Below are positions 1-64,000 of a stretch of DNA of 64,000 bases, one piece after another. Location of the stretch: NCBI RefSeq assembly GCF_030286555.1, contig NZ_JASVWF010000002.1, positions 186,001 to 250,000 on the forward strand, written 5' to 3'. The notes below the pieces were generated by a model. It saw nothing but the letters and a program-made list of their open reading frames with translations. It had not been told where the DNA came from and ran no database searches. Made by a program: the position numbers and the translations under genes. Origin of the DNA: Actinomycetospora termitidis (lineage in GTDB: Bacteria > Actinomycetota > Actinomycetes > Mycobacteriales > Pseudonocardiaceae). Within the stretch, counting starts at the first letter, position 1; each line of letters starts with the position of its first letter.

Positions 1-126
1 ATCGAGCGGATGACCGACGAGATCGCGGAACACCCGCAGGCGGCGATCATCGCCGAGCCCGCCCATTGGATCGCCGAGGAGAACCCGCAGGGCCTCGTCG
101 AAGCCGTCGTGCGCTTCGAGACCTGA
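1..126 (+). CDS. alpha/beta hydrolase, C-terminal end (partial)
   Basis: The window opens inside a reading frame whose last 41 codons end at a TGA at 124-126. The tail contains EPAHWIAEENPQGLVEAVVRF, which resembles the last helix of haloalkane dehalogenase/epoxide hydrolase-like alpha/beta hydrolases. There the histidine of a (G/A)HW motif is the catalytic base and is followed by an 'EENP..L...L..F' helix. The nucleophile and oxyanion parts lie outside the window, so the substrate cannot be told. What follows downstream is gene debris, so this may be the last intact gene of the left neighbour unit. Confidence 0.6.
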   Translation: MERMTDEIAEHPQAAIIAEPAHWIAEENPQGLVEAVVRFET

Positions 127-146
127 GCGGTGCGCCGATCGCATGG

Positions 147-227
147 AGCGATCGCGCCCTGGTGCCCTCCTCGGTGTTCACGAACCCCCAGATCGGCGCC
201 GTCGGGCGCACCGAGCAGCAGTGTCGT
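147..227 (+). pseudogene. fragment of a pyridine nucleotide-disulfide oxidoreductase (mycothione reductase-like)
   Basis: A 27-codon stretch reads SDRALVPSSVFTNPQIGAVG and then RTEQQCR. This is the hallmark start of the dimerisation domain of disulfide reductases (family form: VP..VFT.PQ...VG.TE..A), closest in my recollection to actinobacterial mycothione reductase. Neither the FAD-binding part before it nor the His-Glu end after it is present, and the frame closes at 281. It is therefore a relic, not a gene. Confidence 0.55.
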
Positions 228-361
228 GGCGAGTGTCGGGACAGCGCCAGCGGTCAGGTCGACGGCCGACGTCGACCGTGATCAGCGGTCGAGGGTCGGT
301 GGTCTACCGGGTGTGCTCCTTGGTGAGGCGGCGTCTGAAGGCCCGGTCGATTGCTTGGGGG

Positions 362-387
362 AGCGATGACGACGGAAGCGATGACGA
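362..387. repeat. 11-base tandem-like direct repeat
   Basis: AGCGATGACGA occurs at 362-372 and again at 377-387, inside a gene-free stretch (about 228-492) between two gene fragments. It could be a small slippage duplication. No coding frame here resembles a known protein. Confidence 0.5.
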
Positions 388-492
388 TGGCAGTGCGGGT
401 GCCGAGGCTGGGTCAGGGCCTCCATCGAGGTCTTTGTCGAGGTTCGCGTGAAGGTCCTCGGGGGCGGGCTCGGCGCTGACTTCGAACCAAGC

Positions 493-549
493 CGGCACGG
501 TCGTCACCTGTGGTGGTTCTCCGATCGTCGCGTACTGCAGCGCTCGCAC
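493..549 (-). pseudogene. N-terminal fragment of a zinc-type alcohol dehydrogenase
   Basis: On the minus strand an ATG at 549 starts MRALQYATIGEPPQVTTVP, which matches the first beta-strands of MDR/zinc alcohol dehydrogenases (MRAL.Y...G.P..V..V). The expected 'GPGQV.LKV.AAGVCHSD' continuation is missing and the sequence turns into unrelated low-complexity residues. It is a 5'-end relic. The gene-free stretch from 228 to 576 contains only this and the short repeat. Confidence 0.5.
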
Positions 550-576
550 GGGGGACCTCCGAGGGCGTGGTTGCGG

Positions 577-1662
577 TCAGCCGGCCAGCGCGCCGGGCGC
601 GGCGTCGACGACCTCGACGCCTGCCGCGTGCAGCGATGCCGCGAGGGTGGCCGCCCCGTGCAGGAGCCGGACGCGTGCCACGTCGAGGTCCTTCAGGACG
701 GCGGCCGTGATCGCGGCCAGGTCGCTATCGTCGGGATCGTCGAGGAGTCCGCAGCCGCGCACCGTACCGGACGGCCGGAGGTAGACCACGAGCCCGCGTC
801 CCTCTTCCTTGACCGTGGTCATCGCGTCAGTGAGGGCGGTGCCGCAGGCGCAGGCGGTGGAGCCCAGCATGTCGCCGGTGAGGCACTCGTGGTGGACGTG
901 CACCGGGACCGGGAACAGGCCCGCGAGATCGCCGCTGCGCATGACGACGTGTGTCGCACTGTCGTCGACGGCCCTGTAGGCGACGACCTCGAAGGGGCCC
1001 AGTGCAGTAGGCAGGCCGACCGTGGCTTCGCGCACTACCAGGGGACGTCCGGCGAGTCGGTGGGCGTGGAGTTCGCCGATGCTGACCACGGCCAGGTCGT
1101 GCTCGGCGGCGAAGGTCCGTGCGGCGCCGTGGTCGGCCATCTCCCAGGGCTGCTCCGGTGAGACGAGCGCCGCGAGGCCTGCTCCGCTCGGAAGTCCTGC
1201 CATGTCCACGAGGTCTGCGGCGGCCTCGGCACGTCCGCGGCTTAGGAGCAGGCCGCCGGGCTCGGCCCGAAGGGGCACGACGTGGCCTGGTCGGGTGAAG
1301 TCGCCGTGGGTCCGTTCCGGGTCGGCGAGCGCGGCCATGGTCGCGGCCCGGTCGGCGGCGGAGATACCGGTGCCCGGACGGCGCAGGTCGACCGAGACGC
1401 GCTGGGCGCTGCCGCCGCCGGCCGCTGCGGTGAGCCGGAGGCGTCGGCAGTCGGCGTCGTCGAGTGCGACCTCGAGGAAGCCGCCGGAGTGCCGCACGGT
1501 GAAGGCGGTGACTGCGGTGCCGGCCGTCGCGGCGGCGAAGACCAGGTCGGCCGAGTCGTGCTGTTCGTCGACGAGTACGACGGCTCGTCCGGCTGCGATC
1601 GCGTCGATGGCACTCAAGACGCTGCTGGGCGTCCGGCGACGGGTGGTGATGTCGATGCTCAT
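577..1662 (-). CDS. RibBA-like protein with degenerate active sites
   Basis: The 361-residue protein has the two-domain layout of RibBA: DHBP synthase (about 10-205), then GTP cyclohydrolase II (about 210-355). The zinc ligands of the second domain are kept (C260, C271, C273 in HHECLTGDMLGSTACAC). In the first domain the acidic metal/substrate loop, normally DDEDRENEGDLV, reads VDEQHDSADLV at 31-41. In the second, the 'GHEGRGIGL' turn reads PSGTVRGCGL, and the following DTVEAN and D.R.YG.GAQIL segments are deleted, which explains the short length (usual about 410-430). It starts with ATG after GGAGGATCCCCC and ends the flavin operon. It may be a flavin-precursor binding or scaffold pseudoenzyme. 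Normal RibBA activity looks unlikely. Confidence 0.8.
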   Translation of the reverse strand: MSIDITTRRRTPSSVLSAIDAIAAGRAVVLVDEQHDSADLVFAAATAGTAVTAFTVRHSGGFLEVALDDADCRRLRLTAAAGGGSAQRVSVDLRRPGTGISAADRAATMAALADPERTHGDFTRPGHVVPLRAEPGGLLLSRGRAEAAADLVDMAGLPSGAGLAALVSPEQPWEMADHGAARTFAAEHDLAVVSIGELHAHRLAGRPLVVREATVGLPTALGPFEVVAYRAVDDSATHVVMRSGDLAGLFPVPVHVHHECLTGDMLGSTACACGTALTDAMTTVKEEGRGLVVYLRPSGTVRGCGLLDDPDDSDLAAITAAVLKDLDVARVRLLHGAATLAASLHAAGVEVVDAAPGALAG

Positions 1663-1686
1663 GGGGGATCCTCCTCGGTCCGGCGG

Positions 1687-2187
1687 TCAGGAGACGACGT
1701 GAAGTCGCCGGAAGGTGCTGGCGTGGAAGATCAGCGGGGCGGCGGCGGGATCCGCGCTCATGCGGTGGATCTCCAGAAGGGCGATGAGGTGATCACCCGC
1801 GGGTACCTCGGCGTGCAGGGAGCAGTCGAGCCACGCGGTGGAGCCGTGCACGTGCACAGCGCCCTGGGAGGTCGCTTCCCACGCCACACCGGCGAAGCGG
1901 TCGCCGTGCTTGCTCGCGAGCTGCCGGCCCAGGCTCTCGTGGTCCTGGGCGAGCACGCTGATGCCGATGCGGGGATGGCCCCTGAGGACTGGCCACGTCG
2001 TCGAGGTGTTCTGGATGCACACCGACACGAGCGGCGGATCTATCGATACCGTCGTGAACGAGCTCGCGGCCAGACCGGCCGGCCCGTCGTCGGTCAGGGT
2101 GCAGACGGCCGCGATCCCGCTGGGAAAGCAGCTGAAGACCCGCCGCAGTTCGGCGACGTCGCCAGTCACGGGTTTGAGTTCCGACAT
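1687..2187 (-). CDS. flavin reductase domain protein (HpaC-like)
   Basis: This 166-residue split-barrel protein has the family marks: an N-terminal 'FR.VFS.FPSGIAAVCTL', the core LAASSFTTVSIDPPLVSVCI, NTSTTWPVL, and a C-terminal GDHLIALLEI strand. Such enzymes reduce FMN or FAD with NAD(P)H and hand it to a partner monooxygenase. The LLM oxygenase encoded upstream on the same strand is the obvious partner. A broken second copy (2233-2640) lies between them, so this gene appears to be the surviving reductase of the operon. It is followed 24 bases later by the RibBA-like gene. Confidence 0.9.
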   Translation of the reverse strand: MSELKPVTGDVAELRRVFSCFPSGIAAVCTLTDDGPAGLAASSFTTVSIDPPLVSVCIQNTSTTWPVLRGHPRIGISVLAQDHESLGRQLASKHGDRFAGVAWEATSQGAVHVHGSTAWLDCSLHAEVPAGDHLIALLEIHRMSADPAAAPLIFHASTFRRLHVVS

Positions 2188-2232
2188 GTCCCCTCGTCTC
2201 TCCCTGCCTCGCCCTATGAGCGGTGCCGATGG

Positions 2233-2640
2233 TCAGTGGGTGGAAGCGTCACACCGCCGGAGGGGGTCGCCGGCAGTGATCTCGACCGAGCAGTCGAACC
2301 AGGCGCAGGCGCTGTCGTTCAGGACGGCCCCGGAGGCCGCCCGGGGTAATCGTGGTCCCGATGAACCGGTCCTGGCCGGGACCGGCGAGGCGGCGTGCGA
2401 GCTGTGCGTGGTCCTCGGCGAGCACGCTGACCGCGAGACCCGCCGCGGTGCGCAGTCGCGGCCAGGTCGTCGAGGTGTGTGCCACGCAGACCGAGACCAG
2501 GGCGGGGTTCCAGGCTCACCGGGTGAACGTGCTGACCGCGAGCCCTCGAGGGCACCGTCCACCACGGCGGCGAGGGCGACGACCCCTTCGGGGTGACCAC
2601 CGAGCACCAGGAGCAGTCCCTACGCGTCCAGCGGTACCGA
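2233..2640 (-). pseudogene. second flavin reductase, broken by several frameshifts
   Basis: Pieces of one flavin reductase appear in different frames of the minus strand. VLGGHPEGVVALAAVVDG is in one frame, LAVSTFTR and LVSVCVAHTSTTW in others, followed by LRTAAGLAVSVLAEDHAQLA and later NDSACAWFDCSVEITAGD. Read in order they align along the intact paralogue at 1687-2187 (compare NTSTTWPVL, ISVLAQDH, STAWLDCSLHAEVPAGD). At least two or three indels are needed to join them. The end is also altered (RRCDASTH instead of a final beta-strand). It is a decayed duplicate or relative of the neighbouring reductase. Confidence 0.8.
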
Positions 2641-2701
2641 GCAGGCGCCCGCGGGCGGGGCGCCGTCCGTTCCCGGGGGTGAGCCGCCACGGTGGGTGGG
2701 C

Positions 2702-3865
2702 TCAGGAGACCGCGGACAGCGCCGTGACCGGCTCGCGCACGCCGGCGTTCTCGAGCAGCGGGATCACCTCGGCGACGAAACGCTCGAGGCCGGAGACGAA
2801 GTCGACGAAGGAGAGCGACACGCCGGTGACTCCCGCCTGGCTGAGCCCGATCAGGCTCTCGGCGATCTGCTCGGCGGTGCCCACCAGGGGGTACCCGCCG
2901 TAGCCGGCGCGCAGGTGCAGCTTGAACTCCTCCCACTGGTCGGGCGCCATGGCTGAGGAGTTCAGACCGAGATAGTGCGCGGCGGCCTGGCCGGCGCTCT
3001 CGTCGACCTCGTCGACGAAGACCCGCTGCCGGTAGGCCTCGGCCTCTTCGGGGGTGTCGCGCTGGATCACGTAGGCGGTCGTCCAGGTGTCCACGTCTCG
3101 CCCGTAGGCGGCGGCCTCGGCCCGGCGCTCCTCGACCAGTGCCCGGGTCGAGGCGAGGTCGTAGCCGGCGAGCAGGGCGTAGCCGGAGTCGGCGTAGCGG
3201 GCGACGAAGTCGCGGCCGGTCTTCGAGCCTCCGGCGTTCATGATCGCCGGCCGGGGGAGCTGGATCGGCTTGGGCTGGGAGTATCCGCCCTCGACGGTGA
3301 AGAACTCGCCGCGGAAGTCGAATTCGTCCTGCTCGAGCCAGAACCGCTCGAGTAGTTCGAACCACTCGCTGGTGTACCGGTAGCGCTGGTCGTGGGGCAG
3401 GAACGATGCGCCGAGCATCTTGAACTCCGGTTCGAACCAGCCGTTGACGATGTTCAGGCAGGTCCGGCCGCCGCTGATGTGGTCGATCGTGGCGACCTGC
3501 TTGGCGGCGACCGCCGGGTGGGACGCCTGGACGTGGGCGGTGGTGACCAGCGTGATCCGTTCGGTCACCGCGGCCAGACCTGCGGCCCAGGTGTAGGTGT
3601 CGAAGTTGCGGCCGTTGAAGCCGTTGTCCCCGATCTGCTTCCAGCGCGCGACCGGGACCAGGGCCTCGAACCCGGCCTCGTCGGCGAGCTGGGCGATCTT
3701 CTTGGTGTACTCCCAGGTCAGCAGCGGTACGTCGTCGGAGAGAGTCATCGCGCAGCCGCGGTCGCAGTTGGGCCCGAAGAGCCCGAGCTTGAGGGGGTTC
3801 GCGGAGAACAGGGCGTTGGTGTCGCGCCGGTCCCGGCGCTCGTCGGCAGGGGCGAGGTTGGACAT
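2702..3865 (-). CDS. LLM-class flavin-dependent monooxygenase (RutA/SsuD-like)
   Basis: The start is the ATG at 3865 (MSNLAPADERRD), just after GAGAGGGAACACCC; the frame stays open upstream but loses family likeness there. The 387-residue product is a luciferase-like TIM barrel. It has AGFEALVPVARWKQIG near 60, AAVTERITLVTTAHVQ, SHPAVAAKQVATIDHISGGR, NIVNGWFEPEFKMLG, then DRYRY..EWFELLERFW and FRGEFFTVEGGY. This order matches RutA pyrimidine oxygenase, SsuD and DmoA relatives, which use reduced FMN supplied by a separate reductase. The flavin reductase downstream fits that. The substrate is unknown; an N-heterocycle or flavin-like ring is a possibility suggested by family and context only. 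Confidence 0.9.
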   Translation of the reverse strand: MSNLAPADERRDRRDTNALFSANPLKLGLFGPNCDRGCAMTLSDDVPLLTWEYTKKIAQLADEAGFEALVPVARWKQIGDNGFNGRNFDTYTWAAGLAAVTERITLVTTAHVQASHPAVAAKQVATIDHISGGRTCLNIVNGWFEPEFKMLGASFLPHDQRYRYTSEWFELLERFWLEQDEFDFRGEFFTVEGGYSQPKPIQLPRPAIMNAGGSKTGRDFVARYADSGYALLAGYDLASTRALVEERRAEAAAYGRDVDTWTTAYVIQRDTPEEAEAYRQRVFVDEVDESAGQAAAHYLGLNSSAMAPDQWEEFKLHLRAGYGGYPLVGTAEQIAESLIGLSQAGVTGVSLSFVDFVSGLERFVAEVIPLLENAGVREPVTALSAVS

Positions 3866-3999
3866 GGGTGTTCCCTCTCGAAGGTCGTCTGGTGCCGGCC
3901 ACGGGTCGGCGTGGTGGCGGTGCAGTGGTTCTCGCCGCGGTGGGCGAGGCGCAGGGGCCCGGGGATGGGCCTCGGCCGGAGAAGGGGGGGCGGGAGCCG

Positions 4000-4776
4000 T
4001 TACGGGGTCGCCGTGGCGCGGTCGTCGACCAGGCGGCGGACGAACGCCTCGGCGTAGCGCGGCGCGTCGAGGGGGTAGCGGGCGCTGAGGAAGTGGCCGT
4101 CCTCGACCACCATCGGCTCGTCGTGGGTCAGGGAGTACCCGAACCGGCCGAAGCGGGTCTCGCCGCGCTCGATCGTGCCGGAGGGTCCCACGGCCTGTCC
4201 GACCTCGGTCTCGGTGTACTTCCAGTAGGTCCGGTAGCGGCGGCCCACCCGGAACCAGGTGCTGCGGAACGCGAACTTCTCGATCGGGCGGGTCAGGGTG
4301 GTGAAACGGTGGCCCTCGATGATGCTGGCCCCGGCGCGGGGATCGATGGTCCTGGCCGGGATCAGCGAGCCGTGGCAGATCGCGCCGATCGTCTTGTTCT
4401 GGCGATGGAACCCGAGGACGCGCTCGCGGAGGACCGCGCTGTCGAGGTACTGGCGCATGCCCTGGGCGTGCCCGCCGCCGAGATGGACCGCGTCGAAGTC
4501 GGCGGGGTCGATGTCGCGGTAGGTGATGGGGGACCGGAAGGCCGGGGAGCTCGACATCGCCCGGTAGGCATCCAGGGCGTCCGGCCCGGCCGGGAACCAG
4601 TTGAAGAACCCCGGTCGCAGCAGCCGCTGGTCGCAGGCGGCGACCCGGCCCGTCTCGGTGGCGAAGGTGACCTCGATGCCGGCGTCGACGAAGGCGCGCC
4701 ACGCGATCGAGGACTCGGTGGTGTCGAAGTCGCGGTCGGGCAGCGGTATGAGCACGGACGGTGGACGCGGTGACAC
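4000..4776 (-). CDS. DJ-1/PfpI family protein
   Basis: I place the start at the GTG at 4776, because GGAGGAG lies 5-6 bases ahead; the frame also has an ATG at 4848 but no ribosome site there. The 258 residues show the class I glutamine amidotransferase-like fold of DJ-1/PfpI. A VLIPLPDRDFDTTESSI strand is followed by FDAVHLGGGHAQGMRQYLDS and KTIGAICHGSLIPARTIDP, where the cysteine of AICHG is the family nucleophile. A long C-terminal region (YWKYTETEVGQAVGPSGTI, then GDRFGYSLTHDEPMVVEDGHFLSARYPLDA-like strands) is typical of the hydrolase/isomerase-like subgroup. It is first in the minus-strand flavin operon, 134 bases before the LLM gene. Confidence 0.85.
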   Translation of the reverse strand: MSPRPPSVLIPLPDRDFDTTESSIAWRAFVDAGIEVTFATETGRVAACDQRLLRPGFFNWFPAGPDALDAYRAMSSSPAFRSPITYRDIDPADFDAVHLGGGHAQGMRQYLDSAVLRERVLGFHRQNKTIGAICHGSLIPARTIDPRAGASIIEGHRFTTLTRPIEKFAFRSTWFRVGRRYRTYWKYTETEVGQAVGPSGTIERGETRFGRFGYSLTHDEPMVVEDGHFLSARYPLDAPRYAEAFVRRLVDDRATATP

Positions 4777-4922
4777 AAGCTCCTCCTCGGTCTGGGTGGA
4801 TGCAGGTGTAGTCCGAAGCCGTGATCCAGTCAACACTTGCTTGTGCAATAGCCGGGTTAATCGCGCCTGTGTGGATGCAGTGGCGCTTGACCGGAGGTGT
4901 TTGTGGATGCAGTCTCCTAGCC
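4777..4922. promoter_or_regulatory. divergent promoter region with three identical 10-base repeats
   Basis: The sequence GTGGATGCAG occurs exactly at 4796-4805, 4871-4880 and 4903-4912, all in the same orientation, between the DJ-1 gene (minus) and the alpha-hydroxy-acid oxidase gene (plus). The stretch is noticeably more AT-rich than the genes around it and also holds CTTGACC, a possible -35. The copies are candidate operator half-sites. The GntR-FCD regulator encoded at 6273 is the natural candidate to bind them (inference). Confidence 0.55.
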
Positions 4923-6224
4923 ATGCGATGGACAGGGTTGGACGGGGCGCGTCGGCTGCCGCGAGCGGCGGAGCTCGCTGATCTGCTGCGCCCGCGCCCG
5001 GTGGTGCTCGACGGTGACCGGCGCCGGGCTGCGCGGGCGGCCAGCGTCGAGGATCTCCGCTCGATGGCCCGCCGCCGTGTCCCTCGGGCGGTCTTCGACT
5101 ACGTCGAGGGCGGCGCGGAGGCCGAGCGGTCGTTGGCCCGAGCCCGCGAGGATCTCGACTCGGTTCAGTTCGTGGCGCGGGTGCTGCGCGGTGTGTCCGC
5201 CGTCGACACCCGCGCGACGATCCTCGGCGCCCCGAGCGCGCTGCCGATCGTGTTCGCCCCGACCGGCTTCACGCGCGTCCTGCACCACGAGGGCGAGCTC
5301 GCGACCGCCCGCGCGGCCGGAGCGGCGGGGGTGCCCTTCGCGCTCTCGACCATGGGCACCTGCTCGGTGGAAGACGTCGCGGAGATCATCCCGGGGTGTC
5401 GGCGGTGGTTCCAGCTCTACCTCTGGAGCGACCGGGGCCGCAGCCGCGAGCTCGTCGACCGCGCCGCCGCCGCCGGCTACGAGGCCCTCGTGCTCACCGT
5501 CGACACCCCGGTCGCGGGCCGGCGGCTGCGCGATGTCCGCAACGGCATGACCCTCCCCCCCTCTCTGGGGCCGCGGACCTTCATCGACGGTGCGCGCCAC
5601 CCGCACTGGTGGATCGATCTGCTCACCACCCGCGCGCTGAACTTCGCGTCGCTGAACTCGTGGCAGGGCACCGTCGCCGAGCTGGCCGCGACGCTCTTCG
5701 ACCCCGCCGTGGACTTCGAGGACCTGGCCTGGCTCCGCGAGCAGTGGCCGGGCAAGCTCGTGGTCAAGGGAGTCCAGTCCGCGGAGGACGCGGTCCGGAT
5801 CGCGTCCGCGGGTGCCGACGCGATCGTGCTGAGCAACCACGGCGGCCGCCAGCTCGACCGCTCCGTCACCCCGATCCGCCAGCTGCCCGAGGTGCTCGAT
5901 CGCCTCGAAGGTCGCTGCGAAGTCTTCGTCGACGGCGCCTTCACCTCCGGTGCCGACGTCGTGGCGGCCCTCGCGCTCGGCGCCGACGCCGTGCTCGTGG
6001 GGCGGGCCTACCTCTACGGCCTCATGGCGGCCGGCGAGCTGGGCGTGCGCCGAGTCGCGGCCCTGTTCGAGGAAGAGATCACCACCACCATGACCTTGCT
6101 CGGGGCACGCTCGCTCGCCGAGCTGACCCCCGACCTCGTTCGGCCGGGCCCCGCGCCCGAGGCCCGGGCTCCTCGACGGTGGGCCGAACTCGCCGAGGCC
6201 GGTCTGGCGATCCCGCCTGGTTAG
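4923..6224 (+). CDS. FMN-dependent alpha-hydroxy-acid dehydrogenase/oxidase (LldD-like)
   Basis: The ATG at 4923 gives 433 residues; upstream in-frame codons lack family similarity. The protein follows the FMN-dependent alpha-hydroxy-acid oxidoreductase plan. It has RVPRAVFDYVEGGAEAE, then PIVFAPTGFTRVLHHEGELA, STMGTCSVEDVAE, WFQLYLWSDR and ALVLTVDTPVAGRRLRDVRN. The catalytic/FMN block VVKGVQSAEDAVRIASAGAD is followed by VLSNHGGRQLD, whose SNHGGRQ holds the active-site histidine, and then by VFVDGAFTSGADVVAALALG. Such enzymes oxidise L-lactate, mandelate or related 2-hydroxy acids to 2-oxo acids. It probably starts a short unit with the GntR gene 48 bases downstream. Confidence 0.9.
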   Translation: MRWTGLDGARRLPRAAELADLLRPRPVVLDGDRRRAARAASVEDLRSMARRRVPRAVFDYVEGGAEAERSLARAREDLDSVQFVARVLRGVSAVDTRATILGAPSALPIVFAPTGFTRVLHHEGELATARAAGAAGVPFALSTMGTCSVEDVAEIIPGCRRWFQLYLWSDRGRSRELVDRAAAAGYEALVLTVDTPVAGRRLRDVRNGMTLPPSLGPRTFIDGARHPHWWIDLLTTRALNFASLNSWQGTVAELAATLFDPAVDFEDLAWLREQWPGKLVVKGVQSAEDAVRIASAGADAIVLSNHGGRQLDRSVTPIRQLPEVLDRLEGRCEVFVDGAFTSGADVVAALALGADAVLVGRAYLYGLMAAGELGVRRVAALFEEEITTTMTLLGARSLAELTPDLVRPGPAPEARAPRRWAELAEAGLAIPPG

Positions 6225-6272
6225 GCTTCTCCGCCCAGCACCCAGAGAACGCAGCGAGCGAGAGGGCCACTC

Positions 6273-7001
6273 GTGACCTCGGCAGACCTCAACTCCGACC
6301 CCCGCACCGACTCCCTTGCCGACTCCGCCTACGGTCTGATCCGCAACCGGATCCTCGATGGCGACCTCGGGGTCGGTGCCGCAGTCAGCGTGCTCGGGCT
6401 CGCCACCGACCTCGAGATGAGCCGCAGCCCGGTGCGCAACGCGGTCGAGCGGCTGCTCTCCGAGCGACTGCTGCGGCGGGTGGCGGGCACGATCGCCGTG
6501 GCCGCCCCCGACCGCTACGAGCTTCTGGACTCCCTGGCCGTCCGCACCCAGCTCGAAGCACTCGCCGCGCGCCTCGCCGCCCCACGCATCGACGAACAGA
6601 CCCTCGGGGAACTGGCCATCATCCACGACCGGTTCCGCAGAGCCGTGGATAGCGGCGACCAGGACGGGGCACGTCGCGCCGATTCCGACTTCCACCACGC
6701 GATCCAGGATCTCGCGGGCAACGAGTGCCTCGCCGAGTCCCTGGAACGGGTGCGCACGCAGGTGATCCTCGGCGCGTACGCCACTGCGTGGGTCACCAGC
6801 CGCGGACCGGCGGTCCTGGAGCACGAACGGGTCCTACGCGCGCTGCAGGACCAGGACGGGCAGGCCGCGGAAGCCGCGATGATCCGCCACCTCGACAACC
6901 TCACCACGCGCATCACCAGCGAATGGCGAGCCCAGGACACCGCCGAGGACGCGACGACCAAGCGTCGGAGCACGCCTCGAGCTTCAGGAGCAGGAAGGTA
7001 G
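6273..7001 (+). CDS. GntR family transcriptional regulator (FCD domain)
   Basis: The GTG start (6273) follows GAGAGGG. The 242-residue protein has an N-terminal winged helix (AYGLIRNRILDGDLGVGAAV, LATDLEMSRSPVRNAVERLL) and an all-helical FCD ligand domain. Its metal-binding pattern is visible as DSDFHHAIQDLAGN and, later, EHERVLRALQDQDGQAAEAA. FCD regulators usually sense organic acids, which fits the hydroxy-acid oxidase just upstream. It may also control the divergent flavin operon through the GTGGATGCAG repeats. Confidence 0.9.
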   Translation: MTSADLNSDPRTDSLADSAYGLIRNRILDGDLGVGAAVSVLGLATDLEMSRSPVRNAVERLLSERLLRRVAGTIAVAAPDRYELLDSLAVRTQLEALAARLAAPRIDEQTLGELAIIHDRFRRAVDSGDQDGARRADSDFHHAIQDLAGNECLAESLERVRTQVILGAYATAWVTSRGPAVLEHERVLRALQDQDGQAAEAAMIRHLDNLTTRITSEWRAQDTAEDATTKRRSTPRASGAGR

Positions 7002-7005
7002 CCGG

Positions 7006-7332
7006 TTGGACATCTTGCGACTCGGCCAGCAAGGCCGGGAACGTCCCGTCGCGCGTCCCGCCGGCTGCGACACCCTCGACCGGGAGACCGAGCTGGCCGT
7101 CGTCATCGCCCGACGAACTCGACGACTCGCCCACCGCACCGAGGCCGTCGACGCGATCGCGGGCTACACGATCGCCAACGACCTCAGCGACCGACACCGG
7201 CAGATGGAGATCTCCGGAGGGCAGTGGTCCAAAGGCAAGATCGCCCGCGACTCATCCACGTCCGTCGGTGTCGCGGCCGCCCGCCTGCGGGCCGCCGCGG
7301 GCATACACAAGAGGAGTGCGCATCATGCCTGA
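7006..7332 (+). pseudogene. internally deleted fumarylacetoacetate hydrolase-family gene
   Basis: After AGGAGCAGGAAGG a TTG at 7006 starts DILRLGQQGRERPVARP, the usual N-terminus of FAH-family hydrolases. The frame then jumps to ETELAVVIARRTRRL, DAIAGYTIANDLSDRHRQ and GGQWSKGKIARDSSTSVG, which are the core metal-site segments (E..LAVVI, AGYT.ANDVSDR, KG..D...P.GP). About 70 residues of the middle and the entire C-terminal half are absent, and the 3' end runs into the next gene. With 108 codons left it cannot form the family fold, so I read it as a relic. Confidence 0.8.
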
Positions 7333-8278
7333 GACCAGTAAGCCGTTGATCGCCGTCGCGGGTGCCACCAGCAAGCAGGGCAGGAGCGTCGTTACCTCGC
7401 TGCTCGAGAGCGGCAGGTTCCGGGTGCGAGCCCTGACCCGGAACGCCGATTCTGCCCAGGCCCGAGGCCTGGCTGGGATGGGCGCGGAACTCGCCGAGGT
7501 TCCCCTCGCGCTCGGTCACCAGCACGAACTCGTCAACGCGTTCGCGGCGGCCGACGGGGCTTTCCTGATGACGCCGCCCCTCCTGCCGCCCGACTCCGAG
7601 GAATACCCCCTCGGGCGCGAGCTCGCTGATGCCGCAGTCGAAGCCGGAGTGGGTCACGTCGTCTTCAGTACCCTGGAGAACGTCGAGGAGAGGACGTCGG
7701 GCGCGAAGTGGGCGCCCCACTTCACCGACAAGGCGCTCGTCGCCGAGCACATTCGAACTCTGTCGATCGCGCACACCTTCGTCTCGCTCTCGTTCTACTA
7801 CACCAACATGTTGGAGTACTACGCCCCGCACGTCGAGGGTGACACGGTGATCATGCCCTTCTACCTCCCTGAGGACTTCCGCGCTCCGTTCGTCGACCCG
7901 CTCACCGCGACCGGCCCCGCCGTTCTCGAGGTGTTCTCCAACCCCGACACCTACCTCGGCGCATGGCTACCGGTCGTCGGTGATGTTGTCTCCCCGGCCG
8001 AGATGATCGAGGCGTTCTCCCAGGTCACCGGACTCAAGGCCGAGTACCGCAACGCCTACACGCGCGAAGGCCTTCTCAACTACTTCCCTGTGTTTGCCGA
8101 GAACCCCTTCTTTGCCGACGAGACCATCGGCATGGTCGAGTACGCGGTGGAGTTCGGATACTTCCGCGACGACCGCGACACCCAGTGGAGCCGACGCATC
8201 GATCCCAACACGCTGACCTGGGAACAATTCGTCCGCAACACCGACTGGCGCGGGGAACCGGTCGCCTTCGGAAACTAG
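7325..8278 (+). CDS. NmrA-like NAD(P)-binding protein
   Basis: The ATG at 7325 is preceded by AAGAGGAG and gives 317 residues. The N-terminus IAVAGATSKQGRSVVTSLLE is the glycine-rich dinucleotide motif of NmrA/atypical SDRs (GATG.QG..V...L). Further marks are VRALTRNADSAQARGLAGMG, AFLMTPP, GVGHVVFSTLENVEE and an FVSLSFYYTN strand where classical SDRs have the YxxxK motif. NmrA-like proteins act as NADP(H) sensors or as reductases. The catalytic status cannot be decided from sequence. It overlaps the end of the broken FAH gene by 8 bases. Confidence 0.85.
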   Translation: MPETSKPLIAVAGATSKQGRSVVTSLLESGRFRVRALTRNADSAQARGLAGMGAELAEVPLALGHQHELVNAFAAADGAFLMTPPLLPPDSEEYPLGRELADAAVEAGVGHVVFSTLENVEERTSGAKWAPHFTDKALVAEHIRTLSIAHTFVSLSFYYTNMLEYYAPHVEGDTVIMPFYLPEDFRAPFVDPLTATGPAVLEVFSNPDTYLGAWLPVVGDVVSPAEMIEAFSQVTGLKAEYRNAYTREGLLNYFPVFAENPFFADETIGMVEYAVEFGYFRDDRDTQWSRRIDPNTLTWEQFVRNTDWRGEPVAFGN

Positions 8279-8299
8279 GAGCAATCACCGACGAGATCG

Positions 8300-8620
8300 G
8301 TGGCCGCCGCCTTCGTAGCTCTCAGCGCGGCGGGCTTCGGTTGCACCAAGAAGGCGCTGGTGGACAAGGATTGCCACGCCGACCTTCATCAAGGCTACTT
8401 CGGCACGGTCTACCTCAACTGGTAGGCGAAGAAGATCTCCTGCTCCACCGAAGGCGGCGCCCACACCTTCGCGTGGACTGGCAACGAATTCTCGCAGACG
8501 CGCCAGGACGGAGCCTTCTCGAACAACCTCGAAAGTCGCCTCGAGAACGCCTGGCGAATAGGCTCGCGGCGACGGTGCCGGTGCCGGTGCCAGACCCTCG
8601 TGCGTGCTGACATGACGTAA
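8300..8620 (+). pseudogene. unidentified small gene interrupted by an in-frame TAG
   Basis: A frame from the GTG at 8300 to the TAA at 8618-8620 reads as ordinary protein (AGFGCTKKALVDKDCHADLH, GYFGTVYLNW) except for a TAG at 8423-8425. It then resumes with AHTFAWTGNEFSQTRQDGAF and NNLESRLENAWRIG. The composition looks coding on both sides of the stop and the codon pattern does not change. I do not recognise the family. It is either a pseudogene with a single nonsense mutation or two unrelated fragments in phase. The opposite strand offers nothing better. Confidence 0.4.
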
Positions 8621-8640
8621 GAAATCTGGCTTCTCACCCG

Positions 8641-9759
8641 TTATCGGACGAGGCGGAAGAAGCCGCGGATCTGCTCGACCAGCGATGCGGGCTGCTCGAG
8701 GGCGGCGAAGTGCCCGCCGCGGGGCATCTCGGCGTACCAGCGCAGGTCGGTGAAGCGTTGTTCGGCGTCGCGCCGCGACGGACGGACGATGTCGCACGGG
8801 TAGACCGACAGCCCGGACGGCGCAGTGATCGGCACGCGGGGGTCGGCGAAGCTCTCCCAGTACAAGCGCGCCGAGGAGGTGGCCGAGGCGGTGAACCAGT
8901 ACACCGAGATCTCGTCGAGGATCGTCTGCCGGGACACGGCGGTCTCGTGGTCGCCGTGGTGGTCGGTCCAGGCCCGGTACTTCTCGGCGATCCACGCGGC
9001 TTGGCCGGCGGGGGAGTCGGTGAGGCCGTAGCCGAGGGTCTGCGGTCGGGTCATCTGGATGTCGGCGTAGCCGCGCCCGGTGCGGGTCAACTCGCGGGCG
9101 GCGTCGTGGGCGGCTCGTTCGGCGGGGGTGGGGTCGGTGAAGGTGCCGAGGGGGACCCTCCCCATGTTCAGGTGCACCCCGGCGACCCGCTCGGGCGCGA
9201 CCTCGCCCAAGTTGGCGGTCACCTCCGAGCCCCAGTCGCCGCCCTGCGCGCCGTACCGGTCGTAGCCCAGCGACACCATCAGCGTGTCCCAGGCCCGCGC
9301 GATCCGAGGCACGCCCCAGCCCGTCGTCGTGGGCTTGTCGGACCAGCCGTAGCCGGGCAGGGAGGGCGCGACGACGTGGAAGGCGTCGGCGGGGTCGCCG
9401 CCGTGGGCGCGGGGGTCGGTGAGTGGGCCGAGGACGTGGAGGAACTCGAGCACCGAGCCGGGCCAGCCGTGGGTGAGGACCAGCGGGAACGCGTCGGGCT
9501 CCGGGGACCGGACGTGCAGGTAGTGGATCCCGAGCCCGTCGACGGTGTCGCGGTACTGGGGGAAGGCGTTGACGCGGTCGGCGAACCCGAAGTCGTAGTC
9601 CTCGGCCCAGGCGCGGCACAGCTCGCGGGCGTAGGCCAAAGGCACCCCTTGCGACCAGTCGTCGACGGTCTCCGGCTCGGGCCACCGGGTCCGCCGGAGC
9701 CTCTCGCGCAGGTCGGTGATCTCGGCGTCGGTGATCCTGACGACGAACGGCTCGGCCAT
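8641..9759 (-). CDS. epoxide hydrolase (EHN-type alpha/beta hydrolase)
   Basis: The ATG at 9759 gives 372 residues starting MAEPFVVRITDAEITDLRER, the EHN N-terminal domain (WPEPETVDDWSQGVPLAYARE). The alpha/beta-hydrolase core follows. It has the oxyanion motif HGWPGS at 97-102, PSLPGYGWSDKP, and the nucleophile elbow QGGDWGSE with D175 as the predicted nucleophile. The base histidine lies in PRGGHFAALEQP near the end. This is the layout of microsomal-type epoxide hydrolases, which open epoxides to diols. It lies 109 bases downstream of the CMD gene on the same strand. Confidence 0.93.
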   Translation of the reverse strand: MAEPFVVRITDAEITDLRERLRRTRWPEPETVDDWSQGVPLAYARELCRAWAEDYDFGFADRVNAFPQYRDTVDGLGIHYLHVRSPEPDAFPLVLTHGWPGSVLEFLHVLGPLTDPRAHGGDPADAFHVVAPSLPGYGWSDKPTTTGWGVPRIARAWDTLMVSLGYDRYGAQGGDWGSEVTANLGEVAPERVAGVHLNMGRVPLGTFTDPTPAERAAHDAARELTRTGRGYADIQMTRPQTLGYGLTDSPAGQAAWIAEKYRAWTDHHGDHETAVSRQTILDEISVYWFTASATSSARLYWESFADPRVPITAPSGLSVYPCDIVRPSRRDAEQRFTDLRWYAEMPRGGHFAALEQPASLVEQIRGFFRLVR

Positions 9760-9868
9760 CGATGGACGTCCTTCCGAAAGTGCACGGCGGTCGATCGGGC
9801 CGACTGCGAGGACTGCTTTCAGGACCACAGGGTTCTTGTCGGCGAACAGGGCTCGATCGCCCCAGGCG

Positions 9869-10189
9869 TCAGCTGTCGCGGCCGTCGAGGATGGCCCGCA
9901 GCTGCTTGGCCGCGGTGACCGCGCACGGCCATCCGGTGTAGAAGGCGAGGTGGGTGATGGTCTCGATGAGTTCCTCCGCGGTGACGCCGTTGTCGAGAGC
10001 CAAGCCCAGATGCAGGTCGAGCTCATCGGCGCGGTAGAGCGCGACCAGCGCGGCCACGGTCGCCAGGCTCCGGTCGCGCTTGCTCAGTTGCGGACGTTCC
10101 CAGACGTCGGCGTAGAGCACGTCGTCGGTGAGCTCCGCGAGTTTCGGGGTGATGTCGCCGATACTGTTCCTGCCCGGGGTTGCGGTCAT
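9869..10189 (-). CDS. carboxymuconolactone decarboxylase-family protein
   Basis: The 106-residue protein has the compact all-helical CMD core: ERPQLSKRDRSLATVAALVA, then LDLHLGLALDNGVTAEELIE and ITHLAFYTGWPCAVTA. These match gamma-carboxymuconolactone decarboxylase (PcaC) relatives. It lacks the CxxC pair of the AhpD-type members. The TGA of the preceding PPOX gene overlaps its ATG (ATGA), so the two are translationally coupled. Many such orphan CMD proteins do not act in the protocatechuate pathway, and no other pca gene is nearby. Confidence 0.9.
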   Translation of the reverse strand: MTATPGRNSIGDITPKLAELTDDVLYADVWERPQLSKRDRSLATVAALVALYRADELDLHLGLALDNGVTAEELIETITHLAFYTGWPCAVTAAKQLRAILDGRDS

Positions 10190-10608
10190 GACTCGTCCAT
10201 CCAGGGTCCGACGCCGCCGATGCGACGAATCGTCGTGCGAATGACGTAGCCGGGAGGTGGTCCCGGTGGCAGTTCATAGTCGAAATCCGGGGAGACGTAG
10301 ACCTTGCCGAGCCGGCTCACCAGTTCGGGCGCGCCGCCCTCGGTGACCTCGGCGGTGCCGTGAACGACGAGATTGGGATGCATCCCGTTCGGGAGTGGGG
10401 TCTCGCCGGCGAAGGACAGGGCGATGCGTGGGTCCCGGAGCAGATTGGTGATCTTGCGATAGCGACCGAAGTGGCCGGTGATGATGGTGTCGCCATCGAG
10501 TCCGGCCCAGACGGTGCTCACCTGGGGTGACCCATCGGGATTCAGGGTGATCATGTGCGCGAGAGCTGTCCCGCTGAGGATCAGCTCTCGGGCCGAGGTG
10601 GGGAGCAC
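10186..10608 (-). CDS. PPOX-class (probably F420-dependent) oxidoreductase
   Basis: A GTG at 10608 starts 140 residues with the split-barrel pattern of the pyridoxamine 5'-phosphate oxidase superfamily. It shows GTALAHMITLNPDGSPQVST, VWAGLDGDTIITGHFGRYRK, NLLRDPRIALSF and LVVHGTAEVTEGG. Actinobacterial members of this size usually bind F420 or heme/FMN. The cofactor is not readable from the sequence alone. It is the first gene of a PPOX-CMD pair and diverges from the GlxA-type regulator. Confidence 0.88.
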   Translation of the reverse strand: MLPTSARELILSGTALAHMITLNPDGSPQVSTVWAGLDGDTIITGHFGRYRKITNLLRDPRIALSFAGETPLPNGMHPNLVVHGTAEVTEGGAPELVSRLGKVYVSPDFDYELPPGPPPGYVIRTTIRRIGGVGPWMDES

Positions 10609-10679
10609 GACGTTCAGCCTCGACCGTCCGGGAGATCGGCACGAGCCGCCTCGGGGACAGATCGTGGAAGGATCAGGCC

Positions 10680-11663
10680 ATGGAGCGGCATCGGATCGCG
10701 ATCCTCGTACGCGACGGGGTCCTGGCGATGGAGCTCGGGATCGTGCATCGCGTGTTCGGCGAGGCGCGCGACGAGCAGGGGCGAGCGTTGTACGACGTGC
10801 TGACCTGCGCGCCCAGGGCGGGCACGGTCCGCACCGACGGCGACTTCACCGTCGAGGTCGACCACGGACCCGAGTTGCTCGCCGAGGCATCGACGGTGAT
10901 CGTCGCGGCGACGGACCACGATGTTGCCGACACTGCAGCCTTCGAGGACAGCGGGCTGGCAGACGCGCTGCGCCGCATCCGCCCGGGGACACGACTGGCG
11001 TCCATCTGTACTGCCGCCTTCGTCCTGGCCTCGGCGGGTCTGCTCGACGGTCGACGCGTCACCACCCACTGGGCACAGGTGGAGGCGTTCCGCGAGCGCT
11101 ACCCCGCCGTGTCGGTCCGGTCGGACGTGCTCTACACCGATGACGGTGAGGTCCTGACCTCGGCCGGAGTCGCCTCCGTCACGGACATGTGCCTGCACAT
11201 GGTCCAGGCCGACCACGGCATCGCAGTCGGAACCGCCGTCGCTCGCCGCGTGGTGACACCCCCTCACCGCGGCGCCGATGAAGCGCAGTTCATCCAGCGA
11301 CCGGTAGCCGAGCCCGGCATCGCCGGAACGGCCCGTGCGCGGCGCTGGGCACTCGAGCACCTCGACACGGTGATCACGCTGCGCGACCTGGCGGAGCGCG
11401 AAGAGGTCAGCACCCGCACCTTGACGCGCCGTTTCCGCGAGGAGACCGGAACGTCCCCGACGCAGTGGCTGCTGGCGCGTCGACTCGATCGAGCCCGCGA
11501 GCTGCTGGAGACGACCGATCTCGGCGTCGACGCCATCGCCGCCCGATGCGGATTCGGGAGTGCCGCCGCCATGCGCCTGCACATGCGCACCATCCTGCGC
11601 GTCTCCCCGTCGACCTACCGGCAGGCTTTCCAGCTCCTCCAGTCCGACGGGCCGCACAACTGA
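10680..11663 (+). CDS. GlxA-type regulator (DJ-1/PfpI domain plus AraC HTH)
   Basis: The 327 residues split into a DJ-1/PfpI-like domain (1-185) and a C-terminal AraC/XylS double helix-turn-helix (about 220-315). In the first, TRLASICTAAFVLASAGLLDG includes the nucleophile-position C110, and VTTHWAQVEAFRERYP and TSAGVASVTDMCLHMV follow. In the second, ITLRDLAEREEVSTRTLTRR and LDVDAIAARCGFGSAAAMRL-like helices are clear. The start ATG follows GGAAGGATCAGGCC. It diverges from the PPOX gene and probably controls that unit. Confidence 0.93.
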   Translation: MERHRIAILVRDGVLAMELGIVHRVFGEARDEQGRALYDVLTCAPRAGTVRTDGDFTVEVDHGPELLAEASTVIVAATDHDVADTAAFEDSGLADALRRIRPGTRLASICTAAFVLASAGLLDGRRVTTHWAQVEAFRERYPAVSVRSDVLYTDDGEVLTSAGVASVTDMCLHMVQADHGIAVGTAVARRVVTPPHRGADEAQFIQRPVAEPGIAGTARARRWALEHLDTVITLRDLAEREEVSTRTLTRRFREETGTSPTQWLLARRLDRARELLETTDLGVDAIAARCGFGSAAAMRLHMRTILRVSPSTYRQAFQLLQSDGPHN

Positions 11664-11945
11664 TGTGACGATGACCGCCATCCCGTCGCTGACGATTACC
11701 GGACCAGTCGGGTCTGGTGTGGAAGCAGTGAGGCGGGGTGAGGTGGAAGATCGCTCGGCTGTTGTTCCCGGTGGGCGTGAGGCCGTCGGCGCACGCCGGC
11801 TCCGGACCCTGTCCTCGGGATGGCGACTCGCCGTCATGATCTGCTCCGCGCGGCATCGGGGTGTGCGGAGGGCCGCCGCGCGCCGACCGCGGCGGTGTGT
11901 CCCGGGTCGCCGCGCCCTCGGTGCGCGCGGAGACCCGGGACGTGG
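11664..11945. other. gene-free stretch between convergent genes
   Basis: I see no supported gene here. Open frames on either strand have no recognisable family and are arginine/proline-rich, as expected of non-coding high-GC DNA. No strong hairpin with a T-run was found. Confidence 0.4.
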
Positions 11946-13457
11946 TCAGGCCGAGGTGGCGCTGGAGTTCGTCGCGCCCGTGGCCGTGGTGGCCGGCACG
12001 GTGGGCCCTCCCGCCGTGGCGTCGATCTCGCCCTGCTCGTGGGCGACGAGTGATGCATCGGTCGTGCCCGGGTCCGTGCTGCGGGTGGAGTTGCGACACA
12101 GGGCCTCGCGGACGAGGAAGATCGCGAGGAAGACGACCCAGGCGATGATGCTCTGGTAAAGGCTGGTGCGGGTGTCGGAGTCGTCGCTGAAGGCCATGGA
12201 GGCCAGGACGGCGATGATCGCGAGGGTCACCAGCGCGGGCAGCCAGGGGTAGCCCCACATCTTGATCTGGAAGATGCCGGGTTCGTCGCGCTCCCAGCGG
12301 CGGCGCAGCACGATCTGGGACAGGCAGATCATGAGGTAGACGAACAGGAAGACCGCGCCGGAGGAGTTGATGAGGAACAGGAACACGGTGTCGGGGGAGA
12401 CCGCGGAGATGACGACGCAGGCGTAGCCGATGACGGTGCAGGCGAGCACGCCGGCGGCGGGAACGCCGTTGCGGTTGACGCGGTGCATCCACTTGGGGGC
12501 GTCTCCGCGCTGGCCGAGGACGAACAGCAGCCGCGAGGAGGTGTAGAGCCCGGAGTTGAGCACCGAGAGCACGGCCACGAGGATCACGGCCTGCAGGGCG
12601 ACCGAGGCGCCGGGGATGCCGATGGTCTCCAGGGCGGACACGAACGGCGACTTGCCCTTGGTCAGGGTGTTCCAGGGCCGGATGATGACGATCAGCAGTG
12701 TGGAGCTGACGAAGAAGAACAGGATGCGGAACACGACGCTGTTGACCGCGCGCCGGATGTTCTTGCCGGGCTCTTCGGACTCGGCGGCGGCGATGGTGAC
12801 GACCTCGACGCCGGTCATCGCGAAGATGACGACGACGACGCCGGTGAACAGGGTGCCGGCGCCGTTGGGCAGGAACCCGCCGGCGGCGGTGAGGTTGCTG
12901 AAGGTCGCGGTGGAGCCGGGCCAGAGGTGCAGGACGTAGAGGGTGCCGACGATCAGGAAGACCAGGATGGCGGCGACCTTGATGCCGGCGAACCAGTACT
13001 CGGCCTCGCCGAAGCTCTTGACCGAGAGCAGGTTGACCGCGGTCATGACGACCAGCAGTCCCAGCGCGATGACCCATACCGGCAAGGCGGGGATCCAGCC
13101 GTTGATGATCTGTCCGCCGACGACGGCTTCGAAGCCGACGACGATGACCCAGAAGTACCAGTAGAGCCAGCCCGTGGTGAACCCGGCCCAGCGCCCGAGG
13201 GCCAGGCCCGCGTAGTCGGTGAACGAGCCGGTGCTGGGTTTGGCGGAGGCCATCTCGCCGAGCATCCGCATCACGAAGAACACCAGGACGCCGGTGATGC
13301 CGTAGGTGATGAACGCCCCGGGGCCGGCCTCGGTGATGATCGCGCTGGAGCCGACGAACAGGCCGGCGCCGATGACACCGCCGAGCGCGAGCATGCGCAG
13401 GTGGCGGGTCTTGAGTGTCTTCTTCAGGCGTGGATCGTGTTCGGTCTGTACCGGCAT
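11946..13457 (-). CDS. amino acid permease (APC superfamily, GabP-like)
   Basis: The ATG at 13457 (MPVQTEHDPRLKKTLKTRHL) gives 503 residues. MLALGGVIGAGLFVGSSAII is the consensus first membrane segment of amino-acid/GABA permeases (AAT family). About twelve hydrophobic segments follow, with FVMRMLGEMASAKPSTGSFT and IFAMTGVEVVTIAAAESEEP as further family marks. A roughly 50-residue Ser/Thr/Ala-rich tail extends past the last segment. Neighbouring genes for an FAD amine oxidase and a semialdehyde dehydrogenase suggest that it imports an amino acid, beta-amino acid or amine. The adjacent PucR gene reads in the same direction. Confidence 0.93.
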   Translation of the reverse strand: MPVQTEHDPRLKKTLKTRHLRMLALGGVIGAGLFVGSSAIITEAGPGAFITYGITGVLVFFVMRMLGEMASAKPSTGSFTDYAGLALGRWAGFTTGWLYWYFWVIVVGFEAVVGGQIINGWIPALPVWVIALGLLVVMTAVNLLSVKSFGEAEYWFAGIKVAAILVFLIVGTLYVLHLWPGSTATFSNLTAAGGFLPNGAGTLFTGVVVVIFAMTGVEVVTIAAAESEEPGKNIRRAVNSVVFRILFFFVSSTLLIVIIRPWNTLTKGKSPFVSALETIGIPGASVALQAVILVAVLSVLNSGLYTSSRLLFVLGQRGDAPKWMHRVNRNGVPAAGVLACTVIGYACVVISAVSPDTVFLFLINSSGAVFLFVYLMICLSQIVLRRRWERDEPGIFQIKMWGYPWLPALVTLAIIAVLASMAFSDDSDTRTSLYQSIIAWVVFLAIFLVREALCRNSTRSTDPGTTDASLVAHEQGEIDATAGGPTVPATTATGATNSSATSA

Positions 13458-13510
13458 GGTGGTGCTCCTCGCTGCGGGTCGTGAGTGCGGCCAGCATGAG
13501 GAGCCCGTGA

Positions 13511-13528
13511 GCACGATCACTATCGTGC
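13511..13528. promoter_or_regulatory. inverted repeat ahead of the permease gene
   Basis: GCACGAT and ATCGTGC form a perfect 7-base inverted repeat around CACT. It lies 54 bases upstream of the permease start and just after the PucR stop. The position fits an operator of the permease promoter; binding by the PucR protein is a guess. Confidence 0.45.
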
Positions 13529-13540
13529 GTTCGTCAGATC

Positions 13541-15016
13541 TTATGGCTCGGCGTTGTCAGAACGTCTAGGTCCGTGTCGTGCGGGAACGATCCCGAGGAC
13601 CAGAGCGGCGCGCAGCGCGGTCCAGAGCTCGGCGGTTCCGGCGGTCGACATGACTTTCCGGCCGGTGAGCTTGTCGATCTGGTTGACGCGGTAGACCAGG
13701 GTCTGGCGGTGCACGCCGAGTTCCTCGGCGGTGCGGGTCCAGGAGCGGTCGTGGTGCAGGAAGCTGCTCAGCGTGCCGGTCAGGTCGGTGCCGTTGGAGC
13801 GGTCCTGCTCGAGCAGCGGCCCGAGGAGGCGCTCGACGAGCCGGCGCATCTCGGTCAGCGACCGGGGGCCGGTGGCCCCGAGCTGGTGGAGCTCGCCGTA
13901 GTCGCTCTGGGCCCGCCGGGTCTCGATGGCGTGGCTCGCGGCGGCTCGCGCCTGCAGCCGGGCGTCGCGGATGTCGCTGCCCGGGGCCAGCGGCAGGCTC
14001 ACCCCGAGGTGCGCGCCGGGACCGACCTCGGCGCGGAAGGCCTCGACGCACGACCAGCCCCAGGGGATGACCATCAGCAGGTCCGCTCCGTCGTGGTTCG
14101 TGGGGGGAACCGCGTCGGTCCAGGTCGGGGGCAGGGTGAGGTCGAAGCGGGCGAGGTCGTCCTCGGGCGGGAAACGCAGGACGGCCACGGCGACCAGGTC
14201 GTCGTGGATGCCCCGACGGGCGAGCTCCTCGCGCAGCAGCCCGGCGCTCGCGGCGCCCTCGAGGACGTCGCGCAGCACCAGCTCGCCGTGGTGGCGGCGC
14301 TCGTCGCGGTCACGTGCTTGGTGCTCGAGCTCGATGCCGACCAGGCCGGCCAGGTAGTGCACGAGCGAACCGTCGAGGGTGCGCTGCCGGGCCGGACGGG
14401 CCGTGACCTCCACGGTGGGATGCCCGGGCACCGGCACGGTGATCGGGGCCGCGGAGGTGGTCCCCCCGCCACCCCCGGCGGCCAGCACGGCGCCGTTCTC
14501 GCGGGCGGTGACCGCGACGGCCCAGCCGATGCTGCGGGCGACGATCTCCAAGCGGCTCGAGAGGTCCGCCCGGGCCCGCAGCGCCTCGTGGTAGACGTCG
14601 AAGAGCCGTCGGGCGGCGTGGATGTGGTCGCGCTCGGAGGCGACCGCGTTCTCGATGACCATCCGCGAGACGCTGGAGAACTGCAGCGCGAAGTCGGCGG
14701 TGAGCACGGCGATGCTGCGTTCCTCGGCGACCCCCAGCAGGTCCGCGCTCGCCGTCGGCGCACCGGGGCGCGGCGCGAGCACGAAGCCGGCGATGCCGAC
14801 GTCGGCCAGCGTGGCGAACCACTGCCGTTGCGCGGCGGGCTCGGCGGGCAGCCCGTCGCCGGTGGTCAGGACCAGGTCGCCGGGACCGACCCAGCTCCAC
14901 GGGTCGGGCAGGTCGCAGACGTGCGCCCAGCTGATCAGCCGGTCGCTGCCGGCCTGTCCGGCCGCGAGGTGCAGCTCACCCGGGAGTGCCGCCAACAGCC
15001 TCTTCACCGTGATCAC
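13541..15016 (-). CDS. PucR family transcriptional regulator
   Basis: I choose the GTG at 15016 (VITVKRLLAALPG), with AAAAAGGA about nine bases upstream. The product is 491 residues. The N-terminal PucR domain (about 1-125) shows ISWAHVCDLPDPWSWVGPGD and LVLTTGDGLP. The middle is a GGDEF-like/degenerate domain. The C-terminus ends in the HTH_30 block TLSSFLHHDRSWTRTAEELG, VHRQTLVYRVNQIDKLTGR. Such regulators control purine, proline, polyamine or GABA catabolism. It diverges from the FAD oxidoreductase operon and precedes the permease, so it most likely controls both. Confidence 0.92.
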   Translation of the reverse strand: MITVKRLLAALPGELHLAAGQAGSDRLISWAHVCDLPDPWSWVGPGDLVLTTGDGLPAEPAAQRQWFATLADVGIAGFVLAPRPGAPTASADLLGVAEERSIAVLTADFALQFSSVSRMVIENAVASERDHIHAARRLFDVYHEALRARADLSSRLEIVARSIGWAVAVTARENGAVLAAGGGGGTTSAAPITVPVPGHPTVEVTARPARQRTLDGSLVHYLAGLVGIELEHQARDRDERRHHGELVLRDVLEGAASAGLLREELARRGIHDDLVAVAVLRFPPEDDLARFDLTLPPTWTDAVPPTNHDGADLLMVIPWGWSCVEAFRAEVGPGAHLGVSLPLAPGSDIRDARLQARAAASHAIETRRAQSDYGELHQLGATGPRSLTEMRRLVERLLGPLLEQDRSNGTDLTGTLSSFLHHDRSWTRTAEELGVHRQTLVYRVNQIDKLTGRKVMSTAGTAELWTALRAALVLGIVPARHGPRRSDNAEP

Positions 15017-15129
15017 GGCGACCGTCCTTTTTGTATGAGGGCGAGCTTCAGCACTAGACGAACAACGTATCGCTGTGGTGCTGCTCTCGCTCCCACACTC
15101 GGAGCACCCGATTCGAGGAGGGCGGCGGG

Positions 15130-16518
15130 ATGTCGCACGTAGGAGAAGCACCGATGACGGCGCACACGGCGATCCCGGTCTGGGGTGCACCGAAGCGGAC
15201 GCGCCCCCAGCTGCCCGGCGACCGTGACGCGGACGTCGTCATCGTCGGCGCCGGCTACACCGGCCTGTGGGCTGCCTACTACCTGCTCGAGGCCGACCCC
15301 TCGCTGCGGGTGGTCGTACTGGAGAAGCACACCGTCGGGTTCGGCGCCTCCGGGCGCAACGGCGGCTGGTGCTCGGCGATCTTCCCCATCTCACTGGCCC
15401 ACGTCGCCAAGAACAGCTCGCGGCGCAGCGCGATCCTGCTCCAGGAGGCGATGAACGACACCGTCGAGGAGTTCGTGCGGGTCGTCCGCGCCGAGCACAT
15501 CGACGCCGACGTCGCCCACGAGGGCTTCCTCGCGCTCGCCCGCACCCCCGCGCAGCTCACCCGCGCGCAGGGACAGCTCGACGCCGCGGCCCGACTCGAT
15601 CTGCCCGACCAGTGGCGGGTCCTCGGGCAGGACGAGGCCGCCAAGCTGGTCAACGCCGACCGGGTGCTCGGCGGGGCCTTCACCCCGCACTGCGCCACCG
15701 TGCATCCCGGCAAGCTGGTCCGCGGCCTCGCCGACGTCGTCGAACGCATGGGCGCGGTCATCCACGAGGGCACCGAGGTCCAGCACATCGGCCCCGGCTA
15801 CGTCGACTCCCCGCACGGCCGGGTCCGCGCCCCCAGGTCGATCCGGGCCACCGAGGGCTACACCCCCACGCTGCCCGGTCACCGCCGTTCGCTGGCCCCG
15901 CTCTACTCGCTCGTCCTCGCCACCGAACCACTACCGGAGAGCCGCCTGGGCGAGCTCGGGCTGCGCCACCGCCTCGGCTTCAACGACATGCGCAACCTCC
16001 GGATCTACGCCCAGACCACCGAGGAGGGCCGGATCGTCTTCGGCGGCCGCGGCGCGCCCTACCACTTCGGGTCGAAGGTCTCCCCGGCCTACGACACCAA
16101 CCCGAGGATCCACGACAAGATCCACACCACGCTCCTCGACTTCTTCCCCTCCCTGGCCGACGTCGCGATCACCCACCGCTGGGGCGGACCGCTGGGCGTC
16201 CCTCGCGACTGGCACCCCTCGGTCGGGCTCGACCGCGCCACCGGCCACGCCTGGGCCGGGCCCTACGTCGGTGACGGGGTCGCCACCAGCAACCTCGCCG
16301 GCCGGATCCTGCGCAACCTCGTCCTCGAGCGCGACGAGCCGATCAACGACCTCCCCATCGTCAACCACGCCTCGCCGCGCTGGGAGCCCGAACCGTTCCG
16401 CTGGCTCGGGGTCAACGCCGGCCTGCTCGCCGCGTCCGCCGCCGACCGCGAGGAGCGCCTCACCCAGCGGCCCTCACGGATCTCCGCCGTCCTCGAGCGC
16501 CTCACCGGTGCCCACTGA
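15130..16518 (+). CDS. FAD-dependent amine/amino-acid oxidoreductase (DAO family, PuuB-like)
   Basis: The ATG at 15130 has GAGGAGGG seven bases ahead; a second ATG at 15154 with AGGAG is also possible. The product of up to 462 residues has the FAD dinucleotide motif DVVIVGAGYTGLWAAYYLLE. FGASGRNGGWCSAIFP, the signature of the DAO subgroup that includes gamma-glutamylputrescine oxidase, follows. The C-terminal HRWGGPLGVPRDWHPSVGLD and AGPYVGDGVATSNLAGR also fit. It should deaminate a secondary or primary amine to an aldehyde or imine with O2. With the downstream semialdehyde dehydrogenase, substrates such as beta-alanine or 3-aminoisobutyrate are conceivable (inference). Confidence 0.9.
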   Translation: MSHVGEAPMTAHTAIPVWGAPKRTRPQLPGDRDADVVIVGAGYTGLWAAYYLLEADPSLRVVVLEKHTVGFGASGRNGGWCSAIFPISLAHVAKNSSRRSAILLQEAMNDTVEEFVRVVRAEHIDADVAHEGFLALARTPAQLTRAQGQLDAAARLDLPDQWRVLGQDEAAKLVNADRVLGGAFTPHCATVHPGKLVRGLADVVERMGAVIHEGTEVQHIGPGYVDSPHGRVRAPRSIRATEGYTPTLPGHRRSLAPLYSLVLATEPLPESRLGELGLRHRLGFNDMRNLRIYAQTTEEGRIVFGGRGAPYHFGSKVSPAYDTNPRIHDKIHTTLLDFFPSLADVAITHRWGGPLGVPRDWHPSVGLDRATGHAWAGPYVGDGVATSNLAGRILRNLVLERDEPINDLPIVNHASPRWEPEPFRWLGVNAGLLAASAADREERLTQRPSRISAVLERLTGAH

Positions 16519-16564
16519 CCCAGGCAGGCCATCCCGCCCTACGACACCCGCGAACGGAACCCTC

Positions 16565-16912
16565 ATGCCTTCGTTGACCCTGACCCCCGGCAGCACCGTC
16601 CACGGTGCGCTGACCGCCGCCGGTATCCGCGCCGGCGCCGACAGCGGCAGCCCCCGACTGCACACCCACGTCGTCGAGAGCGCGGCCCGCGCCAACATCG
16701 GCATCTGGGAATGCGAGCCCGGTGGCTGGCCGGTTGTCGACCGTCCCGACACCGAAGTCTGCTTCGTGCTCAGCGGCGCCGCCACCATCACCGACGACGC
16801 CAGCGGAGAGAACCACGCCCTGCAGACCGGCGACCTGCTGGTCCTGCCCCCGGGCTGGAGCGGCCGCTGGGACGTCACCGAGACCCTGCGCAAGGTCTAC
16901 GTCATCTACTGA
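16565..16912 (+). CDS. cupin-domain protein
   Basis: The ATG at 16565 gives a 115-residue single-domain cupin. It shows IGIWECEPGGWPVVDRPDTE, VCFVLSGAATITDD, LQTGDLLVLPPGWSGRWDV and a TLRKVYVIY end. The pattern matches the Cupin_3 group often encoded beside PuuB-like oxidases. Classical metal histidines (HxH) are not evident in the first motif, so an enzymatic role is uncertain. It lies 46 bases after the oxidase gene in the same operon. Confidence 0.88.
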   Translation: MPSLTLTPGSTVHGALTAAGIRAGADSGSPRLHTHVVESAARANIGIWECEPGGWPVVDRPDTEVCFVLSGAATITDDASGENHALQTGDLLVLPPGWSGRWDVTETLRKVYVIY

Positions 16913-16986
16913 CCCGCCATCGCGACGCCCGCACCGCCGACCGCCGACGCCCCCACCACCCGACAACGACGACCAGGAGCACCACC

Positions 16987-18480
16987 ATGACCGAGACCCT
17001 GCACCACTGGGCCGCCGGCGCCGTCCTGAAGACCGACGGCGACCGCTTCGCCGACGTCACCGACCCCGCCACCGGCGCCGTCACCCGCCAGGTCGCCCTG
17101 GCCACCGAGGAGGACGTCGACCAGGTCGTCGCCGCGGCCAAGGCGGCGTTCCCGGGGTGGCGGGACACCTCGCTGTCGAAGCGCACGACGATCCTGTTCC
17201 GGTTCCGGGAGCTGCTCAACGCCCGCGCCGGCGAGCTGGCGGCGCTGATCACCGCCGAGCACGGCAAGGTGCTCTCCGACGCCGCCGGTGAGGTCGCCCG
17301 CGGCCAGGAGGTCGTGGAGTTCGCCTGCGGGATGCCGCACCTGCTCAAGGGCGGGGCCACGGAGAACGCCTCGACCGGGGTCGACGTGCACTCGGTGCGT
17401 CAGCCGCTCGGCGTGGTCGGGATCATCTCGCCGTTCAACTTCCCGGCGATGGTGCCGATGTGGTTCTTCCCGATCGCGATCGCCGCCGGCAACACCGTCG
17501 TGCTCAAGCCGAGCGAGAAGGTCCCGTCGGCGGCGCTGTGGATCGCGGAGCTGTGGCGCGAGGCGGGGCTGCCTGACGGCGTGTTCAACGTCGTCAACGG
17601 CGACAAGGTCGCGGTCGACGGGCTGCTCACCAGCCCGGACGTGAAGTCGATCAGCTTCGTCGGGTCCACCCCGATCGCGCGCTACATCTACGAGACCGGC
17701 ACCGCGCACGGCAAGCGGGTGCAGGCCCTGGGCGGGGCGAAGAACCACGCGGTGGTGCTCCCGGACGCCGACCTGGATCTGGCGGCCGACCAGGCGATCA
17801 ACGCCGGGTTCGGCTCGGCCGGTGAGCGTTGCATGGCGATCTCGGCGCTGGTCGCGGTCGGCGACATCGCCGACACCCTGGTCGACAAGATCGCCGAGCG
17901 GGCCCGCGGGCTGCGCACCGGCGACGGGCGGCGGGGGTGCGACATGGGCCCGCTGGTCACCCGGGCTGCGCAGGAGCGGGTGTCGGGCTACGTCGACGCC
18001 GGTGAGCGCGAGGGCGCCCGCGTCGTGGTCGACGGCCGCGGGGTCGCCCCGGACGCCGACGGGCAGGGGTTCTTCGTCGGCCCGACGCTGCTCGACCACG
18101 TCGGTACCGGCATGAGCGTCTACACCGACGAGATCTTCGGCCCGGTCCTGAGCGTGGTCCGCGTCGACACCTACGAGCAGGCCGTCGACCTGATCAACGC
18201 CAACCCCTACGGCAACGGCACCGCGATCTTCACCCGCGACGGCGGGGCCGCGCGGCGGTTCCAGAACGAGGTCGAGGTCGGGATGATCGGCGTGAACGTG
18301 CCGGTCCCGGTGCCGATGGCCTACTACTCCTTCGGCGGCTGGAAGAACTCGCTGTTCGGCGACACCCACGCCCACGGCACCGAGGGCGTGCACTTCTTCA
18401 CCCGCGGCAAGGTCGTCACCACCCGCTGGCTCGACCCCTCCCACGCCGGGCTGAACCTCGGCTTCCCCACCAACGCCTGA
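16987..18480 (+). CDS. mmsA: methylmalonate-semialdehyde dehydrogenase (CoA-acylating)
   Basis: The 497-residue protein has the MmsA/IolA hallmarks. These are VVGIISPFNFPAMVPMWFFP, the catalytic cysteine C282 in SAGERCMAIS, and a C-terminal YYSFGGWKNSLFGDTHAHGT. Two arginines at 105 and 281 keep the 176-residue spacing of the substrate-binding arginines in the Bacillus enzyme. The family converts malonate- or methylmalonate-semialdehyde plus CoA and NAD to acetyl- or propionyl-CoA and CO2. CAGGAGCACCACC precedes the ATG. It ends the permease/oxidase/cupin unit, giving the operon an acyl-CoA product. Confidence 0.93.
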   Translation: MTETLHHWAAGAVLKTDGDRFADVTDPATGAVTRQVALATEEDVDQVVAAAKAAFPGWRDTSLSKRTTILFRFRELLNARAGELAALITAEHGKVLSDAAGEVARGQEVVEFACGMPHLLKGGATENASTGVDVHSVRQPLGVVGIISPFNFPAMVPMWFFPIAIAAGNTVVLKPSEKVPSAALWIAELWREAGLPDGVFNVVNGDKVAVDGLLTSPDVKSISFVGSTPIARYIYETGTAHGKRVQALGGAKNHAVVLPDADLDLAADQAINAGFGSAGERCMAISALVAVGDIADTLVDKIAERARGLRTGDGRRGCDMGPLVTRAAQERVSGYVDAGEREGARVVVDGRGVAPDADGQGFFVGPTLLDHVGTGMSVYTDEIFGPVLSVVRVDTYEQAVDLINANPYGNGTAIFTRDGGAARRFQNEVEVGMIGVNVPVPVPMAYYSFGGWKNSLFGDTHAHGTEGVHFFTRGKVVTTRWLDPSHAGLNLGFPTNA

Positions 18481-18493
18481 CCCTCCCTGCCCG

Positions 18494-18519
18494 ACGGCGG
18501 GTGCCACGGCACCCGCCGT
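18494..18519. terminator. strong hairpin between convergent genes
   Basis: ACGGCGGGTGCC and GGCACCCGCCGT form a perfect 12-base inverted repeat with almost no loop, 14 bases after the mmsA stop and before the convergent SMP-30 gene. There is no T-run, as is common in actinobacteria. It could serve both directions. Confidence 0.7.
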
Positions 18520-18553
18520 GGTCGATGACGCGGCGGCCGTCCGACGCCCGGCT

Positions 18554-20139
18554 TCAGACTCGGCAGAGCGCGATCACGCTGCCCTCCTGGTCCGCGGCGA
18601 CGTAGATCGTGCCGTGGTCGTCCACCTCGACGCCGGCGAACGGCGCGATCGGTCCCGGGATCATCATGGGCAGGCCGTTCACGGTGGGGCGAAGCATGCC
18701 GTTCTCGCCGACGGGGAGGTCGTCGGCGATGACCCGGCGCTCGCTGCCGTCGAACGGCAGCCAGACCAGGCGACGACGGCCGACCTCGCAGACGACCAGC
18801 CCGTCGCGGTCGACCGCGATGCCCTGCGGGACGAGGAGGTCGTTTGCGAAGACCGTCCGGGTGGCGTCGGGTCCCACCACCTCGACGGTGCCCCGCGCCT
18901 CGTCGGAGACGTAGACGCTGCCGTCCGCGGCCACCGCGACGTCGCTCGGGCGCTCCAGTCCGGACGCGAGCTCCACCGTCTCGCCTGCACGGGGGAGCCC
19001 GAGCACCCGACCGCTCCCGGAGCCGGCCACGACGACGCCGTCGCCCCGGGCGGCGACGCCGGTGCACTCGCCGAGACCCTCGGCCCACGTCTCCGGCGAG
19101 GTCCACGACCCCGCCATGTGTCGCGTCACCATCCCCAGGTTGTTCGTCACGAACATCGCCGCCCGGTCCGCGGACGCGCACAAGCCCCGCACGTAGCCGG
19201 GGAAGCCCGGGTCGGTGATCTTCTCCGTCCGCACGAGAGCGAGGTCCTCGGTGACCGTGGCGGCCCCGAGCCCGTCCGCCACGCACAGGCCGTCGGTCGT
19301 GGCCGCCAGGCCGTAGGGCCCCATCAGGCCGGGAGCCACGATCTCCCGCGACCGGCCGTCGGGGTAGAGCTCGTACACCGCCCCGTCGATGTAGTACGAC
19401 ACGAAGAGGCGACCGTCCGCCGTGATGTCGAGGTTGTCCATCCCGGGGCGTCCGCGCCCGACGGTCTGCGTCGCGGAGGTCTCCGGGTCGAAGGCCAGGA
19501 CCTCGCCCGAACCGCCGAGGCCGACGTAGATCCGGCCGTCCGGGCCCGTGCGGCAGGAACACGGGGCGGCCAGTCCGTCCAGGACGACCTCGACCTCACC
19601 GCCGTCGATGGACACGCGGGCGACCTGCCCCGCGAACGGGAGCGCGGTGTAGAGGAGCCGGTCGGCGCCGATCGTCAACCCGTTCGGGCCCTCGACGTCC
19701 CGCGCCACGAGCCGAGCGGGGCGATCGTCGCGGTACACCTCGTAGATCGATCCGCCCGGGATGAACTGACCCACGAAGATGCGGTCCTCGAACACGGTGA
19801 TGCCGTTGGCGCCGAGGACGTCGTCGGCCACGACGCGGTAGGTCCCGTCGTGCAGGGCGGTGACGCGCGCGTCCATGCACTCGGCCACGTACATGACCCC
19901 GTCGCTGTCGAACGCGAGATCGTCCGGAGAGACGATGGCGCTCCCGCGGGGGAGACGACGGTGACCTCGCCGGTGTCCGGGTCGATCCGCGAGATCTGGT
20001 TCCCGAACGCCGAGGCGTTGTAGAGCGCTCCGTCGGGCCCGATCCGCAGACCGTTCGCACCGCCGATGGGGCGTGCCGGGGTTCGGCCGAGCACCTGCCA
20101 CTGCGGGACGGTGCCGGCGTGCGTGTCGTCAACGGTCAT
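18554..20139 (-). pseudogene. SMP-30/gluconolactonase-like beta-propeller protein, frameshifted
   Basis: The ATG at 20139 starts MTVDDTHAGTVPQWQVLGRT, and this frame is good up to DPDTGEVTVVSP. The rest of the protein, from GSAIVSPDDLAFDSDGVMYV to the stop at 18554, is one frame away. The break falls in a run of five G (19948-19952 on the plus strand); a sixth G would restore one frame of about 528 codons. The repeated 'ANG(I/L)T', 'PSDVAVAADGSVYVSD' and 'PQGIAVDRDGLVVCEV' units are those of SMP-30/strictosidine-synthase-like propellers, which often act as lactonases. A recent mutation, slippage or a base-calling error are all possible. Confidence 0.8.
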
Positions 20140-20197
20140 GGCACGACTCCTGTGTCGAGTGGCCGGCCGATGCGCGATCGACCGAGATGTGGTGAAG

Positions 20198-20210
20198 TGA
20201 ACTCGTTTCA
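20198..20210. promoter_or_regulatory. operator-like palindrome, site A of the TetR set
   Basis: TGAACTCGTTTCA lies 30 bases before the SDR start at 20240. It is an imperfect copy of the palindrome TGAACTnAGTTCA found at the other promoters of this cluster. Confidence 0.5.
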
Positions 20211-20239
20211 GGTTGGGCCAGTCAAGACGGGAGCCGAAG

Positions 20240-21016
20240 GTGACGACGTCGAGCGGCAGCACGGGACAGCCCGGTCCTCCCGGACGACGGGTCGTCGTCA
20301 CCGGAGGGGCGAGCGGGATCGGGCGCGCCGTCGTCGAGCGTCTGCGTGTGCACGGCGCGCGGGTGACGGCTCTGGACCTGCGTGTCCCGGAGTCCGCGCC
20401 CGACGACGCCGTGCGAGCCCTGCCGTGCGACGTCGCGGACGAGGACTCGGTCGCCTCGGCGGTCGAGGAGGCGGCGTCCTGGATGGGAGGAGTGGACCGC
20501 CTCGTCACCTGTGCCGGCGTGACCGACGGCTCCCCGACCGAGGAGATGAGCCTCCGGACCTGGCGTCGTCTGGTCGACGTCAACCTCACCGGGACCTTCC
20601 TGGCCGTGCGCTCCTGCCTGCCCCACCTCCTGTCGGTGGAGGGAGCGGCGGTGGTCACGATCGGCTCGGTCGGCGGGCTCGTGGCGGCCGGCCGTTCGGC
20701 CGCCTACGACGCCACCAAGGGCGGGGTCCTCGCTCTGAGTCGCAGCCTGGCCGCCGAGTACGCCGACCGGGGGCTGCGCGTCAATTGTGTGTGCCCCGGG
20801 CTCGTCGCCACCGGCCTGGCGGCGAACAGCGGCAACGATCCGGAAGGGCTCTCGTCCGTCCCGCGGACGGCGATCGCGGGACGGGTGACGCCCCTGATGC
20901 AGCGGTCGGGCACGCCCGAGGAGATCGCCGCCACGGTCGCCTTCCTGCTGTCCGACGACGCGGCGTTCATGACCGGTGCCGCCGTCGCCGTCGACGGCGG
21001 TTACACCGCGGTCTGA
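20240..21016 (+). CDS. short-chain dehydrogenase/reductase
   Basis: The GTG at 20240 follows GGGAGCCGAAG and gives 258 residues. It is a classical SDR with VVVTGGASGIGRAVVERL (TGxxxGIG), LVTCAGVTDG in place of NNAG, the serine in TIGSVGGL and the catalytic YDATKGG (YxxxK). A C-terminal GAAVAVDGGYTAV completes it. It is the first plus-strand gene after operator site A and is followed 25 bases later by the flavoprotein gene. The substrate is presumably a secondary alcohol or ketone of the degradation pathway. Confidence 0.92.
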   Translation: MTTSSGSTGQPGPPGRRVVVTGGASGIGRAVVERLRVHGARVTALDLRVPESAPDDAVRALPCDVADEDSVASAVEEAASWMGGVDRLVTCAGVTDGSPTEEMSLRTWRRLVDVNLTGTFLAVRSCLPHLLSVEGAAVVTIGSVGGLVAAGRSAAYDATKGGVLALSRSLAAEYADRGLRVNCVCPGLVATGLAANSGNDPEGLSSVPRTAIAGRVTPLMQRSGTPEEIAATVAFLLSDDAAFMTGAAVAVDGGYTAV

Positions 21017-21041
21017 CCGCACGATCCGGAATGGAGAACAC

Positions 21042-22361
21042 ATGAACGACGTCGTCGACCTGCTCGTCATCGGGGGCGGCATGGCGGGGATGAGCGCCGC
21101 CGCCCGCGCCGCCCGTCGCGGTCTCGAGGTCGTGGTGGTCGAGAGCGGCCCGGAACTCGGTGGATCGGCGCTCTACGCGGGCTACCTGTGGACGGCCCCG
21201 ACGATCGAGGCGATGTGCGAGGCGAACCCGGACGGCGATCCCGCGCTCGCCGAGGCGGTCGTCGACGGTTTCGGTCAGGCCGTCGCGTTCCTCGACGAGC
21301 TCGGCGTCCCGTACGGTCCGGCGGTCCCGATCCTGCGCTTCGGACGGGGCCATCAGTTCGACACCGCCTTGTTCATCGACACGTGCCGACGAGCGGTGCT
21401 GGCGAGTGGGGGCAGCGTGCTGCTCTCGACCACGACGGAGACGCTGCTCACCGACGCGACCGGCGCAGTCGTGGGGGCGGAGGTCACGGTGGCCGGTGGT
21501 GCGCCCCGCCGGATCCACGCCGGAGCGACCCTCCTGGCCACGGGAGGCTTCCAGGCCGACCCGGACCGGCGTGCGGAGCTCGTCGGTCCCCAGGCGCGGG
21601 ACATGCCGTTGCGCTCGAACCCTCGCAGCGAGGGTGAGGGACTGCGCCTGGCCCGGGTGGCCGGAGGTGCATTGGGCAATGCCGGCGGTGGCTTCTACGG
21701 GCACCTGGTCCCCGCGCACGTGACGCTCGAACCGGAACACTTCGTCGACCTCGCGCTCTACTACAGCGAGCACGCGCTGCTGTTCAACCTGCGCGGCGAG
21801 CGCTTCATCGACGAGACGCTCGGGGATCACCTCACCGCGAACGCCCTGCTCGAGCAGCCCGGGTCACGTGGCCTGCTGGTCACCGACGCGCGCGGGTACC
21901 GCGAGTTCGTCTGCGGGGCGTACGTGGAGGGAGCGGCGTCCACCGACAAGTTCGCGCTCGCCGACCGGCGAGGCGGCCGGTGCGTGATGGCCGACGACGC
22001 CGACGACTTCGCGGCGATGCCGCCGGAGTGGGGCTACGACGGGGAACGCATCGCCGAGGAGGTCGCACGGTGCGCCCACGGTGAGGCACTGACTCCGGGG
22101 CGCACGCACGACCCTCGTCCGCTCGACGAGCCGCCCTACTACGTGGTGGAGACGGTCCCGGCGATCACCTTCCCGTTCGCGGGCATCAGGATCGATGCGC
22201 GGGCCCGCGTGCAGGCCGCGGACGGTGGCACGGTGCCGGGCCTGTACGCCGCCGGTTCCGACATCGGTGGGCTCTACGTCGGGGCGTACGCGGGCGGGCT
22301 CGCCCCGGCCGTGGTCTTCGGGCTCGCCGCGGCCGACGACACCGCCTCGGTCGCGCGCTGA
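21042..22361 (+). CDS. FAD-dependent dehydrogenase (fumarate reductase/3-ketosteroid dehydrogenase-like)
   Basis: The ATG at 21042 (MNDVVDLLVIGGGMAGMSAA) gives 439 residues. The FAD-binding fold DLLVIGGGMAGMSAAARAAR is followed by LLATGGFQADPDRR and NPRSEGEGLRLARVAGG, the pattern of the FrdA/KstD/urocanate reductase group. The C-terminal GLYAAGSDIGGLYVGAYAGG is the usual FAD end motif. These enzymes insert or remove double bonds next to a carbonyl. At 439 residues it is shorter than typical KstD (about 510-570). A role as an enone/dehydrogenation step of the cluster is inferred. Confidence 0.88.
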   Translation: MNDVVDLLVIGGGMAGMSAAARAARRGLEVVVVESGPELGGSALYAGYLWTAPTIEAMCEANPDGDPALAEAVVDGFGQAVAFLDELGVPYGPAVPILRFGRGHQFDTALFIDTCRRAVLASGGSVLLSTTTETLLTDATGAVVGAEVTVAGGAPRRIHAGATLLATGGFQADPDRRAELVGPQARDMPLRSNPRSEGEGLRLARVAGGALGNAGGGFYGHLVPAHVTLEPEHFVDLALYYSEHALLFNLRGERFIDETLGDHLTANALLEQPGSRGLLVTDARGYREFVCGAYVEGAASTDKFALADRRGGRCVMADDADDFAAMPPEWGYDGERIAEEVARCAHGEALTPGRTHDPRPLDEPPYYVVETVPAITFPFAGIRIDARARVQAADGGTVPGLYAAGSDIGGLYVGAYAGGLAPAVVFGLAAADDTASVAR

Positions 22362-22394
22362 CCATCGCAGTCCCGTTCCCCTGGAGGAGACGTT

Positions 22395-23444
22395 GTGTTC
22401 GCGTACCGGATGACGGCACCGGGGTCGGCGGAGTTGGTCGAGGTGCGAGCCCCGGACCCCGGCCCCGGACAGGTGCGGCTCGATGTCCTCGCTGCGGGCG
22501 TCTGCCATTCCGACCTCGCCGTGCTGGACGGCGGGGCGGCGGCCACGTGGACGCTCCCGTTCACGCTCGGGCACGAGACGTGCGGCCGGGTCGCGGAGCT
22601 GGGAGAGGGTGTCGAGGGCCTGGCCGTGGGGGAGCAGGTCGTGGTGCACGCCCCGTACGGCTGCGGCGACTGCCCGCGGTGCGCCACGGGGCGGACCAAC
22701 TACTGCGATCGTCGGGCGAGCCTCCCGGCGGCCGGGCTGGGGCTGGGTCTCGACGGCGGGATGGCCGAGGCCATGGTGGTCGACGCGACCCGGGTGGTCT
22801 CCGCGGAGGGTCTGGACCCGGTGGCCGCGGCGACGCTGACCGACGCCGGCCTGACGTCGTTCCACGCCGTCCAGGGCAGCCGGGAGGCGCTCGCCGAGCC
22901 GGACGCGCTCGCCGTCGTGATCGGTGTCGGCGGGCTCGGACACCTCGCCATCGGTCTGCTCCGCGGACTCGGGACGACCGTCGTCGCGGTCGACACCCGG
23001 GAGGAGGCCTTGGTCCTGGCGCGTGAGTGCGGGGCCGACGTCGCCGTGCTGCCCGCCGGCGCGCGCGGGGTGGTCCCCGCCCGGGGTGCGGACGTGGTGT
23101 TCGACTTCGCGGGCGCTCAGAGCAGCCTCGACCTGGCCGTCGCCCTGCTCCGGACGGCGGGTGACCTCGTCGTCGTCGGAAGCGGCGGCGGGTCGCTCAC
23201 GGTGTCCAAGCCGGGCGTGCTGCCCTCGGGTGCCGCGGTGCGCGTGCCGTTCTGGGGCTCGCGGCCCGAGCTCGAGGCCGTCGTCGGGGTGGCCCGGGGC
23301 GGCAGCCTCACGCCCCGGACCACGACCTACCCCCTCGCCGACGCCGACCGCGCGTTCGCGCAGCTCCGGGCCGGGCGGCTGCTCGGACGCGCGGTCCTCG
23401 TCCCGGAGCAGCGTCAGCGGGCGGCCCAGCCGCCGTCGACGTAG
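22395..23444 (+). CDS. zinc-dependent alcohol dehydrogenase (MDR family)
   Basis: The GTG at 22395, after GGAGGAGAC, gives 349 residues. The catalytic-zinc residues appear in AAGVCHSDLAVLDGG and LPFTLGHETCGRV. The structural zinc lobe is GCGDCPRCATGRTNYC, and the NAD-binding motif is VVIGVGGLGHLAIGLLRGLG. It probably oxidises a primary or secondary alcohol with NAD. It ends the SDR-flavoprotein-ADH unit, and its last 31 bases overlap the convergent SDR gene (23414-23444). Confidence 0.93.
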   Translation: MFAYRMTAPGSAELVEVRAPDPGPGQVRLDVLAAGVCHSDLAVLDGGAAATWTLPFTLGHETCGRVAELGEGVEGLAVGEQVVVHAPYGCGDCPRCATGRTNYCDRRASLPAAGLGLGLDGGMAEAMVVDATRVVSAEGLDPVAAATLTDAGLTSFHAVQGSREALAEPDALAVVIGVGGLGHLAIGLLRGLGTTVVAVDTREEALVLARECGADVAVLPAGARGVVPARGADVVFDFAGAQSSLDLAVALLRTAGDLVVVGSGGGSLTVSKPGVLPSGAAVRVPFWGSRPELEAVVGVARGGSLTPRTTTYPLADADRAFAQLRAGRLLGRAVLVPEQRQRAAQPPST

Positions 23445-24160
23445 AGCTCCGAGCCGGTGGTGTAGGCCGAGTCCTCGCTCGCGAGGAAGGCGACGGCGGC
23501 GGCGACCTCCTCCGGTCGGCCGAGCCGCCCCATCGGCGTGTTGTCGAGCATCGCGCGGTGCCGGTCAGTGCCCCCGAACCGCTCGATCAGCGGCGCGGTG
23601 CCGATGAACGCGGGCACCACCGCGTTCACCCGGACGCCGCGCTGCGCCCAGTGCAGCGCGGCGTTCATCGTCATGGCGCGGACCGCGCCCTTGGCGGCGG
23701 CGTAGGAGAAGCTGTTCGCGAGCCCACCGGTCGCGCCGAGGATCGAGGCGACGTTGACGATCGCCCCGCCGCCGCTGTGCTCGATCATCGGGCCGACGTG
23801 CTGCATGCCGAGCCACGTGCCGAGCTGGTCGACCGCGACGACCTGGTCCCAGCGTTCGCGGGTCTCGGTCTCGACGGTGCCGAGGCTGCCGATGCCCGCG
23901 TTGTTGACCAGAGCGTGGGCCGCGCCCCACCGGCCCCGGACGGCGTCGACCGTCCGGGACCAGCCGTCGGGGTCAGCGACGTCGAGGACGGACACCAGCG
24001 TGTCCCCGTCGAGGGTGTCCGCGAGGTCGTTCAGTGCCCCCTCGTCGACGTCGGTGAGGGCCACCGAGGCGCCCTCGTCGACGAGCCGCCGCGCGATCGC
24101 GGCCCCGAGGCCTCCGGTGGCGCCGGTGAGGACGACCCGTCGGCCCTCGAGCCCACGCAC
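23414..24160 (-). CDS. short-chain dehydrogenase/reductase
   Basis: The GTG at 24160 comes 2 bases after the transporter stop (24163-24165) and gives 248 residues: VRGLEGRRVVLTGATGGLGA. It has ALVNNAGIGSLGTVE, the serine in VNVASILGATGG, the active site FSYAAAKGAV and GSELYVDGGWAAR at the end, so it is a complete classical SDR. It is cotranscribed with the MHS transporter. Its 3' end overlaps the convergent zinc ADH gene. Confidence 0.9.
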   Translation of the reverse strand: MRGLEGRRVVLTGATGGLGAAIARRLVDEGASVALTDVDEGALNDLADTLDGDTLVSVLDVADPDGWSRTVDAVRGRWGAAHALVNNAGIGSLGTVETETRERWDQVVAVDQLGTWLGMQHVGPMIEHSGGGAIVNVASILGATGGLANSFSYAAAKGAVRAMTMNAALHWAQRGVRVNAVVPAFIGTAPLIERFGGTDRHRAMLDNTPMGRLGRPEEVAAAVAFLASEDSAYTTGSELYVDGGWAAR

Positions 24161-24162
24161 GG

Positions 24163-25524
24163 TCAGCGGTCCGCGGTGGTGGGGGTGGGCGCCGGCGAGG
24201 CCGTGCCGGCGCCGCGCTCGCCCGCGGGGACGCCGCTCGCGAGCTCCTCGCCGGAGCTCTCGCGGACGGAGAGCAGGACCAGCAGCCCGACGACCGCGGC
24301 GACGACGGCGTAGAAGGCCGGCGCGATCGTGATGCCGGTGGCCGCGACGAGCGAGGTGGCGACCAGGGAGACCGTTCCGGTGCCGACGACGCCGGCCACG
24401 TTGAAGCCCAGCGACACCCCGGAGTAGCGGACGCGGGTCGGGAAGAGCTCGGAGTACATCGTGTAGATGACGCCCTGCTGCACGGCGAACGGGACGTTGA
24501 GGACCAGGGCCGCGACGACGGCGAGCGCGAGTGACCCCTGCTGCATGGCCCAGAAGCAGGGTACCGACAGGACGAGGAAGCCGATCATGCCCGCGCCGAC
24601 CACACGACGGCGTCCGAAGCGGTCGCTCAGTGCCCCGGCCCACGGGATGAGCGCGAGCGGCACCAGCACGATCAGGACGGTCAGCCACAGACTGCTCGAC
24701 AGCGGGTACTTCAGCACCGCCGAGAGGTGCACCACCAGGTACACCGACGCGATGCCGCCCGTGGTCAGGGTCGAGTACCCGAGACCGATGACCCGCAGCA
24801 GGCTCGCCGTGTGGTCACGCACCACCTCGGTCACCGGCGCCTTCGGGGGAGCCGCTTCCTCGATCATCTGCACGAACAGCGGGGAGTCCTCCACCTTGAG
24901 CCGGTAGATCACGGCGGCCACCAGCAACGGTGCGGCGATGAGGAACGGGACGCGCCAGCCCCAGCTGGCCATCTGCTCGGCGGTCGTCAGGGCGCTCACG
25001 GTCCCCACGACGGCGGCCGCGCCGGCGAGGCCGAGCGAGACGCCGATGGAGGTCGCGGACCCGAACAGGCCCCGCCGTCTGCTCGGGGACGATTCGGTGG
25101 ACAGCGACACGGCGCCGCCGACCTCCCCGCCGGCGGACAGGCCCTGCAGCAGGCGCAGGAGGGTCAACAGGATCGGAGCGGCGATGCCGATCGAGGCGTA
25201 GGTCGGGAGCAGGCCGGTCAGGGTGGTGGCGACCCCCATGAGAGCGACCGTTGCCAGGAGCACCGTGCGCCGGCCTCTCCGGTCCCCGATCCGGCCGAAG
25301 ATCAGGCCTCCGACCGGGCGAATGAAGTAGGCCCCCGCGATCACTCCGAGCGTGGACAGCAGCCCGACGAAGCCCTGCGTGGCGGGGAAGAAGAGCTTCG
25401 CGAGGATGACGGCGAGGTAGCCGTAGATCGCGAAGTCGTAGTACTCGATCGCCGTGCCCACGGCGGCGGCCGTGCTGGCCCTGCGGGCGACCCGTTCCCG
25501 GTCGCCCTGTGTCTCGGTCGTCAT
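24163..25524 (-). CDS. MFS transporter, metabolite:H+ symporter family
   Basis: The ATG at 25524 gives 453 residues with twelve predicted membrane segments. AVGTAIEYYDFAIYGYLAVI, FIRPVGGLIFGRIGDRRGRR and [20 protein letters not shown] are the signatures of the MHS group (ShiA, ProP, KgtP), which imports organic acids and betaines with protons. The gene reads away from the enoyl-CoA hydratase gene across the operator-rich region at 25591-25670, so the TetR protein probably controls uptake along with degradation. Confidence 0.92.
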   Translation of the reverse strand: MTTETQGDRERVARRASTAAAVGTAIEYYDFAIYGYLAVILAKLFFPATQGFVGLLSTLGVIAGAYFIRPVGGLIFGRIGDRRGRRTVLLATVALMGVATTLTGLLPTYASIGIAAPILLTLLRLLQGLSAGGEVGGAVSLSTESSPSRRRGLFGSATSIGVSLGLAGAAAVVGTVSALTTAEQMASWGWRVPFLIAAPLLVAAVIYRLKVEDSPLFVQMIEEAAPPKAPVTEVVRDHTASLLRVIGLGYSTLTTGGIASVYLVVHLSAVLKYPLSSSLWLTVLIVLVPLALIPWAGALSDRFGRRRVVGAGMIGFLVLSVPCFWAMQQGSLALAVVAALVLNVPFAVQQGVIYTMYSELFPTRVRYSGVSLGFNVAGVVGTGTVSLVATSLVAATGITIAPAFYAVVAAVVGLLVLLSVRESSGEELASGVPAGERGAGTASPAPTPTTADR

Positions 25525-25590
25525 GCGGCGCTCCTTCGCGCTCCGGCGCGGAGGACCCCTCGTCCTCGCGGCCGAGGTGACGGTAGACAC

Positions 25591-25670
25591 TGAACTGACA
25601 TCAGTTCAAGAGGTTTCGCGCTTGACATCGAACTCGGTTCAGCTCAAGCTTCGACTTGAACTCAGTTCAA
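25591..25670. promoter_or_regulatory. three clustered operator palindromes, site B of the TetR set
   Basis: TGAACTGACATCAGTTCA (25591-25608) is a perfect 18-base inverted repeat. GAACTCGGTTC (25630-25640) and TTGAACTCAGTTCAA (25656-25670, perfect around a central C) follow. A TTGACA at 25622-25627 is a good -35 for the plus-strand enoyl-CoA hydratase gene, so the two right-hand sites would cover that promoter. The left site is well placed for the divergent transporter gene. Confidence 0.75.
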
Positions 25671-25684
25671 CTTGGGAGGCTCCG

Positions 25685-26473
25685 ATGGCAGTCGAGGACG
25701 ACATCCAGTTCGAGCGCGAGGGGCACATCGCCCGGGTCTGGTTCAACCGGCCGCACAAGCGCAACTGCATCACGGTGCCGATGCTGCACCGGCTCGACGA
25801 GATCATCACCGAGATCGAGGGCGACGACGAGATCCGGGCGGTGGTGGTCCGCGGTCGCGGCAACACCTTCTCCTCGGGCTTCGACCTGGACAGTCTGCAG
25901 TCGGACTTCATCGGATCGAGCACGGCGATGGACGTCGCCGTCGTCTCGGCCAAGGTGTGCGACCGCTTCTACAACATGTCCAAGCCCTCCGTCGCGGTCC
26001 TCGAGGGCTACGTGACCGCGGGTGGCTTCGAGGTCATGATCTCGTGCGACTTCGCGATCGCGGACGAGGCCGCCCTGATCGGCGACTTCCACATCCGCCG
26101 CGCCCTGTTCGGCGGCGCCGGCCCGATCTACCGGCTGCCCCGGATGATCGGCATCCGCAAGACCAAGGAGCTGATGCTCACCGGCAAGCTCCTCACGGGC
26201 CAGGAGGCCGCGGACTTCGACCTCGTCAACACCAGCGCGCCGGCCGACCAGCTCGACGCCACGGTCGAGGAGTTCGTCTCCCACCTGACCGACAAGAGCC
26301 CGTTCCAGATGAAGCTCACGAAGATGGCGGTCGACCGCGGCCTGGACGCCGACATCGCCTCGCTCATGGTCCTCGAGCACCTCGCGGTCGGCGTCACGCT
26401 GAACTCCGACGACGCCGCCGAGGGCGTGTCCGCCTTCCTGGAGAAGCGGGACCCGAAGTGGACCGGCCGCTGA
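25685..26473 (+). CDS. enoyl-CoA hydratase/isomerase family protein
   Basis: The ATG at 25685 follows GGGAGGCTCCG and gives 262 residues. Crotonase landmarks are IARVWFNRPHKRNCIT, the oxyanion loop GRGNTFSSGFDLDSL and the second loop EGYVTAGGFEVMISCDFAIA. The position that often carries a catalytic Glu in hydratases is within GGFEVM. It likely hydrates a CoA-bound alkene or isomerises a double bond. It is the first gene of the long plus-strand operon and sits directly behind the three TetR-type operators. Confidence 0.9.
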   Translation: MAVEDDIQFEREGHIARVWFNRPHKRNCITVPMLHRLDEIITEIEGDDEIRAVVVRGRGNTFSSGFDLDSLQSDFIGSSTAMDVAVVSAKVCDRFYNMSKPSVAVLEGYVTAGGFEVMISCDFAIADEAALIGDFHIRRALFGGAGPIYRLPRMIGIRKTKELMLTGKLLTGQEAADFDLVNTSAPADQLDATVEEFVSHLTDKSPFQMKLTKMAVDRGLDADIASLMVLEHLAVGVTLNSDDAAEGVSAFLEKRDPKWTGR

Positions 26474-26488
26474 GTCGGCCGTGAACGA

Positions 26489-26517
26489 CGCCGACGACCC
26501 GGTCCGGGTCGTCGGCG
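26489..26517 (+). terminator. intercistronic hairpin
   Basis: CGCCGACGACCCG and CGGGTCGTCGGCG form a perfect 13-base inverted repeat around GTC, starting 16 bases after the enoyl-CoA hydratase stop and ending 41 bases before the kinase start. It may be a partial terminator or an mRNA-stabilising element that sets the ratio between the first gene and the rest. It supports the ATG at 26559 over the upstream in-frame GTG for the next gene. Confidence 0.65.
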
Positions 26518-26558
26518 GGGCCGCCCGGGCCGACGACGATCCGGTGGGAAGGAACGCG

Positions 26559-27587
26559 ATGACGCAGGAGACGGTGGCGGCGCAGGCCGGGCACACCGAC
26601 GACGCGGACCCCGTGCTCGCCGACCGCGTCCGCGCGGCGCTCGGCACGCCCGACGCGGGGCCGCTGCGGGTGCTCGAGGGTGGCCGCTCCGGGCTGACCT
26701 ACGTCCTGCACGACGGCGGGTCGGGCCACGTGGTGAAGGCCGTCCCCCCGGGCCGGCCGGCGCGGGGCCGCCACGACGTGCTCCGCCAGTCGCACGTGCT
26801 CTCTGCGCTCGCCGGGTACGGCCTGCCCGTTCCGGCGGTGACGGCCCGCGAGGAGGAGGTCCCGGCCTGGTTCGCCATGGAGCTGGCGGCGGGGGAGGCC
26901 GTCGAGCCCGTGCTCGACGTCGGCACCGAGCTCCACACGGACCTGGCCCGCGAACGCATGGTGCGGGCCGCCCGGGTCCTGGGCGCGCTGCACGCGGTGC
27001 CGCTGGACCACCTCGCCGACGGCGTCCGCGCCGCGGGCGGCGTGCTGCCCGAGCCGGCGACACCGCACGACGAGCTCCTGCGGTGGGAGGAGACGATGCA
27101 CGCGGTGCCGGCCGAGCTGCGGCCCGGCTCCGCGGAGCTGCTCCAGGCCCTGCACTCGGACGTCCCCGCAGCCGTCGCCCCCGTGCTCGTCCACGGCGAC
27201 TTCCGGCTCGGCAACCTCCTGTGCTCGGGCGTCGAGCCCACCGCGCTCGTGGACTGGGAGATCTGGGGGGTCGGCGACCCGCGGATCGACCTCGGCTGGT
27301 TCGGGGTCTTCACCGACGGCACGCTCTTCCCCGGCGTCGGCCGGGTGGTTGCCGGCCTGCCGTCCGAGGACGAGCTCGGCGAGCTCTACCGCGGCGCGGG
27401 CGGCACGCAGCCGCACACGGCGTGGTTCCGCGCGCTGGCCCGCATGAAGATGGCCGCGATCATGGGGCACAACCTGCGGCGCCACCGCGAGGGCCGTCAC
27501 CACGACCCGGTCCAGGAACAACTGCCGCCCACCATCGCGGCGCTGATCGACTCCGGGCGGGCCCTGCTGGGCGGGGGCGCGTCGTGA
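26559..27587 (+). CDS. APH-type phosphotransferase (ACAD10/11-, LvaA-like)
   Basis: The ATG at 26559 follows GGAAGGAACGCG and gives 342 residues. The kinase-like fold shows the ATP lysine in SGHVVKAVPP (K60), the catalytic loop VHGDFRLGNLL (D214, N219) and the metal aspartate in LVDWEIWGVGDPRIDLGWF (D232). This version of the motif is that of phosphotransferases encoded with acyl-CoA dehydrogenases, as in mammalian ACAD10/11 and Pseudomonas LvaA. Those phosphorylate the hydroxyl of 4-hydroxyacyl-CoA. It shares a GTGA overlap with the next gene. Drug resistance is an unlikely role. Confidence 0.88.
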   Translation: MTQETVAAQAGHTDDADPVLADRVRAALGTPDAGPLRVLEGGRSGLTYVLHDGGSGHVVKAVPPGRPARGRHDVLRQSHVLSALAGYGLPVPAVTAREEEVPAWFAMELAAGEAVEPVLDVGTELHTDLARERMVRAARVLGALHAVPLDHLADGVRAAGGVLPEPATPHDELLRWEETMHAVPAELRPGSAELLQALHSDVPAAVAPVLVHGDFRLGNLLCSGVEPTALVDWEIWGVGDPRIDLGWFGVFTDGTLFPGVGRVVAGLPSEDELGELYRGAGGTQPHTAWFRALARMKMAAIMGHNLRRHREGRHHDPVQEQLPPTIAALIDSGRALLGGGAS

Positions 27588-28351
27588 GTGTCGCTGCTCC
27601 CGCCGAGCTGTTCGACCTGACCGGTCGTACCGCCGTCGTCACCGGGGCCTCCTCCGGGCTCGGTGCCCGGTTCGCCGCCGTGCTCGCCGCGGCCGGGGCC
27701 ACGGTGTGGACCGCAGCCCGCCGCGAGGACCGGCTGCGCGAGCTCGCCGCCGGCCAGCCCCTGCTGCGCCCCGTGGCCGCCGACCTGTCGACCGACGACG
27801 GGCGACGCGCCCTGGTCGAGGCCGTGCGAGCCGGCTCGGGCACGATCGACCTGCTGATCAACAACGCCGGGGTGGACAGCGGCGCGAAGCCCGCCGACGA
27901 GACCTCGGAGCGCTTCGCGGAGGTCCTCGGCACCAACCTCGTGGGTCCGTTCCACCTCGCCCGGCTCGCCGCCGAGTCCACCGGGCCGCAGGGACTGGCG
28001 GTGGTCAACGTCAGCTCGATCCTCGGGCTGGTGTCGGCCGCGCCGATGGGCGGGGCGAGCTACGCCGCGTCCAAGGCCGGGCTGCTCGGGCTGACCCGCG
28101 AGCTGGCCGGCCACTGGGGCCGCCGGGGGGTCCGGGTCAACGCCCTGGCCCCCGGCTGGTTCCGGACCGAGATGAATGACGAGCTCTTCGCCGACGAGCG
28201 CTCGGTGCGCTGGATCGGCCGCAACACGATGCTCGGCCGCGCCGGGGAGCCCGCGGAGCTCGACACCGCGCTGCTCTTCCTGTGCTCGCCGGCCAGCAGC
28301 TACCTCACCGGACAGATTCTCACCGTCGACGGAGGGTGGACGGCACGATGA
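27584..28351 (+). CDS. short-chain dehydrogenase/reductase
   Basis: The GTG at 27584 overlaps the kinase stop (GTGA). The 255 residues include RTAVVTGASSGLGARFAAVL, LLINNAGVDSGAKPADE, VNVSSILGLVSAAPMGG, the active site SYAASKAGLLGL and a YLTGQILTVDGGWTAR end. It is a classical SDR of the FabG-like group. In a 4-hydroxyacyl-CoA pathway it could interconvert a 4-oxo and a 4-hydroxy group or oxidise a 3-hydroxyacyl-CoA; the order of steps is not readable from sequence. Confidence 0.92.
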   Translation: MSVAAPAELFDLTGRTAVVTGASSGLGARFAAVLAAAGATVWTAARREDRLRELAAGQPLLRPVAADLSTDDGRRALVEAVRAGSGTIDLLINNAGVDSGAKPADETSERFAEVLGTNLVGPFHLARLAAESTGPQGLAVVNVSSILGLVSAAPMGGASYAASKAGLLGLTRELAGHWGRRGVRVNALAPGWFRTEMNDELFADERSVRWIGRNTMLGRAGEPAELDTALLFLCSPASSYLTGQILTVDGGWTAR

Positions 28352-29577
28352 CCACCGTCAGCGAGACCGAGCTCGACGAGTTCACCGAGCGCGCGCGGGA
28401 GTGGCTCGCGGAGACCGTGCCGCGGCGCGGCGATGACGACCGCCGCTCGGTCGCGGTCTTCCACGACCTGCCCTTCGACGAGGAGCGGGCGCTCATCGAT
28501 CGCATCCGCGGCTGGCTGCGGACGCGGTTCGACGCCGGGTACGGCGCGCTCTCGTGGCCCACCGAACACCACGGCGCCGGGCTGTCCGCGCTACACGAGG
28601 AGGCGTTCGCCGAGGTCGAACGTGAGTTCACGACGCCGGGTCAGCACGAGCTGACCTCGGTGTCGACGGCCCTCGTCGCACCGACCGTGCAGATGTTCGG
28701 CACCCCGCACCAGGTCGAGCAGCTCGTCCGGCCACTCCTGCGCGGCGACGTCACCGCCTGTCAGCTGTTCTCCGAGCCCGGCGCGGGCTCCGACCTCGCC
28801 GGGCTCGCGACGAAGGCCGTCCGCGACGGCGACGCGTGGGTGGTCACCGGGCAGAAGGTGTGGAGCTCGGGAGCCCAGTTCGCCGACTGGGGCGAGCTGA
28901 TCTGCCGCACCGACCCGGACGTCGCGAAGCACAAGGGGCTCACCGCCTTCCTGCTCCGCATGGACACCCCGGGCGTCGACGTCCGGCCGTTGCGCCAGAT
29001 GTCGGGCGGCTCCTCGTTCTGCGAGGTGTTCCTCGACGAGGTCCGCATCCCGGACGCCTGGCGGCTCGGCGAGGTCGGCGGCGGGTGGGGCGTCACCCTC
29101 GCGACCCTCGGCTTCGAGCGCGGGCACTCCGGGGCCAACGCCGACCTCGGCGGCGGCTACGACCAACTCCTCGAGGACGCCCGACGGCTCGACCGCCTCG
29201 CCGATCCCGAGGTCCGCCGGCTGCTCGCCGCGGTGTACGCGGCGGAGAAGGTCGCCGCGGTCTCCGCGCAGCGCGACCGGGAGGCCCGGCTGGCCGGGGT
29301 GGAGGACGGCGCGATCGGGTCGCTGCGCAAGCTGGCGTGGACCGAGCGGCTGACCCTCGTCTCGCAGGCCGCCACCGCGATCCTCGGCACCCGGCTGATC
29401 GCCGACGCGGGGGACGGCAGCTACCGCTGGACCGAGCACGTCCTGGGCGCCCCGGGCTACCGGATCGCCGGCGGCTCGGACGAGGTCCAGCGCACGATCA
29501 TCGCGGAGCGCCTGCTGGGCCTGCCGCCGGAACCCCGCGCCGACCGCGGAGTCGCCTGGAAGGACATCCCCCGATGA
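28348..29577 (+). CDS. acyl-CoA dehydrogenase family protein
   Basis: The ATG at 28348 overlaps the SDR stop (ATGA). The product is 409 residues. Flavin/substrate motifs CQLFSEPGAGSDLAGLATKA and WVVTGQKVWSSGAQFADWGE match the middle beta-domain. The C-terminal APGYRIAGGSDEVQRTIIAE matches the end helices (G.S.EIQR). The N-terminal part, with LRTRFDAGYGALSWPTEHHG, resembles actinobacterial FadE proteins of steroid and terpenoid clusters. It likely introduces an alpha-beta double bond into a CoA ester. Confidence 0.93.
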   Translation: MTTVSETELDEFTERAREWLAETVPRRGDDDRRSVAVFHDLPFDEERALIDRIRGWLRTRFDAGYGALSWPTEHHGAGLSALHEEAFAEVEREFTTPGQHELTSVSTALVAPTVQMFGTPHQVEQLVRPLLRGDVTACQLFSEPGAGSDLAGLATKAVRDGDAWVVTGQKVWSSGAQFADWGELICRTDPDVAKHKGLTAFLLRMDTPGVDVRPLRQMSGGSSFCEVFLDEVRIPDAWRLGEVGGGWGVTLATLGFERGHSGANADLGGGYDQLLEDARRLDRLADPEVRRLLAAVYAAEKVAAVSAQRDREARLAGVEDGAIGSLRKLAWTERLTLVSQAATAILGTRLIADAGDGSYRWTEHVLGAPGYRIAGGSDEVQRTIIAERLLGLPPEPRADRGVAWKDIPR

Positions 29578-30371
29578 CCGCATCGGTCGAGGCCGCCGTC
29601 GCCGCGGCCCGCCCGGACCCGCAGCCGTTCGCCGGGCGTACTGCCCTGGTCACCGGTGGCTCCCGGGGCCTCGGGCGTGAGATCGCGATCGCCCTGGCCG
29701 CGGCGGGCGCCGACGTCGCGATCGCCTCCCGCAAGAAGGAGGCGTGCGTCGAGCTCGCGACGGAGCTGGCCGCGGCCACGGGCCGCCGGGTCTCCGCCCA
29801 CGCCGCCCACGTCGGGCACTGGGACGAGGTCGACCGCCTGCTCGACGAGGTCGAGGCGGAGCTGGGGCCGGTCGACGTCCTGGTCAACAACGCGGGCATC
29901 GCCCCGACCTACCCCTCGCTGGAGAAGGTCTCCGAGGAGCTGTTCGACAAGGTCTTCGCGGTCAACGTCAAGGGCCCCTTCCGGCTCACGGCCCTGGCCG
30001 GGGCGCGGATGGTGCAGCGCGGCGGCGGCGTCGTCCTCAACATCTCCTCGATGGGGTCGGGCCGCCCGACGGCGGGCGACCTGCCCTACACCGCGGCGAA
30101 GTCGGCGCTCAACACGCTGACCGCCGGGTTCGCGCAGGAGTACGGGCCGTCGGTGCGGGTCAACACGATCCTCGCCGGCCCCTTCGCCACCGACATCAGC
30201 CGGTCGTGGGACCCGGACGCGGTGGCCCGGATGGCGCAGGACTGGCCGCTGCAGCGGGTGGGGGAGCCGGCCGAGATCGTCGGCGCGGCCCTGCACCTGT
30301 GCGGGCCGGGCGCGAGCTACACCACCGGCGCCCTGCTGGCCGTCGACGGCGGACGGCTGGCCGCGCCGTGA
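29574..30371 (+). CDS. short-chain dehydrogenase/reductase
   Basis: The ATG at 29574 overlaps the dehydrogenase stop. The 265 residues show RTALVTGGSRGLGREIAIAL, VDVLVNNAGIAPTYPSLE, LNISSMGSGRPTAGDLPYTA with the YTAAKSAL active site, and GALLAVDGGRLAAP. SDRs of this look often act on 3-hydroxyacyl-CoA or on ring hydroxyls. It overlaps the DUF35 gene by four bases. Confidence 0.92.
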   Translation: MTASVEAAVAAARPDPQPFAGRTALVTGGSRGLGREIAIALAAAGADVAIASRKKEACVELATELAAATGRRVSAHAAHVGHWDEVDRLLDEVEAELGPVDVLVNNAGIAPTYPSLEKVSEELFDKVFAVNVKGPFRLTALAGARMVQRGGGVVLNISSMGSGRPTAGDLPYTAAKSALNTLTAGFAQEYGPSVRVNTILAGPFATDISRSWDPDAVARMAQDWPLQRVGEPAEIVGAALHLCGPGASYTTGALLAVDGGRLAAP

Positions 30372-30784
30372 GCGCCGTCCGGTTCGTCGACCCGTCCCTG
30401 CTCGCCGACACCGCGGAGGGTCCCGCGCTGTGGGGGAGCCGCTGCCGCGACTGCGGCGCGCACACCTTCCCGCGCCAGGGCGGGTGCCCGCGGTGCACCG
30501 GCTCCGGCATGGAGGACGTCGTGCTCTCGCGGACCGGCACGCTCTGGTCCTTCACCACGCAGGGCTTCCGGGCCAAACCGCCCTACACCGGCAGCCCGGC
30601 CTACGAGCCCTACGCCGTCGGCTACGTCGAGCTGCCGGGGCAGCTGATCGTCGAGACCCGGCTGGTCGAGACCGACCCGGACCGCCTGGAGATCGGCATG
30701 CCGGTCGAGCTGGCGCTCGTGCCCTTCCGGGATGACGAGCAGGGGCCGGTCCACACCTTCGCGTTCGTGAGGAGGACGCCGTGA
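30368..30784 (+). CDS. DUF35 zinc-ribbon/OB-fold protein, partner of the thiolase
   Basis: The GTG at 30368 overlaps the SDR stop. The 138 residues begin with a rubredoxin-like zinc ribbon (C26, C29, C40, C43 in CRDCGAHTFPRQGGCPRC). An OB fold follows, with GTLWSFTTQGFRAKPPYTG and YAVGYVELPGQLIVETRL. DUF35 proteins form complexes with SCP2-type thiolases and aldolases; the ChsH2 DUF35 domain with Ltp2 in cholesterol side-chain cleavage is the known example. The thiolase-fold gene directly follows with a four-base overlap. Confidence 0.92.
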   Translation: MSAVRFVDPSLLADTAEGPALWGSRCRDCGAHTFPRQGGCPRCTGSGMEDVVLSRTGTLWSFTTQGFRAKPPYTGSPAYEPYAVGYVELPGQLIVETRLVETDPDRLEIGMPVELALVPFRDDEQGPVHTFAFVRRTP

Positions 30785-31938
30785 GTGGGGTCGCGATCGT
30801 CGGGATCGGCATGCACCGGTTCGGCCGCACCGAAGGGGTGTCGGGGCGGTCGCAGGCCGTGCACGCCGCGCGCCAGGCCCTCGACGACGCCGGGCTGCGC
30901 TTCTCGGACATGCAATTCGGCTTCGGGGGCTCCTACTCCGCGGGGGACGCGGACACGCTCGTCTCCGAGCTCGGGCTGACCGGGCTGCCTTTCGTCAACG
31001 TCGCGAACGGCTGCGCCACCGGAGGCTCGGCGCTGATCGCCGCAGACGCCGCGATCCGCTCGGGCACGCACGACCTCGGCATCGTCATCGGGTTCGACAA
31101 GCACCCGCGGGGGGCGTTCGACGCGGATCCCGCCGAGCACGGGATCGGGTCCTGGTACGGCGAGACCGGGATGATGGTCACGACGCAGTTCTTCGGCATG
31201 AAGATCCAGCGCTACCTGCACGACCACGACCTGAAGCCCGGCGTGCTGGCCGAGATCGCGGCGAAGGCCTTCCGCAACGGTGCGCGCAACCCGATGGCGT
31301 GGCGACGGAAGGAGATGACCGCCGACGAGGTCGCCGCGGCGCCGATGATCTCCCACCCGCTCACCCAGTACATGTACTGCTCGCCGGGCGAGGGCGCCGT
31401 GGCGCTGGTGCTCTGCCGGGCCGAGGACGCCCACCGCTACACCGACCGGCCGGTGTACCTGGCCGCCGCGACCTTCCGCAGCCGGCGGTACGGGTCGTTC
31501 GAGGTCTACTCGCCGTGGCTCGCGCTCGACCGTGCCCCGTCGCCGAGCGTCGACGCGGCCGCGGCGGCCTTCGCGGCCGCCGGGATCGCCCCGTCCGACG
31601 TCGACGTGGCCCAGATCCAGGACACCGAGTCCGGCGCCGAGCTGATGCACATGGCCGAGACCGGTCTCTGCGAGCACGGCGAGCAGGAGGACCTGATCCT
31701 CTCCGGGGGGACGGCGATCGAGGGTCGGCTGCCGGTCAACACCGACGGCGGCTGCCTGGCCAACGGCGAACCGATCGGCGCCTCGGGCCTGCGCCAGGTC
31801 CACGAGAACGTGCTGCAGCTGCGCGGCGACGCCGGCGAGCACCAGGTCCCGGGTGACCCGCGGGTCGGGTTCACCCACGTCTACGGCGCGCCGGGCATCT
31901 CCGCCTGCACCGTGCTCACCCGCGAGGAGCCGTCATGA
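30781..31938 (+). CDS. thiolase-fold lipid-transfer protein (Ltp-type thiolase or aldolase)
   Basis: The 385-residue protein starts at a GTG that overlaps the DUF35 stop. The nucleophile region NVANGCATGGSALIAADAAI keeps the cysteine (C78). The later motif, normally GGxxxxGHPxGASG, reads NTDGGCLANGEPIGASG, so the usual His is replaced by Glu. That variant, plus the DUF35 partner, is typical of the SCP2/Ltp group that includes the Ltp2 retro-aldolase. Both thiolytic cleavage of a 3-ketoacyl-CoA and aldol cleavage of a tertiary 3-hydroxyacyl-CoA are possible. Confidence 0.9.
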   Translation: MSGVAIVGIGMHRFGRTEGVSGRSQAVHAARQALDDAGLRFSDMQFGFGGSYSAGDADTLVSELGLTGLPFVNVANGCATGGSALIAADAAIRSGTHDLGIVIGFDKHPRGAFDADPAEHGIGSWYGETGMMVTTQFFGMKIQRYLHDHDLKPGVLAEIAAKAFRNGARNPMAWRRKEMTADEVAAAPMISHPLTQYMYCSPGEGAVALVLCRAEDAHRYTDRPVYLAAATFRSRRYGSFEVYSPWLALDRAPSPSVDAAAAAFAAAGIAPSDVDVAQIQDTESGAELMHMAETGLCEHGEQEDLILSGGTAIEGRLPVNTDGGCLANGEPIGASGLRQVHENVLQLRGDAGEHQVPGDPRVGFTHVYGAPGISACTVLTREEPS

Positions 31939-33242
31939 GTTGGGGATTCGAGTCCGAGCCCGAGGTGGCCGCGGAGCTCGCGTGGGTCGAGGACTTCGTA
32001 CGCGAGGAGATCGAGCCCGTCGACCTCGTCGTCGAGCACGCGTGGAACCCGCGGGACCCGGCGCGCAACGCGCTCATCCGCCCGCTCCAGGAGAAGGTCA
32101 AGCAGCGCCGGCTCTGGGCCTGCCACCTCGGCCCCGAGCTGGGCGGCGAGGGCTACGGCCAGCTCCGTCTCGCGCTGCTCAACGAGAAGCTCGGCCGTAC
32201 GCACTCCGGCCCCGTCGTCTTCGGGTGCCAGGCACCCGACTCGGGCAACGCCGAGATCCTCGCCCACTACGGCACCGACGAGCAGAAGAAGACCTACCTC
32301 GAACCGCTGATCGCGGGCGACATCGTCTCCAGCTTCTCGATGACCGAGCCGCACGGCGGGTCCGACCCGACCGGCTTCCGCACCACCGCCGTGCTCGACG
32401 GCGACGAGTGGGTCATCAACGGGGAGAAGTGGTTCTCCAGCCACGCCCTGTTCGCCGAGTTCCTCATCGTCATGGCGGTGACCGAGCCCGACGCGGAGCC
32501 GCACCGCTCGATGTCGATGTTCGTCGTGCCCGCGGACGCCCCTGGGATCGAGCGGGTCCGGGACGTGTCGGTCTGGGGTCACGACGAGGCCGTCGGCACC
32601 CACCAGTACCTGCGCTACACCGACGTCCGGGTCCCGACCGAGAACATCCTCGGCGGGCGCGGCGAGGCGTTCGCGGTCGCGCAGACCCGGCTCGGCGGCG
32701 GCCGCATCCACCATGCCATGCGCACGGTCGGCCTGGTCGGCTCGGCGTTCGAGATGATGAAGCGCCGGGCCGTGTCACGGACCACGAAGGGTCGCCGCCT
32801 GGCCGACCAGCAGCTCGTCCAGGAGATGATCGCCGACACCTGGATCCAGCTCGAGCAGTTCCGACTGCTCGTCCTGCAGACCGCGTGGAAGATCGACCGC
32901 TACCAGGACTACCGCAAGGTCCGCGCCGACATCGCCGCGGTGAAGGCGGCCATGCCGAAGGTGCTGGCCGACGCCGCCGGACGCGCGATCCAGGTCCACG
33001 GTTCGCTGGGCATCTCCAAGGAACTGCCCTTCGGCAAGTGGGTCCTCGAGTCCTTCCACATGGGGCTCGCCGACGGCGCCACCGAGGTCCACAAGGTCAA
33101 CCTCGCCCAGGCGCTGCTGCGCGGCACCGAGCCCGACGACGGGCTGTTCCCGCCCTACATCCTTCCCACCCGCCGTGCCGAGTCCCGGGAGCGCTACGCC
33201 GAGGTCCTGGCTGCCGCGGCCGACGACGGGGAGACACCGTGA
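31935..33242 (+). CDS. acyl-CoA dehydrogenase, ACAD10/11-like
   Basis: The ATG at 31935 overlaps the thiolase stop. The 435 residues include SFSMTEPHGGSDPTGFRTTA, INGEKWFSSHALFAEFLIVM and RLGGGRIHHAMRTVGLVGSA. The GRIHH.MR motif is characteristic of the ACAD10/11 branch, including Pseudomonas LvaC. There the enzyme works with an APH-type kinase: the phosphate on the 4-hydroxyl leaves while the acyl-CoA is dehydrogenated or rearranged. The kinase at 26559 in the same operon makes this function attractive. The C-terminal AIQVHGSLGISKELPFGKWV also fits. Confidence 0.9.
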   Translation: MSWGFESEPEVAAELAWVEDFVREEIEPVDLVVEHAWNPRDPARNALIRPLQEKVKQRRLWACHLGPELGGEGYGQLRLALLNEKLGRTHSGPVVFGCQAPDSGNAEILAHYGTDEQKKTYLEPLIAGDIVSSFSMTEPHGGSDPTGFRTTAVLDGDEWVINGEKWFSSHALFAEFLIVMAVTEPDAEPHRSMSMFVVPADAPGIERVRDVSVWGHDEAVGTHQYLRYTDVRVPTENILGGRGEAFAVAQTRLGGGRIHHAMRTVGLVGSAFEMMKRRAVSRTTKGRRLADQQLVQEMIADTWIQLEQFRLLVLQTAWKIDRYQDYRKVRADIAAVKAAMPKVLADAAGRAIQVHGSLGISKELPFGKWVLESFHMGLADGATEVHKVNLAQALLRGTEPDDGLFPPYILPTRRAESRERYAEVLAAAADDGETP

Positions 33243-34345
33243 GCCTGCGCATCACCCCCGACGCCGAGGAGCTGCGCGCGGTCGTCCGGGAGGTCCTGGA
33301 ACGGCACGCCGAACCCGCGCGCGACCCCGAGGCCACCTGGGACCGCGACCTCTGGCGCCGGTTCGCCGGCGAGCTCGGCGTCGCCGCCCTCGACGTCGGA
33401 GAGGAGCTCGGCGGCGCCGGAGCGAGCTTCCGCGAGGTCGCGGTGGTCGCCGAGGAGCTCGGTCGCCGGCCCGTCCGGCTGCCCTGGTTCTCCACGGCGG
33501 TGCTGGCCGTCGGTGCCCTCACCGCGCTGTCGGGGACCGACGACCTGCGTCGCGAGCTCCTCGCCGACCTCGCGAGCGGCGAGCGGACCGCGACCTTCGC
33601 CTGGCGCGAGGACCACGACGGCTGGGACCCGGACCGCGTGACGACGCGCGCCGAGGGCGACGACGGCGGGTGGCGCCTGCACGGCACGAAGCTCCAGGTC
33701 GTGGAGGGCGCCACCGCGGACGTGCTCCTCGTCGTCGCCGCCGTCGAGGGCGAACCCGCGGTGTTCGCCGTGGACGGCGGCGCCGAGGGGCTCGTCCGCT
33801 CGTCGGTGCGGTCGCTGGACCCGAACCGGCAGCTCGCCGACGTGCTGCTCGACGGAGTCCCGGCCCGTCGGGTCGGTCGTCCGGGCGATGCCCGCGAGGT
33901 GATCGCCCGGGTCCTCGAGCGGGGCCGCGCCGCCCTGGCGTGCGAGCAGACCGGCGGCGCGGCCGCAGCGCTGGACCTCTCCGTCGCGTACGCCGCCGAC
34001 CGGGTCCAGTTTGGCCGCCCGATCGCCACGTTCCAGGCGATCAAGCACCGGTGCGCGGACATGGCGGTCCGGGTCGAGGCGGCGCGATCGGCCTCGTGGT
34101 GGGCGGCCGCCGCGCTCGCCGAGGAGTCGCCGGAGGCGCCCGCCGCCGTGGCGACGGCCGCCCTCGTGTGCAGCGATGCCTACGCGTGGGTGGCGGGCGA
34201 GACCGTGCAGGTCCACGGCGGCATCGGGTTCACCTGGGAGCACGTGGCGCACCTCCACGTCCGCCGGGCGGCCACCGACGCGGTCCTGCTGGGCGCGGCG
34301 CACTCCGAGGCGCTGCTGACGGCGATCGGGCTGCCGAGCACATGA
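33239..34345 (+). CDS. acyl-CoA dehydrogenase family protein (shorter FadE-type subunit)
   Basis: The GTG at 33239 overlaps the previous stop. The 368 residues contain LGVAALDVGEELGGAGASFR, DRVQFGRPIATFQAIKHRCA and ETVQVHGGIGFTWEHVAHLH, which are acyl-CoA dehydrogenase C-terminal marks. The middle domain is diverged (HGTKLQVVEGATADVLLVVA). This short, diverged form resembles the second subunit of heteromeric FadE enzymes. It may pair with one of the two larger dehydrogenases of the operon. The stop at 34343-34345 abuts operator site C. Confidence 0.9.
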   Translation: MSLRITPDAEELRAVVREVLERHAEPARDPEATWDRDLWRRFAGELGVAALDVGEELGGAGASFREVAVVAEELGRRPVRLPWFSTAVLAVGALTALSGTDDLRRELLADLASGERTATFAWREDHDGWDPDRVTTRAEGDDGGWRLHGTKLQVVEGATADVLLVVAAVEGEPAVFAVDGGAEGLVRSSVRSLDPNRQLADVLLDGVPARRVGRPGDAREVIARVLERGRAALACEQTGGAAAALDLSVAYAADRVQFGRPIATFQAIKHRCADMAVRVEAARSASWWAAAALAEESPEAPAAVATAALVCSDAYAWVAGETVQVHGGIGFTWEHVAHLHVRRAATDAVLLGAAHSEALLTAIGLPST

Positions 34346-34355
34346 ACCCGGTTCA
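34343..34355. promoter_or_regulatory. operator palindrome, site C of the TetR set
   Basis: TGAACCCGGTTCA is a perfect palindrome around its central base, at the very end of the last dehydrogenase gene and 47 bases before the TetR start. A TAGGGT at about 34364-34369 may be the -10 of the TetR promoter, so the site is well placed for autoregulation. Confidence 0.65.
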
Positions 34356-34401
34356 GGCGCTGACTAGGGTGGGGACGACCCCTCTGCCGGAAGGCCTGCC
34401 C

Positions 34402-35037
34402 ATGAGCATCGAAGCACTCACCGAGGCCGACGACGGCCCGCGATCGAAGCGGCCCGCGATCCTCGCCGCTGCCGTCGAGTGCTTCGGGGAGTCGGGCTAC
34501 GAGGGGACGAAGTGGTCGGCGGTGGCCGACCGCGTCGGGATCGGCCAGACCGCGCTCTACCACTACTTCGAGTCCAAGGCGCACTGCCTGCTCACGGTGA
34601 TGCGGCTCGGCCTGCGCAACTCGGACGCCGCGTTCCAGGCCGCGACCATCGACGCGCCGACCGCACTCGCCGGCCTGCGGGCCGCGGTCGGAGCGGCCTA
34701 CGCGCTCTCGCCGCAGGAGGTCCAGCAGAACCGGATCCTCGTCGCGAACATCGGTCTCCTCGCGACCGAGCGGGCCTCGGAACGCGAGGAGAAGGAGCGG
34801 CTCGCCTCACGGGATCTCGTCGCCCGGGTGGAGCGCAACTGGGTCGACCTGCTCGAACGCGGCATCCGGGCCGGGGAGTTCCCCGACCACGATCCCGTGA
34901 TCATGGCGCGCAGTCTCCTGGGCCTGATCACGGGCGTCTGGCGCTGGTACCGCCCCGACGGCGCCCTCGACCTGGACGCCATCGCGCACTTCATGGAGGG
35001 CTGCGCGGCCCGCATGGTCGCCGCCGACGAACCGTGA
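34402..35037 (+). CDS. TetR/AcrR family transcriptional regulator
   Basis: I choose the ATG at 34402 (MSIEALTEADDGPRS); an ATG at 34342 is in frame but sits inside the palindrome. The 211 residues start with a TetR helix-turn-helix: ILAAAVECFGESGYEGTKWS, AVADRVGIGQTALYHYFESK. The helical ligand domain ends in LLGLITGVWRWYRPDG. Related regulators (KstR-like) sense CoA thioesters. The palindrome upstream and its repeats at three other promoters make it the likely repressor of the whole 20-39 kb cluster. Confidence 0.92.
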   Translation: MSIEALTEADDGPRSKRPAILAAAVECFGESGYEGTKWSAVADRVGIGQTALYHYFESKAHCLLTVMRLGLRNSDAAFQAATIDAPTALAGLRAAVGAAYALSPQEVQQNRILVANIGLLATERASEREEKERLASRDLVARVERNWVDLLERGIRAGEFPDHDPVIMARSLLGLITGVWRWYRPDGALDLDAIAHFMEGCAARMVAADEP

Positions 35038-35056
35038 CCGTCGAGGAGGACGGCAG

Positions 35057-35419
35057 ATGATCATCGAGGACTACTACGGGCGCCTCGACGGCTCGGACCC
35101 GCTCAGCGGACTCGAGCTCGTCGCGCCCGACGTCGAGTTCCTGATCGCGATCCCGGGCCACGACGTCCGCGGCTTCGGTCGGGACGACCTGGAGGCCTAC
35201 GTGGCCGGCCGGCCCGCCGTCGGTCGACGGCACGTCGTCCACCGGCGCGCCGTCGACGGCGATCTGGAGATGGTGCACGGCGTCGTCACCGAGGCCGACG
35301 GCCGCGGGACGGGGTCGTTCACCGCGACCGCTCTCGTCACCGACGGTCTCGTCACTCGCTACCAGGCGTTCTTCCGTCCCGACTTCGGCATGTTCCCGCT
35401 CCCGGCAGGTGCCGCCTGA
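35057..35419 (+). CDS. NTF2/SnoaL-like protein
   Basis: The 120-residue protein follows the SnoaL-like alpha+beta barrel pattern. MIIEDYYGRLDGSDPLSGLE is the first helix, VAPDVEFLIAIPGHDVRGFG the first strands, and YQAFFRPDFGMFPLP the last strand. Such proteins can be isomerases, dehydratases or ligand carriers. Catalytic residues are not obvious. The gene lies 19 bases after the TetR stop, with GAGGAGGACGGCAG ahead of the ATG, and its stop overlaps the nitroreductase start. Confidence 0.8.
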   Translation: MIIEDYYGRLDGSDPLSGLELVAPDVEFLIAIPGHDVRGFGRDDLEAYVAGRPAVGRRHVVHRRAVDGDLEMVHGVVTEADGRGTGSFTATALVTDGLVTRYQAFFRPDFGMFPLPAGAA

Positions 35420-36111
35420 TGGACGCCGACGAGGTCCTCACCACCACCCGGGCGGTCCGTCGCCGCCTCGATCCCACCCGCCCGGTACCGCTCGAGGTGA
35501 TCCGCGAGTGCATCGACGTGGCGCTCCAGGCCCCGGCCGGCTCGAACCTGCCCCGCACCCGCTTCGTCGTCGTCCGGGACCCTGCGCTCCGGGCCGGGCT
35601 CGCTGACCTCTACGCGGACGTCTACGAGGGCACGTACCGCGCGTCGGAGGGCTACATCGGGCGGGTCGAGACCGACGAACCCGGCGCCGCCCGCACGCAG
35701 GAACGGTCGGCGCGATCCGCCGACGCGCTCGCGAACGCCCTGCACGAGGTCGACACCATCGTCATCACCTGTCTGGAGGGCGCCCGCCTCGACGGTGCGT
35801 CCGCGATGGCGAGCGCCTCGCTGCTGGGCGGGGTGCTGCCGGCGACGTGGAGCTTCATGCTCGCCGCCCGGGCCCGGGGCCTCGGCACCTGCTGGACGAC
35901 GATGCACCTCGCCCGCGAGCGCGAGGCCGCCGAGCTGCTGGGCATTCCGTTCGACCGGGTCCAGCAGGTGTGCCTGACGCCGGTGGCCTGGACGACGGGG
36001 GAACGCTTCGGCCGTGCCCGCCGCCCGGCGGTGGACGACGTCCTGCACCTCGACGGCTGGCAGGACGACCTGCCGGGCGTGCCGGACGTCCGCGGCCTCG
36101 CCGCGAGCTGA
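35419..36111 (+). CDS. nitroreductase family protein
   Basis: The ATG at 35419 overlaps the previous TGA. The 230 residues show TTTRAVRRRLDPTRPVPLEV, IDVALQAPAGSNLPRTRFVV and LLAARARGLGTCWTTMHLA, the FMN-binding core of nitroreductase/BluB-like enzymes. The fold reduces nitro groups, enones or quinones with NAD(P)H. It was probably recruited here for an ene-reduction or flavin-linked step. It closes the TetR-SnoaL-nitroreductase unit. Confidence 0.9.
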   Translation: MDADEVLTTTRAVRRRLDPTRPVPLEVIRECIDVALQAPAGSNLPRTRFVVVRDPALRAGLADLYADVYEGTYRASEGYIGRVETDEPGAARTQERSARSADALANALHEVDTIVITCLEGARLDGASAMASASLLGGVLPATWSFMLAARARGLGTCWTTMHLAREREAAELLGIPFDRVQQVCLTPVAWTTGERFGRARRPAVDDVLHLDGWQDDLPGVPDVRGLAAS

Positions 36112-36149
36112 CCCTTGCCGCAGTACTCGGCGATGCTTAGCCTCGAATC

Positions 36150-36170
36150 TACTAAACTGAACTCATGTCA
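36150..36170 (+). promoter_or_regulatory. promoter with overlapping operator, site D of the TetR set
   Basis: TACTAA (36150-36155) is a plausible -10, and TGAACTCATGTCA (36158-36170) overlaps the expected start of transcription. Its left half equals the TGAACT arm of the other sites; the right half is diverged. AGGAG at 36170-36174 follows at once. Confidence 0.5.
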
Positions 36171-36179
36171 GGAGAAGTC

Positions 36180-36572
36180 GTGATCGACGCCGATCCGGTC
36201 GCCCCCGAGGCCCCCTTCCTGCGCCGCTGGTTCGCCAGCCTCGACGGGGAGTCCCCCGACGACATCCTGGGCATGATCGCTCCGGAGTTCCGCTTCTCGA
36301 TCGTGTTCGGCACCGGCGGCGGCGCGGCACAGGACTTCGCGGGCGGGCGCGCGGCCATGGAGGGCTACCTCGCCCAGCGCGAGAAGGGCGTCCTCACCCA
36401 CCACGTCCTGAGCGCCTCGACCGTCGGGTCCGACGAGCTCGTGCTCGGCCAGGCCCGCCGTGGCGGCGCCTTCGAGTCCACGTTCGTCGCCGCGGCCCGG
36501 GTCGACGGCGACGGGCGGGTCACCGACCTGATGATCGGCCGCTCGCCCGAGCTCGACGTCGAAGCCCGCTGA
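36180..36572 (+). CDS. NTF2/SnoaL-like protein
   Basis: I favour the GTG at 36180, since AGGAG sits five bases ahead of it. An ATG at 36165 in the same frame would need a nearly leaderless mRNA. The 130-residue product (VIDADPVAPEAPFLRRWFAS) has the small alpha+beta barrel look of SnoaL-like proteins: GMIAPEFRFSIVFGTGGGA, then THHVLSASTVGSDELVLGQA and RVTDLMIGRSPELD. It is related in fold to the protein at 35057 but not a close copy. It is the first gene of the EthD-ligase-SDR unit. Confidence 0.75.
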   Translation: MIDADPVAPEAPFLRRWFASLDGESPDDILGMIAPEFRFSIVFGTGGGAAQDFAGGRAAMEGYLAQREKGVLTHHVLSASTVGSDELVLGQARRGGAFESTFVAAARVDGDGRVTDLMIGRSPELDVEAR

Positions 36573-36598
36573 CACCCGCCGTCGAGAAGGAGGCACCC

Positions 36599-36925
36599 GT
36601 GTTCAATCTCGTTCTGCTCGCCGCGCGCCCGCCCGAGTGGACCCACGAGCAGTTCATCGCCTGGTGGCGCGGCGAGCACGCGGAGATGACGTATCCGCTG
36701 CCCGGCCTGCGGGCCTGGCGCCACACCGCGGTGTCGAGCGCGCTCGAGCCCCGCTCGGAGGGGTGGGACGGTGTCTCGGTGCTCAGCTTCGACGACGAGG
36801 CCGCCGCCCGCGCGGCCCTCGCCAGCGAGGAGTGGGCGGCCGCGGTGAAGCACGTCGGATCCATGAAGGGCCGCCGGATCGCGCTGCTCGGCGACGAGCG
36901 CGAGATGCTCGGGGCCGACCGGTGA
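36599..36925 (+). CDS. EthD-domain protein
   Basis: The GTG at 36599 follows AGAAGGAGGCACCC. The 108 residues carry the EthD ferredoxin-like pattern: LVLLAARPPEWTHEQFIAWW, then RGEHAEMTYPLPGLRAWRHT and a VLSFDDEAAARAALASEEWA helix. EthD-like proteins often accompany ring-degradation genes as small isomerase, decarboxylase or accessory proteins. The stop overlaps the ligase start. Confidence 0.85.
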   Translation: MFNLVLLAARPPEWTHEQFIAWWRGEHAEMTYPLPGLRAWRHTAVSSALEPRSEGWDGVSVLSFDDEAAARAALASEEWAAAVKHVGSMKGRRIALLGDEREMLGADR

Positions 36926-38400
36926 GGGAGCTCCACGCCGACCTGGAGCGCCGGGCCGCCGCCGCGCCCGACGACGTCGTCGCGATCGACGCCGACGGAG
37001 AGCACCGGGTCGCGGACCTCCTGGCGCGGGCGGCGGACCTCGCGGCCGCGGTCGAGGCGCGCACCGGTCCGCGGCCCACGCTGATGGTCCAGGCGGACAA
37101 CTCCTGGCGCACCGTCGTGGCGGCGCTGGCCGTCGGCCGCCTCGACGGCACCCTGGCCCTGCTCAGTCGGCACACCACCGCCCCCGAGTTCGCGGCCGCG
37201 CGCGAGGACGTCGACCCGGACGCCGTCGTCCTCTCGCCGGCGCTCACGGAGACGGTCGCCCCTGGCGCGGTGGACACGGAGGTCCTCGACGGCTGGTGCC
37301 TCGCGGCCCGTCCGGCCCGGCCTGCGGGGCGCTGGCGGGGTGGCGCCGTGATCGGTCTGACCTCGGGCTCCACGGGCCGGGCCAAGGGCGTCGTCCAGTC
37401 GGAGGCCGCGCTGCGGTACGCCGGGCAGGCCACCGTCGACGCCGTCGGGCTTCGCCCCGGCGACACCGTCGCCGCGCTCGTGCCGTTGTCCTCGGCGGCC
37501 GCCGTGTGCTTCGGGCTCTACCTCCCGCTCCTGCTCGGCGGCCGTGTGCTGCTGCTCGATCGTTGGGACCCCGCGGTCGCGGTCGACCTGATGGCGGCGC
37601 ACGACACGCGCTGGACGATGTGCGTGCCGACGATGGCCCTGCAGATGGGTTCCGCAGCACGTCACGGCGGCGAGCTCGCCGCGATGACGGCCATGACCGT
37701 CGGTGGAGGGCCGATGGACGCCGGCGCCCTGGGGCGCGCCGAGGAGCGGCTGGGCACCCGGTTCCTGCGGGTCTTCGGGATGTCGGAGTGCCTGGGCCAC
37801 ACGACGTCGCGGCCGGACGACGATCCGGTGACCCGGCTCGGGACCGACGGCACGCCGTTCCCCGGCACCGAGCTGCGCGCCGTCGACGAGGACGGGACGA
37901 CGTTGCCTGCCGGCACCCCGGGCCGCGCGGAGGTCCGCGGTCCGTCGCTCTTCCTCGGTTACGCGCGCGACGGTGAGGTGGTCCCACCGGCGCTCAGCGC
38001 GGACGGTTTCCTGCCGACCGGCGACCTGGTCGAGGTGGCCCCGGACGGGACGGTGTCCATCCGGGGCCGCGAGAAGGACATCATCATCCGCGGCGGCCGC
38101 AACATCGACGTCACCGAGGTCGAGTCCGCGGTGGCGAGACACCCGCACGTCGAGCAGGTCTGCGTGGTCCCGGTACCCGACGACGTCCTCGGCGAGCGCG
38201 TGGCCGTCCTGGTCGTCACCGCCCGCGACGACCTCGAGCTCCCCGAGATGCAGCGCCACCTCGGCGACGTCGGACTGACGAAGGGCAAGTGGCCGGAGTA
38301 CGTGTTCCGGGTGGAGAGCCTCCCGCAGAACCGGGTCGGCAAGCTGTCGCGCGCGGACGCCGCGGAACTGGCCGACCGGCTCCGCGCGGTGCGGGCGTGA
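36922..38400 (+). CDS. AMP-dependent acyl-CoA synthetase/ligase
   Basis: The GTG at 36922 overlaps the EthD stop (GTGA). The 492 residues have the adenylate-forming core A3 motif GLTSGSTGRAKGV (145-157), FGMSECLGHTTSR, the ADGFLPTGDLVEV motif with the ribose-binding Asp, the hinge IRGREKDIIIRGGRNI and a C-terminal QNRVGKLSR lysine. It should activate a carboxylic acid to its CoA ester, the entry step of the cluster. It is somewhat shorter than the usual 510-550 residues because the N-terminal part is compact. Confidence 0.92.
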   Translation: MRELHADLERRAAAAPDDVVAIDADGEHRVADLLARAADLAAAVEARTGPRPTLMVQADNSWRTVVAALAVGRLDGTLALLSRHTTAPEFAAAREDVDPDAVVLSPALTETVAPGAVDTEVLDGWCLAARPARPAGRWRGGAVIGLTSGSTGRAKGVVQSEAALRYAGQATVDAVGLRPGDTVAALVPLSSAAAVCFGLYLPLLLGGRVLLLDRWDPAVAVDLMAAHDTRWTMCVPTMALQMGSAARHGGELAAMTAMTVGGGPMDAGALGRAEERLGTRFLRVFGMSECLGHTTSRPDDDPVTRLGTDGTPFPGTELRAVDEDGTTLPAGTPGRAEVRGPSLFLGYARDGEVVPPALSADGFLPTGDLVEVAPDGTVSIRGREKDIIIRGGRNIDVTEVESAVARHPHVEQVCVVPVPDDVLGERVAVLVVTARDDLELPEMQRHLGDVGLTKGKWPEYVFRVESLPQNRVGKLSRADAAELADRLRAVRA

Positions 38401-39167
38401 CGGAGACGGCCGGCGGCCGGTTCGGTGGACGAGTGGCGGTCGTGACCGGTGCGGGCTCCGGGCTGGGTCGGGCCGCGGCTCGTCGACTCGTCGACGAAGG
38501 AGCCGAGGTCCTCCTGCTGGACCGCGACGTGGCCTCCGTGCAGGAAGCGGCGTCTGAGCTGGCCGGGGCCAGCGCCTACGAACTGGATGTCAGCGACGCC
38601 CGTGCGGTCGCCGCCACGTTCGACGCGATCGTCGAGCGATACGGGAGGATCGACGCCCTCGTCAACAACGCGGGTGTGGTGGGCGAGCAGCGTCCGGTCC
38701 ACCGGACGACCGACGAGATGTGGTCATCGGTCATGCGGGTCAACGCCGACGGCGCGTTCTACGTGCTGCGGGCCGCGCTCGGGGTGATGGTCGCTGCCGG
38801 GAGCGGCAGCGTCGTCAATATGTCCTCGTCCTCGGGCCTGTCGGGCAAGCCCCACCTGGCGCCGTACGGGTTCTCCAAGGCCGGAATCGTCGGGCTGACC
38901 CGGACGGCGGCCGTGGAGTACGCCGCGGCGAACATCAGGGTCAACGCGGTCGCTCCCAGCGCGGTCCGGACGCCGCTCGTGGAGGCCCACATCCGCGCGG
39001 CGCCCGATCCCGACGCCATGGAGCGGCAGATGGAGTCCCAGTCCCCGATGCCCGGCATGGGAACGCCCGAGGACGTCGCCGCCGTGATCGCGTTCCTGCT
39101 CTCCGACGACGCGGCCCGGATCACGGGCCTCACGGTGCCGGTCGACGGCGGCTACCACGCGACCTGA
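38397..39167 (+). CDS. short-chain dehydrogenase/reductase
   Basis: The GTG at 38397 overlaps the ligase stop. The 256 residues have VAVVTGAGSGLGRAAARRLV, IDALVNNAGVVGEQRPVHR, VVNMSSSSGLSGKPHLAPYG with the YGFSKAGI active site, and ITGLTVPVDGGYHAT. It is the fifth SDR of the cluster and its last gene. About 56 bases separate its stop from the convergent SRPBCC-AmiC gene. Confidence 0.92.
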   Translation: MTETAGGRFGGRVAVVTGAGSGLGRAAARRLVDEGAEVLLLDRDVASVQEAASELAGASAYELDVSDARAVAATFDAIVERYGRIDALVNNAGVVGEQRPVHRTTDEMWSSVMRVNADGAFYVLRAALGVMVAAGSGSVVNMSSSSGLSGKPHLAPYGFSKAGIVGLTRTAAVEYAAANIRVNAVAPSAVRTPLVEAHIRAAPDPDAMERQMESQSPMPGMGTPEDVAAVIAFLLSDDAARITGLTVPVDGGYHAT

Positions 39168-39223
39168 CCATCGCCGCCGACCCGGTAGCGACGCCGCCTG
39201 AGAGCTCCCGCAGCGGCCGGCGC

Positions 39224-40657
39224 TCAGGATGCGCCGTCGACCAGCAACGACGACCGGGTGGCCTCGGCGGTGTAGAGCGGCGGCGCGAGGAGGTCCCGGT
39301 TCCCGACGACGTCGCCACGTCCGGCGCCCCGCCGGGTCCGCCAGGCCGTGACGTGGTCCGCCGCGCTGCCGTGCGGGTCGAGGTGCAGCACCCGGGCGTA
39401 CTGGTGGATCGCCTCGTACACCGTCTCGGACAGGGCCGTGATCGGCGGGGCCCAGGCGCCGTGGGCCGCGTGGTAGCGGGCCACCAGCTCCGCGTTGCCG
39501 CCCACCGGCCCGCCCTGGAAGTAGCCGAGCGCGGTGCGCAGGCCCTCCGCGGCGCGGCCGCCGATGTGGGAGAACGTGGCGTCGTCGAGGACCAGCGACA
39601 CCGTGCGGGTGGTGTCCCGGAGCCCGGCGCGTTCGGCGGCCCGCTCGAAGGCGACCTCGTCGGCCCCCACCAGCGAGCTCAGCACGAGATCGGCGCCGGA
39701 CGCCTGGACCGACTCGATGATCGTCCCGAAGTCGGTCGTCCCCAGCGGCGTCAGCCGTTCGCCGGCGACGTCTCCGCCGGCCGCGTCGATCACCCGACGG
39801 GCGTCCCGGTGGGCGCCGCGGGACCAGACGTAGTCCTGCCCGACCAGGTACCACCGGCGGGCGCCGCCGCTCGCGCGCATCGTCGGGCCGACGAGGGCCT
39901 CCAGCTGCGCCCGGGGGCGTTCGCCGAGACGCAGCGTGGTCGCGGAGTCCCCGCCGCCCTCGTTGATGACCGAGTGGACCAGCAGCACCCCCGACGACTC
40001 GACCGCGTCCCGCACCGCCTCGAAGCTCGCCGAGGTGCTGTTCACGAACACCGCCCGGCACCCCAGCGCGACCATCCGCCGGGCCTCGAACGCCGCCTGG
40101 GCCGCGTCGGTGGCGTCGTCCGCGGTGAGGAGGGTCAGCCGGGTGCCCGCCACGCCGCCGTCGCTGTTCACCTCGTCGACGGCGAGCTCGGCCATCGCCT
40201 GGGCGGAGACCGAGTAGATCGCGCCGGGACCGGACATCGTCGTGATCGCCCCGATGCGGATCGACCCGTCGTCGGGCGGGTCCGGCAGCGGGATGCCGAC
40301 GCGGTGCAGCAGCCACTGCACGCCGGGGTCGGGGATGGTCGCGCGGACCGTGACCCGGGTGCGCGCGACGCCGTCGGCGCGGAAGCGGATGCAGAGCCTG
40401 CCCTGCCACGGCTGGGTGTGCTCGACGACGAGGAGCGTGCCGGGCACCACGCGCGAGAACCGTCCGAGCAGCTCCAGGCTCTCCGCGTCCGGCCCGTCGC
40501 CCACCGGCAGGCGCATGCTCACGGTCGCGCCCTCGGCCACCCGGTCGCACCGCGCGCCGAAGAGCCACCCCGCGGACCCGGTGGTGCCGAAGAGGGCGAA
40601 CACCTCGTGCCGCGGGAGGTCGACGACACGGTCCGCCGCGACGGTCGTACTGGTCAT
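39224..40657 (-). CDS. SRPBCC domain fused to an AmiC/NhlC-like amide-binding domain
   Basis: The 477 residues fall into two parts. Residues 1-120 (RVVDLPRHEVFALFGTTGSA, GWLFGARCDRVAEGATV, VEHTQPWQGRLCIRF) have the START/AHSA1-like SRPBCC pattern. From about 132, IRIGAITTMSGPGAIYSVSA, MAELAVDEVNSDGGVAGTRL and WYLVGQDYVWSRGAHRDARR are the AmiC/FmdD/urea-binding type of periplasmic-binding fold. There is no signal peptide or lipobox, so it acts in the cytoplasm. AmiC-like proteins (P. aeruginosa AmiC; Rhodococcus NhhC/NhlC) sense amides for nitrile hydratase or amidase genes. Being last in the nitrile hydratase operon, 19 bases after ArsR, fits that role. Confidence 0.85.
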   Translation of the reverse strand: MTSTTVAADRVVDLPRHEVFALFGTTGSAGWLFGARCDRVAEGATVSMRLPVGDGPDAESLELLGRFSRVVPGTLLVVEHTQPWQGRLCIRFRADGVARTRVTVRATIPDPGVQWLLHRVGIPLPDPPDDGSIRIGAITTMSGPGAIYSVSAQAMAELAVDEVNSDGGVAGTRLTLLTADDATDAAQAAFEARRMVALGCRAVFVNSTSASFEAVRDAVESSGVLLVHSVINEGGGDSATTLRLGERPRAQLEALVGPTMRASGGARRWYLVGQDYVWSRGAHRDARRVIDAAGGDVAGERLTPLGTTDFGTIIESVQASGADLVLSSLVGADEVAFERAAERAGLRDTTRTVSLVLDDATFSHIGGRAAEGLRTALGYFQGGPVGGNAELVARYHAAHGAWAPPITALSETVYEAIHQYARVLHLDPHGSAADHVTAWRTRRGAGRGDVVGNRDLLAPPLYTAEATRSSLLVDGAS

Positions 40658-40676
40658 CGCGGCCTCGCGGTTCTCC

Positions 40677-41069
40677 TCAGCCGGCCTCGTGCTCGCGTCG
40701 GTCGTCCTGCTCGTCCTGCCCCGTGACGTCCGGCGCGGCGATCCCGTCCACTGCCCGGTCCATGATCGACTGCAGGTAGACGAACGCGTCGCGAACGGTA
40801 CCGTCCCGATCCAGGGAGTAGTAGCGGTTGCGCCCGTCCCGCCGCTCGATCACGACGCCCGAGGTCCGCAGCACGCGCAGGTGGCTGGACACCGTCGTCC
40901 GACCGACGGAGTCGATGCGGTTCGCGATCTCGGTGACGGTGAGCTCGCCCTCGCGGCCGAGCTCGGCGAGGATGCGACGCCGCACGCGGTCCGACAGGGC
41001 GTCGAACGCGAGGTTCTCGTTCGCCTCCATGGCGCGGACGTTACCACCCGTCGACAGATGTGCACTCAT
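40677..41069 (-). CDS. ArsR-family transcriptional regulator (NhlD-like position)
   Basis: The frame starts at an ATG nine bases after the amidase stop. A second ATG at 41030 (MEANENLAFDALSDRVRRRI) matches the usual ArsR start and may be the real one. A winged helix is clear: LAFDALSDRVRRRILAELGR, LTVTEIANRIDSVGRTTVSS, HLRVLRTSGVVIERRDGRNR with the YYSLD beta-wing. The metal-binding CVCD motif of true arsenic sensors is absent. A CadC/ArsR-like protein (NhlD) regulates the Rhodococcus J1 L-nitrile hydratase genes, so a similar task is inferred here. Confidence 0.88.
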   Translation of the reverse strand: MSAHLSTGGNVRAMEANENLAFDALSDRVRRRILAELGREGELTVTEIANRIDSVGRTTVSSHLRVLRTSGVVIERRDGRNRYYSLDRDGTVRDAFVYLQSIMDRAVDGIAAPDVTGQDEQDDRREHEAG

Positions 41070-41078
41070 CGTGCCGAT

Positions 41079-42497
41079 TCACGACGCGACCAGTGGCGGG
41101 ACCGCCCGGTGGAACCCGGTGTGCGCCTGCAGTGCAGCGGCGGCCCGGAGCAGGGTGGCCTCGTTGAACGGCCGCCCGATCAACTGCATCCCGACCGGCA
41201 GCCCCTCGGCGTCGAAGCCGCACGGCACGCTGATCGCCGGCAGACCGGTCAGCGACGGCAGCCCGGTGAACTGCATGATCGCCGAGAGCATGTCCTCGGG
41301 GGCACCCGGCGTGATCTCCACGCTCGTCTCGCCGAGCGGCGTCGCCGCGAACGGCAGCGTCGGGCACACGAGCACGTCGGCGTGCGCCAGCGCGGCCATC
41401 GCCTGCTCGCGCAGCAGGGCCCGGTAGCGCTGGGCCTGGAGGTACTGGGTCGCGAGCAGCAGTTCGCCGGCCTCGAGCAGCAGCCGGACGTCGTCGCCGT
41501 AGTCCTGCGGACGCTCCCGCAGCCACCGCTGGTGGTACGTGCTCGGCTCCGCCGCCTCGATCGTCAGCTGGGCGGAGATGTTGCCCTCGATGTCGGGGAT
41601 CGTGACGTCGACGGTGTGCGCCCCGGCCCCGACGAGGACGTCCAGGGCGCTCCGCACCGACTTCTCCACCGCGGGCTGGACGTGGTGCAGCGAGTAGTCC
41701 TCGATCACGCCGATCCGCAGCCCCGCGACGCCGCGGTCGAGATCGCGGGAGTGGTCGACGGTGCCGCGTTCGACCGACCCGGCGTCGTCGGGATCGAACC
41801 CGGCCAGCACCGTGAACATCGCCGCGACGTCGGCGGCCGTGCGCCCCATCGGCCCGACGGTGTCCATGCTCCACGCCAGCGGGACCACCCCGGCGTTGCT
41901 GACCCGCCCGATCGTCGGTCGGAGCCCCGTGACGCCGTTGAGCGCGGACGGGAGCCGCACCGAGCCGCCCGTGTCGGTGCCGAGGGCGCCCGCGCAGGCC
42001 CGCGTCGCGACCGCGACCCCGGACCCGCCGCTGGACCCGCCCGGCATGCGGGAGGTGTCCCAGGGGTTGGTCACGAAGCCGTGGTGCGGGTTGGCGGAGG
42101 TCCCGCCCCAGGCGAACTCGTGCATGTTCGTCTTGCCGACGATGATCGCGCCCGCGCCGCGCAGGCGGCGGACCACGGCGGCGTCGGCGTCCGGACGGTG
42201 GTCGGCCAGGATCTTGCTCCCCGCCGTCGTGATCTCACCGCGGACGTCGATGTTGTCCTTCAGGGCGATCGGCACGCCGTGCAGCGGTCCGAGCCGGTGG
42301 CCGGCGGCGATCATCGTCTCGCTCGCCCGGGCCACCTCGAGGGCCTGCTCCGCGTACACGGAGATGAAGGCGTGCGTCCCGGAGATCGCCTCGATGCGGC
42401 GCAGGGTCGCGTCCATGAGCTCGACGGGCGACAGCGCGCCGGAGGCGATCAGCTCGGCGGACCCGGTGAGGGTGTTCTCGACGACGTCGTCGGTCAC
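41079..42497 (-). CDS. amidase signature family amidase (AtzE/GatA-like)
   Basis: The GTG at 42497 overlaps the stop of the small gene before it. The 472 residues have the Ser-cisSer-Lys triad: K80 in PIALKDNIDV, S155 in MPGGSSGGSG and S179 in GTDTGGSVRLPS, with the standard 24-residue spacing. PLHGVPIALK and GMQLIGRPFNEATLLRAAAA are also typical. It hydrolyses an amide to the acid plus ammonia. The adjacent AtzG-like gene suggests that it works as a heteromer, like AtzE with AtzG. It is the second amidase of this operon. Confidence 0.92.
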   Translation of the reverse strand: MTDDVVENTLTGSAELIASGALSPVELMDATLRRIEAISGTHAFISVYAEQALEVARASETMIAAGHRLGPLHGVPIALKDNIDVRGEITTAGSKILADHRPDADAAVVRRLRGAGAIIVGKTNMHEFAWGGTSANPHHGFVTNPWDTSRMPGGSSGGSGVAVATRACAGALGTDTGGSVRLPSALNGVTGLRPTIGRVSNAGVVPLAWSMDTVGPMGRTAADVAAMFTVLAGFDPDDAGSVERGTVDHSRDLDRGVAGLRIGVIEDYSLHHVQPAVEKSVRSALDVLVGAGAHTVDVTIPDIEGNISAQLTIEAAEPSTYHQRWLRERPQDYGDDVRLLLEAGELLLATQYLQAQRYRALLREQAMAALAHADVLVCPTLPFAATPLGETSVEITPGAPEDMLSAIMQFTGLPSLTGLPAISVPCGFDAEGLPVGMQLIGRPFNEATLLRAAAALQAHTGFHRAVPPLVAS

Positions 42498-42733
42498 GTC
42501 TCGCTCCCTTCGGCGGCCGGGGGCTGGCCGAACACGGTGGCGGGCATCAGGGGGCGCAGGGACTCGGCCTGCATCCGCGTGCTCAGGGCGTTCGCGTCCG
42601 GGATCCAGGCGGAGAGCAGGGCGGCGACCGCAGCCGCGCGGCCCTCGTCGAGCGGGAGCCCGGCGAGGGTCGCGGCCGCGGCGACGGTGCCGGCCGTGAC
42701 CGGGCCGGCACCGTCGTCGTCGGGACGGGTCAT
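42494..42733 (-). CDS. AtzG-like small protein (DUF4089 type)
   Basis: The ATG at 42733 overlaps the activator stop, and its TGA overlaps the amidase start (GTGA), so it is coupled on both sides. The 79 residues contain AATLAGLPLDEGRAAAVAAL and a following helix. This resembles the AtzG/DUF4089 pattern (..LAGLPLDPERRPGVAANL..), a GatC-like small subunit that wraps its amidase. Position right before an amidase gene supports this. Confidence 0.7.
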   Translation of the reverse strand: MTRPDDDGAGPVTAGTVAAAATLAGLPLDEGRAAAVAALLSAWIPDANALSTRMQAESLRPLMPATVFGQPPAAEGSET

Positions 42734-43161
42734 GCGTCCGTGCCCGCCGGGACCACGGCCACGGGGTCCCGCACCGCGTGGTGGTGGTCCATCGTCGAGG
42801 GCTGGTCGAGGATCTCCTGCGTCCGGGTCTCGAGCTCCTCGCCGCTCACCCACCCCTTGGCGTGCGCGAGCTCCTCCAGCGCGGCCAACCACCGCTCGTA
42901 GTAGCTCCACCGCTCCAGGTCCGACTGCTCGGACTCCCACCGGCGGATCGCCGCGATCAGCTCGGACTGGAACTCCTCCCAGGGGAACCCGAGCTTCTCG
43001 TGCAGGGCCACCGTCATGGCGAAGGCACGGATCTCCCACGCCTGGTCGAAGGCGACCTCGCCGTCGTGGCGGGGGATGCGGTCGTTGAACGGGAGCACGT
43101 CGACCAGGGAGTCGACCCGCGGCTTGGTCTCGGCGGACGGCCGCTCGTTGATCGTCTGCAC
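42730..43161 (-). CDS. nitrile hydratase accessory/activator protein
   Basis: The GTG at 43161 lies two bases after the alpha-subunit stop. The 143 residues (VQTINERPSAETKPRVDSLV) include DRIPRHDGEVAFDQAWEIRA, FAMTVALHEKLGFPWEEFQS and YYERWLAALEELAHAKGWVS. This is the family of small proteins related to the N-terminal half of the beta subunit (P14K/NhlE type) that deliver cobalt and swap the alpha subunit during maturation of Co-type nitrile hydratase. Confidence 0.92.
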   Translation of the reverse strand: MQTINERPSAETKPRVDSLVDVLPFNDRIPRHDGEVAFDQAWEIRAFAMTVALHEKLGFPWEEFQSELIAAIRRWESEQSDLERWSYYERWLAALEELAHAKGWVSGEELETRTQEILDQPSTMDHHHAVRDPVAVVPAGTDA

Positions 43162-43163
43162 GC

Positions 43164-43796
43164 TCAGGCCCCCGGGCTCTGCACGCCACCGACGCCGATC
43201 ATCGCGTCGCGGGTGACGAGTGCCTCGAGCTGCTCCTCGGTCCAGCCGTCGGTGCCCTCCGGGCGCATTGGCAGCACGAAGTAGCGCAGCTCCGCGCTGG
43301 AGTCCCACACCCGGACCTCGACGCTCTCGGGCAGGTCGAGCCCGAACTCCTTCATGACGCCGCGCGGGTCGCGCACCGCGCGCGAGCGGTAGGCGGGGTA
43401 CTTGTACCAGTTCGGGGGCAGGCCCAGGACCGGCCACGGATAGCAGGAGCAGAGCGTGCACACCACCATGTGGTGCACCGACTCGGTGTCCTCCAGGGCG
43501 ATCATCTCCTCGCCCTGCATGCCGCCGAAGCCCAGCTCCTCGCAGGCCTTCGTGGCGTCGGCGAGCAGGCGGGCCTTGAACTCCGGGTCGGTCCAGGCCT
43601 TCGCGACGACCTTCGCGCCGATCTGCGGCCCGACCTCGTTCTCGTAGACCGAGGACATGTAGTCGATCGCGTCGGAGCCGATGATCCCCTTCTCGACGAG
43701 GATGGACTCCATGGCCTTGGCGCGGGCGGCCAGCTCGGCGTCGCTGTGCCTCGACAGGCCGGCGACGGGCTGGATCTTGTCGTCTGTCGACGTCAT
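43164..43796 (-). CDS. nthA: cobalt-type nitrile hydratase alpha subunit
   Basis: The ATG at 43796 gives 210 residues. The metal site is VCTLCSC with C113, C116 and C118; threonine rather than serine after the first cysteine marks the cobalt type. [20 protein letters not shown] and [20 protein letters not shown] are family hallmarks. The two outer site cysteines are normally oxidised to sulfinic and sulfenic acid. With the beta subunit it hydrates nitriles to amides. Order here is beta, alpha, activator, as in other Co-type operons. Confidence 0.96.
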
Positions 43797-43831
43797 CTCG
43801 TGTTCGTCCTTCGCTGGTGACGGTCGGGGGC

Positions 43832-44512
43832 TCACGGGGTCGTGAGGTAGGGCTCCCACAGGTCGATGTGCATGACGGAGTTGACGGCGCCGGGCTCGTC
43901 GCCCCACAGCTCCTGCGCGGTGAACCGCACGGTGTAGAGGTGGTGGGGGTCCTCGCCCAGGCCGGACGCGTTGGAGTCCGGGTAGACGTAGGCGCCGTGG
44001 TGGTGGGTGATCTCGCCGACGTGCCCGCGCACGTAGCTCGCCCGCCGGGTGTGGCTGGTGGAGGCCTCCGGGCGGACCCGCACGGTGTCGCCGATCCTGA
44101 ACTTCGGTTCCGCCTCGACGTCGCGGCGGTAGTCGTCGCCGTTCGGGATCAGCTGCTTGAGCGCCTCGACCAGCTCCGGCTTCGTCGCCTTCGGCACCTC
44201 CTCGCCGGGGTTCTCGAGGTAGTGCTGCGTGCGGCGCTCGAGCTCCTCGGGATCGAAGATCCCCGCCTCGGTGCCGTGCAGCACCATGGAGTGCATCCAG
44301 TGCTCGTAGTAGCGCGAGGTCAGGTACTCCGCGGCCGGGATCTGCTCCATGCCGGATCGGAAGCCGTCCAGGTTGAAGGCGCCGGCGATCGCCATCGCCG
44401 GGAACATCGGGAGGACGCGCTTCTCCCACTCCGAGCCGAACACGGGCTCGTCGTCGGGATGGACGACGGGGCCGTGGCCGGCCTTGCCGCCGAGGTCGTG
44501 GATTCCGTCCAT
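43832..44512 (-). CDS. nthB: nitrile hydratase beta subunit
   Basis: The 226 residues begin [20 protein letters not shown], the conserved beta-subunit start. They continue with [39 protein letters not shown] and the C-terminal SH3-like barrel [53 protein letters not shown]. Conserved arginines that hydrogen-bond to the alpha-subunit cysteine oxides lie in these parts. It is followed 35 bases later by the alpha gene. Confidence 0.96.
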
Positions 44513-44557
44513 GGCTTCTCTCTCCGGGATTCGTGACGACGGGTTCGTGACGACGGG

Positions 44558-46093
44558 TCAGGCCGGGACCGCGGCGCCCGCCGGCGCAGGGAAACCGCCG
44601 ACGGCCTGCTCGTAGGCGTGGGCCGCGCGCAGGACGGTGGCGTCCGCGAACTGGCGCCCGACGATCGACATGCCGACCGGGAGGCCGTCGGCGAGCGGAG
44701 CGGGCACGGAGCACACGGGGTGGCCCGTGACGTCGAACGGCGCAGTGTTGGCGAGCATCTCCAGCGCGCGGCCGAGCAGTTCGGGCGGGCGGGCATCGCG
44801 GCCGGGGCGGACGGTGGCGCGCATCGGCAGGGTGGGCAGCACGAGCACGTCGACGTCGGCGAGCGCGGCGTCGTAGGCGGCCGCGAGCTTCGGCGCGAGG
44901 TTCTGCGCCATCGCGTAGTGGCGCCCGTGGGTGGAGTTCAGCCCGTACTTCCCGGCGAGCAGCACGAGGTTGACCGTGGTGGGGAAGCGGCTGCCGTCCT
45001 CGGTCCAGCGGCGGCCGTAGTGCTCCATGACGTCCGGGTCGAACAGGCCCTTCCAGTTCAGGCCGTAGCCGGAGTTCTCGATCATCTGCGAGGCGGCGCC
45101 CTCGGTCGCGATGACGTCCCAGATCTTCGGTCCGTGCAGGTGCCAGGGCACGGACACCTCGGAGACGGCCATCCCGGCGTCGGCGAGCGCGGTGATCGCC
45201 TCGCGGACCGCGGCGTCGACCTCGGGTTCGGACTCGGCGAGGCCGAAGCCCTCCCGCAGCACGCCGACGCGCAACCCGCTCGCGCCGCCCGAGAGCGCGC
45301 CGACGTAGTCGTCGGCGGCGACGCCAATGGGCTGGCGCGGGTCGTGGCCGTCGGCCCCGGCGATGACCGACAGCATCAGGGCGGCGTCGGCGACGGTCCG
45401 GGTGATCGGGCCGACGTGGTCGATGGTCGACTCGATCGGGAAGGCGCCGGTGTAGGGGACGAGGCCCCAGGTGGGCTTGTGCCCGACGACGCCGCAGTCC
45501 GAGGCGGGGATGCGGATCGACCCGCCCTGGTCGCCGCCGGTGGCCATGTCCACCACGCCGCCCGCGACGAGCGCGGCGCTGCCGCCCGACGAGCCGCCGG
45601 CGTGCCGGGTCGGGTCCCACGGGTTCTCGACGTCCCCGGTGTTGGCGGTGATCCCGGCCCCGGAGAAGCACAGGTCCTCGCAGACCGCCTTGCCGGTGAT
45701 CGTCGCGCCGGCCTCGAGCAGGCGCGTGACGATCGTGGCGTCGGTGTGCGGGACGTAGCCCTCGACGGTGGCCGAGCCGTTCGTCATCGGCACCCCGGCG
45801 ACCGCGGTGTTGTCCTTGATCGCGACGGTGCGCCCGGCCAGCGGGCCGTCGGGCGCCCCGGCGATCGAGGTCGTGACGTACCAGGCGTGGTACGGGTTCT
45901 CCGCGGGCTGCTGCCAGGCCCGGTCCGGGACGACCGGCGCCTCGGCCGCGTAGAGCTCCTCGACCGCGTCCCAGGAGCCCAGCAGCCCGGCCACGACCGG
46001 CGCGTACTCGTCGACCTCGGCGTCGGATAGACCGAGCCCGTATCCGGCGGCGACGGCGGCGAGGGCGTCGTGGTCGGGCGGTGGGAGAGGCAT
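44558..46093 (-). CDS. nitrile hydratase-associated amidase (amidase signature family)
   Basis: The ATG at 46093 after GAGGAGCCCC gives 511 residues. It has a roughly 80-residue helical N-terminal extension followed by the signature core: K93 in [17 protein letters not shown]168 in [14 protein letters not shown] and S192 in [13 protein letters not shown] (24-residue spacing). [20 protein letters not shown] and [20 protein letters not shown] also match the enantioselective amidases of Rhodococcus nitrile hydratase clusters. It is the first gene of the operon, 45 bases before the beta subunit. Two amidases in one operon suggest different amide chain types. Confidence 0.94.
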
Positions 46094-46337
46094 CGGGGCT
46101 CCTCGCGGTCGGGTCGGATGTGTGACTGGCCGCACGCTAGGAAGCACATCGTCAATATGTCAATGCACTCCGACGTATCCACATGTTCCGTTCCGATGAC
46201 GCCGTTGCGGCCGGGTTTCGTCACGTCCGCGCGGCGCGGTGTATCTGCCGACGGCTATCGACACGTTCCGATGAGGAGGCTTAGCGTCTGCCCGCCGCCG
46301 TGCCCTCTCGGCGGTCCCCGAGTCGAGGAGCGTGCCC
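46094..46337. promoter_or_regulatory. divergent control region of the nitrile hydratase operon and cobalt transporter
   Basis: On the minus strand TTGACA (46158-46163), an 18-base spacer and TAGCGT (46134-46139) form a good promoter for the amidase operon. TATCCACATGTTCCG (46176-46190) and TATCGACACGTTCCG (46256-46270) are two direct copies, 13 of 15 bases equal and exactly 80 bases apart. They are candidate binding sites for the regulators of the operon. I saw no cobalamin riboswitch-like structure. Confidence 0.6.
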
Positions 46338-47477
46338 GTGACGTCGGTCGTGGCCGGGTCGACCCGCTGGACGCAGCGCGAACGCCTGCAGCTGACGGGC
46401 ATCGTCGCCGTCATCGGCGTCCTGCACATCGCCGGCTGGACGCTGTACCTGTCCCTGACGTCGGGTCCGCTCGGCGCCGGGGCCTTCGCCGGCGCGGGCG
46501 TCCTGGCCTATGTCCTGGGCATCCGGCACGCCTTCGACGCCGACCACATCGCCGCCATCGACGACACCACCCGCCTCATGGTGCAGCGGGGTCGGCGTCC
46601 GGTCGGCGTCGGCTTCTTCTTCGCGATGGGGCACTCGTCGGTCGTCGTCGCGCTCTCGCTGATCGTCGCGGTCGCCGCCGGGGCCGCGGTGGCCAGCGGG
46701 ACGATCGACCAGTGGCGCGCCGTCGGCGGCACGGTGTCCACCGTCGTCGCGATGGTCTTCCTCGGCCTGGTCGCGGTGCTGAACGCCCTGGTGCTCAAGG
46801 GCATCGTCCGGGCGTGGTCCGACCTGCGGCGCGGGCGCCTCGACGAGGCCGACCTCGAGCGTCAGCTACTCAACCGGGGGCTGGTCAACCGCATCCTCGG
46901 CGGGCGGGCGCGCACCCTGATCAAGCACTCGTGGCACATGTACCCGCTCGGGATCCTCTTCGGGCTGGGCCTGGAGACCGCCTCCGAGGTCACGCTGTTG
47001 ACGCTCTCGGCCACGACCGCGTCGACCGCGGGCGGCGTCGCGGGCGGGGCGCCGCTGCTGGCCGCGCTCACGCTGCCGCTGCTGTTCGCGGCCGGCATGA
47101 GCGCGTTCGACACGTTCGACGGCGTGCTGATGTCAGTGGCGTACTCGTGGTCGAACCGCAACCCCGCGCGGCGGCTCTTCTACAACATCGCCACCACGAC
47201 GGCGACCGTCGCGGTCGCGGGCTTCATCGCCACCGTCTACCTCGCCGGCGTGCTGGTCGACGAGCTCGGCATGGTCGCGCTCGAGGGCTACGCCGGACTC
47301 GCTGACGACTTCGAGGTCCTCGGCTACGTCATCGTCGGCTTCTTCGTGCTGGTGTGGGGCGGCGCCGCCCTGCTGTGGCGCCTGGGAGGGTTCGAGCGTC
47401 GGCACCCGAACCGGACCGACGACGCGGTGCACGACGAGGCCGACGTCGCGAGGGAGCCGGACGTCACCGCCTCGTGA
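46338..47477 (+). CDS. NiCoT-family cobalt (nickel) transporter, NhlF-like
   Basis: The GTG at 46338 has GAGGAG seven bases ahead; a GTG at 46332 is too close to it. The 379 residues form eight or so membrane segments with the NiCoT signature RHAFDADHIAAIDDTTR (HxxxxDH) and FFAMGHSSVVVALSL. LGLETASEVTLLTLSATTAS and MSAFDTFDGVLMSVAYSW are the other conserved blocks. NhlF of Rhodococcus J1, encoded beside the L-nitrile hydratase genes, supplies cobalt for the enzyme. The same role is inferred from the position here. Confidence 0.93.
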   Translation: MTSVVAGSTRWTQRERLQLTGIVAVIGVLHIAGWTLYLSLTSGPLGAGAFAGAGVLAYVLGIRHAFDADHIAAIDDTTRLMVQRGRRPVGVGFFFAMGHSSVVVALSLIVAVAAGAAVASGTIDQWRAVGGTVSTVVAMVFLGLVAVLNALVLKGIVRAWSDLRRGRLDEADLERQLLNRGLVNRILGGRARTLIKHSWHMYPLGILFGLGLETASEVTLLTLSATTASTAGGVAGGAPLLAALTLPLLFAAGMSAFDTFDGVLMSVAYSWSNRNPARRLFYNIATTTATVAVAGFIATVYLAGVLVDELGMVALEGYAGLADDFEVLGYVIVGFFVLVWGGAALLWRLGGFERRHPNRTDDAVHDEADVAREPDVTAS

Positions 47478-47574
47478 GGGGCGTTCGCTCTCGGGGGTGA
47501 CCTGCTTCGGGGTCTGCGCCAGGACCGGCGCCGCGCGGCGTCCACCGCGCGGGCAGCGACGGTACTCTCCGGGT

Positions 47575-47880
47575 GTGGCAGCCGATCCGTCGTCGAGTCC
47601 GCTCCCGTACCTCGGGCGCGGAGCGTCGGTCGGCGCGATCAGCGTCTCGCTGCTGCCCGAGGACCAGGCGCGCTTCCACGAGGCGCTCGCCGCGGCGCGC
47701 CGCGCCGGAGATCCCGAGGCCGAGCAGGTCGCCCTGGAGCGCTGGCGGGGGATCGCGCTGCTGCAGGCCGACCCCGAGCGCTACGCCGCCACGGTGCGCC
47801 GCCTCGCCGAGCGCAAGACCGGGCGGCCGGTTCCGCCGGACGAGCCGTTGTCGGTGACTCGACGCGTCGCCGGCCTGTAG
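47575..47880 (+). CDS. small hypothetical protein, DUF6247-like, probably leaderless
   Basis: TACTCT at 47563-47568 is a good -10, and only six bases separate it from the GTG at 47575, so translation may start at the mRNA end. The 101 residues (VAADPSSSPLPYLGRGASVG) include AISVSLLPEDQARFHEALAA, EQVALERWRGIALLQADPER and YAATVRRLAERKTGRPVPPD. The pattern recalls the DUF6247 family of actinobacterial proteins that often lie before toxin-like genes. I am not sure of the family. An adjacent toxin gene is not intact (see 47888-47909). Confidence 0.6.
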   Translation: MAADPSSSPLPYLGRGASVGAISVSLLPEDQARFHEALAAARRAGDPEAEQVALERWRGIALLQADPERYAATVRRLAERKTGRPVPPDEPLSVTRRVAGL

Positions 47881-47887
47881 CCGGTGT

Positions 47888-47909
47888 ACGAGGTCATCAC
47901 CGACCTCGT
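47888..47909. terminator. weak hairpin between convergent genes
   Basis: ACGAGGT and ACCTCGT form a perfect 7-base inverted repeat with an 8-base loop, eight bases after the stop of the small protein gene and before the convergent DHFR-family gene. It may terminate one or both transcripts. Confidence 0.4.
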
Positions 47910-47933
47910 CGAAGACCTGGCGCCCGGACGAGG

Positions 47934-48533
47934 TCAGCGGCGCACGGTCCAGTGCAGGTGCAGGACCCGGTCACCCTGTACGACCTGATCGGGGTCGTCG
48001 AGCAGGACTGCGCCGGTGTGGTCGCCGAAGAACCGCTTCCCGTGGCCCAGGACCACCGGCGCCATGTCCATCGCGACCTCGTCAACGAGGCCGGCCGCGA
48101 ACGCCTGCCCGCCCACCTCGCCCGCCGACACGCAGATCAGGCCGTCGTCGCCCGCCAGTTCCCGCGCCCGGGCGATCCCGGCCTCGACGGAGTCCGCGGG
48201 GTGGGTGGACGCGTCCGGGTGGGCGGCGAGCCACTCGTCGGGCAGGGGCCGGTGGGTGACGACGACGAGGTGCTCGCCCGCCGCCGCCTTCCCGTCCCAG
48301 CCGTTCGTGAGGTCGAACAGGTGCCGGCCGATGACGGTGACGTCGATGGCGTCCCAGAACGGCTGGGCGTAGGTCGCCGACGCGGGGGAGACGGTGAACC
48401 GCCAGCCGCTCGGGCGGGCGAGGAGCTCGTCCTCGCCGTTGAAGTACCAGTCGAACAGGGGGCCGACCTCGTCGTCGGGATCGGCGACGAAGCCGTCGAC
48501 GGACACGACGCCCTGCATGACGACACGGGCCAT
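47934..48533 (-). CDS. dihydrofolate reductase family protein (RibD C-terminal type)
   Basis: The 199 residues start MARVVMQGVVSVDGFVADPD, the usual opening of the RibD-C/DHFR-like family. They continue with DVTVIGRHLFDLTNGWDGKA, GIARARELAGDDGLICVSAG and EVAMDMAPVVLGHGKRFF. Such stand-alone proteins bind NADPH, and their substrates are mostly unknown. It is transcribed alone, from the region holding a perfect inverted repeat at 48586-48604. Confidence 0.93.
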   Translation of the reverse strand: MARVVMQGVVSVDGFVADPDDEVGPLFDWYFNGEDELLARPSGWRFTVSPASATYAQPFWDAIDVTVIGRHLFDLTNGWDGKAAAGEHLVVVTHRPLPDEWLAAHPDASTHPADSVEAGIARARELAGDDGLICVSAGEVGGQAFAAGLVDEVAMDMAPVVLGHGKRFFGDHTGAVLLDDPDQVVQGDRVLHLHWTVRR

Positions 48534-48585
48534 GGTGGTGCTCCTTCAGTCAGGTCGACCTGCTCGGATGCGCGACGCTACTATA

Positions 48586-48604
48586 TAGTCCTGCAATAGG
48601 ACTA
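48586..48604. promoter_or_regulatory. perfect inverted repeat between divergent genes
   Basis: TAGTCCT, GCAAT, AGGACTA form a perfect 7-base inverted repeat. It adjoins TATATAGT, a good minus-strand -10 for the DHFR-family gene. An operator for that gene is likely; the regulator is not encoded nearby. Confidence 0.6.
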
Positions 48605-48630
48605 TCCGTTGTTCCCAGTGGGTCTTCTAG

Positions 48631-50118
48631 GTGGAGGCCGGGTGGGGCAGGGACACTCCGAGGGTGAGTCCGACGTCGGCCCGGGACGCTCCTCGGTGGC
48701 GGCGCATCCCAGGCGTGCTCCGGCGCCTGGCTGCGATCCGGCTGCGGTACGTCCCGGCCGTGCTGGGGTGCCTCGTCATGGTCGTCGGCATCGTGCTGGG
48801 CCCGACGGGGCTCCTGCTCTGGCCCTACCAGACGTTGTCGCTGGCGCGCCCCGGCGCGCTGGTGCTCCTCGCCGTCGTCGGCGCAGTGGTGGCCTCGGCC
48901 CACGGGTACCGGAACGTCCCGTTCCGGATCAGCACCGTCGTCATGAGTGTCGCCGGCTGCGGCCTGGGCCTGCTCTTCGTGGTCCCGGCCGTGGAGGACG
49001 GCCTCCTGGCGCCGGCGATGACGACGGCGGTGGTCGGCGCCCTGCTCGCGGTCGCCGGCACCGTGCTGCTCGCCGTCGAGCCCGTGCTCCCGCGGGTCCG
49101 GCTCGGCCGGGTTCGGGATCGGGTCGTCCTCGGAGCAGCCGTCGTCGGGGTGGTCGCCCTGGTGGTGACCGCCACGGCGTGGGCCCGGTCCCCACGGACG
49201 AGCGTGTCGGACGTGCCCGTCTCCGACCTGCCGGTCGTGGCCGCCCCGGGGATCGTCGGGTGGCGGTGGCAGGCGAACGCCCGCGTGGGGCAGGTCGCCC
49301 CGATCGCCGGGGGTGTGGTGCTGGACCGCGACACCGAGGACGGCGACGAGACGGTCGCGCTCGACGGAGCCCGCGGGGCCGTGCGCTGGACCTTCATCCA
49401 CCCCGGCGTGGAGTTCAGCGTCCAGGACGTCTCGCCCGACGGCGGCACCGTGGTCATCTCCCAGACCATCCCCACCAAATCCCGCTCGTTGGGCCATCCC
49501 GATCTGCTCTCCGTCGTCGACGCCCGGACCGGGGAGGTCCGCGCCGAGGTCGCGGCCGGGGGCACCCTCGTCGACGTCACCGACGACGTGCTGGTGGTCC
49601 GGGAGCCACGCACGGACCTCTCGCAGGAGACGCTCGTGGCCTACGACCTGCGCGACGGCTCCCACCGGTGGGACTGGTCCCCGACCGACGAGTCGGACAT
49701 CCGGCCCGGGGACTGCCTCGGGATGCGCGCGACGAGCGAGAGCCCGCTCGACCTGCGCCTGCCGACCACCGTCCTCGCCTGGTCGGACTGCCGGCCCGAG
49801 GACGGGTCGCGGGGTCTCGAGCGACGGATCGTCGGGCTGGACGGGCGGACCGGGGACGAGCGGTGGCGCTTCGGTCCGGTCCCGGTGACCACCCTGCCGC
49901 CCACCGTCGGCGCCGTCCCGGGATCCGACGTCGTTGGTATCGGTGGCCTGTCGCCGAGGTTCCTCGACGGCGCCACAGGCGTGCCCGTCTCGGCGCCGCC
50001 CGTGGCGTGGCCCCCACGGGAGTACGACTCGACGGCCGGAATCCCGGCGCCGGGCGCGTTCGTCACGGTCGAGCGCCCCGTCGTCGGAGGGAGCACGGTC
50101 GTCGGATCCCGGGGCTGA
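48631..50118 (+). CDS. membrane protein with extracellular beta-propeller (PQQ-like) domain
   Basis: I use the GTG at 48631; a GTG at 48664 (VSPTSARDAPRWRR) is an equal alternative. The 495 residues begin with a basic stretch and five hydrophobic segments (about 38-60, 72-90, 99-121, 126-149 and 165-185). A large soluble part follows, with propeller-like repeats: VALDGARGAVRWTF, LLSVVDARTGEVRAEV, LVAYDLRDGSHRWDWSP, RIVGLDGRTGDERWRFGP. No signal for catalysis is seen. This is a widespread but uncharacterised actinobacterial arrangement. Confidence 0.8.
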   Translation: MEAGWGRDTPRVSPTSARDAPRWRRIPGVLRRLAAIRLRYVPAVLGCLVMVVGIVLGPTGLLLWPYQTLSLARPGALVLLAVVGAVVASAHGYRNVPFRISTVVMSVAGCGLGLLFVVPAVEDGLLAPAMTTAVVGALLAVAGTVLLAVEPVLPRVRLGRVRDRVVLGAAVVGVVALVVTATAWARSPRTSVSDVPVSDLPVVAAPGIVGWRWQANARVGQVAPIAGGVVLDRDTEDGDETVALDGARGAVRWTFIHPGVEFSVQDVSPDGGTVVISQTIPTKSRSLGHPDLLSVVDARTGEVRAEVAAGGTLVDVTDDVLVVREPRTDLSQETLVAYDLRDGSHRWDWSPTDESDIRPGDCLGMRATSESPLDLRLPTTVLAWSDCRPEDGSRGLERRIVGLDGRTGDERWRFGPVPVTTLPPTVGAVPGSDVVGIGGLSPRFLDGATGVPVSAPPVAWPPREYDSTAGIPAPGAFVTVERPVVGGSTVVGSRG

Positions 50119-50130
50119 CCGTCGTCGGCG

Positions 50131-50865
50131 TCAGGCCGCGATGACACCGCCGTCGACGGCGAGCGCGGAGCCGTTGACGTAGCTGGAGGCGTCGGAGGCG
50201 AGGAAGACGGCCGCCGTCGCGATCTCGTCGGGCTCGGCGAGGCGGCCGAGGGGGACCATGGTCTCCAGGGCGGCGAGGTCGTCGGCGGGGACGAGGTCGA
50301 GCAGGCCCTGGGTGCGGGTGCCGCCGGGTGCGAGCACGTTGATGCGGAACCTGCGTTCACGGGCGCTCTGGGCGAAGCCGCGAGCGAGGTTGTGGATCGC
50401 GGCCTTGGTCGCGCCGTAGACGGGCAGGGCCGGCTGGGGGAGTGAGGCGGCCGTCGAGCCGGTGAGGATGATCGACGCGCCGGGGGAGAGCAGGGGCAGC
50501 GCCTTCTGTACGGCGAACACCGTGCCTTTGACGTTGGTGGCGAACATGGCGTCGACCTGCTCCTCGGTGATCTCGCCGAGCGGGGCCGCGATGCCGATCC
50601 CGGCGTTGGCGACCAGCACGTCGATCCGTCCCGCCTGCTCGGCGACTGTCGCGAAGAGCGCGTCGAGGTCGTCGAGTCGGCCCACATCGGTCCGGATCCC
50701 GGTCACCTCGGGGCCGAGCTCGGCCTCGACGGCGTCGAGCTGTTCCTGACGGCGGCCGGTGACGAACACCCGCGCGCCCTCGGCGCGGTAGGCACGTGCG
50801 ATCGCCAGCCCGATCCCCGAGTTCCCTCCCGTGATCACCGCGACCTTGCCGTCGAGCGTGGCCAT
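50131..50865 (-). CDS. short-chain dehydrogenase/reductase
   Basis: The 244 residues (MATLDGKVAVITGGNSGIGL) include IDVLVANAGIGIAAPLGEIT, ILTGSTAASLPQPALPVYGA with the YGATKAAI active site, and VNGSALAVDGGVIAA. It is a classical SDR after GGAGGAGCTC. It faces the TetR gene across two near-identical operators, so the TetR protein probably represses it. This pairing resembles stress- or quinone-responsive SDR/TetR units. Confidence 0.93.
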   Translation of the reverse strand: MATLDGKVAVITGGNSGIGLAIARAYRAEGARVFVTGRRQEQLDAVEAELGPEVTGIRTDVGRLDDLDALFATVAEQAGRIDVLVANAGIGIAAPLGEITEEQVDAMFATNVKGTVFAVQKALPLLSPGASIILTGSTAASLPQPALPVYGATKAAIHNLARGFAQSARERRFRINVLAPGGTRTQGLLDLVPADDLAALETMVPLGRLAEPDEIATAAVFLASDASSYVNGSALAVDGGVIAA

Positions 50866-50888
50866 GAGCTCCTCCGTCCATCGTTTTT

Positions 50889-50930
50889 GACCGTACGGTC
50901 CACAACGTGCCGCATATGGACCGAACGGTC
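50889..50930. promoter_or_regulatory. paired TetR operators
   Basis: GACCGTACGGTC (50889-50900) is a perfect palindrome, and GACCGAACGGTC (50919-50930) differs by one base; their centres are 30 bases apart. They fill the short gap between the divergent SDR and TetR genes. TTGACC and GATACC elements for the two promoters lie within or beside them. Confidence 0.8.
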
Positions 50931-50952
50931 AAGAACGGATACCGTCCGGGGT

Positions 50953-51549
50953 GTGCCTCGACCCCGGGAGTTCGACGAGGGCCGCGTGGTCCTGGCGATC
51001 CGGGACGAGTTCTGGGACAAGGGCTACGCGGCCACGTCGACCGACGACCTGCTGCGGGTGAGCGGGCTGGGCAAGGGCAGCCTGTACGGCGCGTTCGGCG
51101 ACAAGCGCAGCGTGTTCCTGCGGGTCCTGCGTGAGTACGACGACGCCAACCTGCAGGCGCTCCGGCAGCGTCTCGACGACGCCGAGCGGGGAATCGTCCT
51201 GGTCCGCGAGTTCCTCCTCGGGCCGACCGACGACCCGACGGGTGCTGCCGCGCGCCGTGGCTGCCTGCTCGCCAACAGCAACGCCGAGCTCGCCGTCAGC
51301 ACCCCCGACGTCGCCGCCGAGGCCCGCCGCACCTACGCGGCGATCACTGCGATCCTCGCCGAGGCGCTCGAGCGGGCCCAGCGCGAGGGCGACCTCGATC
51401 CTGCCGTCGACGCCGGCGAGACCGCCCGCGCCATGCTCGCCGCCCAGCTCGGCATCGTCGCGCTCGGACGCACCGGGATGGACCGCGACGACCTAGCCAC
51501 CGTGGCCCGGTCCGCACTGGCACGGCTGCTGCCCGTCCCGACGCTGTAG
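50953..51549 (+). CDS. TetR/AcrR family transcriptional regulator
   Basis: The GTG at 50953 gives 198 residues: VPRPREFDEGRVVLAIRDEF, WDKGYAATSTDDLLRVSGLG, KGSLYGAFGDKRSVFLRVL. The helix-turn-helix is followed by the C-terminal domain typical of the YxaF/LmrA-like and AcuR-like subgroup (AARRGCLLANSNAELA). A GATACC about ten bases before the start hints at a nearly leaderless message. It most likely represses itself and the divergent SDR gene through the paired palindromes. Confidence 0.92.
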   Translation: MPRPREFDEGRVVLAIRDEFWDKGYAATSTDDLLRVSGLGKGSLYGAFGDKRSVFLRVLREYDDANLQALRQRLDDAERGIVLVREFLLGPTDDPTGAAARRGCLLANSNAELAVSTPDVAAEARRTYAAITAILAEALERAQREGDLDPAVDAGETARAMLAAQLGIVALGRTGMDRDDLATVARSALARLLPVPTL

Positions 51550-51701
51550 GAGTGGGGCGTTGATCGCCGCCCTCACTTCCGGGGAGACCGGCCTGCGATA
51601 TGGCCGCTTACTGGCGTCGATCACCGTCCTGCTCGGCCGACCTGACTCTGCCCCGATCCGTGACGGTGGAGCATCGCCACTCCGATGCTGCGGGTCGCGG
51701 C

Positions 51702-52463
51702 TCAGCGTCCGAGGAACCTCGGTTCCTTCCGGGCCAGGTTCGCGGCGACGCCGATCGAGCAGTCCTCGGTCGTCCACAGCTTGGCCTGCTCGTTCAACTC
51801 CCGCTCCGTCGCCCGGGCCACCTCGTCGGCGAGGCCAGCGCGGAGTGTCTGCTTCATCGACCGGACGGCCAGCGGTGCGGAGCGGGCGATCGATCGGGCG
51901 AGCTGCAGCGCGGCCGGGAGCGGATCGGAGTCTTCGGCGAGCTGGTCGGCCAGGCCGAGCCGGACCGCCTCGGTGCCGTCCACCTTCTCCGCGGTGTAGA
52001 GGAGTTCCGCGGCTCGCTGCTGCCCGACGAGGCGAGGGAGTGTGACGCTCAGGCCGAAGCCCTGGTGGAAGCCCAAGGCCGCGAAGTTCGCGTGGAATCG
52101 AGCGGTCGGGACGGTGACGCGGAAATCTGCCGAGCAGGCCAGGCCGAGGCCGCCGCCGACCGCTGCGCCCTGCACCGCGGCGACGACCGGGATCGGCACC
52201 TCGAACAGTCGAACTGCCGCGCGGTAGAGCTGCCGGGAGCTCTCGACCCGGTCGGCGGGGGCGCCGCCGGCTCCGAAGTCCGCCCCGGCGCAGAAGTGCT
52301 TGCCCTCCGAGGCGAGTACGGCGGCGCGGGATTCCCCGGCGGACAGGGCGTCGAAAGCGTCAGCCAGCTCCTCGATCAGCGCCCGGTCGAAGTAGTTGGC
52401 GGGCGGGCGGTGGAGGGTGACGACGGCGACGTCATCGACGCGATCGGTGCTGATGTCGCTCAT
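51702..52463 (-). CDS. enoyl-CoA hydratase/isomerase family protein
   Basis: The 253 residues show crotonase marks: VAVVTLHRPPANYFDRALIE, the oxyanion loop SEGKHFCAGADFGAGG, and VQGAAVGGGLGLACSADFRV. The ANYFD variant at the substrate loop is that of several terpenoid-degradation members. Its ATG overlaps the stop of the dehydrogenase gene before it. It is the last gene of the second catabolic operon. About 150 bases without a gene separate it from the convergent TetR gene. Confidence 0.92.
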   Translation of the reverse strand: MSDISTDRVDDVAVVTLHRPPANYFDRALIEELADAFDALSAGESRAAVLASEGKHFCAGADFGAGGAPADRVESSRQLYRAAVRLFEVPIPVVAAVQGAAVGGGLGLACSADFRVTVPTARFHANFAALGFHQGFGLSVTLPRLVGQQRAAELLYTAEKVDGTEAVRLGLADQLAEDSDPLPAALQLARSIARSAPLAVRSMKQTLRAGLADEVARATERELNEQAKLWTTEDCSIGVAANLARKEPRFLGR

Positions 52464-53494
52464 GGGGCCGGCTCCAGCCGTGGTTCGGGGTCGGTGATCA
52501 GATGGGCGAGGGAGCTCGCGGCGACCGCCGTGTGGCTCAGACGGGTGGCGAGGTTCGCGGCGTCGCCGAGGTCGGCCCGCCAGGTCATCAACCGGCGAGT
52601 CAGGTGCTGGAGGCGGTACTCGCGCGTCATCCCCATCGCCCCGTGGGCCTGGTGGGCCGCGGCGATCGCGATGCCGGCCTGTTCGGCGACGACGAGCTTG
52701 GCGGCGGTCGCCTCGAAGGCCGCCTCCCGGAAGGCGAGGGACATCGCCGCGCGCTCCACGACGTGGAGCGACATCGCGGCCGCCTCGGCGAGCAGGACGA
52801 CGTGCTCCGCAACTGCCTGGAACCGCCCGATCGGCCGGCCGAACTGCTCGCGCTGCTGTGTGTACTCCCGGGTCAGGGCGGCCGCGGCGTCGATGGCGCC
52901 GGCGAGCTGCGCGGCCCTGCCGAGCATCGCCCGCGACAGCAGGTCCTCGCGGGCGATCTCGAGGGTCTCGGCGGGGGTCCCGTCAACCGTGAGGTCGTCC
53001 GCCGGCATGCCGGCGAGGTCGGTCCGCTCCCGGACCGTGGCGCCGCGGACGTCCAGCAGCAGAACACGGTCCTGGTGCAGTGCTACGAGCCGGGAGACGT
53101 TGCGGCCCCACGGAACCGCGTGCAGGTCACCGCTCGCGCGCCCGTCGTCGATCCGGAGAGCGGCCGTGGCGGCGAACCCGGTCGGCTCTCCGTCGACGGG
53201 CCGGCCGGCGGACGTCAGAGCCCAGCCGGCCGTCCAGGTCTCCAGCAGTGGGAGAGGCACGGCGTGGCGCCCGGACCCGATGAGCACGGCGACGGCGTCC
53301 CCGATGCCGCCGCCAGCGCCGCCCCGCTCCTCGGGCAACCCGATGCGGGACAGCCCGATGCCGTCGGCTGCGCGCCAGAGCGCGGTCGGGAACTCGCCGG
53401 TCTCGGCGGCGGCGATCGTCGCAGTACCGGACTCGGTGCCGAAGAAGTCTTCGACGAGGGCGAGGAGGTCCGGATCCGGGGCTGTGTCGCTCAT
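52460..53494 (-). CDS. acyl-CoA dehydrogenase family protein (short subunit)
   Basis: The 344 residues are a short acyl-CoA dehydrogenase. GLSRIGLPEERGGAGGGIGD and QQREQFGRPIGRFQAVAEHV are typical, as is HQAHGAMGMTREYRLQHLTR. The middle flavin-binding domain is reduced. It overlaps the stop of the longer dehydrogenase gene (53491) by four bases. Adjacent long/short pairs of this kind form heteromeric enzymes in steroid side-chain degradation (FadE28/FadE29 type), and the same is inferred here. Confidence 0.91.
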   Translation of the reverse strand: MSDTAPDPDLLALVEDFFGTESGTATIAAAETGEFPTALWRAADGIGLSRIGLPEERGGAGGGIGDAVAVLIGSGRHAVPLPLLETWTAGWALTSAGRPVDGEPTGFAATAALRIDDGRASGDLHAVPWGRNVSRLVALHQDRVLLLDVRGATVRERTDLAGMPADDLTVDGTPAETLEIAREDLLSRAMLGRAAQLAGAIDAAAALTREYTQQREQFGRPIGRFQAVAEHVVLLAEAAAMSLHVVERAAMSLAFREAAFEATAAKLVVAEQAGIAIAAAHQAHGAMGMTREYRLQHLTRRLMTWRADLGDAANLATRLSHTAVAASSLAHLITDPEPRLEPAP

Positions 53495-54609
53495 CGGCCG
53501 TTCAGCCCCTTCATGATCACGGTGCGGAGGATCTCGTTCGTGCCGCCCCGGATGGTCCAGGAAGGCGCGGTGAGGACGGCCCGGGCGAGCAACGCCTCGT
53601 ACGGGTCGTCGGCGTCGAGCCGCGGAGTCCGCCCCAGGTGCCGGAGGACGACGGCCAGGCAGTCCTGCTCGAAGCGGGTCGCCATCTCCTTGACCAACGC
53701 GGCCTCGGTCGACGGGGAGGCGCCCTCGTCAACCATCCGGGCGATGGACAGTGACAGCCCGCGGAAGGCCCAGAGTCGGGCCGTGATCCCGCCGAGGTCC
53801 GTGGCGCAGTCCGGGCCCGCGGTGCGGGCCCATGTGACGAGGATCGGCATCAGCGACATCCACCGGTCCACGCCGCCCCGCTCGAGGGCGAGCTCGCCGG
53901 TGTTCTGCGACCAGCCCGCGCCGACCTCGCCGAGTCGTCGGTCGTCGCCCAGGACGACGTCGTCGAACTGCAGCTCGCAGAAGTCCCGGGTCCCGTCGAT
54001 GAACGGGATCGGAGTGACGGTGAGCCCGGGGGAGTGCCGGTCGACGACGAACTGGGTGAGCCCGCCGTGCCGGTCGTCGGAGGTTCGGACCAAGGTGAGG
54101 ATGTGGGTGGCGTCCGCGCCGCCGGTTGTCCAGATCTTGCGGCCGGAGATCCGCCAGGTGTCGCCGTCGCGGACGGCGCGGGTCCGCACGGCGGCCAGGT
54201 CGGAGCCCGCCTCGGGTTCGCTCATGCCGATGGCGAAGGACAGCTCGCCTCGGACGATGCCCGGCAGGAGCTCCTTCTTCAGCAACTCGCTGCCGTTCGC
54301 GGCGATGTTCGGGCCGGACTGTCGGTCAGCCACCCAGTGGTGACCGATCGGTGCGCCCCGGGCCAGGAGCTCCTCGACGACGATCAGCCGCTCGACCGCG
54401 GTGCGTCCGCCGCCGTCGTACTCCGGTGGCAGGGACATGCCGAGCCAGCCGCGAGCGCCGAGGTCACGAGAGAACTCCGGGTCCCGGGCGCCGTTCATGC
54501 CCAGCCCAAGGGGATAGTGGCCGGGCGGGAGACGCTCGTCGAGGTAGTGGCGGACCTCGGCCTGCAGTTCGAGCTCGGCATCGGTCAGCGTCGTGGGCGC
54601 GAGCCTCAT
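53491..54609 (-). CDS. acyl-CoA dehydrogenase family protein (long subunit)
   Basis: The ATG at 54609 overlaps the CoA-transferase stop. The 372 residues contain ARGWLGMSLPPEYDGGGRTA, FAIGMSEPEAGSDLAAVRTR, WRISGRKIWTTGGADATHIL and a C-terminal IRGGTNEILRTVIMKGLNGR. The intact middle domain suggests it carries the FAD and substrate site of the dehydrogenase pair. It would desaturate the CoA ester made by the CoA transferase. Confidence 0.92.
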   Translation of the reverse strand: MRLAPTTLTDAELELQAEVRHYLDERLPPGHYPLGLGMNGARDPEFSRDLGARGWLGMSLPPEYDGGGRTAVERLIVVEELLARGAPIGHHWVADRQSGPNIAANGSELLKKELLPGIVRGELSFAIGMSEPEAGSDLAAVRTRAVRDGDTWRISGRKIWTTGGADATHILTLVRTSDDRHGGLTQFVVDRHSPGLTVTPIPFIDGTRDFCELQFDDVVLGDDRRLGEVGAGWSQNTGELALERGGVDRWMSLMPILVTWARTAGPDCATDLGGITARLWAFRGLSLSIARMVDEGASPSTEAALVKEMATRFEQDCLAVVLRHLGRTPRLDADDPYEALLARAVLTAPSWTIRGGTNEILRTVIMKGLNGR

Positions 54610-55763
54610 GCGGACTCCTCCTGGTGCAGGGCGGGTGCGACCTCGCGCAGCAGCTCGTGGGTGTGCTCGCCGATCAGCGGCGCGGCTCGCCGGACGCCGC
54701 CGGGGGTGGCTTCGAAGTTCGCCATCTGGGGGAGCACCCGGTACCAGCCGGTGACGGGGTGCTCGGCGATCGGGAGCTCGTCGACCATCTCCTGCAGGGT
54801 CGTGACCCGGGTGGCCGGAATCCCTGCCTCCCGGCAGAAGTCCAGCCATTCCTGCGTGGTGCGGGTCGCGCACACGGCCCGGACGTCGCGGTACAGCGAG
54901 TCCGCGTTGGCGATCGTGGCCCGGAGGTCGACATAGCGGGGATCGGACCCGGCGTCGGCCACCCCTGCGGTGGCGAAGAGCCGCGAGTAGTGCTCGGGGC
55001 GGTAGGGCAGCATGTGGACGAGGCCGTCGAGGGTGCGGTGCGGGCGCCGCTCGGGCGTGAGGATGCGCGGGTAGCCGGCTTCGCGTACGGGTGGCTCCGC
55101 GATGGCACCGCTGCCGTGCTCGGCCAGCATGAATGCGGTCATCGCCTGCACCATGGGGACCTCGACGTGCTGGCCGGCGCCGGTCCGCTCGCGGTGCAGC
55201 AGGGCCGCGGTGACCGCCTGCGCCATCACCAGGCCGCAGACCTTGTCGGCGAAGATCGTCGGCATGAGGCCAGGAGTGCCGGTGACCCGTTCGAGGAGGT
55301 CGGACACACCGGTGGCCGCCTGGATGATGTCGTCGTAGGCGGGTTCCCCGGCCCGGTCGCTCTCCAGCGGGAACCCCTGCGCCTGGCAGTACACGACGTC
55401 CGGCCTGATCGCCCGTACCGACGGGTAGTCCAAGCCGAGCCGGACGAGGACCTGCGGGCGCATGGTCGCCACCACGACGTCGCAGGTCTCGATCAGAGCT
55501 CTGACCGCCGCGTGGCCCTCGTGCGACTTCAGATCGACGTCCAGGGACCGTTTGTTGCGCAGCAGGTTCAGCGAGATCCCGGAGAACTCCGAGTGGGGGC
55601 CCGGGCCCATCACTCGGTTCGTGTCGCCGCCGTCGGCCTCGACGAGGATCACGTCGGCGCCCTGGTCCGCGAGGATCTGAGTGGCGAGTGGGCCCATCAC
55701 GACCCGGCTCAGGTCCAGGACCCGGATGCCGTCGAGCGGCCCCGGTGCGGGGAGAGTGGTCAT
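54606..55763 (-). CDS. CaiB/BaiF (family III) CoA transferase
   Basis: The ATG at 55763 (MTTLPAPGPLDGIRVLDLSR) gives 385 residues. GPLATQILADQGADVILVEA with the following aspartate region, FSGISLNLLRNKRSLDVDLK and YDDIIQAATGVSDLLERVTG are the family III hallmarks; the catalytic Asp sits in the region before GVSDLL. It moves CoA from a donor thioester to the pathway acid and so replaces a ligase in this operon. Its stop overlaps the dehydrogenase start. Confidence 0.93.
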   Translation of the reverse strand: MTTLPAPGPLDGIRVLDLSRVVMGPLATQILADQGADVILVEADGGDTNRVMGPGPHSEFSGISLNLLRNKRSLDVDLKSHEGHAAVRALIETCDVVVATMRPQVLVRLGLDYPSVRAIRPDVVYCQAQGFPLESDRAGEPAYDDIIQAATGVSDLLERVTGTPGLMPTIFADKVCGLVMAQAVTAALLHRERTGAGQHVEVPMVQAMTAFMLAEHGSGAIAEPPVREAGYPRILTPERRPHRTLDGLVHMLPYRPEHYSRLFATAGVADAGSDPRYVDLRATIANADSLYRDVRAVCATRTTQEWLDFCREAGIPATRVTTLQEMVDELPIAEHPVTGWYRVLPQMANFEATPGGVRRAAPLIGEHTHELLREVAPALHQEESA

Positions 55764-55797
55764 GGAGTGTGGACCTTTCACGTACGGAGATCGCGGA

Positions 55798-56637
55798 TCA
55801 ACGGGCAAGGCGTGCACCGTCGATCGGCAGGGCGACGCCGGAGATGCGCCGGGCCTCGTCGGACGCGAGGAAGAGCACCGCGTCGGTGACGTCCTCGGCG
55901 TCCACCCAGGGGAAATCCATCGGGTGCATCGCGCGGTACGGGGATCCGGCTCGCTCGGCGTCCTCTCGGGTGGGTGCGTCGAGGTCCGGGAAGAACCGAG
56001 CCAGGGTGGGGGCGTTCTGGATCATCGGGGTGTCGACGTTGCTGGGACACACCACGTTGACCCGCACCCCGTGCGGCGCCAGCTCCAGCGCGAGGGTCTG
56101 GGCCAACCCGATGACGCCGTGCTTGGCGGCGCTGTAGTGGCCGATCGTCGTCGACCCGCGTAGGCCGGCAGTGGAGCTGGTGAAGACGATCGCCCCGCCC
56201 CGCCCCTGCTGCACCAGGAGCGGCACGGTGGCCTGGACGGTGTGGAAGGCGCCGGTCAGGTTGACGTCGATCATCTCCTGCCAGGTCTCCCGCGGGAGCT
56301 CGGCGAGCCGGCCGTAGGACACGATCCCCGCGTTGACACTGACCACGTCGAGACCGCCGAGCTCGGCCGCGGCGTCGCGCACCGTCGAGACGAGCAGATC
56401 GGCGTCCCGGACGTCGACCTGCGCCGCCACGACCCGACGGCCGAGGAGCGCGACCTCCTCCCGAGTGCGGTCGAGGTCCGCCGGGGTGCTCCCCGCGTAG
56501 GGGGCCGACCCCATCGACGCGCAGGCGTCGACGAGGACGACGTCGGCCCCTGCGGCCGCGAAACGCCGCGCGTGACTGCGCCCCTGGCCCCGCGCCGCCC
56601 CGGTGACCAGGGCGACCTTGCCCGCGAGCCGTCCCAC
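55798..56637 (-). CDS. mycofactocin-coupled SDR (carveol dehydrogenase-like)
   Basis: The GTG at 56637 comes one base after the previous stop. The 279 residues have the TGAARGQGRSHARRFA dinucleotide loop and the extra segment after the second strand (DACASMGSAPYAGSTPADLD, then EEVALLGRRVVAAQVDVRD). Together these mark the mycofactocin-coupled SDR subfamily, whose tightly bound NAD is recycled by mycofactocin. VSVNAGIVSYGRLAEL and HYSAAKHGVIGL supply the active site. The carveol dehydrogenase of limonene degradation belongs to this subfamily. Confidence 0.9.
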   Translation of the reverse strand: MGRLAGKVALVTGAARGQGRSHARRFAAAGADVVLVDACASMGSAPYAGSTPADLDRTREEVALLGRRVVAAQVDVRDADLLVSTVRDAAAELGGLDVVSVNAGIVSYGRLAELPRETWQEMIDVNLTGAFHTVQATVPLLVQQGRGGAIVFTSSTAGLRGSTTIGHYSAAKHGVIGLAQTLALELAPHGVRVNVVCPSNVDTPMIQNAPTLARFFPDLDAPTREDAERAGSPYRAMHPMDFPWVDAEDVTDAVLFLASDEARRISGVALPIDGARLAR

Positions 56638-56638
56638 G

Positions 56639-57469
56639 TCAGTACGCGCTGCATCCGGCGTCGACCGGCATCGCCACGGAGGTGACCACCCGCGACTCGT
56701 CCGAGAGCAGGAAGAGCACCGTGTTGGCGATGTCGTCGACCGTGGTCACCTCGAGCCCGAGGGCGTTGCCATACATGCCGCCGAGGTGCGGGTTGCCCGC
56801 GAGCGCCGCGTCCATGGCGTCGCGCGCCTCCTGCGTCGCGGAGGAGTGCATGCTCATCGCCGTGTCGACGCTGGTGGGGTGGATGCTGTTGACGCGGACG
56901 TCGTCCTTGCCCAGTTCCGCGGCGAAGGCCTTGGCCATTCCCGTCAGCGCGAATTTGCTGGCCACGTAGGGCACCAGGAACGGCAGCGCCTTGATGCCGG
57001 CGACCGAGCTGGTCAGCACGATCGACCCGCCCCCGCTCGCGACGACGTGCGGAGCGGAGGCCATCACGCTGTTCCACACCCCGGTGAGGTTGATCGCGAT
57101 GGTGTCGTCGAAGATCTCGGGCGTCACCTGGTCCCACGGCTTCATGATCGTGATGCCGTGGTTGACCACCACGCCGTCGAGCCGGCCGAGCTGCGCGACG
57201 CCGGCGTCCACGGCCGCCCCGAGCGCCGCTCGGTCTCTGACATCGACCTGCGCCGCGTGAATCCGCCGACCCTGTGCCTCGACCAGGCGCGCGGTCTCGG
57301 CGAGGTCCTCCTTGGTGGCACCCGGGTAGGGCACCCCGCGGATGGGCTCGCAGATGTCGACGGCGATCACGTCGGCACCCTCCTCGGCGAGGCGGACGCA
57401 GTGCGCCCGTCCCTGCCCGCGGGCGGCTCCGGTCACGAACGCGACCTTCCCGGCCATCCTGCCTGCCAT
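56639..57469 (-). CDS. mycofactocin-coupled SDR (carveol dehydrogenase-like)
   Basis: The 276 residues (MAGRMAGKVAFVTGAARGQG) carry RAHCVRLAEEGADVIAVDI, the insertion EPIRGVPYPGATKEDLAETA and the active-site segment VPYVASKFAL. It is clearly related to the next gene but not a recent copy, so the two probably act on different alcohols or stereoisomers. AAAGGACAGTC precedes the ATG. It lies 26 bases after the transporter stop. Confidence 0.9.
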   Translation of the reverse strand: MAGRMAGKVAFVTGAARGQGRAHCVRLAEEGADVIAVDICEPIRGVPYPGATKEDLAETARLVEAQGRRIHAAQVDVRDRAALGAAVDAGVAQLGRLDGVVVNHGITIMKPWDQVTPEIFDDTIAINLTGVWNSVMASAPHVVASGGGSIVLTSSVAGIKALPFLVPYVASKFALTGMAKAFAAELGKDDVRVNSIHPTSVDTAMSMHSSATQEARDAMDAALAGNPHLGGMYGNALGLEVTTVDDIANTVLFLLSDESRVVTSVAMPVDAGCSAY

Positions 57470-57495
57470 GACTGTCCTTTCCCGAGTGATGGCGA

Positions 57496-58863
57496 TCAGC
57501 GCCGCGCAGCCTTGCGGCCCAGCAGCTGTGTGGGGATGCGGAACGTCTCCGGGCCGACCAAGGTCGCCACAGCCGAGGCGATCACGAATCCCGCGCACAT
57601 CCAGGCGACCGGCAGCCAGTTCGTGGGGGCGCCCCCGGTGAGCACGGTGGCGATGGCCGGGCTGAAGCCGGCCGCGAGTAGGCCGATCATGATCCCGATC
57701 GCGATGCCGCTGTAGCGCACGCGGACCGGCAGCTGCTCGGAGAAGTAGACCCCGTAGATGGCGTTCGGGGCCGAGTAGCCCAGTCCGATCAGCACGATCG
57801 ACGAGACGTAGACCCACACCAGGTCGCCGGACTCGATCGCAGCGAAGAAGGGGAACACCATCGCGCCCGCGCCGAGGGTCCCCAGGGCGAAGACCGGCTT
57901 GCGGCCGACCCGGTCGGAGAGCCACCCGTAGAGCGGGGCGGTCACGACGGCCACCGCGTTCGCGACCGTGATGACGGAGAGGATGGTCCCTTTCGAGAAG
58001 CCTGCCTCCTCCGTGGCGTAGGACAGCGCGTACACGTTGATGATCGTGTTGAGCACGCCGAACAACATGGAGACGGCCACGCGCACGACGACGACCCAGT
58101 GGTCGCGGAAGACCTCGACGACGGGCACCTTCGCGGTGCGGTCCGCCTCCTGGATCTCCGCGAACACCTCCGGCTCCTGCAGGGTCCGGCGCAGGAGGTA
58201 GGCGATGCCGGTGACGACGATGCTGAGCCAGAACGGAATCCGCCAGCCCCAGGAGAGGAGCGCGCTCTCGGGCATGGCGGCGATCGGGATGAACACCAGG
58301 CTCGAGATCACGATGCCGAACATGATGCCGCTCATGGCGAAGCTCCCGAAGAAGCCTCGGCGACGGTCGGGTGCGTGCTCGACGCTGAGGGAGCTGGCAC
58401 CCGGCGATTCGCCACCCGCAGACAGCCCCTGCAGCAACCGCAGGGCGACCAGGAGAATCGGCGCCGCGATGCCGATCGACGCGTAACCGGGCAGACATCC
58501 GATGAGGAACGTCGAGCCCCCCATGAGGACCAGGGTCATCATCAGACTGGTGCGCCGGCCGAGCCGGTCGCCGATGTGACCGAACAGAATCGCGCCGAGA
58601 GGCCGCGCCACGTACGCCACGCCGAGTGTCGCCACGGAGAGCAGGGTCGAGGTGGCGCCCGACGCGGGGAAGAACACCTTGCCGAAGACGAGCGCGGCCG
58701 CGGCGGCGTAGATGAAGAAGTCGTAGTACTCCAGCGTGCCGCCGAGGAACGCCGAGATGGCCGCCCGACCCGGCCGGTTACGGTGACCGATCGCCTCGGC
58801 CGGACCTGTCCCGGGCCGCTCGAGACTCTCCGAGCCCGTGGCGTCGGGCCCCACCGCGGTCAC
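57496..58863 (-). CDS. MFS transporter, metabolite:H+ symporter family
   Basis: The GTG at 58863 overlaps the monooxygenase stop (GTGA). The 455 residues show [40 protein letters not shown] and [20 protein letters not shown], the MHS/ShiA-like marks also seen in the transporter at 24163. About twelve membrane segments are visible. It probably imports the acid or neutral substrate of this operon. Confidence 0.92.
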
Positions 58864-60020
58864 GACAGGCCCCGCGAGGCGCGGTACTGCGCGGTCGCCT
58901 CGGCCTGCGAGCGGCGGGTGGCGTCGGCGCCGGCGGTACCCGAGGACAGGGTCCGTTCGACGGCGGCCTCGATGGTGTGGATCCGTCCGTTCATGCGAGG
59001 GATGACCTCCTCGGCGAACAGTTCGTAGCTGCGCAGGGTGGCGGGCCAGCGGGCATAGTCCGAGCCCTGGAACAGGTACGTGCCGAAGCCGCCGGAGCGC
59101 TCCTGCAGGCGCAGCAGCTGCGCCACGGCCATGTCCGGGGTCCCGACGACGCCCCGACCGGTCTCGTTGAGCATGTCCACCAGCTCGTCGACGGTGTCGT
59201 ACGACCCGACCGAGGCGGGGGTGATGTGGGAGAGGTAGTTCATAATCCACGGCATGCCGTAAGCGACGTCCTTCTTCGCCTGCTCCACGGTCTCGGCGAT
59301 GTGCATCGGCCCCAGGAGACGCCAGTTCTCCCGCTTCACGATGTGCCCGGACCGGGCCGCCTCTTCCTCGACGATCTGCCACTGCCCGGCGAGCCGGTCC
59401 GTGCCCGTCGGGTCCGTGGCGGCCAGGGACAGCAGGCTGACGCCGTGCTTGCCGGCCAGCGAGGGGCCCGCGGCCGAGATCGAGCCGGTGACCGCGACCT
59501 CGAAGTCTGAGTAGCGCGGAAGCTGCAGGACGGCGTCCTGGAGGGTGAACCACTCGGTCTTGGCGGTGACGGTCTCGCCTGCGAAGAGCCGCATCATGAC
59601 ATCGAGGGCCTGCTCCATCCGGGCTCGCTGCGTCGACGGCTCGATACCGATCATCGTCGCGTCCTCGAGAAGCTGGCCCGGGCCGACACCGAACGCCATG
59701 CGACCGCGGGTCAGGTGGTCGAGCTGGACGATCCGATCCGCGAGGATGAACGGCTGGTGGTAAGGCAGCGACGACACTCCCGTGCCGAGCCGAATCCGGC
59801 TGGTCCGCTGCGCTGCCGCGGCGATCATCACCTCGGGGGAGGCGATCGTCTCGACGCCGCCCGAGTGGTGCTCGCCGAACCAGATCTCATCGAACCCGAG
59901 CCGGTCGAGATGGACGGCGAGGTCGAGGTCGCGGTGCAGCGCGAGGTTCGGGTCCAGTCCGGGGCGGTGGTACGGACCGAGGAAGACGCCGAACCGCATC
60001 TGCGTAGGAGAAGAGAACAT
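58860..60020 (-). CDS. LLM-class flavin-dependent monooxygenase (limonene 1,2-monooxygenase-like)
   Basis: The ATG at 60020 follows AGGTGTC; an ATG at 59999 (MRFGVFLG) is possible but has no ribosome site. The 386 residues contain [60 protein letters not shown] and [20 protein letters not shown]. These fit the LimB/nitrilotriacetate monooxygenase group. It needs reduced flavin, and no flavin reductase is in this operon. As the first gene, it likely makes the attack on the hydrocarbon or ketone skeleton. Confidence 0.91.
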
Positions 60021-60071
60021 GACACCTCTGTCTGCTCGGGGCCTGATGCCCGCCGGGGTGGGCTTGGTCGG

Positions 60072-60112
60072 ATGCAAGCAGACGGGCCATGTACATGCAA
60101 GAGTGTATGCAA
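60072..60112. promoter_or_regulatory. ATGCAA direct repeats and a palindrome between divergent genes
   Basis: ATGCAA occurs at 60072, 60095 and 60107, and CATGTACATG (60088-60097) is a perfect palindrome. They lie between the monooxygenase gene and the GntR gene in a less GC-rich stretch. This is the probable binding region of the GntR protein. Confidence 0.5.
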
Positions 60113-60178
60113 AACAGCGTACGGCTTAGTAGGCTGCGCCGGTACGCTCGTCACGCCCGTCGATGTCGGAGGAGACCG

Positions 60179-60835
60179 ATGACCGCGACCCGAGTCAGTA
60201 GTGCGCTGCGGTGCGCCACTGCCGTGCGGACGATGATCCTCACAGGGGAACTCCTCCCGGGCGAGAAGGTGCGGCAGGAGGACCTCGCGGGACGGCTGAA
60301 GATGAGCCGCATCCCGGTCCGAGAGGCGCTGTCCACGCTGGAGTCCGAGGGCGTGATCGTGCACCGCCCGAACACGGGCTACACCGTCGCGCGGTTCAGT
60401 AGCGAGGACCTCGACGAGATCTATCTGATGCGGCGGCTGCTGGAGACCGAGGTGGTGCGCACGGTGGACCTCGCCGAGGTGGACGTGGCCGAGTTCGAGA
60501 AACTGAATGCAGCCCTCACGGAGCTCTCCATCGACGAGCAGCGTGAGGAGTTCGACCACGCCAACGAGCGCTTCCACTTCCGGCTGTTCGAGTACTCGCC
60601 GATGCTCCGCGTCCGCGAGGAGATCGCGCGGCTGTGGCGCCTGTCGACCTTCTACCGGTCGGTATCCTGGAACGGTCCCGGCTCGCAGGCCCGGGTGCTC
60701 GCCGAGCACGACCGCATCCTCGAGGCGCTCCGAGCCCGTGACCTCGGTGCGGTCCTGTCGGCCTGTGACGAGCACCGCTCCGGCACCCAGGACCTCGTCG
60801 CCGGCCGCGTCAGTCGTTTCCGCTTCACGGCTTGA
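60179..60835 (+). CDS. GntR family transcriptional regulator (FCD domain)
   Basis: The ATG at 60179 follows GGAGGAG. The 218 residues show a winged helix (TMILTGELLPGEKVRQEDLA, GRLKMSRIPVREALSTLESE, GVIVHRPNTGYTVARFSSED) and an FCD domain with the metal/ligand residues in DHANERFHFRLFEYS and LAEHDRILEALRARD. It is divergent from the LimB-like operon and is its likely repressor, released by an acid or CoA ester of the pathway. Confidence 0.93.
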   Translation: MTATRVSSALRCATAVRTMILTGELLPGEKVRQEDLAGRLKMSRIPVREALSTLESEGVIVHRPNTGYTVARFSSEDLDEIYLMRRLLETEVVRTVDLAEVDVAEFEKLNAALTELSIDEQREEFDHANERFHFRLFEYSPMLRVREEIARLWRLSTFYRSVSWNGPGSQARVLAEHDRILEALRARDLGAVLSACDEHRSGTQDLVAGRVSRFRFTA

Positions 60836-61194
60836 CCCCGGGGATTGGACTCGAGTATCGGCTGGCTGCTCTGCCGACGCGGTCTTGAGAACCACCACCG
60901 AGGGCCTGTGCAGCAAGCAGCGGAAGGAAACCCCTCAGCTCGTGTCAGCTCGTGCTGGGCCCGCTCAGAGACGCATCAGGTGACGGTGACGACCGTGGAC
61001 GACATCGAGCCGGTGGAACGCGCTGCCGCGGACGACGCAGCTCCGCGCAATCTGAGCGAAATTGCGCTGTGGTGGTTCGGTTCAGCTGAGAGACCTGAAG
61101 GCACTACTCGGCTGCAGCCGACTTTCATCATCTGGCGGTCGCGGATGACTAGTGATTGCGCCACGAACTTGGCGCGCGTAGGAACCCGGTGAGC
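60836..61194. other. gene-free stretch of lower GC content
   Basis: This interval between the GntR gene and the sortase gene has no recognisable protein. An open frame covers most of it (from about 60845), but its residues show no family pattern and its start has no ribosome site. AT-richer patches near 61050-61160 may hold unidentified regulatory sequence. Confidence 0.4.
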
Positions 61195-61749
61195 TCAGGC
61201 GCGGGTACCCGTGAGGTCGGCGTAGACGATGACGTTGTCTACGTAGGAGCGCGCGGTTCGGTCGAGCGCGCCTCCGCAGGTGATCAGGCGCAGCTGTGGA
61301 TTGGGGGTGTCGGAGTACACCTTCGCGGTGGGGAAGGCGTCCTTCGGCGCGCGGGTGACTTCGCGGATGGTGAAGGTCGCGGTCGTGCCATCGGTCTTGG
61401 CGACGTCGACCTCGTCTCCGGCTTTGACCTGAGCGAGGCGGGAGAACACTCCTTCCTGGCCGCCGCCGTTGATGTGGCCGAGAACGACGGCGGGCCCGGG
61501 GTCGCCCGGGGCGGGGCCGTTGACGTACAGCCCGGCCTGCATCGGTGTGCTCAGCGGCGGGGTGGCGACGGTGCGGTCCTCGTTGAGCCCGAGCGGGATG
61601 AGGGAGGATTGGACACCGATCGACGGGATCGTGATCGACAGTCCGCGCTCGACGGCCGCGGCTGCGCCTCCTGGTTGCTCACCACTGCCGCATGCAGCGG
61701 TGAGGGTGCACAGGAGCAGGCCGGCGAGCAGCGCGGCGGTTCGCTTCAC
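61195..61749 (-). CDS. class F sortase, lipoprotein-type
   Basis: The GTG at 61749 overlaps the stop of the gene before it. The 184 residues start VKRTAALLAGLLLCTLTAAC, a signal with a lipobox ending at C20. The sortase domain follows: ITIPSIGVQSSLIPLG, the histidine in VVLGHINGGGQEGVFSRLAQ (H92), the cysteine in LRLITCGG (C158) and the arginine in TARSYVDNVIVYADL (R167). Class F sortases are common in actinobacteria and their substrates are poorly known. The coupled secreted protein upstream is an obvious candidate partner. Confidence 0.92.
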   Translation of the reverse strand: MKRTAALLAGLLLCTLTAACGSGEQPGGAAAAVERGLSITIPSIGVQSSLIPLGLNEDRTVATPPLSTPMQAGLYVNGPAPGDPGPAVVLGHINGGGQEGVFSRLAQVKAGDEVDVAKTDGTTATFTIREVTRAPKDAFPTAKVYSDTPNPQLRLITCGGALDRTARSYVDNVIVYADLTGTRA

Positions 61750-62528
61750 AGGGCCGAGCCGGTGTCGGCCGAGCCCTCGGGGACGACGGTGACCTGGTCG
61801 CCGGAGGTGTCGGCATCGCTGTCGTCGTCGTCGGTGTGGTCGACGGTGACGTCGTGGTCGACGTCGGGGTCCTCGGAGGGCTCGCCGAAGAAGTCCTCGC
61901 ACGCGTAGCCGTCGTGGTCGGCATCGAGGCGGTACGGATCGGAGCGGTCGGCATCGAGCACGGCCTGGGCGGCGGGGCGAGAGACGAAGTCGCGGCAGTT
62001 CAGGTCCGGTCCCGCGGGCTTCCCCGGGCCGCCCGGCCGGTTGCCGCCTCCGTTGTCGGGCTTGGCGGGGGACGGCGGGGTCTTCGGCGGGTCGGTGACC
62101 TCGACCGGTGTCTTGGGCGGGTTGGTGCCGTCGCAGTCGAGGCCGGCCTTCACCGCCGCGTCCACGGCCTGGGAGAGGTTCATCGCGGCGCCCTTGCGAG
62201 TGGAGTCGGCCGCGGCCTCGGCCGTCATGGCCTGGTTGTGGGCGGCACGCGCAGCGGTCAACTTCGTCTGCAGATCGGCGTCGTTCGGTGCGGCGTTCGC
62301 CGCCGACTCGGCCTCGGTCACCGCCGACGATGCGTTGGTGAGCTTGGTCTTGGCGTCGTCGTAGGCGGCTTCAGCGGTGGTCTTGGCCTTCTTCGCGGTG
62401 GCCACCGCCACACACTTCGGGTCGCTGCTGTCCTGCGCGGAAGCACTCCCGGCGCTGAGCAGGAGCCCAGCGGCCATCACCGCTGCGCCGAGGCCGGCGA
62501 CCAGCCGACGGTGCACGAGAACCGACAA
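61746..62528 (-). CDS. secreted protein with excalibur calcium-binding domain
   Basis: I choose the TTG at 62528 because GGGGGAAATC stands before it; a GTG at 62516 is possible. The 260 residues have a signal peptide ending in SAGSASA. A helical Ala/Lys-rich segment of about 90 residues is flanked by two cysteines, followed by a proline-rich linker. The excalibur domain is NCRDFVSRPAAQAVLDADRS then DPYRLDADHDGYACEDF, with the DxDxDGxxCE calcium pattern. An Asp-rich tail ends in EGSADTGSAL. The short SADTG resembles a sortase sorting motif, but no membrane segment follows. Confidence 0.85.
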   Translation of the reverse strand: MSVLVHRRLVAGLGAAVMAAGLLLSAGSASAQDSSDPKCVAVATAKKAKTTAEAAYDDAKTKLTNASSAVTEAESAANAAPNDADLQTKLTAARAAHNQAMTAEAAADSTRKGAAMNLSQAVDAAVKAGLDCDGTNPPKTPVEVTDPPKTPPSPAKPDNGGGNRPGGPGKPAGPDLNCRDFVSRPAAQAVLDADRSDPYRLDADHDGYACEDFFGEPSEDPDVDHDVTVDHTDDDDSDADTSGDQVTVVPEGSADTGSAL

Positions 62529-62747
62529 GATTTCCCCCAGGGTCAGACAGCGACTGATCACCACCTCGACCGGAAGAGCCTCATCGTTACATCGCGCAGA
62601 CCTTTCCGTCATCGACACGTGATTCGACGGAATCGACACGGAGACACGTGCAGGTCCGCGCGTGCCGCTGGTCCGGACGGGTCATCGGGGTAACGAGCAA
62701 CGAGATCTCGGCGACGCTCCCGGCAGGCAGCTCGTCGGGAGGTCTCG

Positions 62748-64000
62748 GTGTCGTTCTACCTGCGCAAGAGCATCGGTCTCGGGCCGATGAAGGTGTCGCT
62801 GTCGTCCCGCGGCATCGGCGCGTCGGTCGGAGTACCGGGGTTGCGGGTGGGCGCCGGCCCACGAGGTGCTTACGTGTCGCTCGCCGGCGGAGCCGTCACG
62901 TACCGGGCGGCCGCTCGACGAACCAGAAGTGCGACCTCGGCAGCGTCGCCGTTCTCGAGCCCGCCTGCGCCACCGTCGCTGCTGCGGCCGAGTGACGTGG
63001 TCCTGTCGGACGTGACGGGTGCGACGACCTCGGAGATGTCGCAGACCGACGCCAGTGACCTCGTGCGCCAGCTCAACGACGCGGCCGGTTCGCCCCTCTG
63101 GTGGCCCTGGGTGCTCGTCGCGAGCCTCGTCAGCTGCGTGCTCATGCCGTTCCTGCTGCTCGTCGGGCTGCCGCTGACCCTGTGGGTCGCCTGGAAGGAC
63201 ACGATCCGGCGCACCGTCGTCGTGTTCTACGACGTCCAGGACCAGGAAGCGCGGCACTACCAGCACCTCGTCGACTCCTTCACCGAAGCCGGACGGAGTC
63301 GCATGGCCTGGCACGTGGTCGCGGCCGGCGCCGTCACCACCACCTACCAGCACAAGGTCAACGCCGGCGCGTCGGCGGTGGTGGACCGGCTCGCGGTGAG
63401 CCGCACGATCGACGGTCCCCGGCATCTGCGGGCCAACATCGCCGTGCCCACGCTCAGTACCTCACGGCGATCGCTGCATTTCCTGCCCGACCGCATCCTC
63501 GTCCGTGACGGTCGTCGGTACGCGGACGTGCCCTACGTGAATCTGCGCGTCGATCACCGCCTTCAGCGCTTCATCGAGTCCGGCGCCGTACCGTCCGACG
63601 GTCGCGTCGTCGACTACACGTGGCGCTTCGTGAACAAGTCCGGCGGTCCGGATCGACGCTTCAAGGACAACCGGCAGCTCCCGGTCCTCGAGTACGGCCG
63701 ACTGACGCTCGACTCTCCGAACGGCTACAGCGCTGTGCTGGACTTCTCCACACCGGCTGCCGGCGGAGCACTGCACGACGGGCTCGTGGAGATGGCGGCC
63801 CCGAGGGTGATGCCAACACAGCTACGTCCCACCCGGGCCGCGCCGCCACCCAGGCAGCCTGTACCGCCGCGTCCCGCATGGGCTCCGATCGGCCGGCCCG
63901 CGCCCGCGCCTTCGACCCCGTCTTCGTCGGGGAGGCATCGGGGTGCCGGGGAGTCCGTCGACCTCGACGCGGTGCTCGCGCAGCACCGCCGGCCGGTGCT
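62748..64000 (+). CDS. DUF4236-domain membrane protein (partial, runs off the end)
   Basis: The GTG at 62748, with GGGAGG five bases ahead, opens a frame that stays open to the window end (417 codons). The first 50 residues (VSFYLRKSIGLGPMKVSLSS, RGIGASVGVPGLRVGAGPRG) are the DUF4236 beta-repeat pattern (F.RKS..LGP....LS..G...S.G..G...). A Ser/Pro linker follows, then a double hydrophobic stretch (WWPWVLVASLVSCVLMPFLL, LVGLPLTLWVAW). A soluble part comes next with VVFYDVQDQEARHYQHLVDS and LHFLPDRILVRDGRRYADVP, ending in a proline-rich region. Its function is unknown. DUF4236 proteins occur in bacteria and phages. Confidence 0.88.
   Translation, partial: MSFYLRKSIGLGPMKVSLSSRGIGASVGVPGLRVGAGPRGAYVSLAGGAVTYRAAARRTRSATSAASPFSSPPAPPSLLRPSDVVLSDVTGATTSEMSQTDASDLVRQLNDAAGSPLWWPWVLVASLVSCVLMPFLLLVGLPLTLWVAWKDTIRRTVVVFYDVQDQEARHYQHLVDSFTEAGRSRMAWHVVAAGAVTTTYQHKVNAGASAVVDRLAVSRTIDGPRHLRANIAVPTLSTSRRSLHFLPDRILVRDGRRYADVPYVNLRVDHRLQRFIESGAVPSDGRVVDYTWRFVNKSGGPDRRFKDNRQLPVLEYGRLTLDSPNGYSAVLDFSTPAAGGALHDGLVEMAAPRVMPTQLRPTRAAPPPRQPVPPRPAWAPIGRPAPAPSTPSSSGRHRGAGESVDLDAVLAQHRRPV

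Follow-up and report, generated by a model that had tools for sequence, protein, structure and literature searches.

The window analysed here, a stretch of 64,000 nucleotides from Actinomycetospora termitidis, contains a nitrile hydratase (NHase)/amidase operon on the minus strand. An amidase gene (44558..46147; NCBIfam PRK07235, 723.9 bits, over cut-off) is followed by genes for the NHase beta subunit (43832..44512), the alpha subunit (43164..43796), an NHase accessory protein (42730..43161), a 79-residue protein (42494..42733) and a further amidase (41079..42497), which is AtzE-like by NCBIfam at a score under the curated cut-off. The 79-residue protein matched no Pfam family and has similar frames in related loci; we take its position to recall that of AtzG. 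Divergent from the operon, on the plus strand, lies a gene for a NicO/HoxN-type nickel-cobalt transporter (46332..47477). The 3′ end of the operon is occupied by a gene for an NhlD-like ArsR-family regulator (40677..41069, minus strand; likely start 41030), the translation of which has no cysteine, and, starting 19 bases downstream of it, by a gene for a 477-residue fusion protein (39224..40657, minus strand). No antiterminator domain was found among the seven window proteins scanned. In Actinomycetospora lutea, a beta-subunit-like piece abuts the end of the AtzE-like amidase (L004:9481-9910), which looks like an operon deletion or an assembly fault.

The fusion protein was proposed in a preliminary description to join an SRPBCC domain to an AmiC-like receptor without a signal peptide, and this order was borne out by the predicted fold and by the profile match of the receptor. 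The first domain comprises residues 1–120 (40298..40657, minus strand) and the second, an AmiC/UrtA-type binding domain with an amide/urea-type periplasmic-binding-protein fold, approximately residues 131–440 (39338..40267, minus strand); no export signal was seen by inspection. Pfam alone did not detect the SRPBCC domain: the window protein gave no match, and family members matched weakly in 5 of 17 cases. When the N-domain profile was run against the sequences of solved structures, it returned chance matches only, and a comparison of folds was therefore required. By structure comparison, the predicted model has the helix-grip fold of the SRPBCC/START superfamily, and in hhalign the N-domain matched a profile of ArsR-linked SRPBCC proteins with a probability of 92.3 (E 5.4e-7). 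Four fusion frames were matched at E < 1e-4 by a model built from the ArsR-linked SRPBCC proteins. Residues F23, G24, W31, C37, G43, V46, P51, G65, H80, P83, W84, G86 and W115 were invariant in an alignment of 17 sequences. For the receptor part, the best structural match was to UrtA urea-binding proteins (8tg1, 7s6e), and the profile match to AmiC (1pea) reached E 1.2e-34.

The NhlC and NhlD regulators of the Rhodococcus rhodochrous J1 L-NHase cluster were reportedly described by Komeda and colleagues in 1996; NhlD is said to be a negative regulator and NhlC to be required for amide induction. The R. rhodochrous strains BAA-870 and BX2 carry, in this order, genes for ArsR, the fusion (15 bases downstream of ArsR), nthB, nthA, the accessory protein, NicO and the amidase, which is also the order of the J1 cluster (nhlD, nhlC, nhlB, nhlA, nhlE, nhlF, amdA). 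The window gene occupies the corresponding position: it comes directly after ArsR, and a NicO-type transporter gene belongs to the same NHase/amidase cluster. The fusion protein aligns over its full length, N-domain included, with its counterpart from the nhlC position in the J1-type cluster of BAA-870 (43% identity over the alignment). We took the fusion to be NhlC because the BAA-870/BX2 order equals the J1 order and because the BAA-870 NHase is identical to the J1 L-NHase, as stated in an excerpt of one report (PMC6983157). The SRPBCC–receptor fusion thus appears, by homology and gene order, to be a widespread form of NhlC, identified through BAA-870 and BX2 rather than through the J1 sequence itself. 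The suggestion that the protein was of an undescribed kind is not supported by this comparison: in Rhodococcus clusters the nhlC position is taken by the same form, which comes close to the common, already characterised NhlC form that the preliminary description had itself named as counting against it. In two R. pyridinivorans plasmids, genes for a FecCD-type ABC transporter, possibly for cobalt or corrinoid uptake, adjoin the NhlC module (L027:10015-13599, L026:14077-17035).

A scan of contigs found 20 fusion loci, in Actinomycetospora, Pseudonocardia, Nocardioides, Paenarthrobacter and others, and among plasmids eight records covered at least 80% of the query, every one from Rhodococcus or Paenarthrobacter. 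We then searched genomes, scoring the best candidates in each (up to 10 or 11 for the N-domain, up to five for the receptor). The N-domain profile matched 79 of the 390 genomes of the host's taxonomic family (G721 weakly), and in a class-wide sample it matched 3 of 394, namely the own genome, one clear case and one weak case. A unique or newly assembled fusion is rejected by its presence in 79 family genomes and on Rhodococcus and Paenarthrobacter plasmids. When the same 390 genomes were searched with the receptor, 80 places were found at E < 1e-50, and the two listings, paired by eye, gave an N-domain match at all 80; four of these matches are partial and fall at a contig edge or in an interrupted copy (G711, G751, G615, G689). 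The next class of receptors begins at E 5.7e-45, with approximately 36% identity and frames of approximately 368 residues. The receptor part is present at 80 of the 81 N-domain places, the exception being G676 (L094), so that the SRPBCC domain is joined to a receptor rather than encoded as the separate small protein of ArsR–COG3832 pairs. Interrupted copies of the fusion were seen in a Saccharopolyspora (L022/L110) and at L094, where there is an N-terminal part only.

Gene neighbourhoods were compared in 81 fetched loci (L062–L113 and L117–L145), a set that includes near-identical species, excludes the own genome and leaves out three weak N-domain matches (L114–L116; E 5.7e-4 to 7.8e-4). In 76 of them the gene directly upstream encodes ArsR; an amidase is near in 77 and NHase in 51. 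The position of the pair at the end of an NHase/amidase operon, ArsR first, was described correctly for the window. The idea that the fusion always follows ArsR beside NHase genes holds for ArsR in most loci, though not always; the association with NHase stands for 51 loci, but the amidase is the steadier companion. Among the five loci without ArsR directly upstream, one ends at a contig edge (L109), two are interrupted copies (L110, which has an ArsR-like frame whose position is not fixed, and L112) and in two the ArsR gene has another place in the cluster (L119, L122). Neither amidase nor NHase was found in 4 of the 81 loci (L110, L112, L123, L125). A strict tie of the fusion to NHase is rejected by 26 of the 81 clusters in which an amidase is present and NHase was not found; the amidases of five of these were confirmed by Pfam (L066, L096, L104, L106, L113).

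These neighbourhoods bear on the possibility that the fusion is a stray transport-type binding protein with no regulatory role, as annotations of the type ‘ABC transporter substrate-binding protein’ in databases would have it. We consider this very improbable, given that no export signal was seen, that no ABC permease was found in the window operon, that ArsR is the neighbour in 76 of the 81 loci and that the protein matches over its full length the one at the nhlC position. The fusion is a real gene, most likely functional, of the NhlC/NhlD kind.

AmiC-like receptors that lack the N-domain provide a natural comparison. Four were examined, from the 22 plasmid matches listed whose alignment begins no earlier than query residue 116, and all four adjoin a MarR gene (Rhodococcus sp. 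M8, R. aetherivorans N1 pN2, R. pyridinivorans YC-JH2 and Pleomorphomonas); in the three that were aligned, the protein starts where the receptor domain starts. The three Rhodococcus MarR clusters also carry an ArsR gene downstream of NHase (L028:12591-12950, L185:8599-8951, L186:8535-8894). AmiC works without an SRPBCC domain, and the SRPBCC domain of NhlC might accordingly be a mere dimerisation or stability module left over from the fusion, with the receptor alone regulating NhlD as AmiC does AmiR. The Aha1 dimer (2m89), which is among the VIA rows for the N-domain, would suit such a role, as would the somewhat lower conservation of the N-domain (mean pairwise identity 50% against 57% for the receptor). 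Nevertheless, all 80 places with this receptor clade also show an N-domain match, and the four AmiC-like proteins without it adjoin MarR, not ArsR; we therefore hold this explanation to be improbable.

NCBIfam places the window ArsR under ‘metalloregulator’ (71.2 bits). Cysteine is absent from 33 of 76 NhlD-like relatives, and occurs once in 40 and twice in three; a single alignment column has cysteine in more than 3 of the 76 rows, with 35. A search of these relatives for thiolate sites only thus revealed no conserved multi-cysteine metal site, which disfavours thiolate metal sensing, and judging from the alignment NhlD is probably not a metal sensor. In BAA-870, NhlD has a cysteine at a wing position held by arginine in 74 of 74 scoreable relatives (L024:7647-7985 compared with L029:7647-7985); BAA-870 and BX2 differ by six bases across 4.7 kb. 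The BAA-870 NHase is described as constitutive in an excerpt of one paper (PMC6941271). The combination of the variant with constitutive NHase fits a role of NhlD as repressor, as a correlation only.

We collected 38 ArsR paralogs, comprising the eight next-best in the own genome and 30 loci among the matches listed for 15 fusion-free genomes, and in 22 of them an AHSA1-type SRPBCC protein adjoins, or is fused to, the ArsR protein. In the own genome the figure is six of eight, with five of the six confirmed by Pfam. The same SRPBCC model found two stand-alone frames in the 1.204 Mb of loci fetched around fusion genes, one of them in L115, a locus that had been fetched for a weak SRPBCC-like match, and the adjacency in 22 of 38 is therefore above background. 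The own genome also encodes a single-chain ArsR–AHSA1 fusion (L152:913-1719; 269 residues by a mechanical ORF call; HTH and AHSA1 by Pfam). In a midpoint-rooted tree of 60 ArsR sequences (22 of the 76 NhlD-like proteins and all 38 paralogs; 102 columns), the NhlD-like proteins form one clade (98/92), nested in a group of 48 rows (92/82) that holds all 22 SRPBCC-linked and four unlinked ArsR proteins. The remaining 12 unlinked proteins lie outside this group, in three clades and one single row; the support for the sister group of the NhlD clade is moderate (92/78) and not firm. The placing of the NhlD clade among mostly SRPBCC-adjoining ArsR proteins fits a merger of an ArsR–SRPBCC partnership with a receptor partnership, as far as a tree of sequences can indicate, and thereby supports the preliminary description, which had suggested that two regulatory partnerships merged here. 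ArsR–COG3832 pairs have been described as abundant, without metal motifs and of uncertain function by Makarova et al. (2009; PMC2701414), and an excerpt of a Frankia paper refers to the ArsR–AHSA1 link as not elucidated (PMC4531530).

Alternatively, the SRPBCC domain might provide a second ligand pocket, taking up, for instance, a nitrile or amide that is bulky or aromatic. NhlC would then be a two-input sensor whose receptor domain contacts NhlD. SRPBCC folds commonly bind hydrophobic ligands, and among the Foldseek rows for the N-domain are PR-10 proteins and PYL13, a plant hormone receptor. However, the cavity of such folds is normally closed by a long helix, and the present domain is a short one, whose C-terminal helix spans just 10 residues in the model (110–119); moreover, the recurrent association that we found is that of SRPBCC with ArsR. 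We regard a second pocket as unlikely, if a little less so than a mere dimerisation module.

To look for an operator, we scanned a discovery set of 83 regions upstream of ArsR genes for dyads, and the top ones were GTCAA-N6-TTGAC (12 loci), TGTCA-N8-TGACA (nine) and GTCGA-N6-TCGAC (eight), the last of which ties with an unrelated GGCGT-N3-ACGCC, also at eight loci. The top three merge into TGTCRA-N6-TYGACA, which is present with at most two mismatches in 50 of the 83 regions and not in the other 33. In classes outside the discovery set, sites with at most one mismatch numbered 12 in 12,986 positions upstream of amidase genes, four in 2,259 positions upstream of NicO (three Actinomycetospora loci) and three in 11,295 upstream of nthB; the 2,510 positions before the AtzE-like amidase gene held none. 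Elsewhere there were eight in 1,125,688 positions. The motif is enriched at amidase and NicO promoters. Two-mismatch sites upstream of nthB were set aside; many of them seem to stem from a single recurring stretch of the amidase gene ahead of nthB.

In the window, two predicted operators lie in the gap between the NicO and amidase genes: TGTCAATGCACTCCGACG (46158..46175, two mismatches) and TGCCGACGGCTATCGACA (46246..46263, one mismatch), the latter being the sole site in the window with at most one mismatch. The own genome has 43 such sites, and the motif alone therefore does not define a regulon. Ahead of the likely ArsR start, a palindrome that resembles a decayed operator has four mismatches as judged by eye (41049..41066). 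Elsewhere, a site begins 90 bases ahead of amdA in P. aurescens TC1, a perfect site in R. pyridinivorans PE41 overlaps the 5′ end, as annotated, of the gene that opens the NHase operon, and a two-mismatch site lies ahead of ArsR in BAA-870 and BX2. No site with at most two mismatches was found in the N1 pN1 cluster, in which the pair is present, nor any with at most one mismatch in the four MarR-type loci.

From what was computed, that is the domains, the constant pairing, the operator enrichment and the ArsR clade, we infer repression, amide as the ligand, an SRPBCC–ArsR contact and the direction of the effect. We give a probability of roughly 60% to NhlC and NhlD being an operon pair induced by amide, in which NhlD represses and NhlC lifts the repression upon amide through the SRPBCC contact. 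NhlD would bind TGTCRA-N6-TYGACA at the promoters of the operon and of the cobalt transporter and, in most relatives, also at its own promoter. NhlC would be a cytoplasmic amide receptor, whose SRPBCC domain presumably descends from the SRPBCC partner of an ancestral ArsR protein and is the most likely contact, or docking arm, to NhlD; amide in the AmiC/UrtA-type domain would alter this contact and so bring NhlD off the DNA. We favour the docking arm because the ArsR protein lacks a conserved thiolate site, because the predicted operator occurs at the target genes and because NhlD is kin to SRPBCC-adjoining ArsR proteins. More tentatively, and with rather less confidence than in the pair itself, we suggest that SRPBCC may be a general anti-repressor arm of ArsR–SRPBCC modules, to which NhlC adds a sensor of known chemistry, relaying amide to a metal-free ArsR protein. 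If true, this would give many actinobacterial ArsR–SRPBCC pairs a working mechanism. The covalent linkage to a receptor of predictable ligand, together with a predicted operator, makes the question of ArsR–COG3832 function directly testable. NhlC/NhlD clusters are of industrial interest, and here the pair would be the nitrile-degradation switch of a soil bacterium.

What is known is the NhlC/NhlD kind of regulator; what is new is the reading of its SRPBCC domain and the link to ArsR–SRPBCC modules. In the open-licence literature, we found neither an SRPBCC domain ascribed to NhlC nor any account of the operator or of the kinship of NhlD with SRPBCC-linked ArsR proteins. AmiC-type receptors sense amides, and AmiC of Pseudomonas aeruginosa has the same amide-receptor fold as the window receptor, in which likewise no signal peptide was seen; AmiC, however, has no SRPBCC domain, and its partner AmiR is an antiterminator, whereas the partner in the window is ArsR. 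The UrtA urea-binding proteins, structurally the best match of the NhlC receptor part and sharing a TSAS block with it, are exported transport proteins. With J1 NhlC/NhlD the window shares, by way of BAA-870 and BX2, an ArsR gene directly followed by a full-length two-domain homologue; it differs in that the identity is 43%, the pair comes last in the operon, on the 3′ side, and an AtzE-like amidase is present in addition. The NhhC/NhhD-type regulators (H-NHase; nhmCDG in strain M8, PMC5805882) also place an AmiC-like receptor by a cobalt-type NHase, but theirs has 361 residues, no SRPBCC domain and an adjacent MarR gene, with ArsR further off behind NHase. The ArsR–COG3832 (AHSA1/SRPBCC) modules, as presented in PMC2701414, resemble the window pair in having an ArsR protein without a cysteine metal motif, phylogenetically close to NhlD, beside SRPBCC; their SRPBCC protein is usually separate, whereas that of NhlC is fused to an amide-type receptor.
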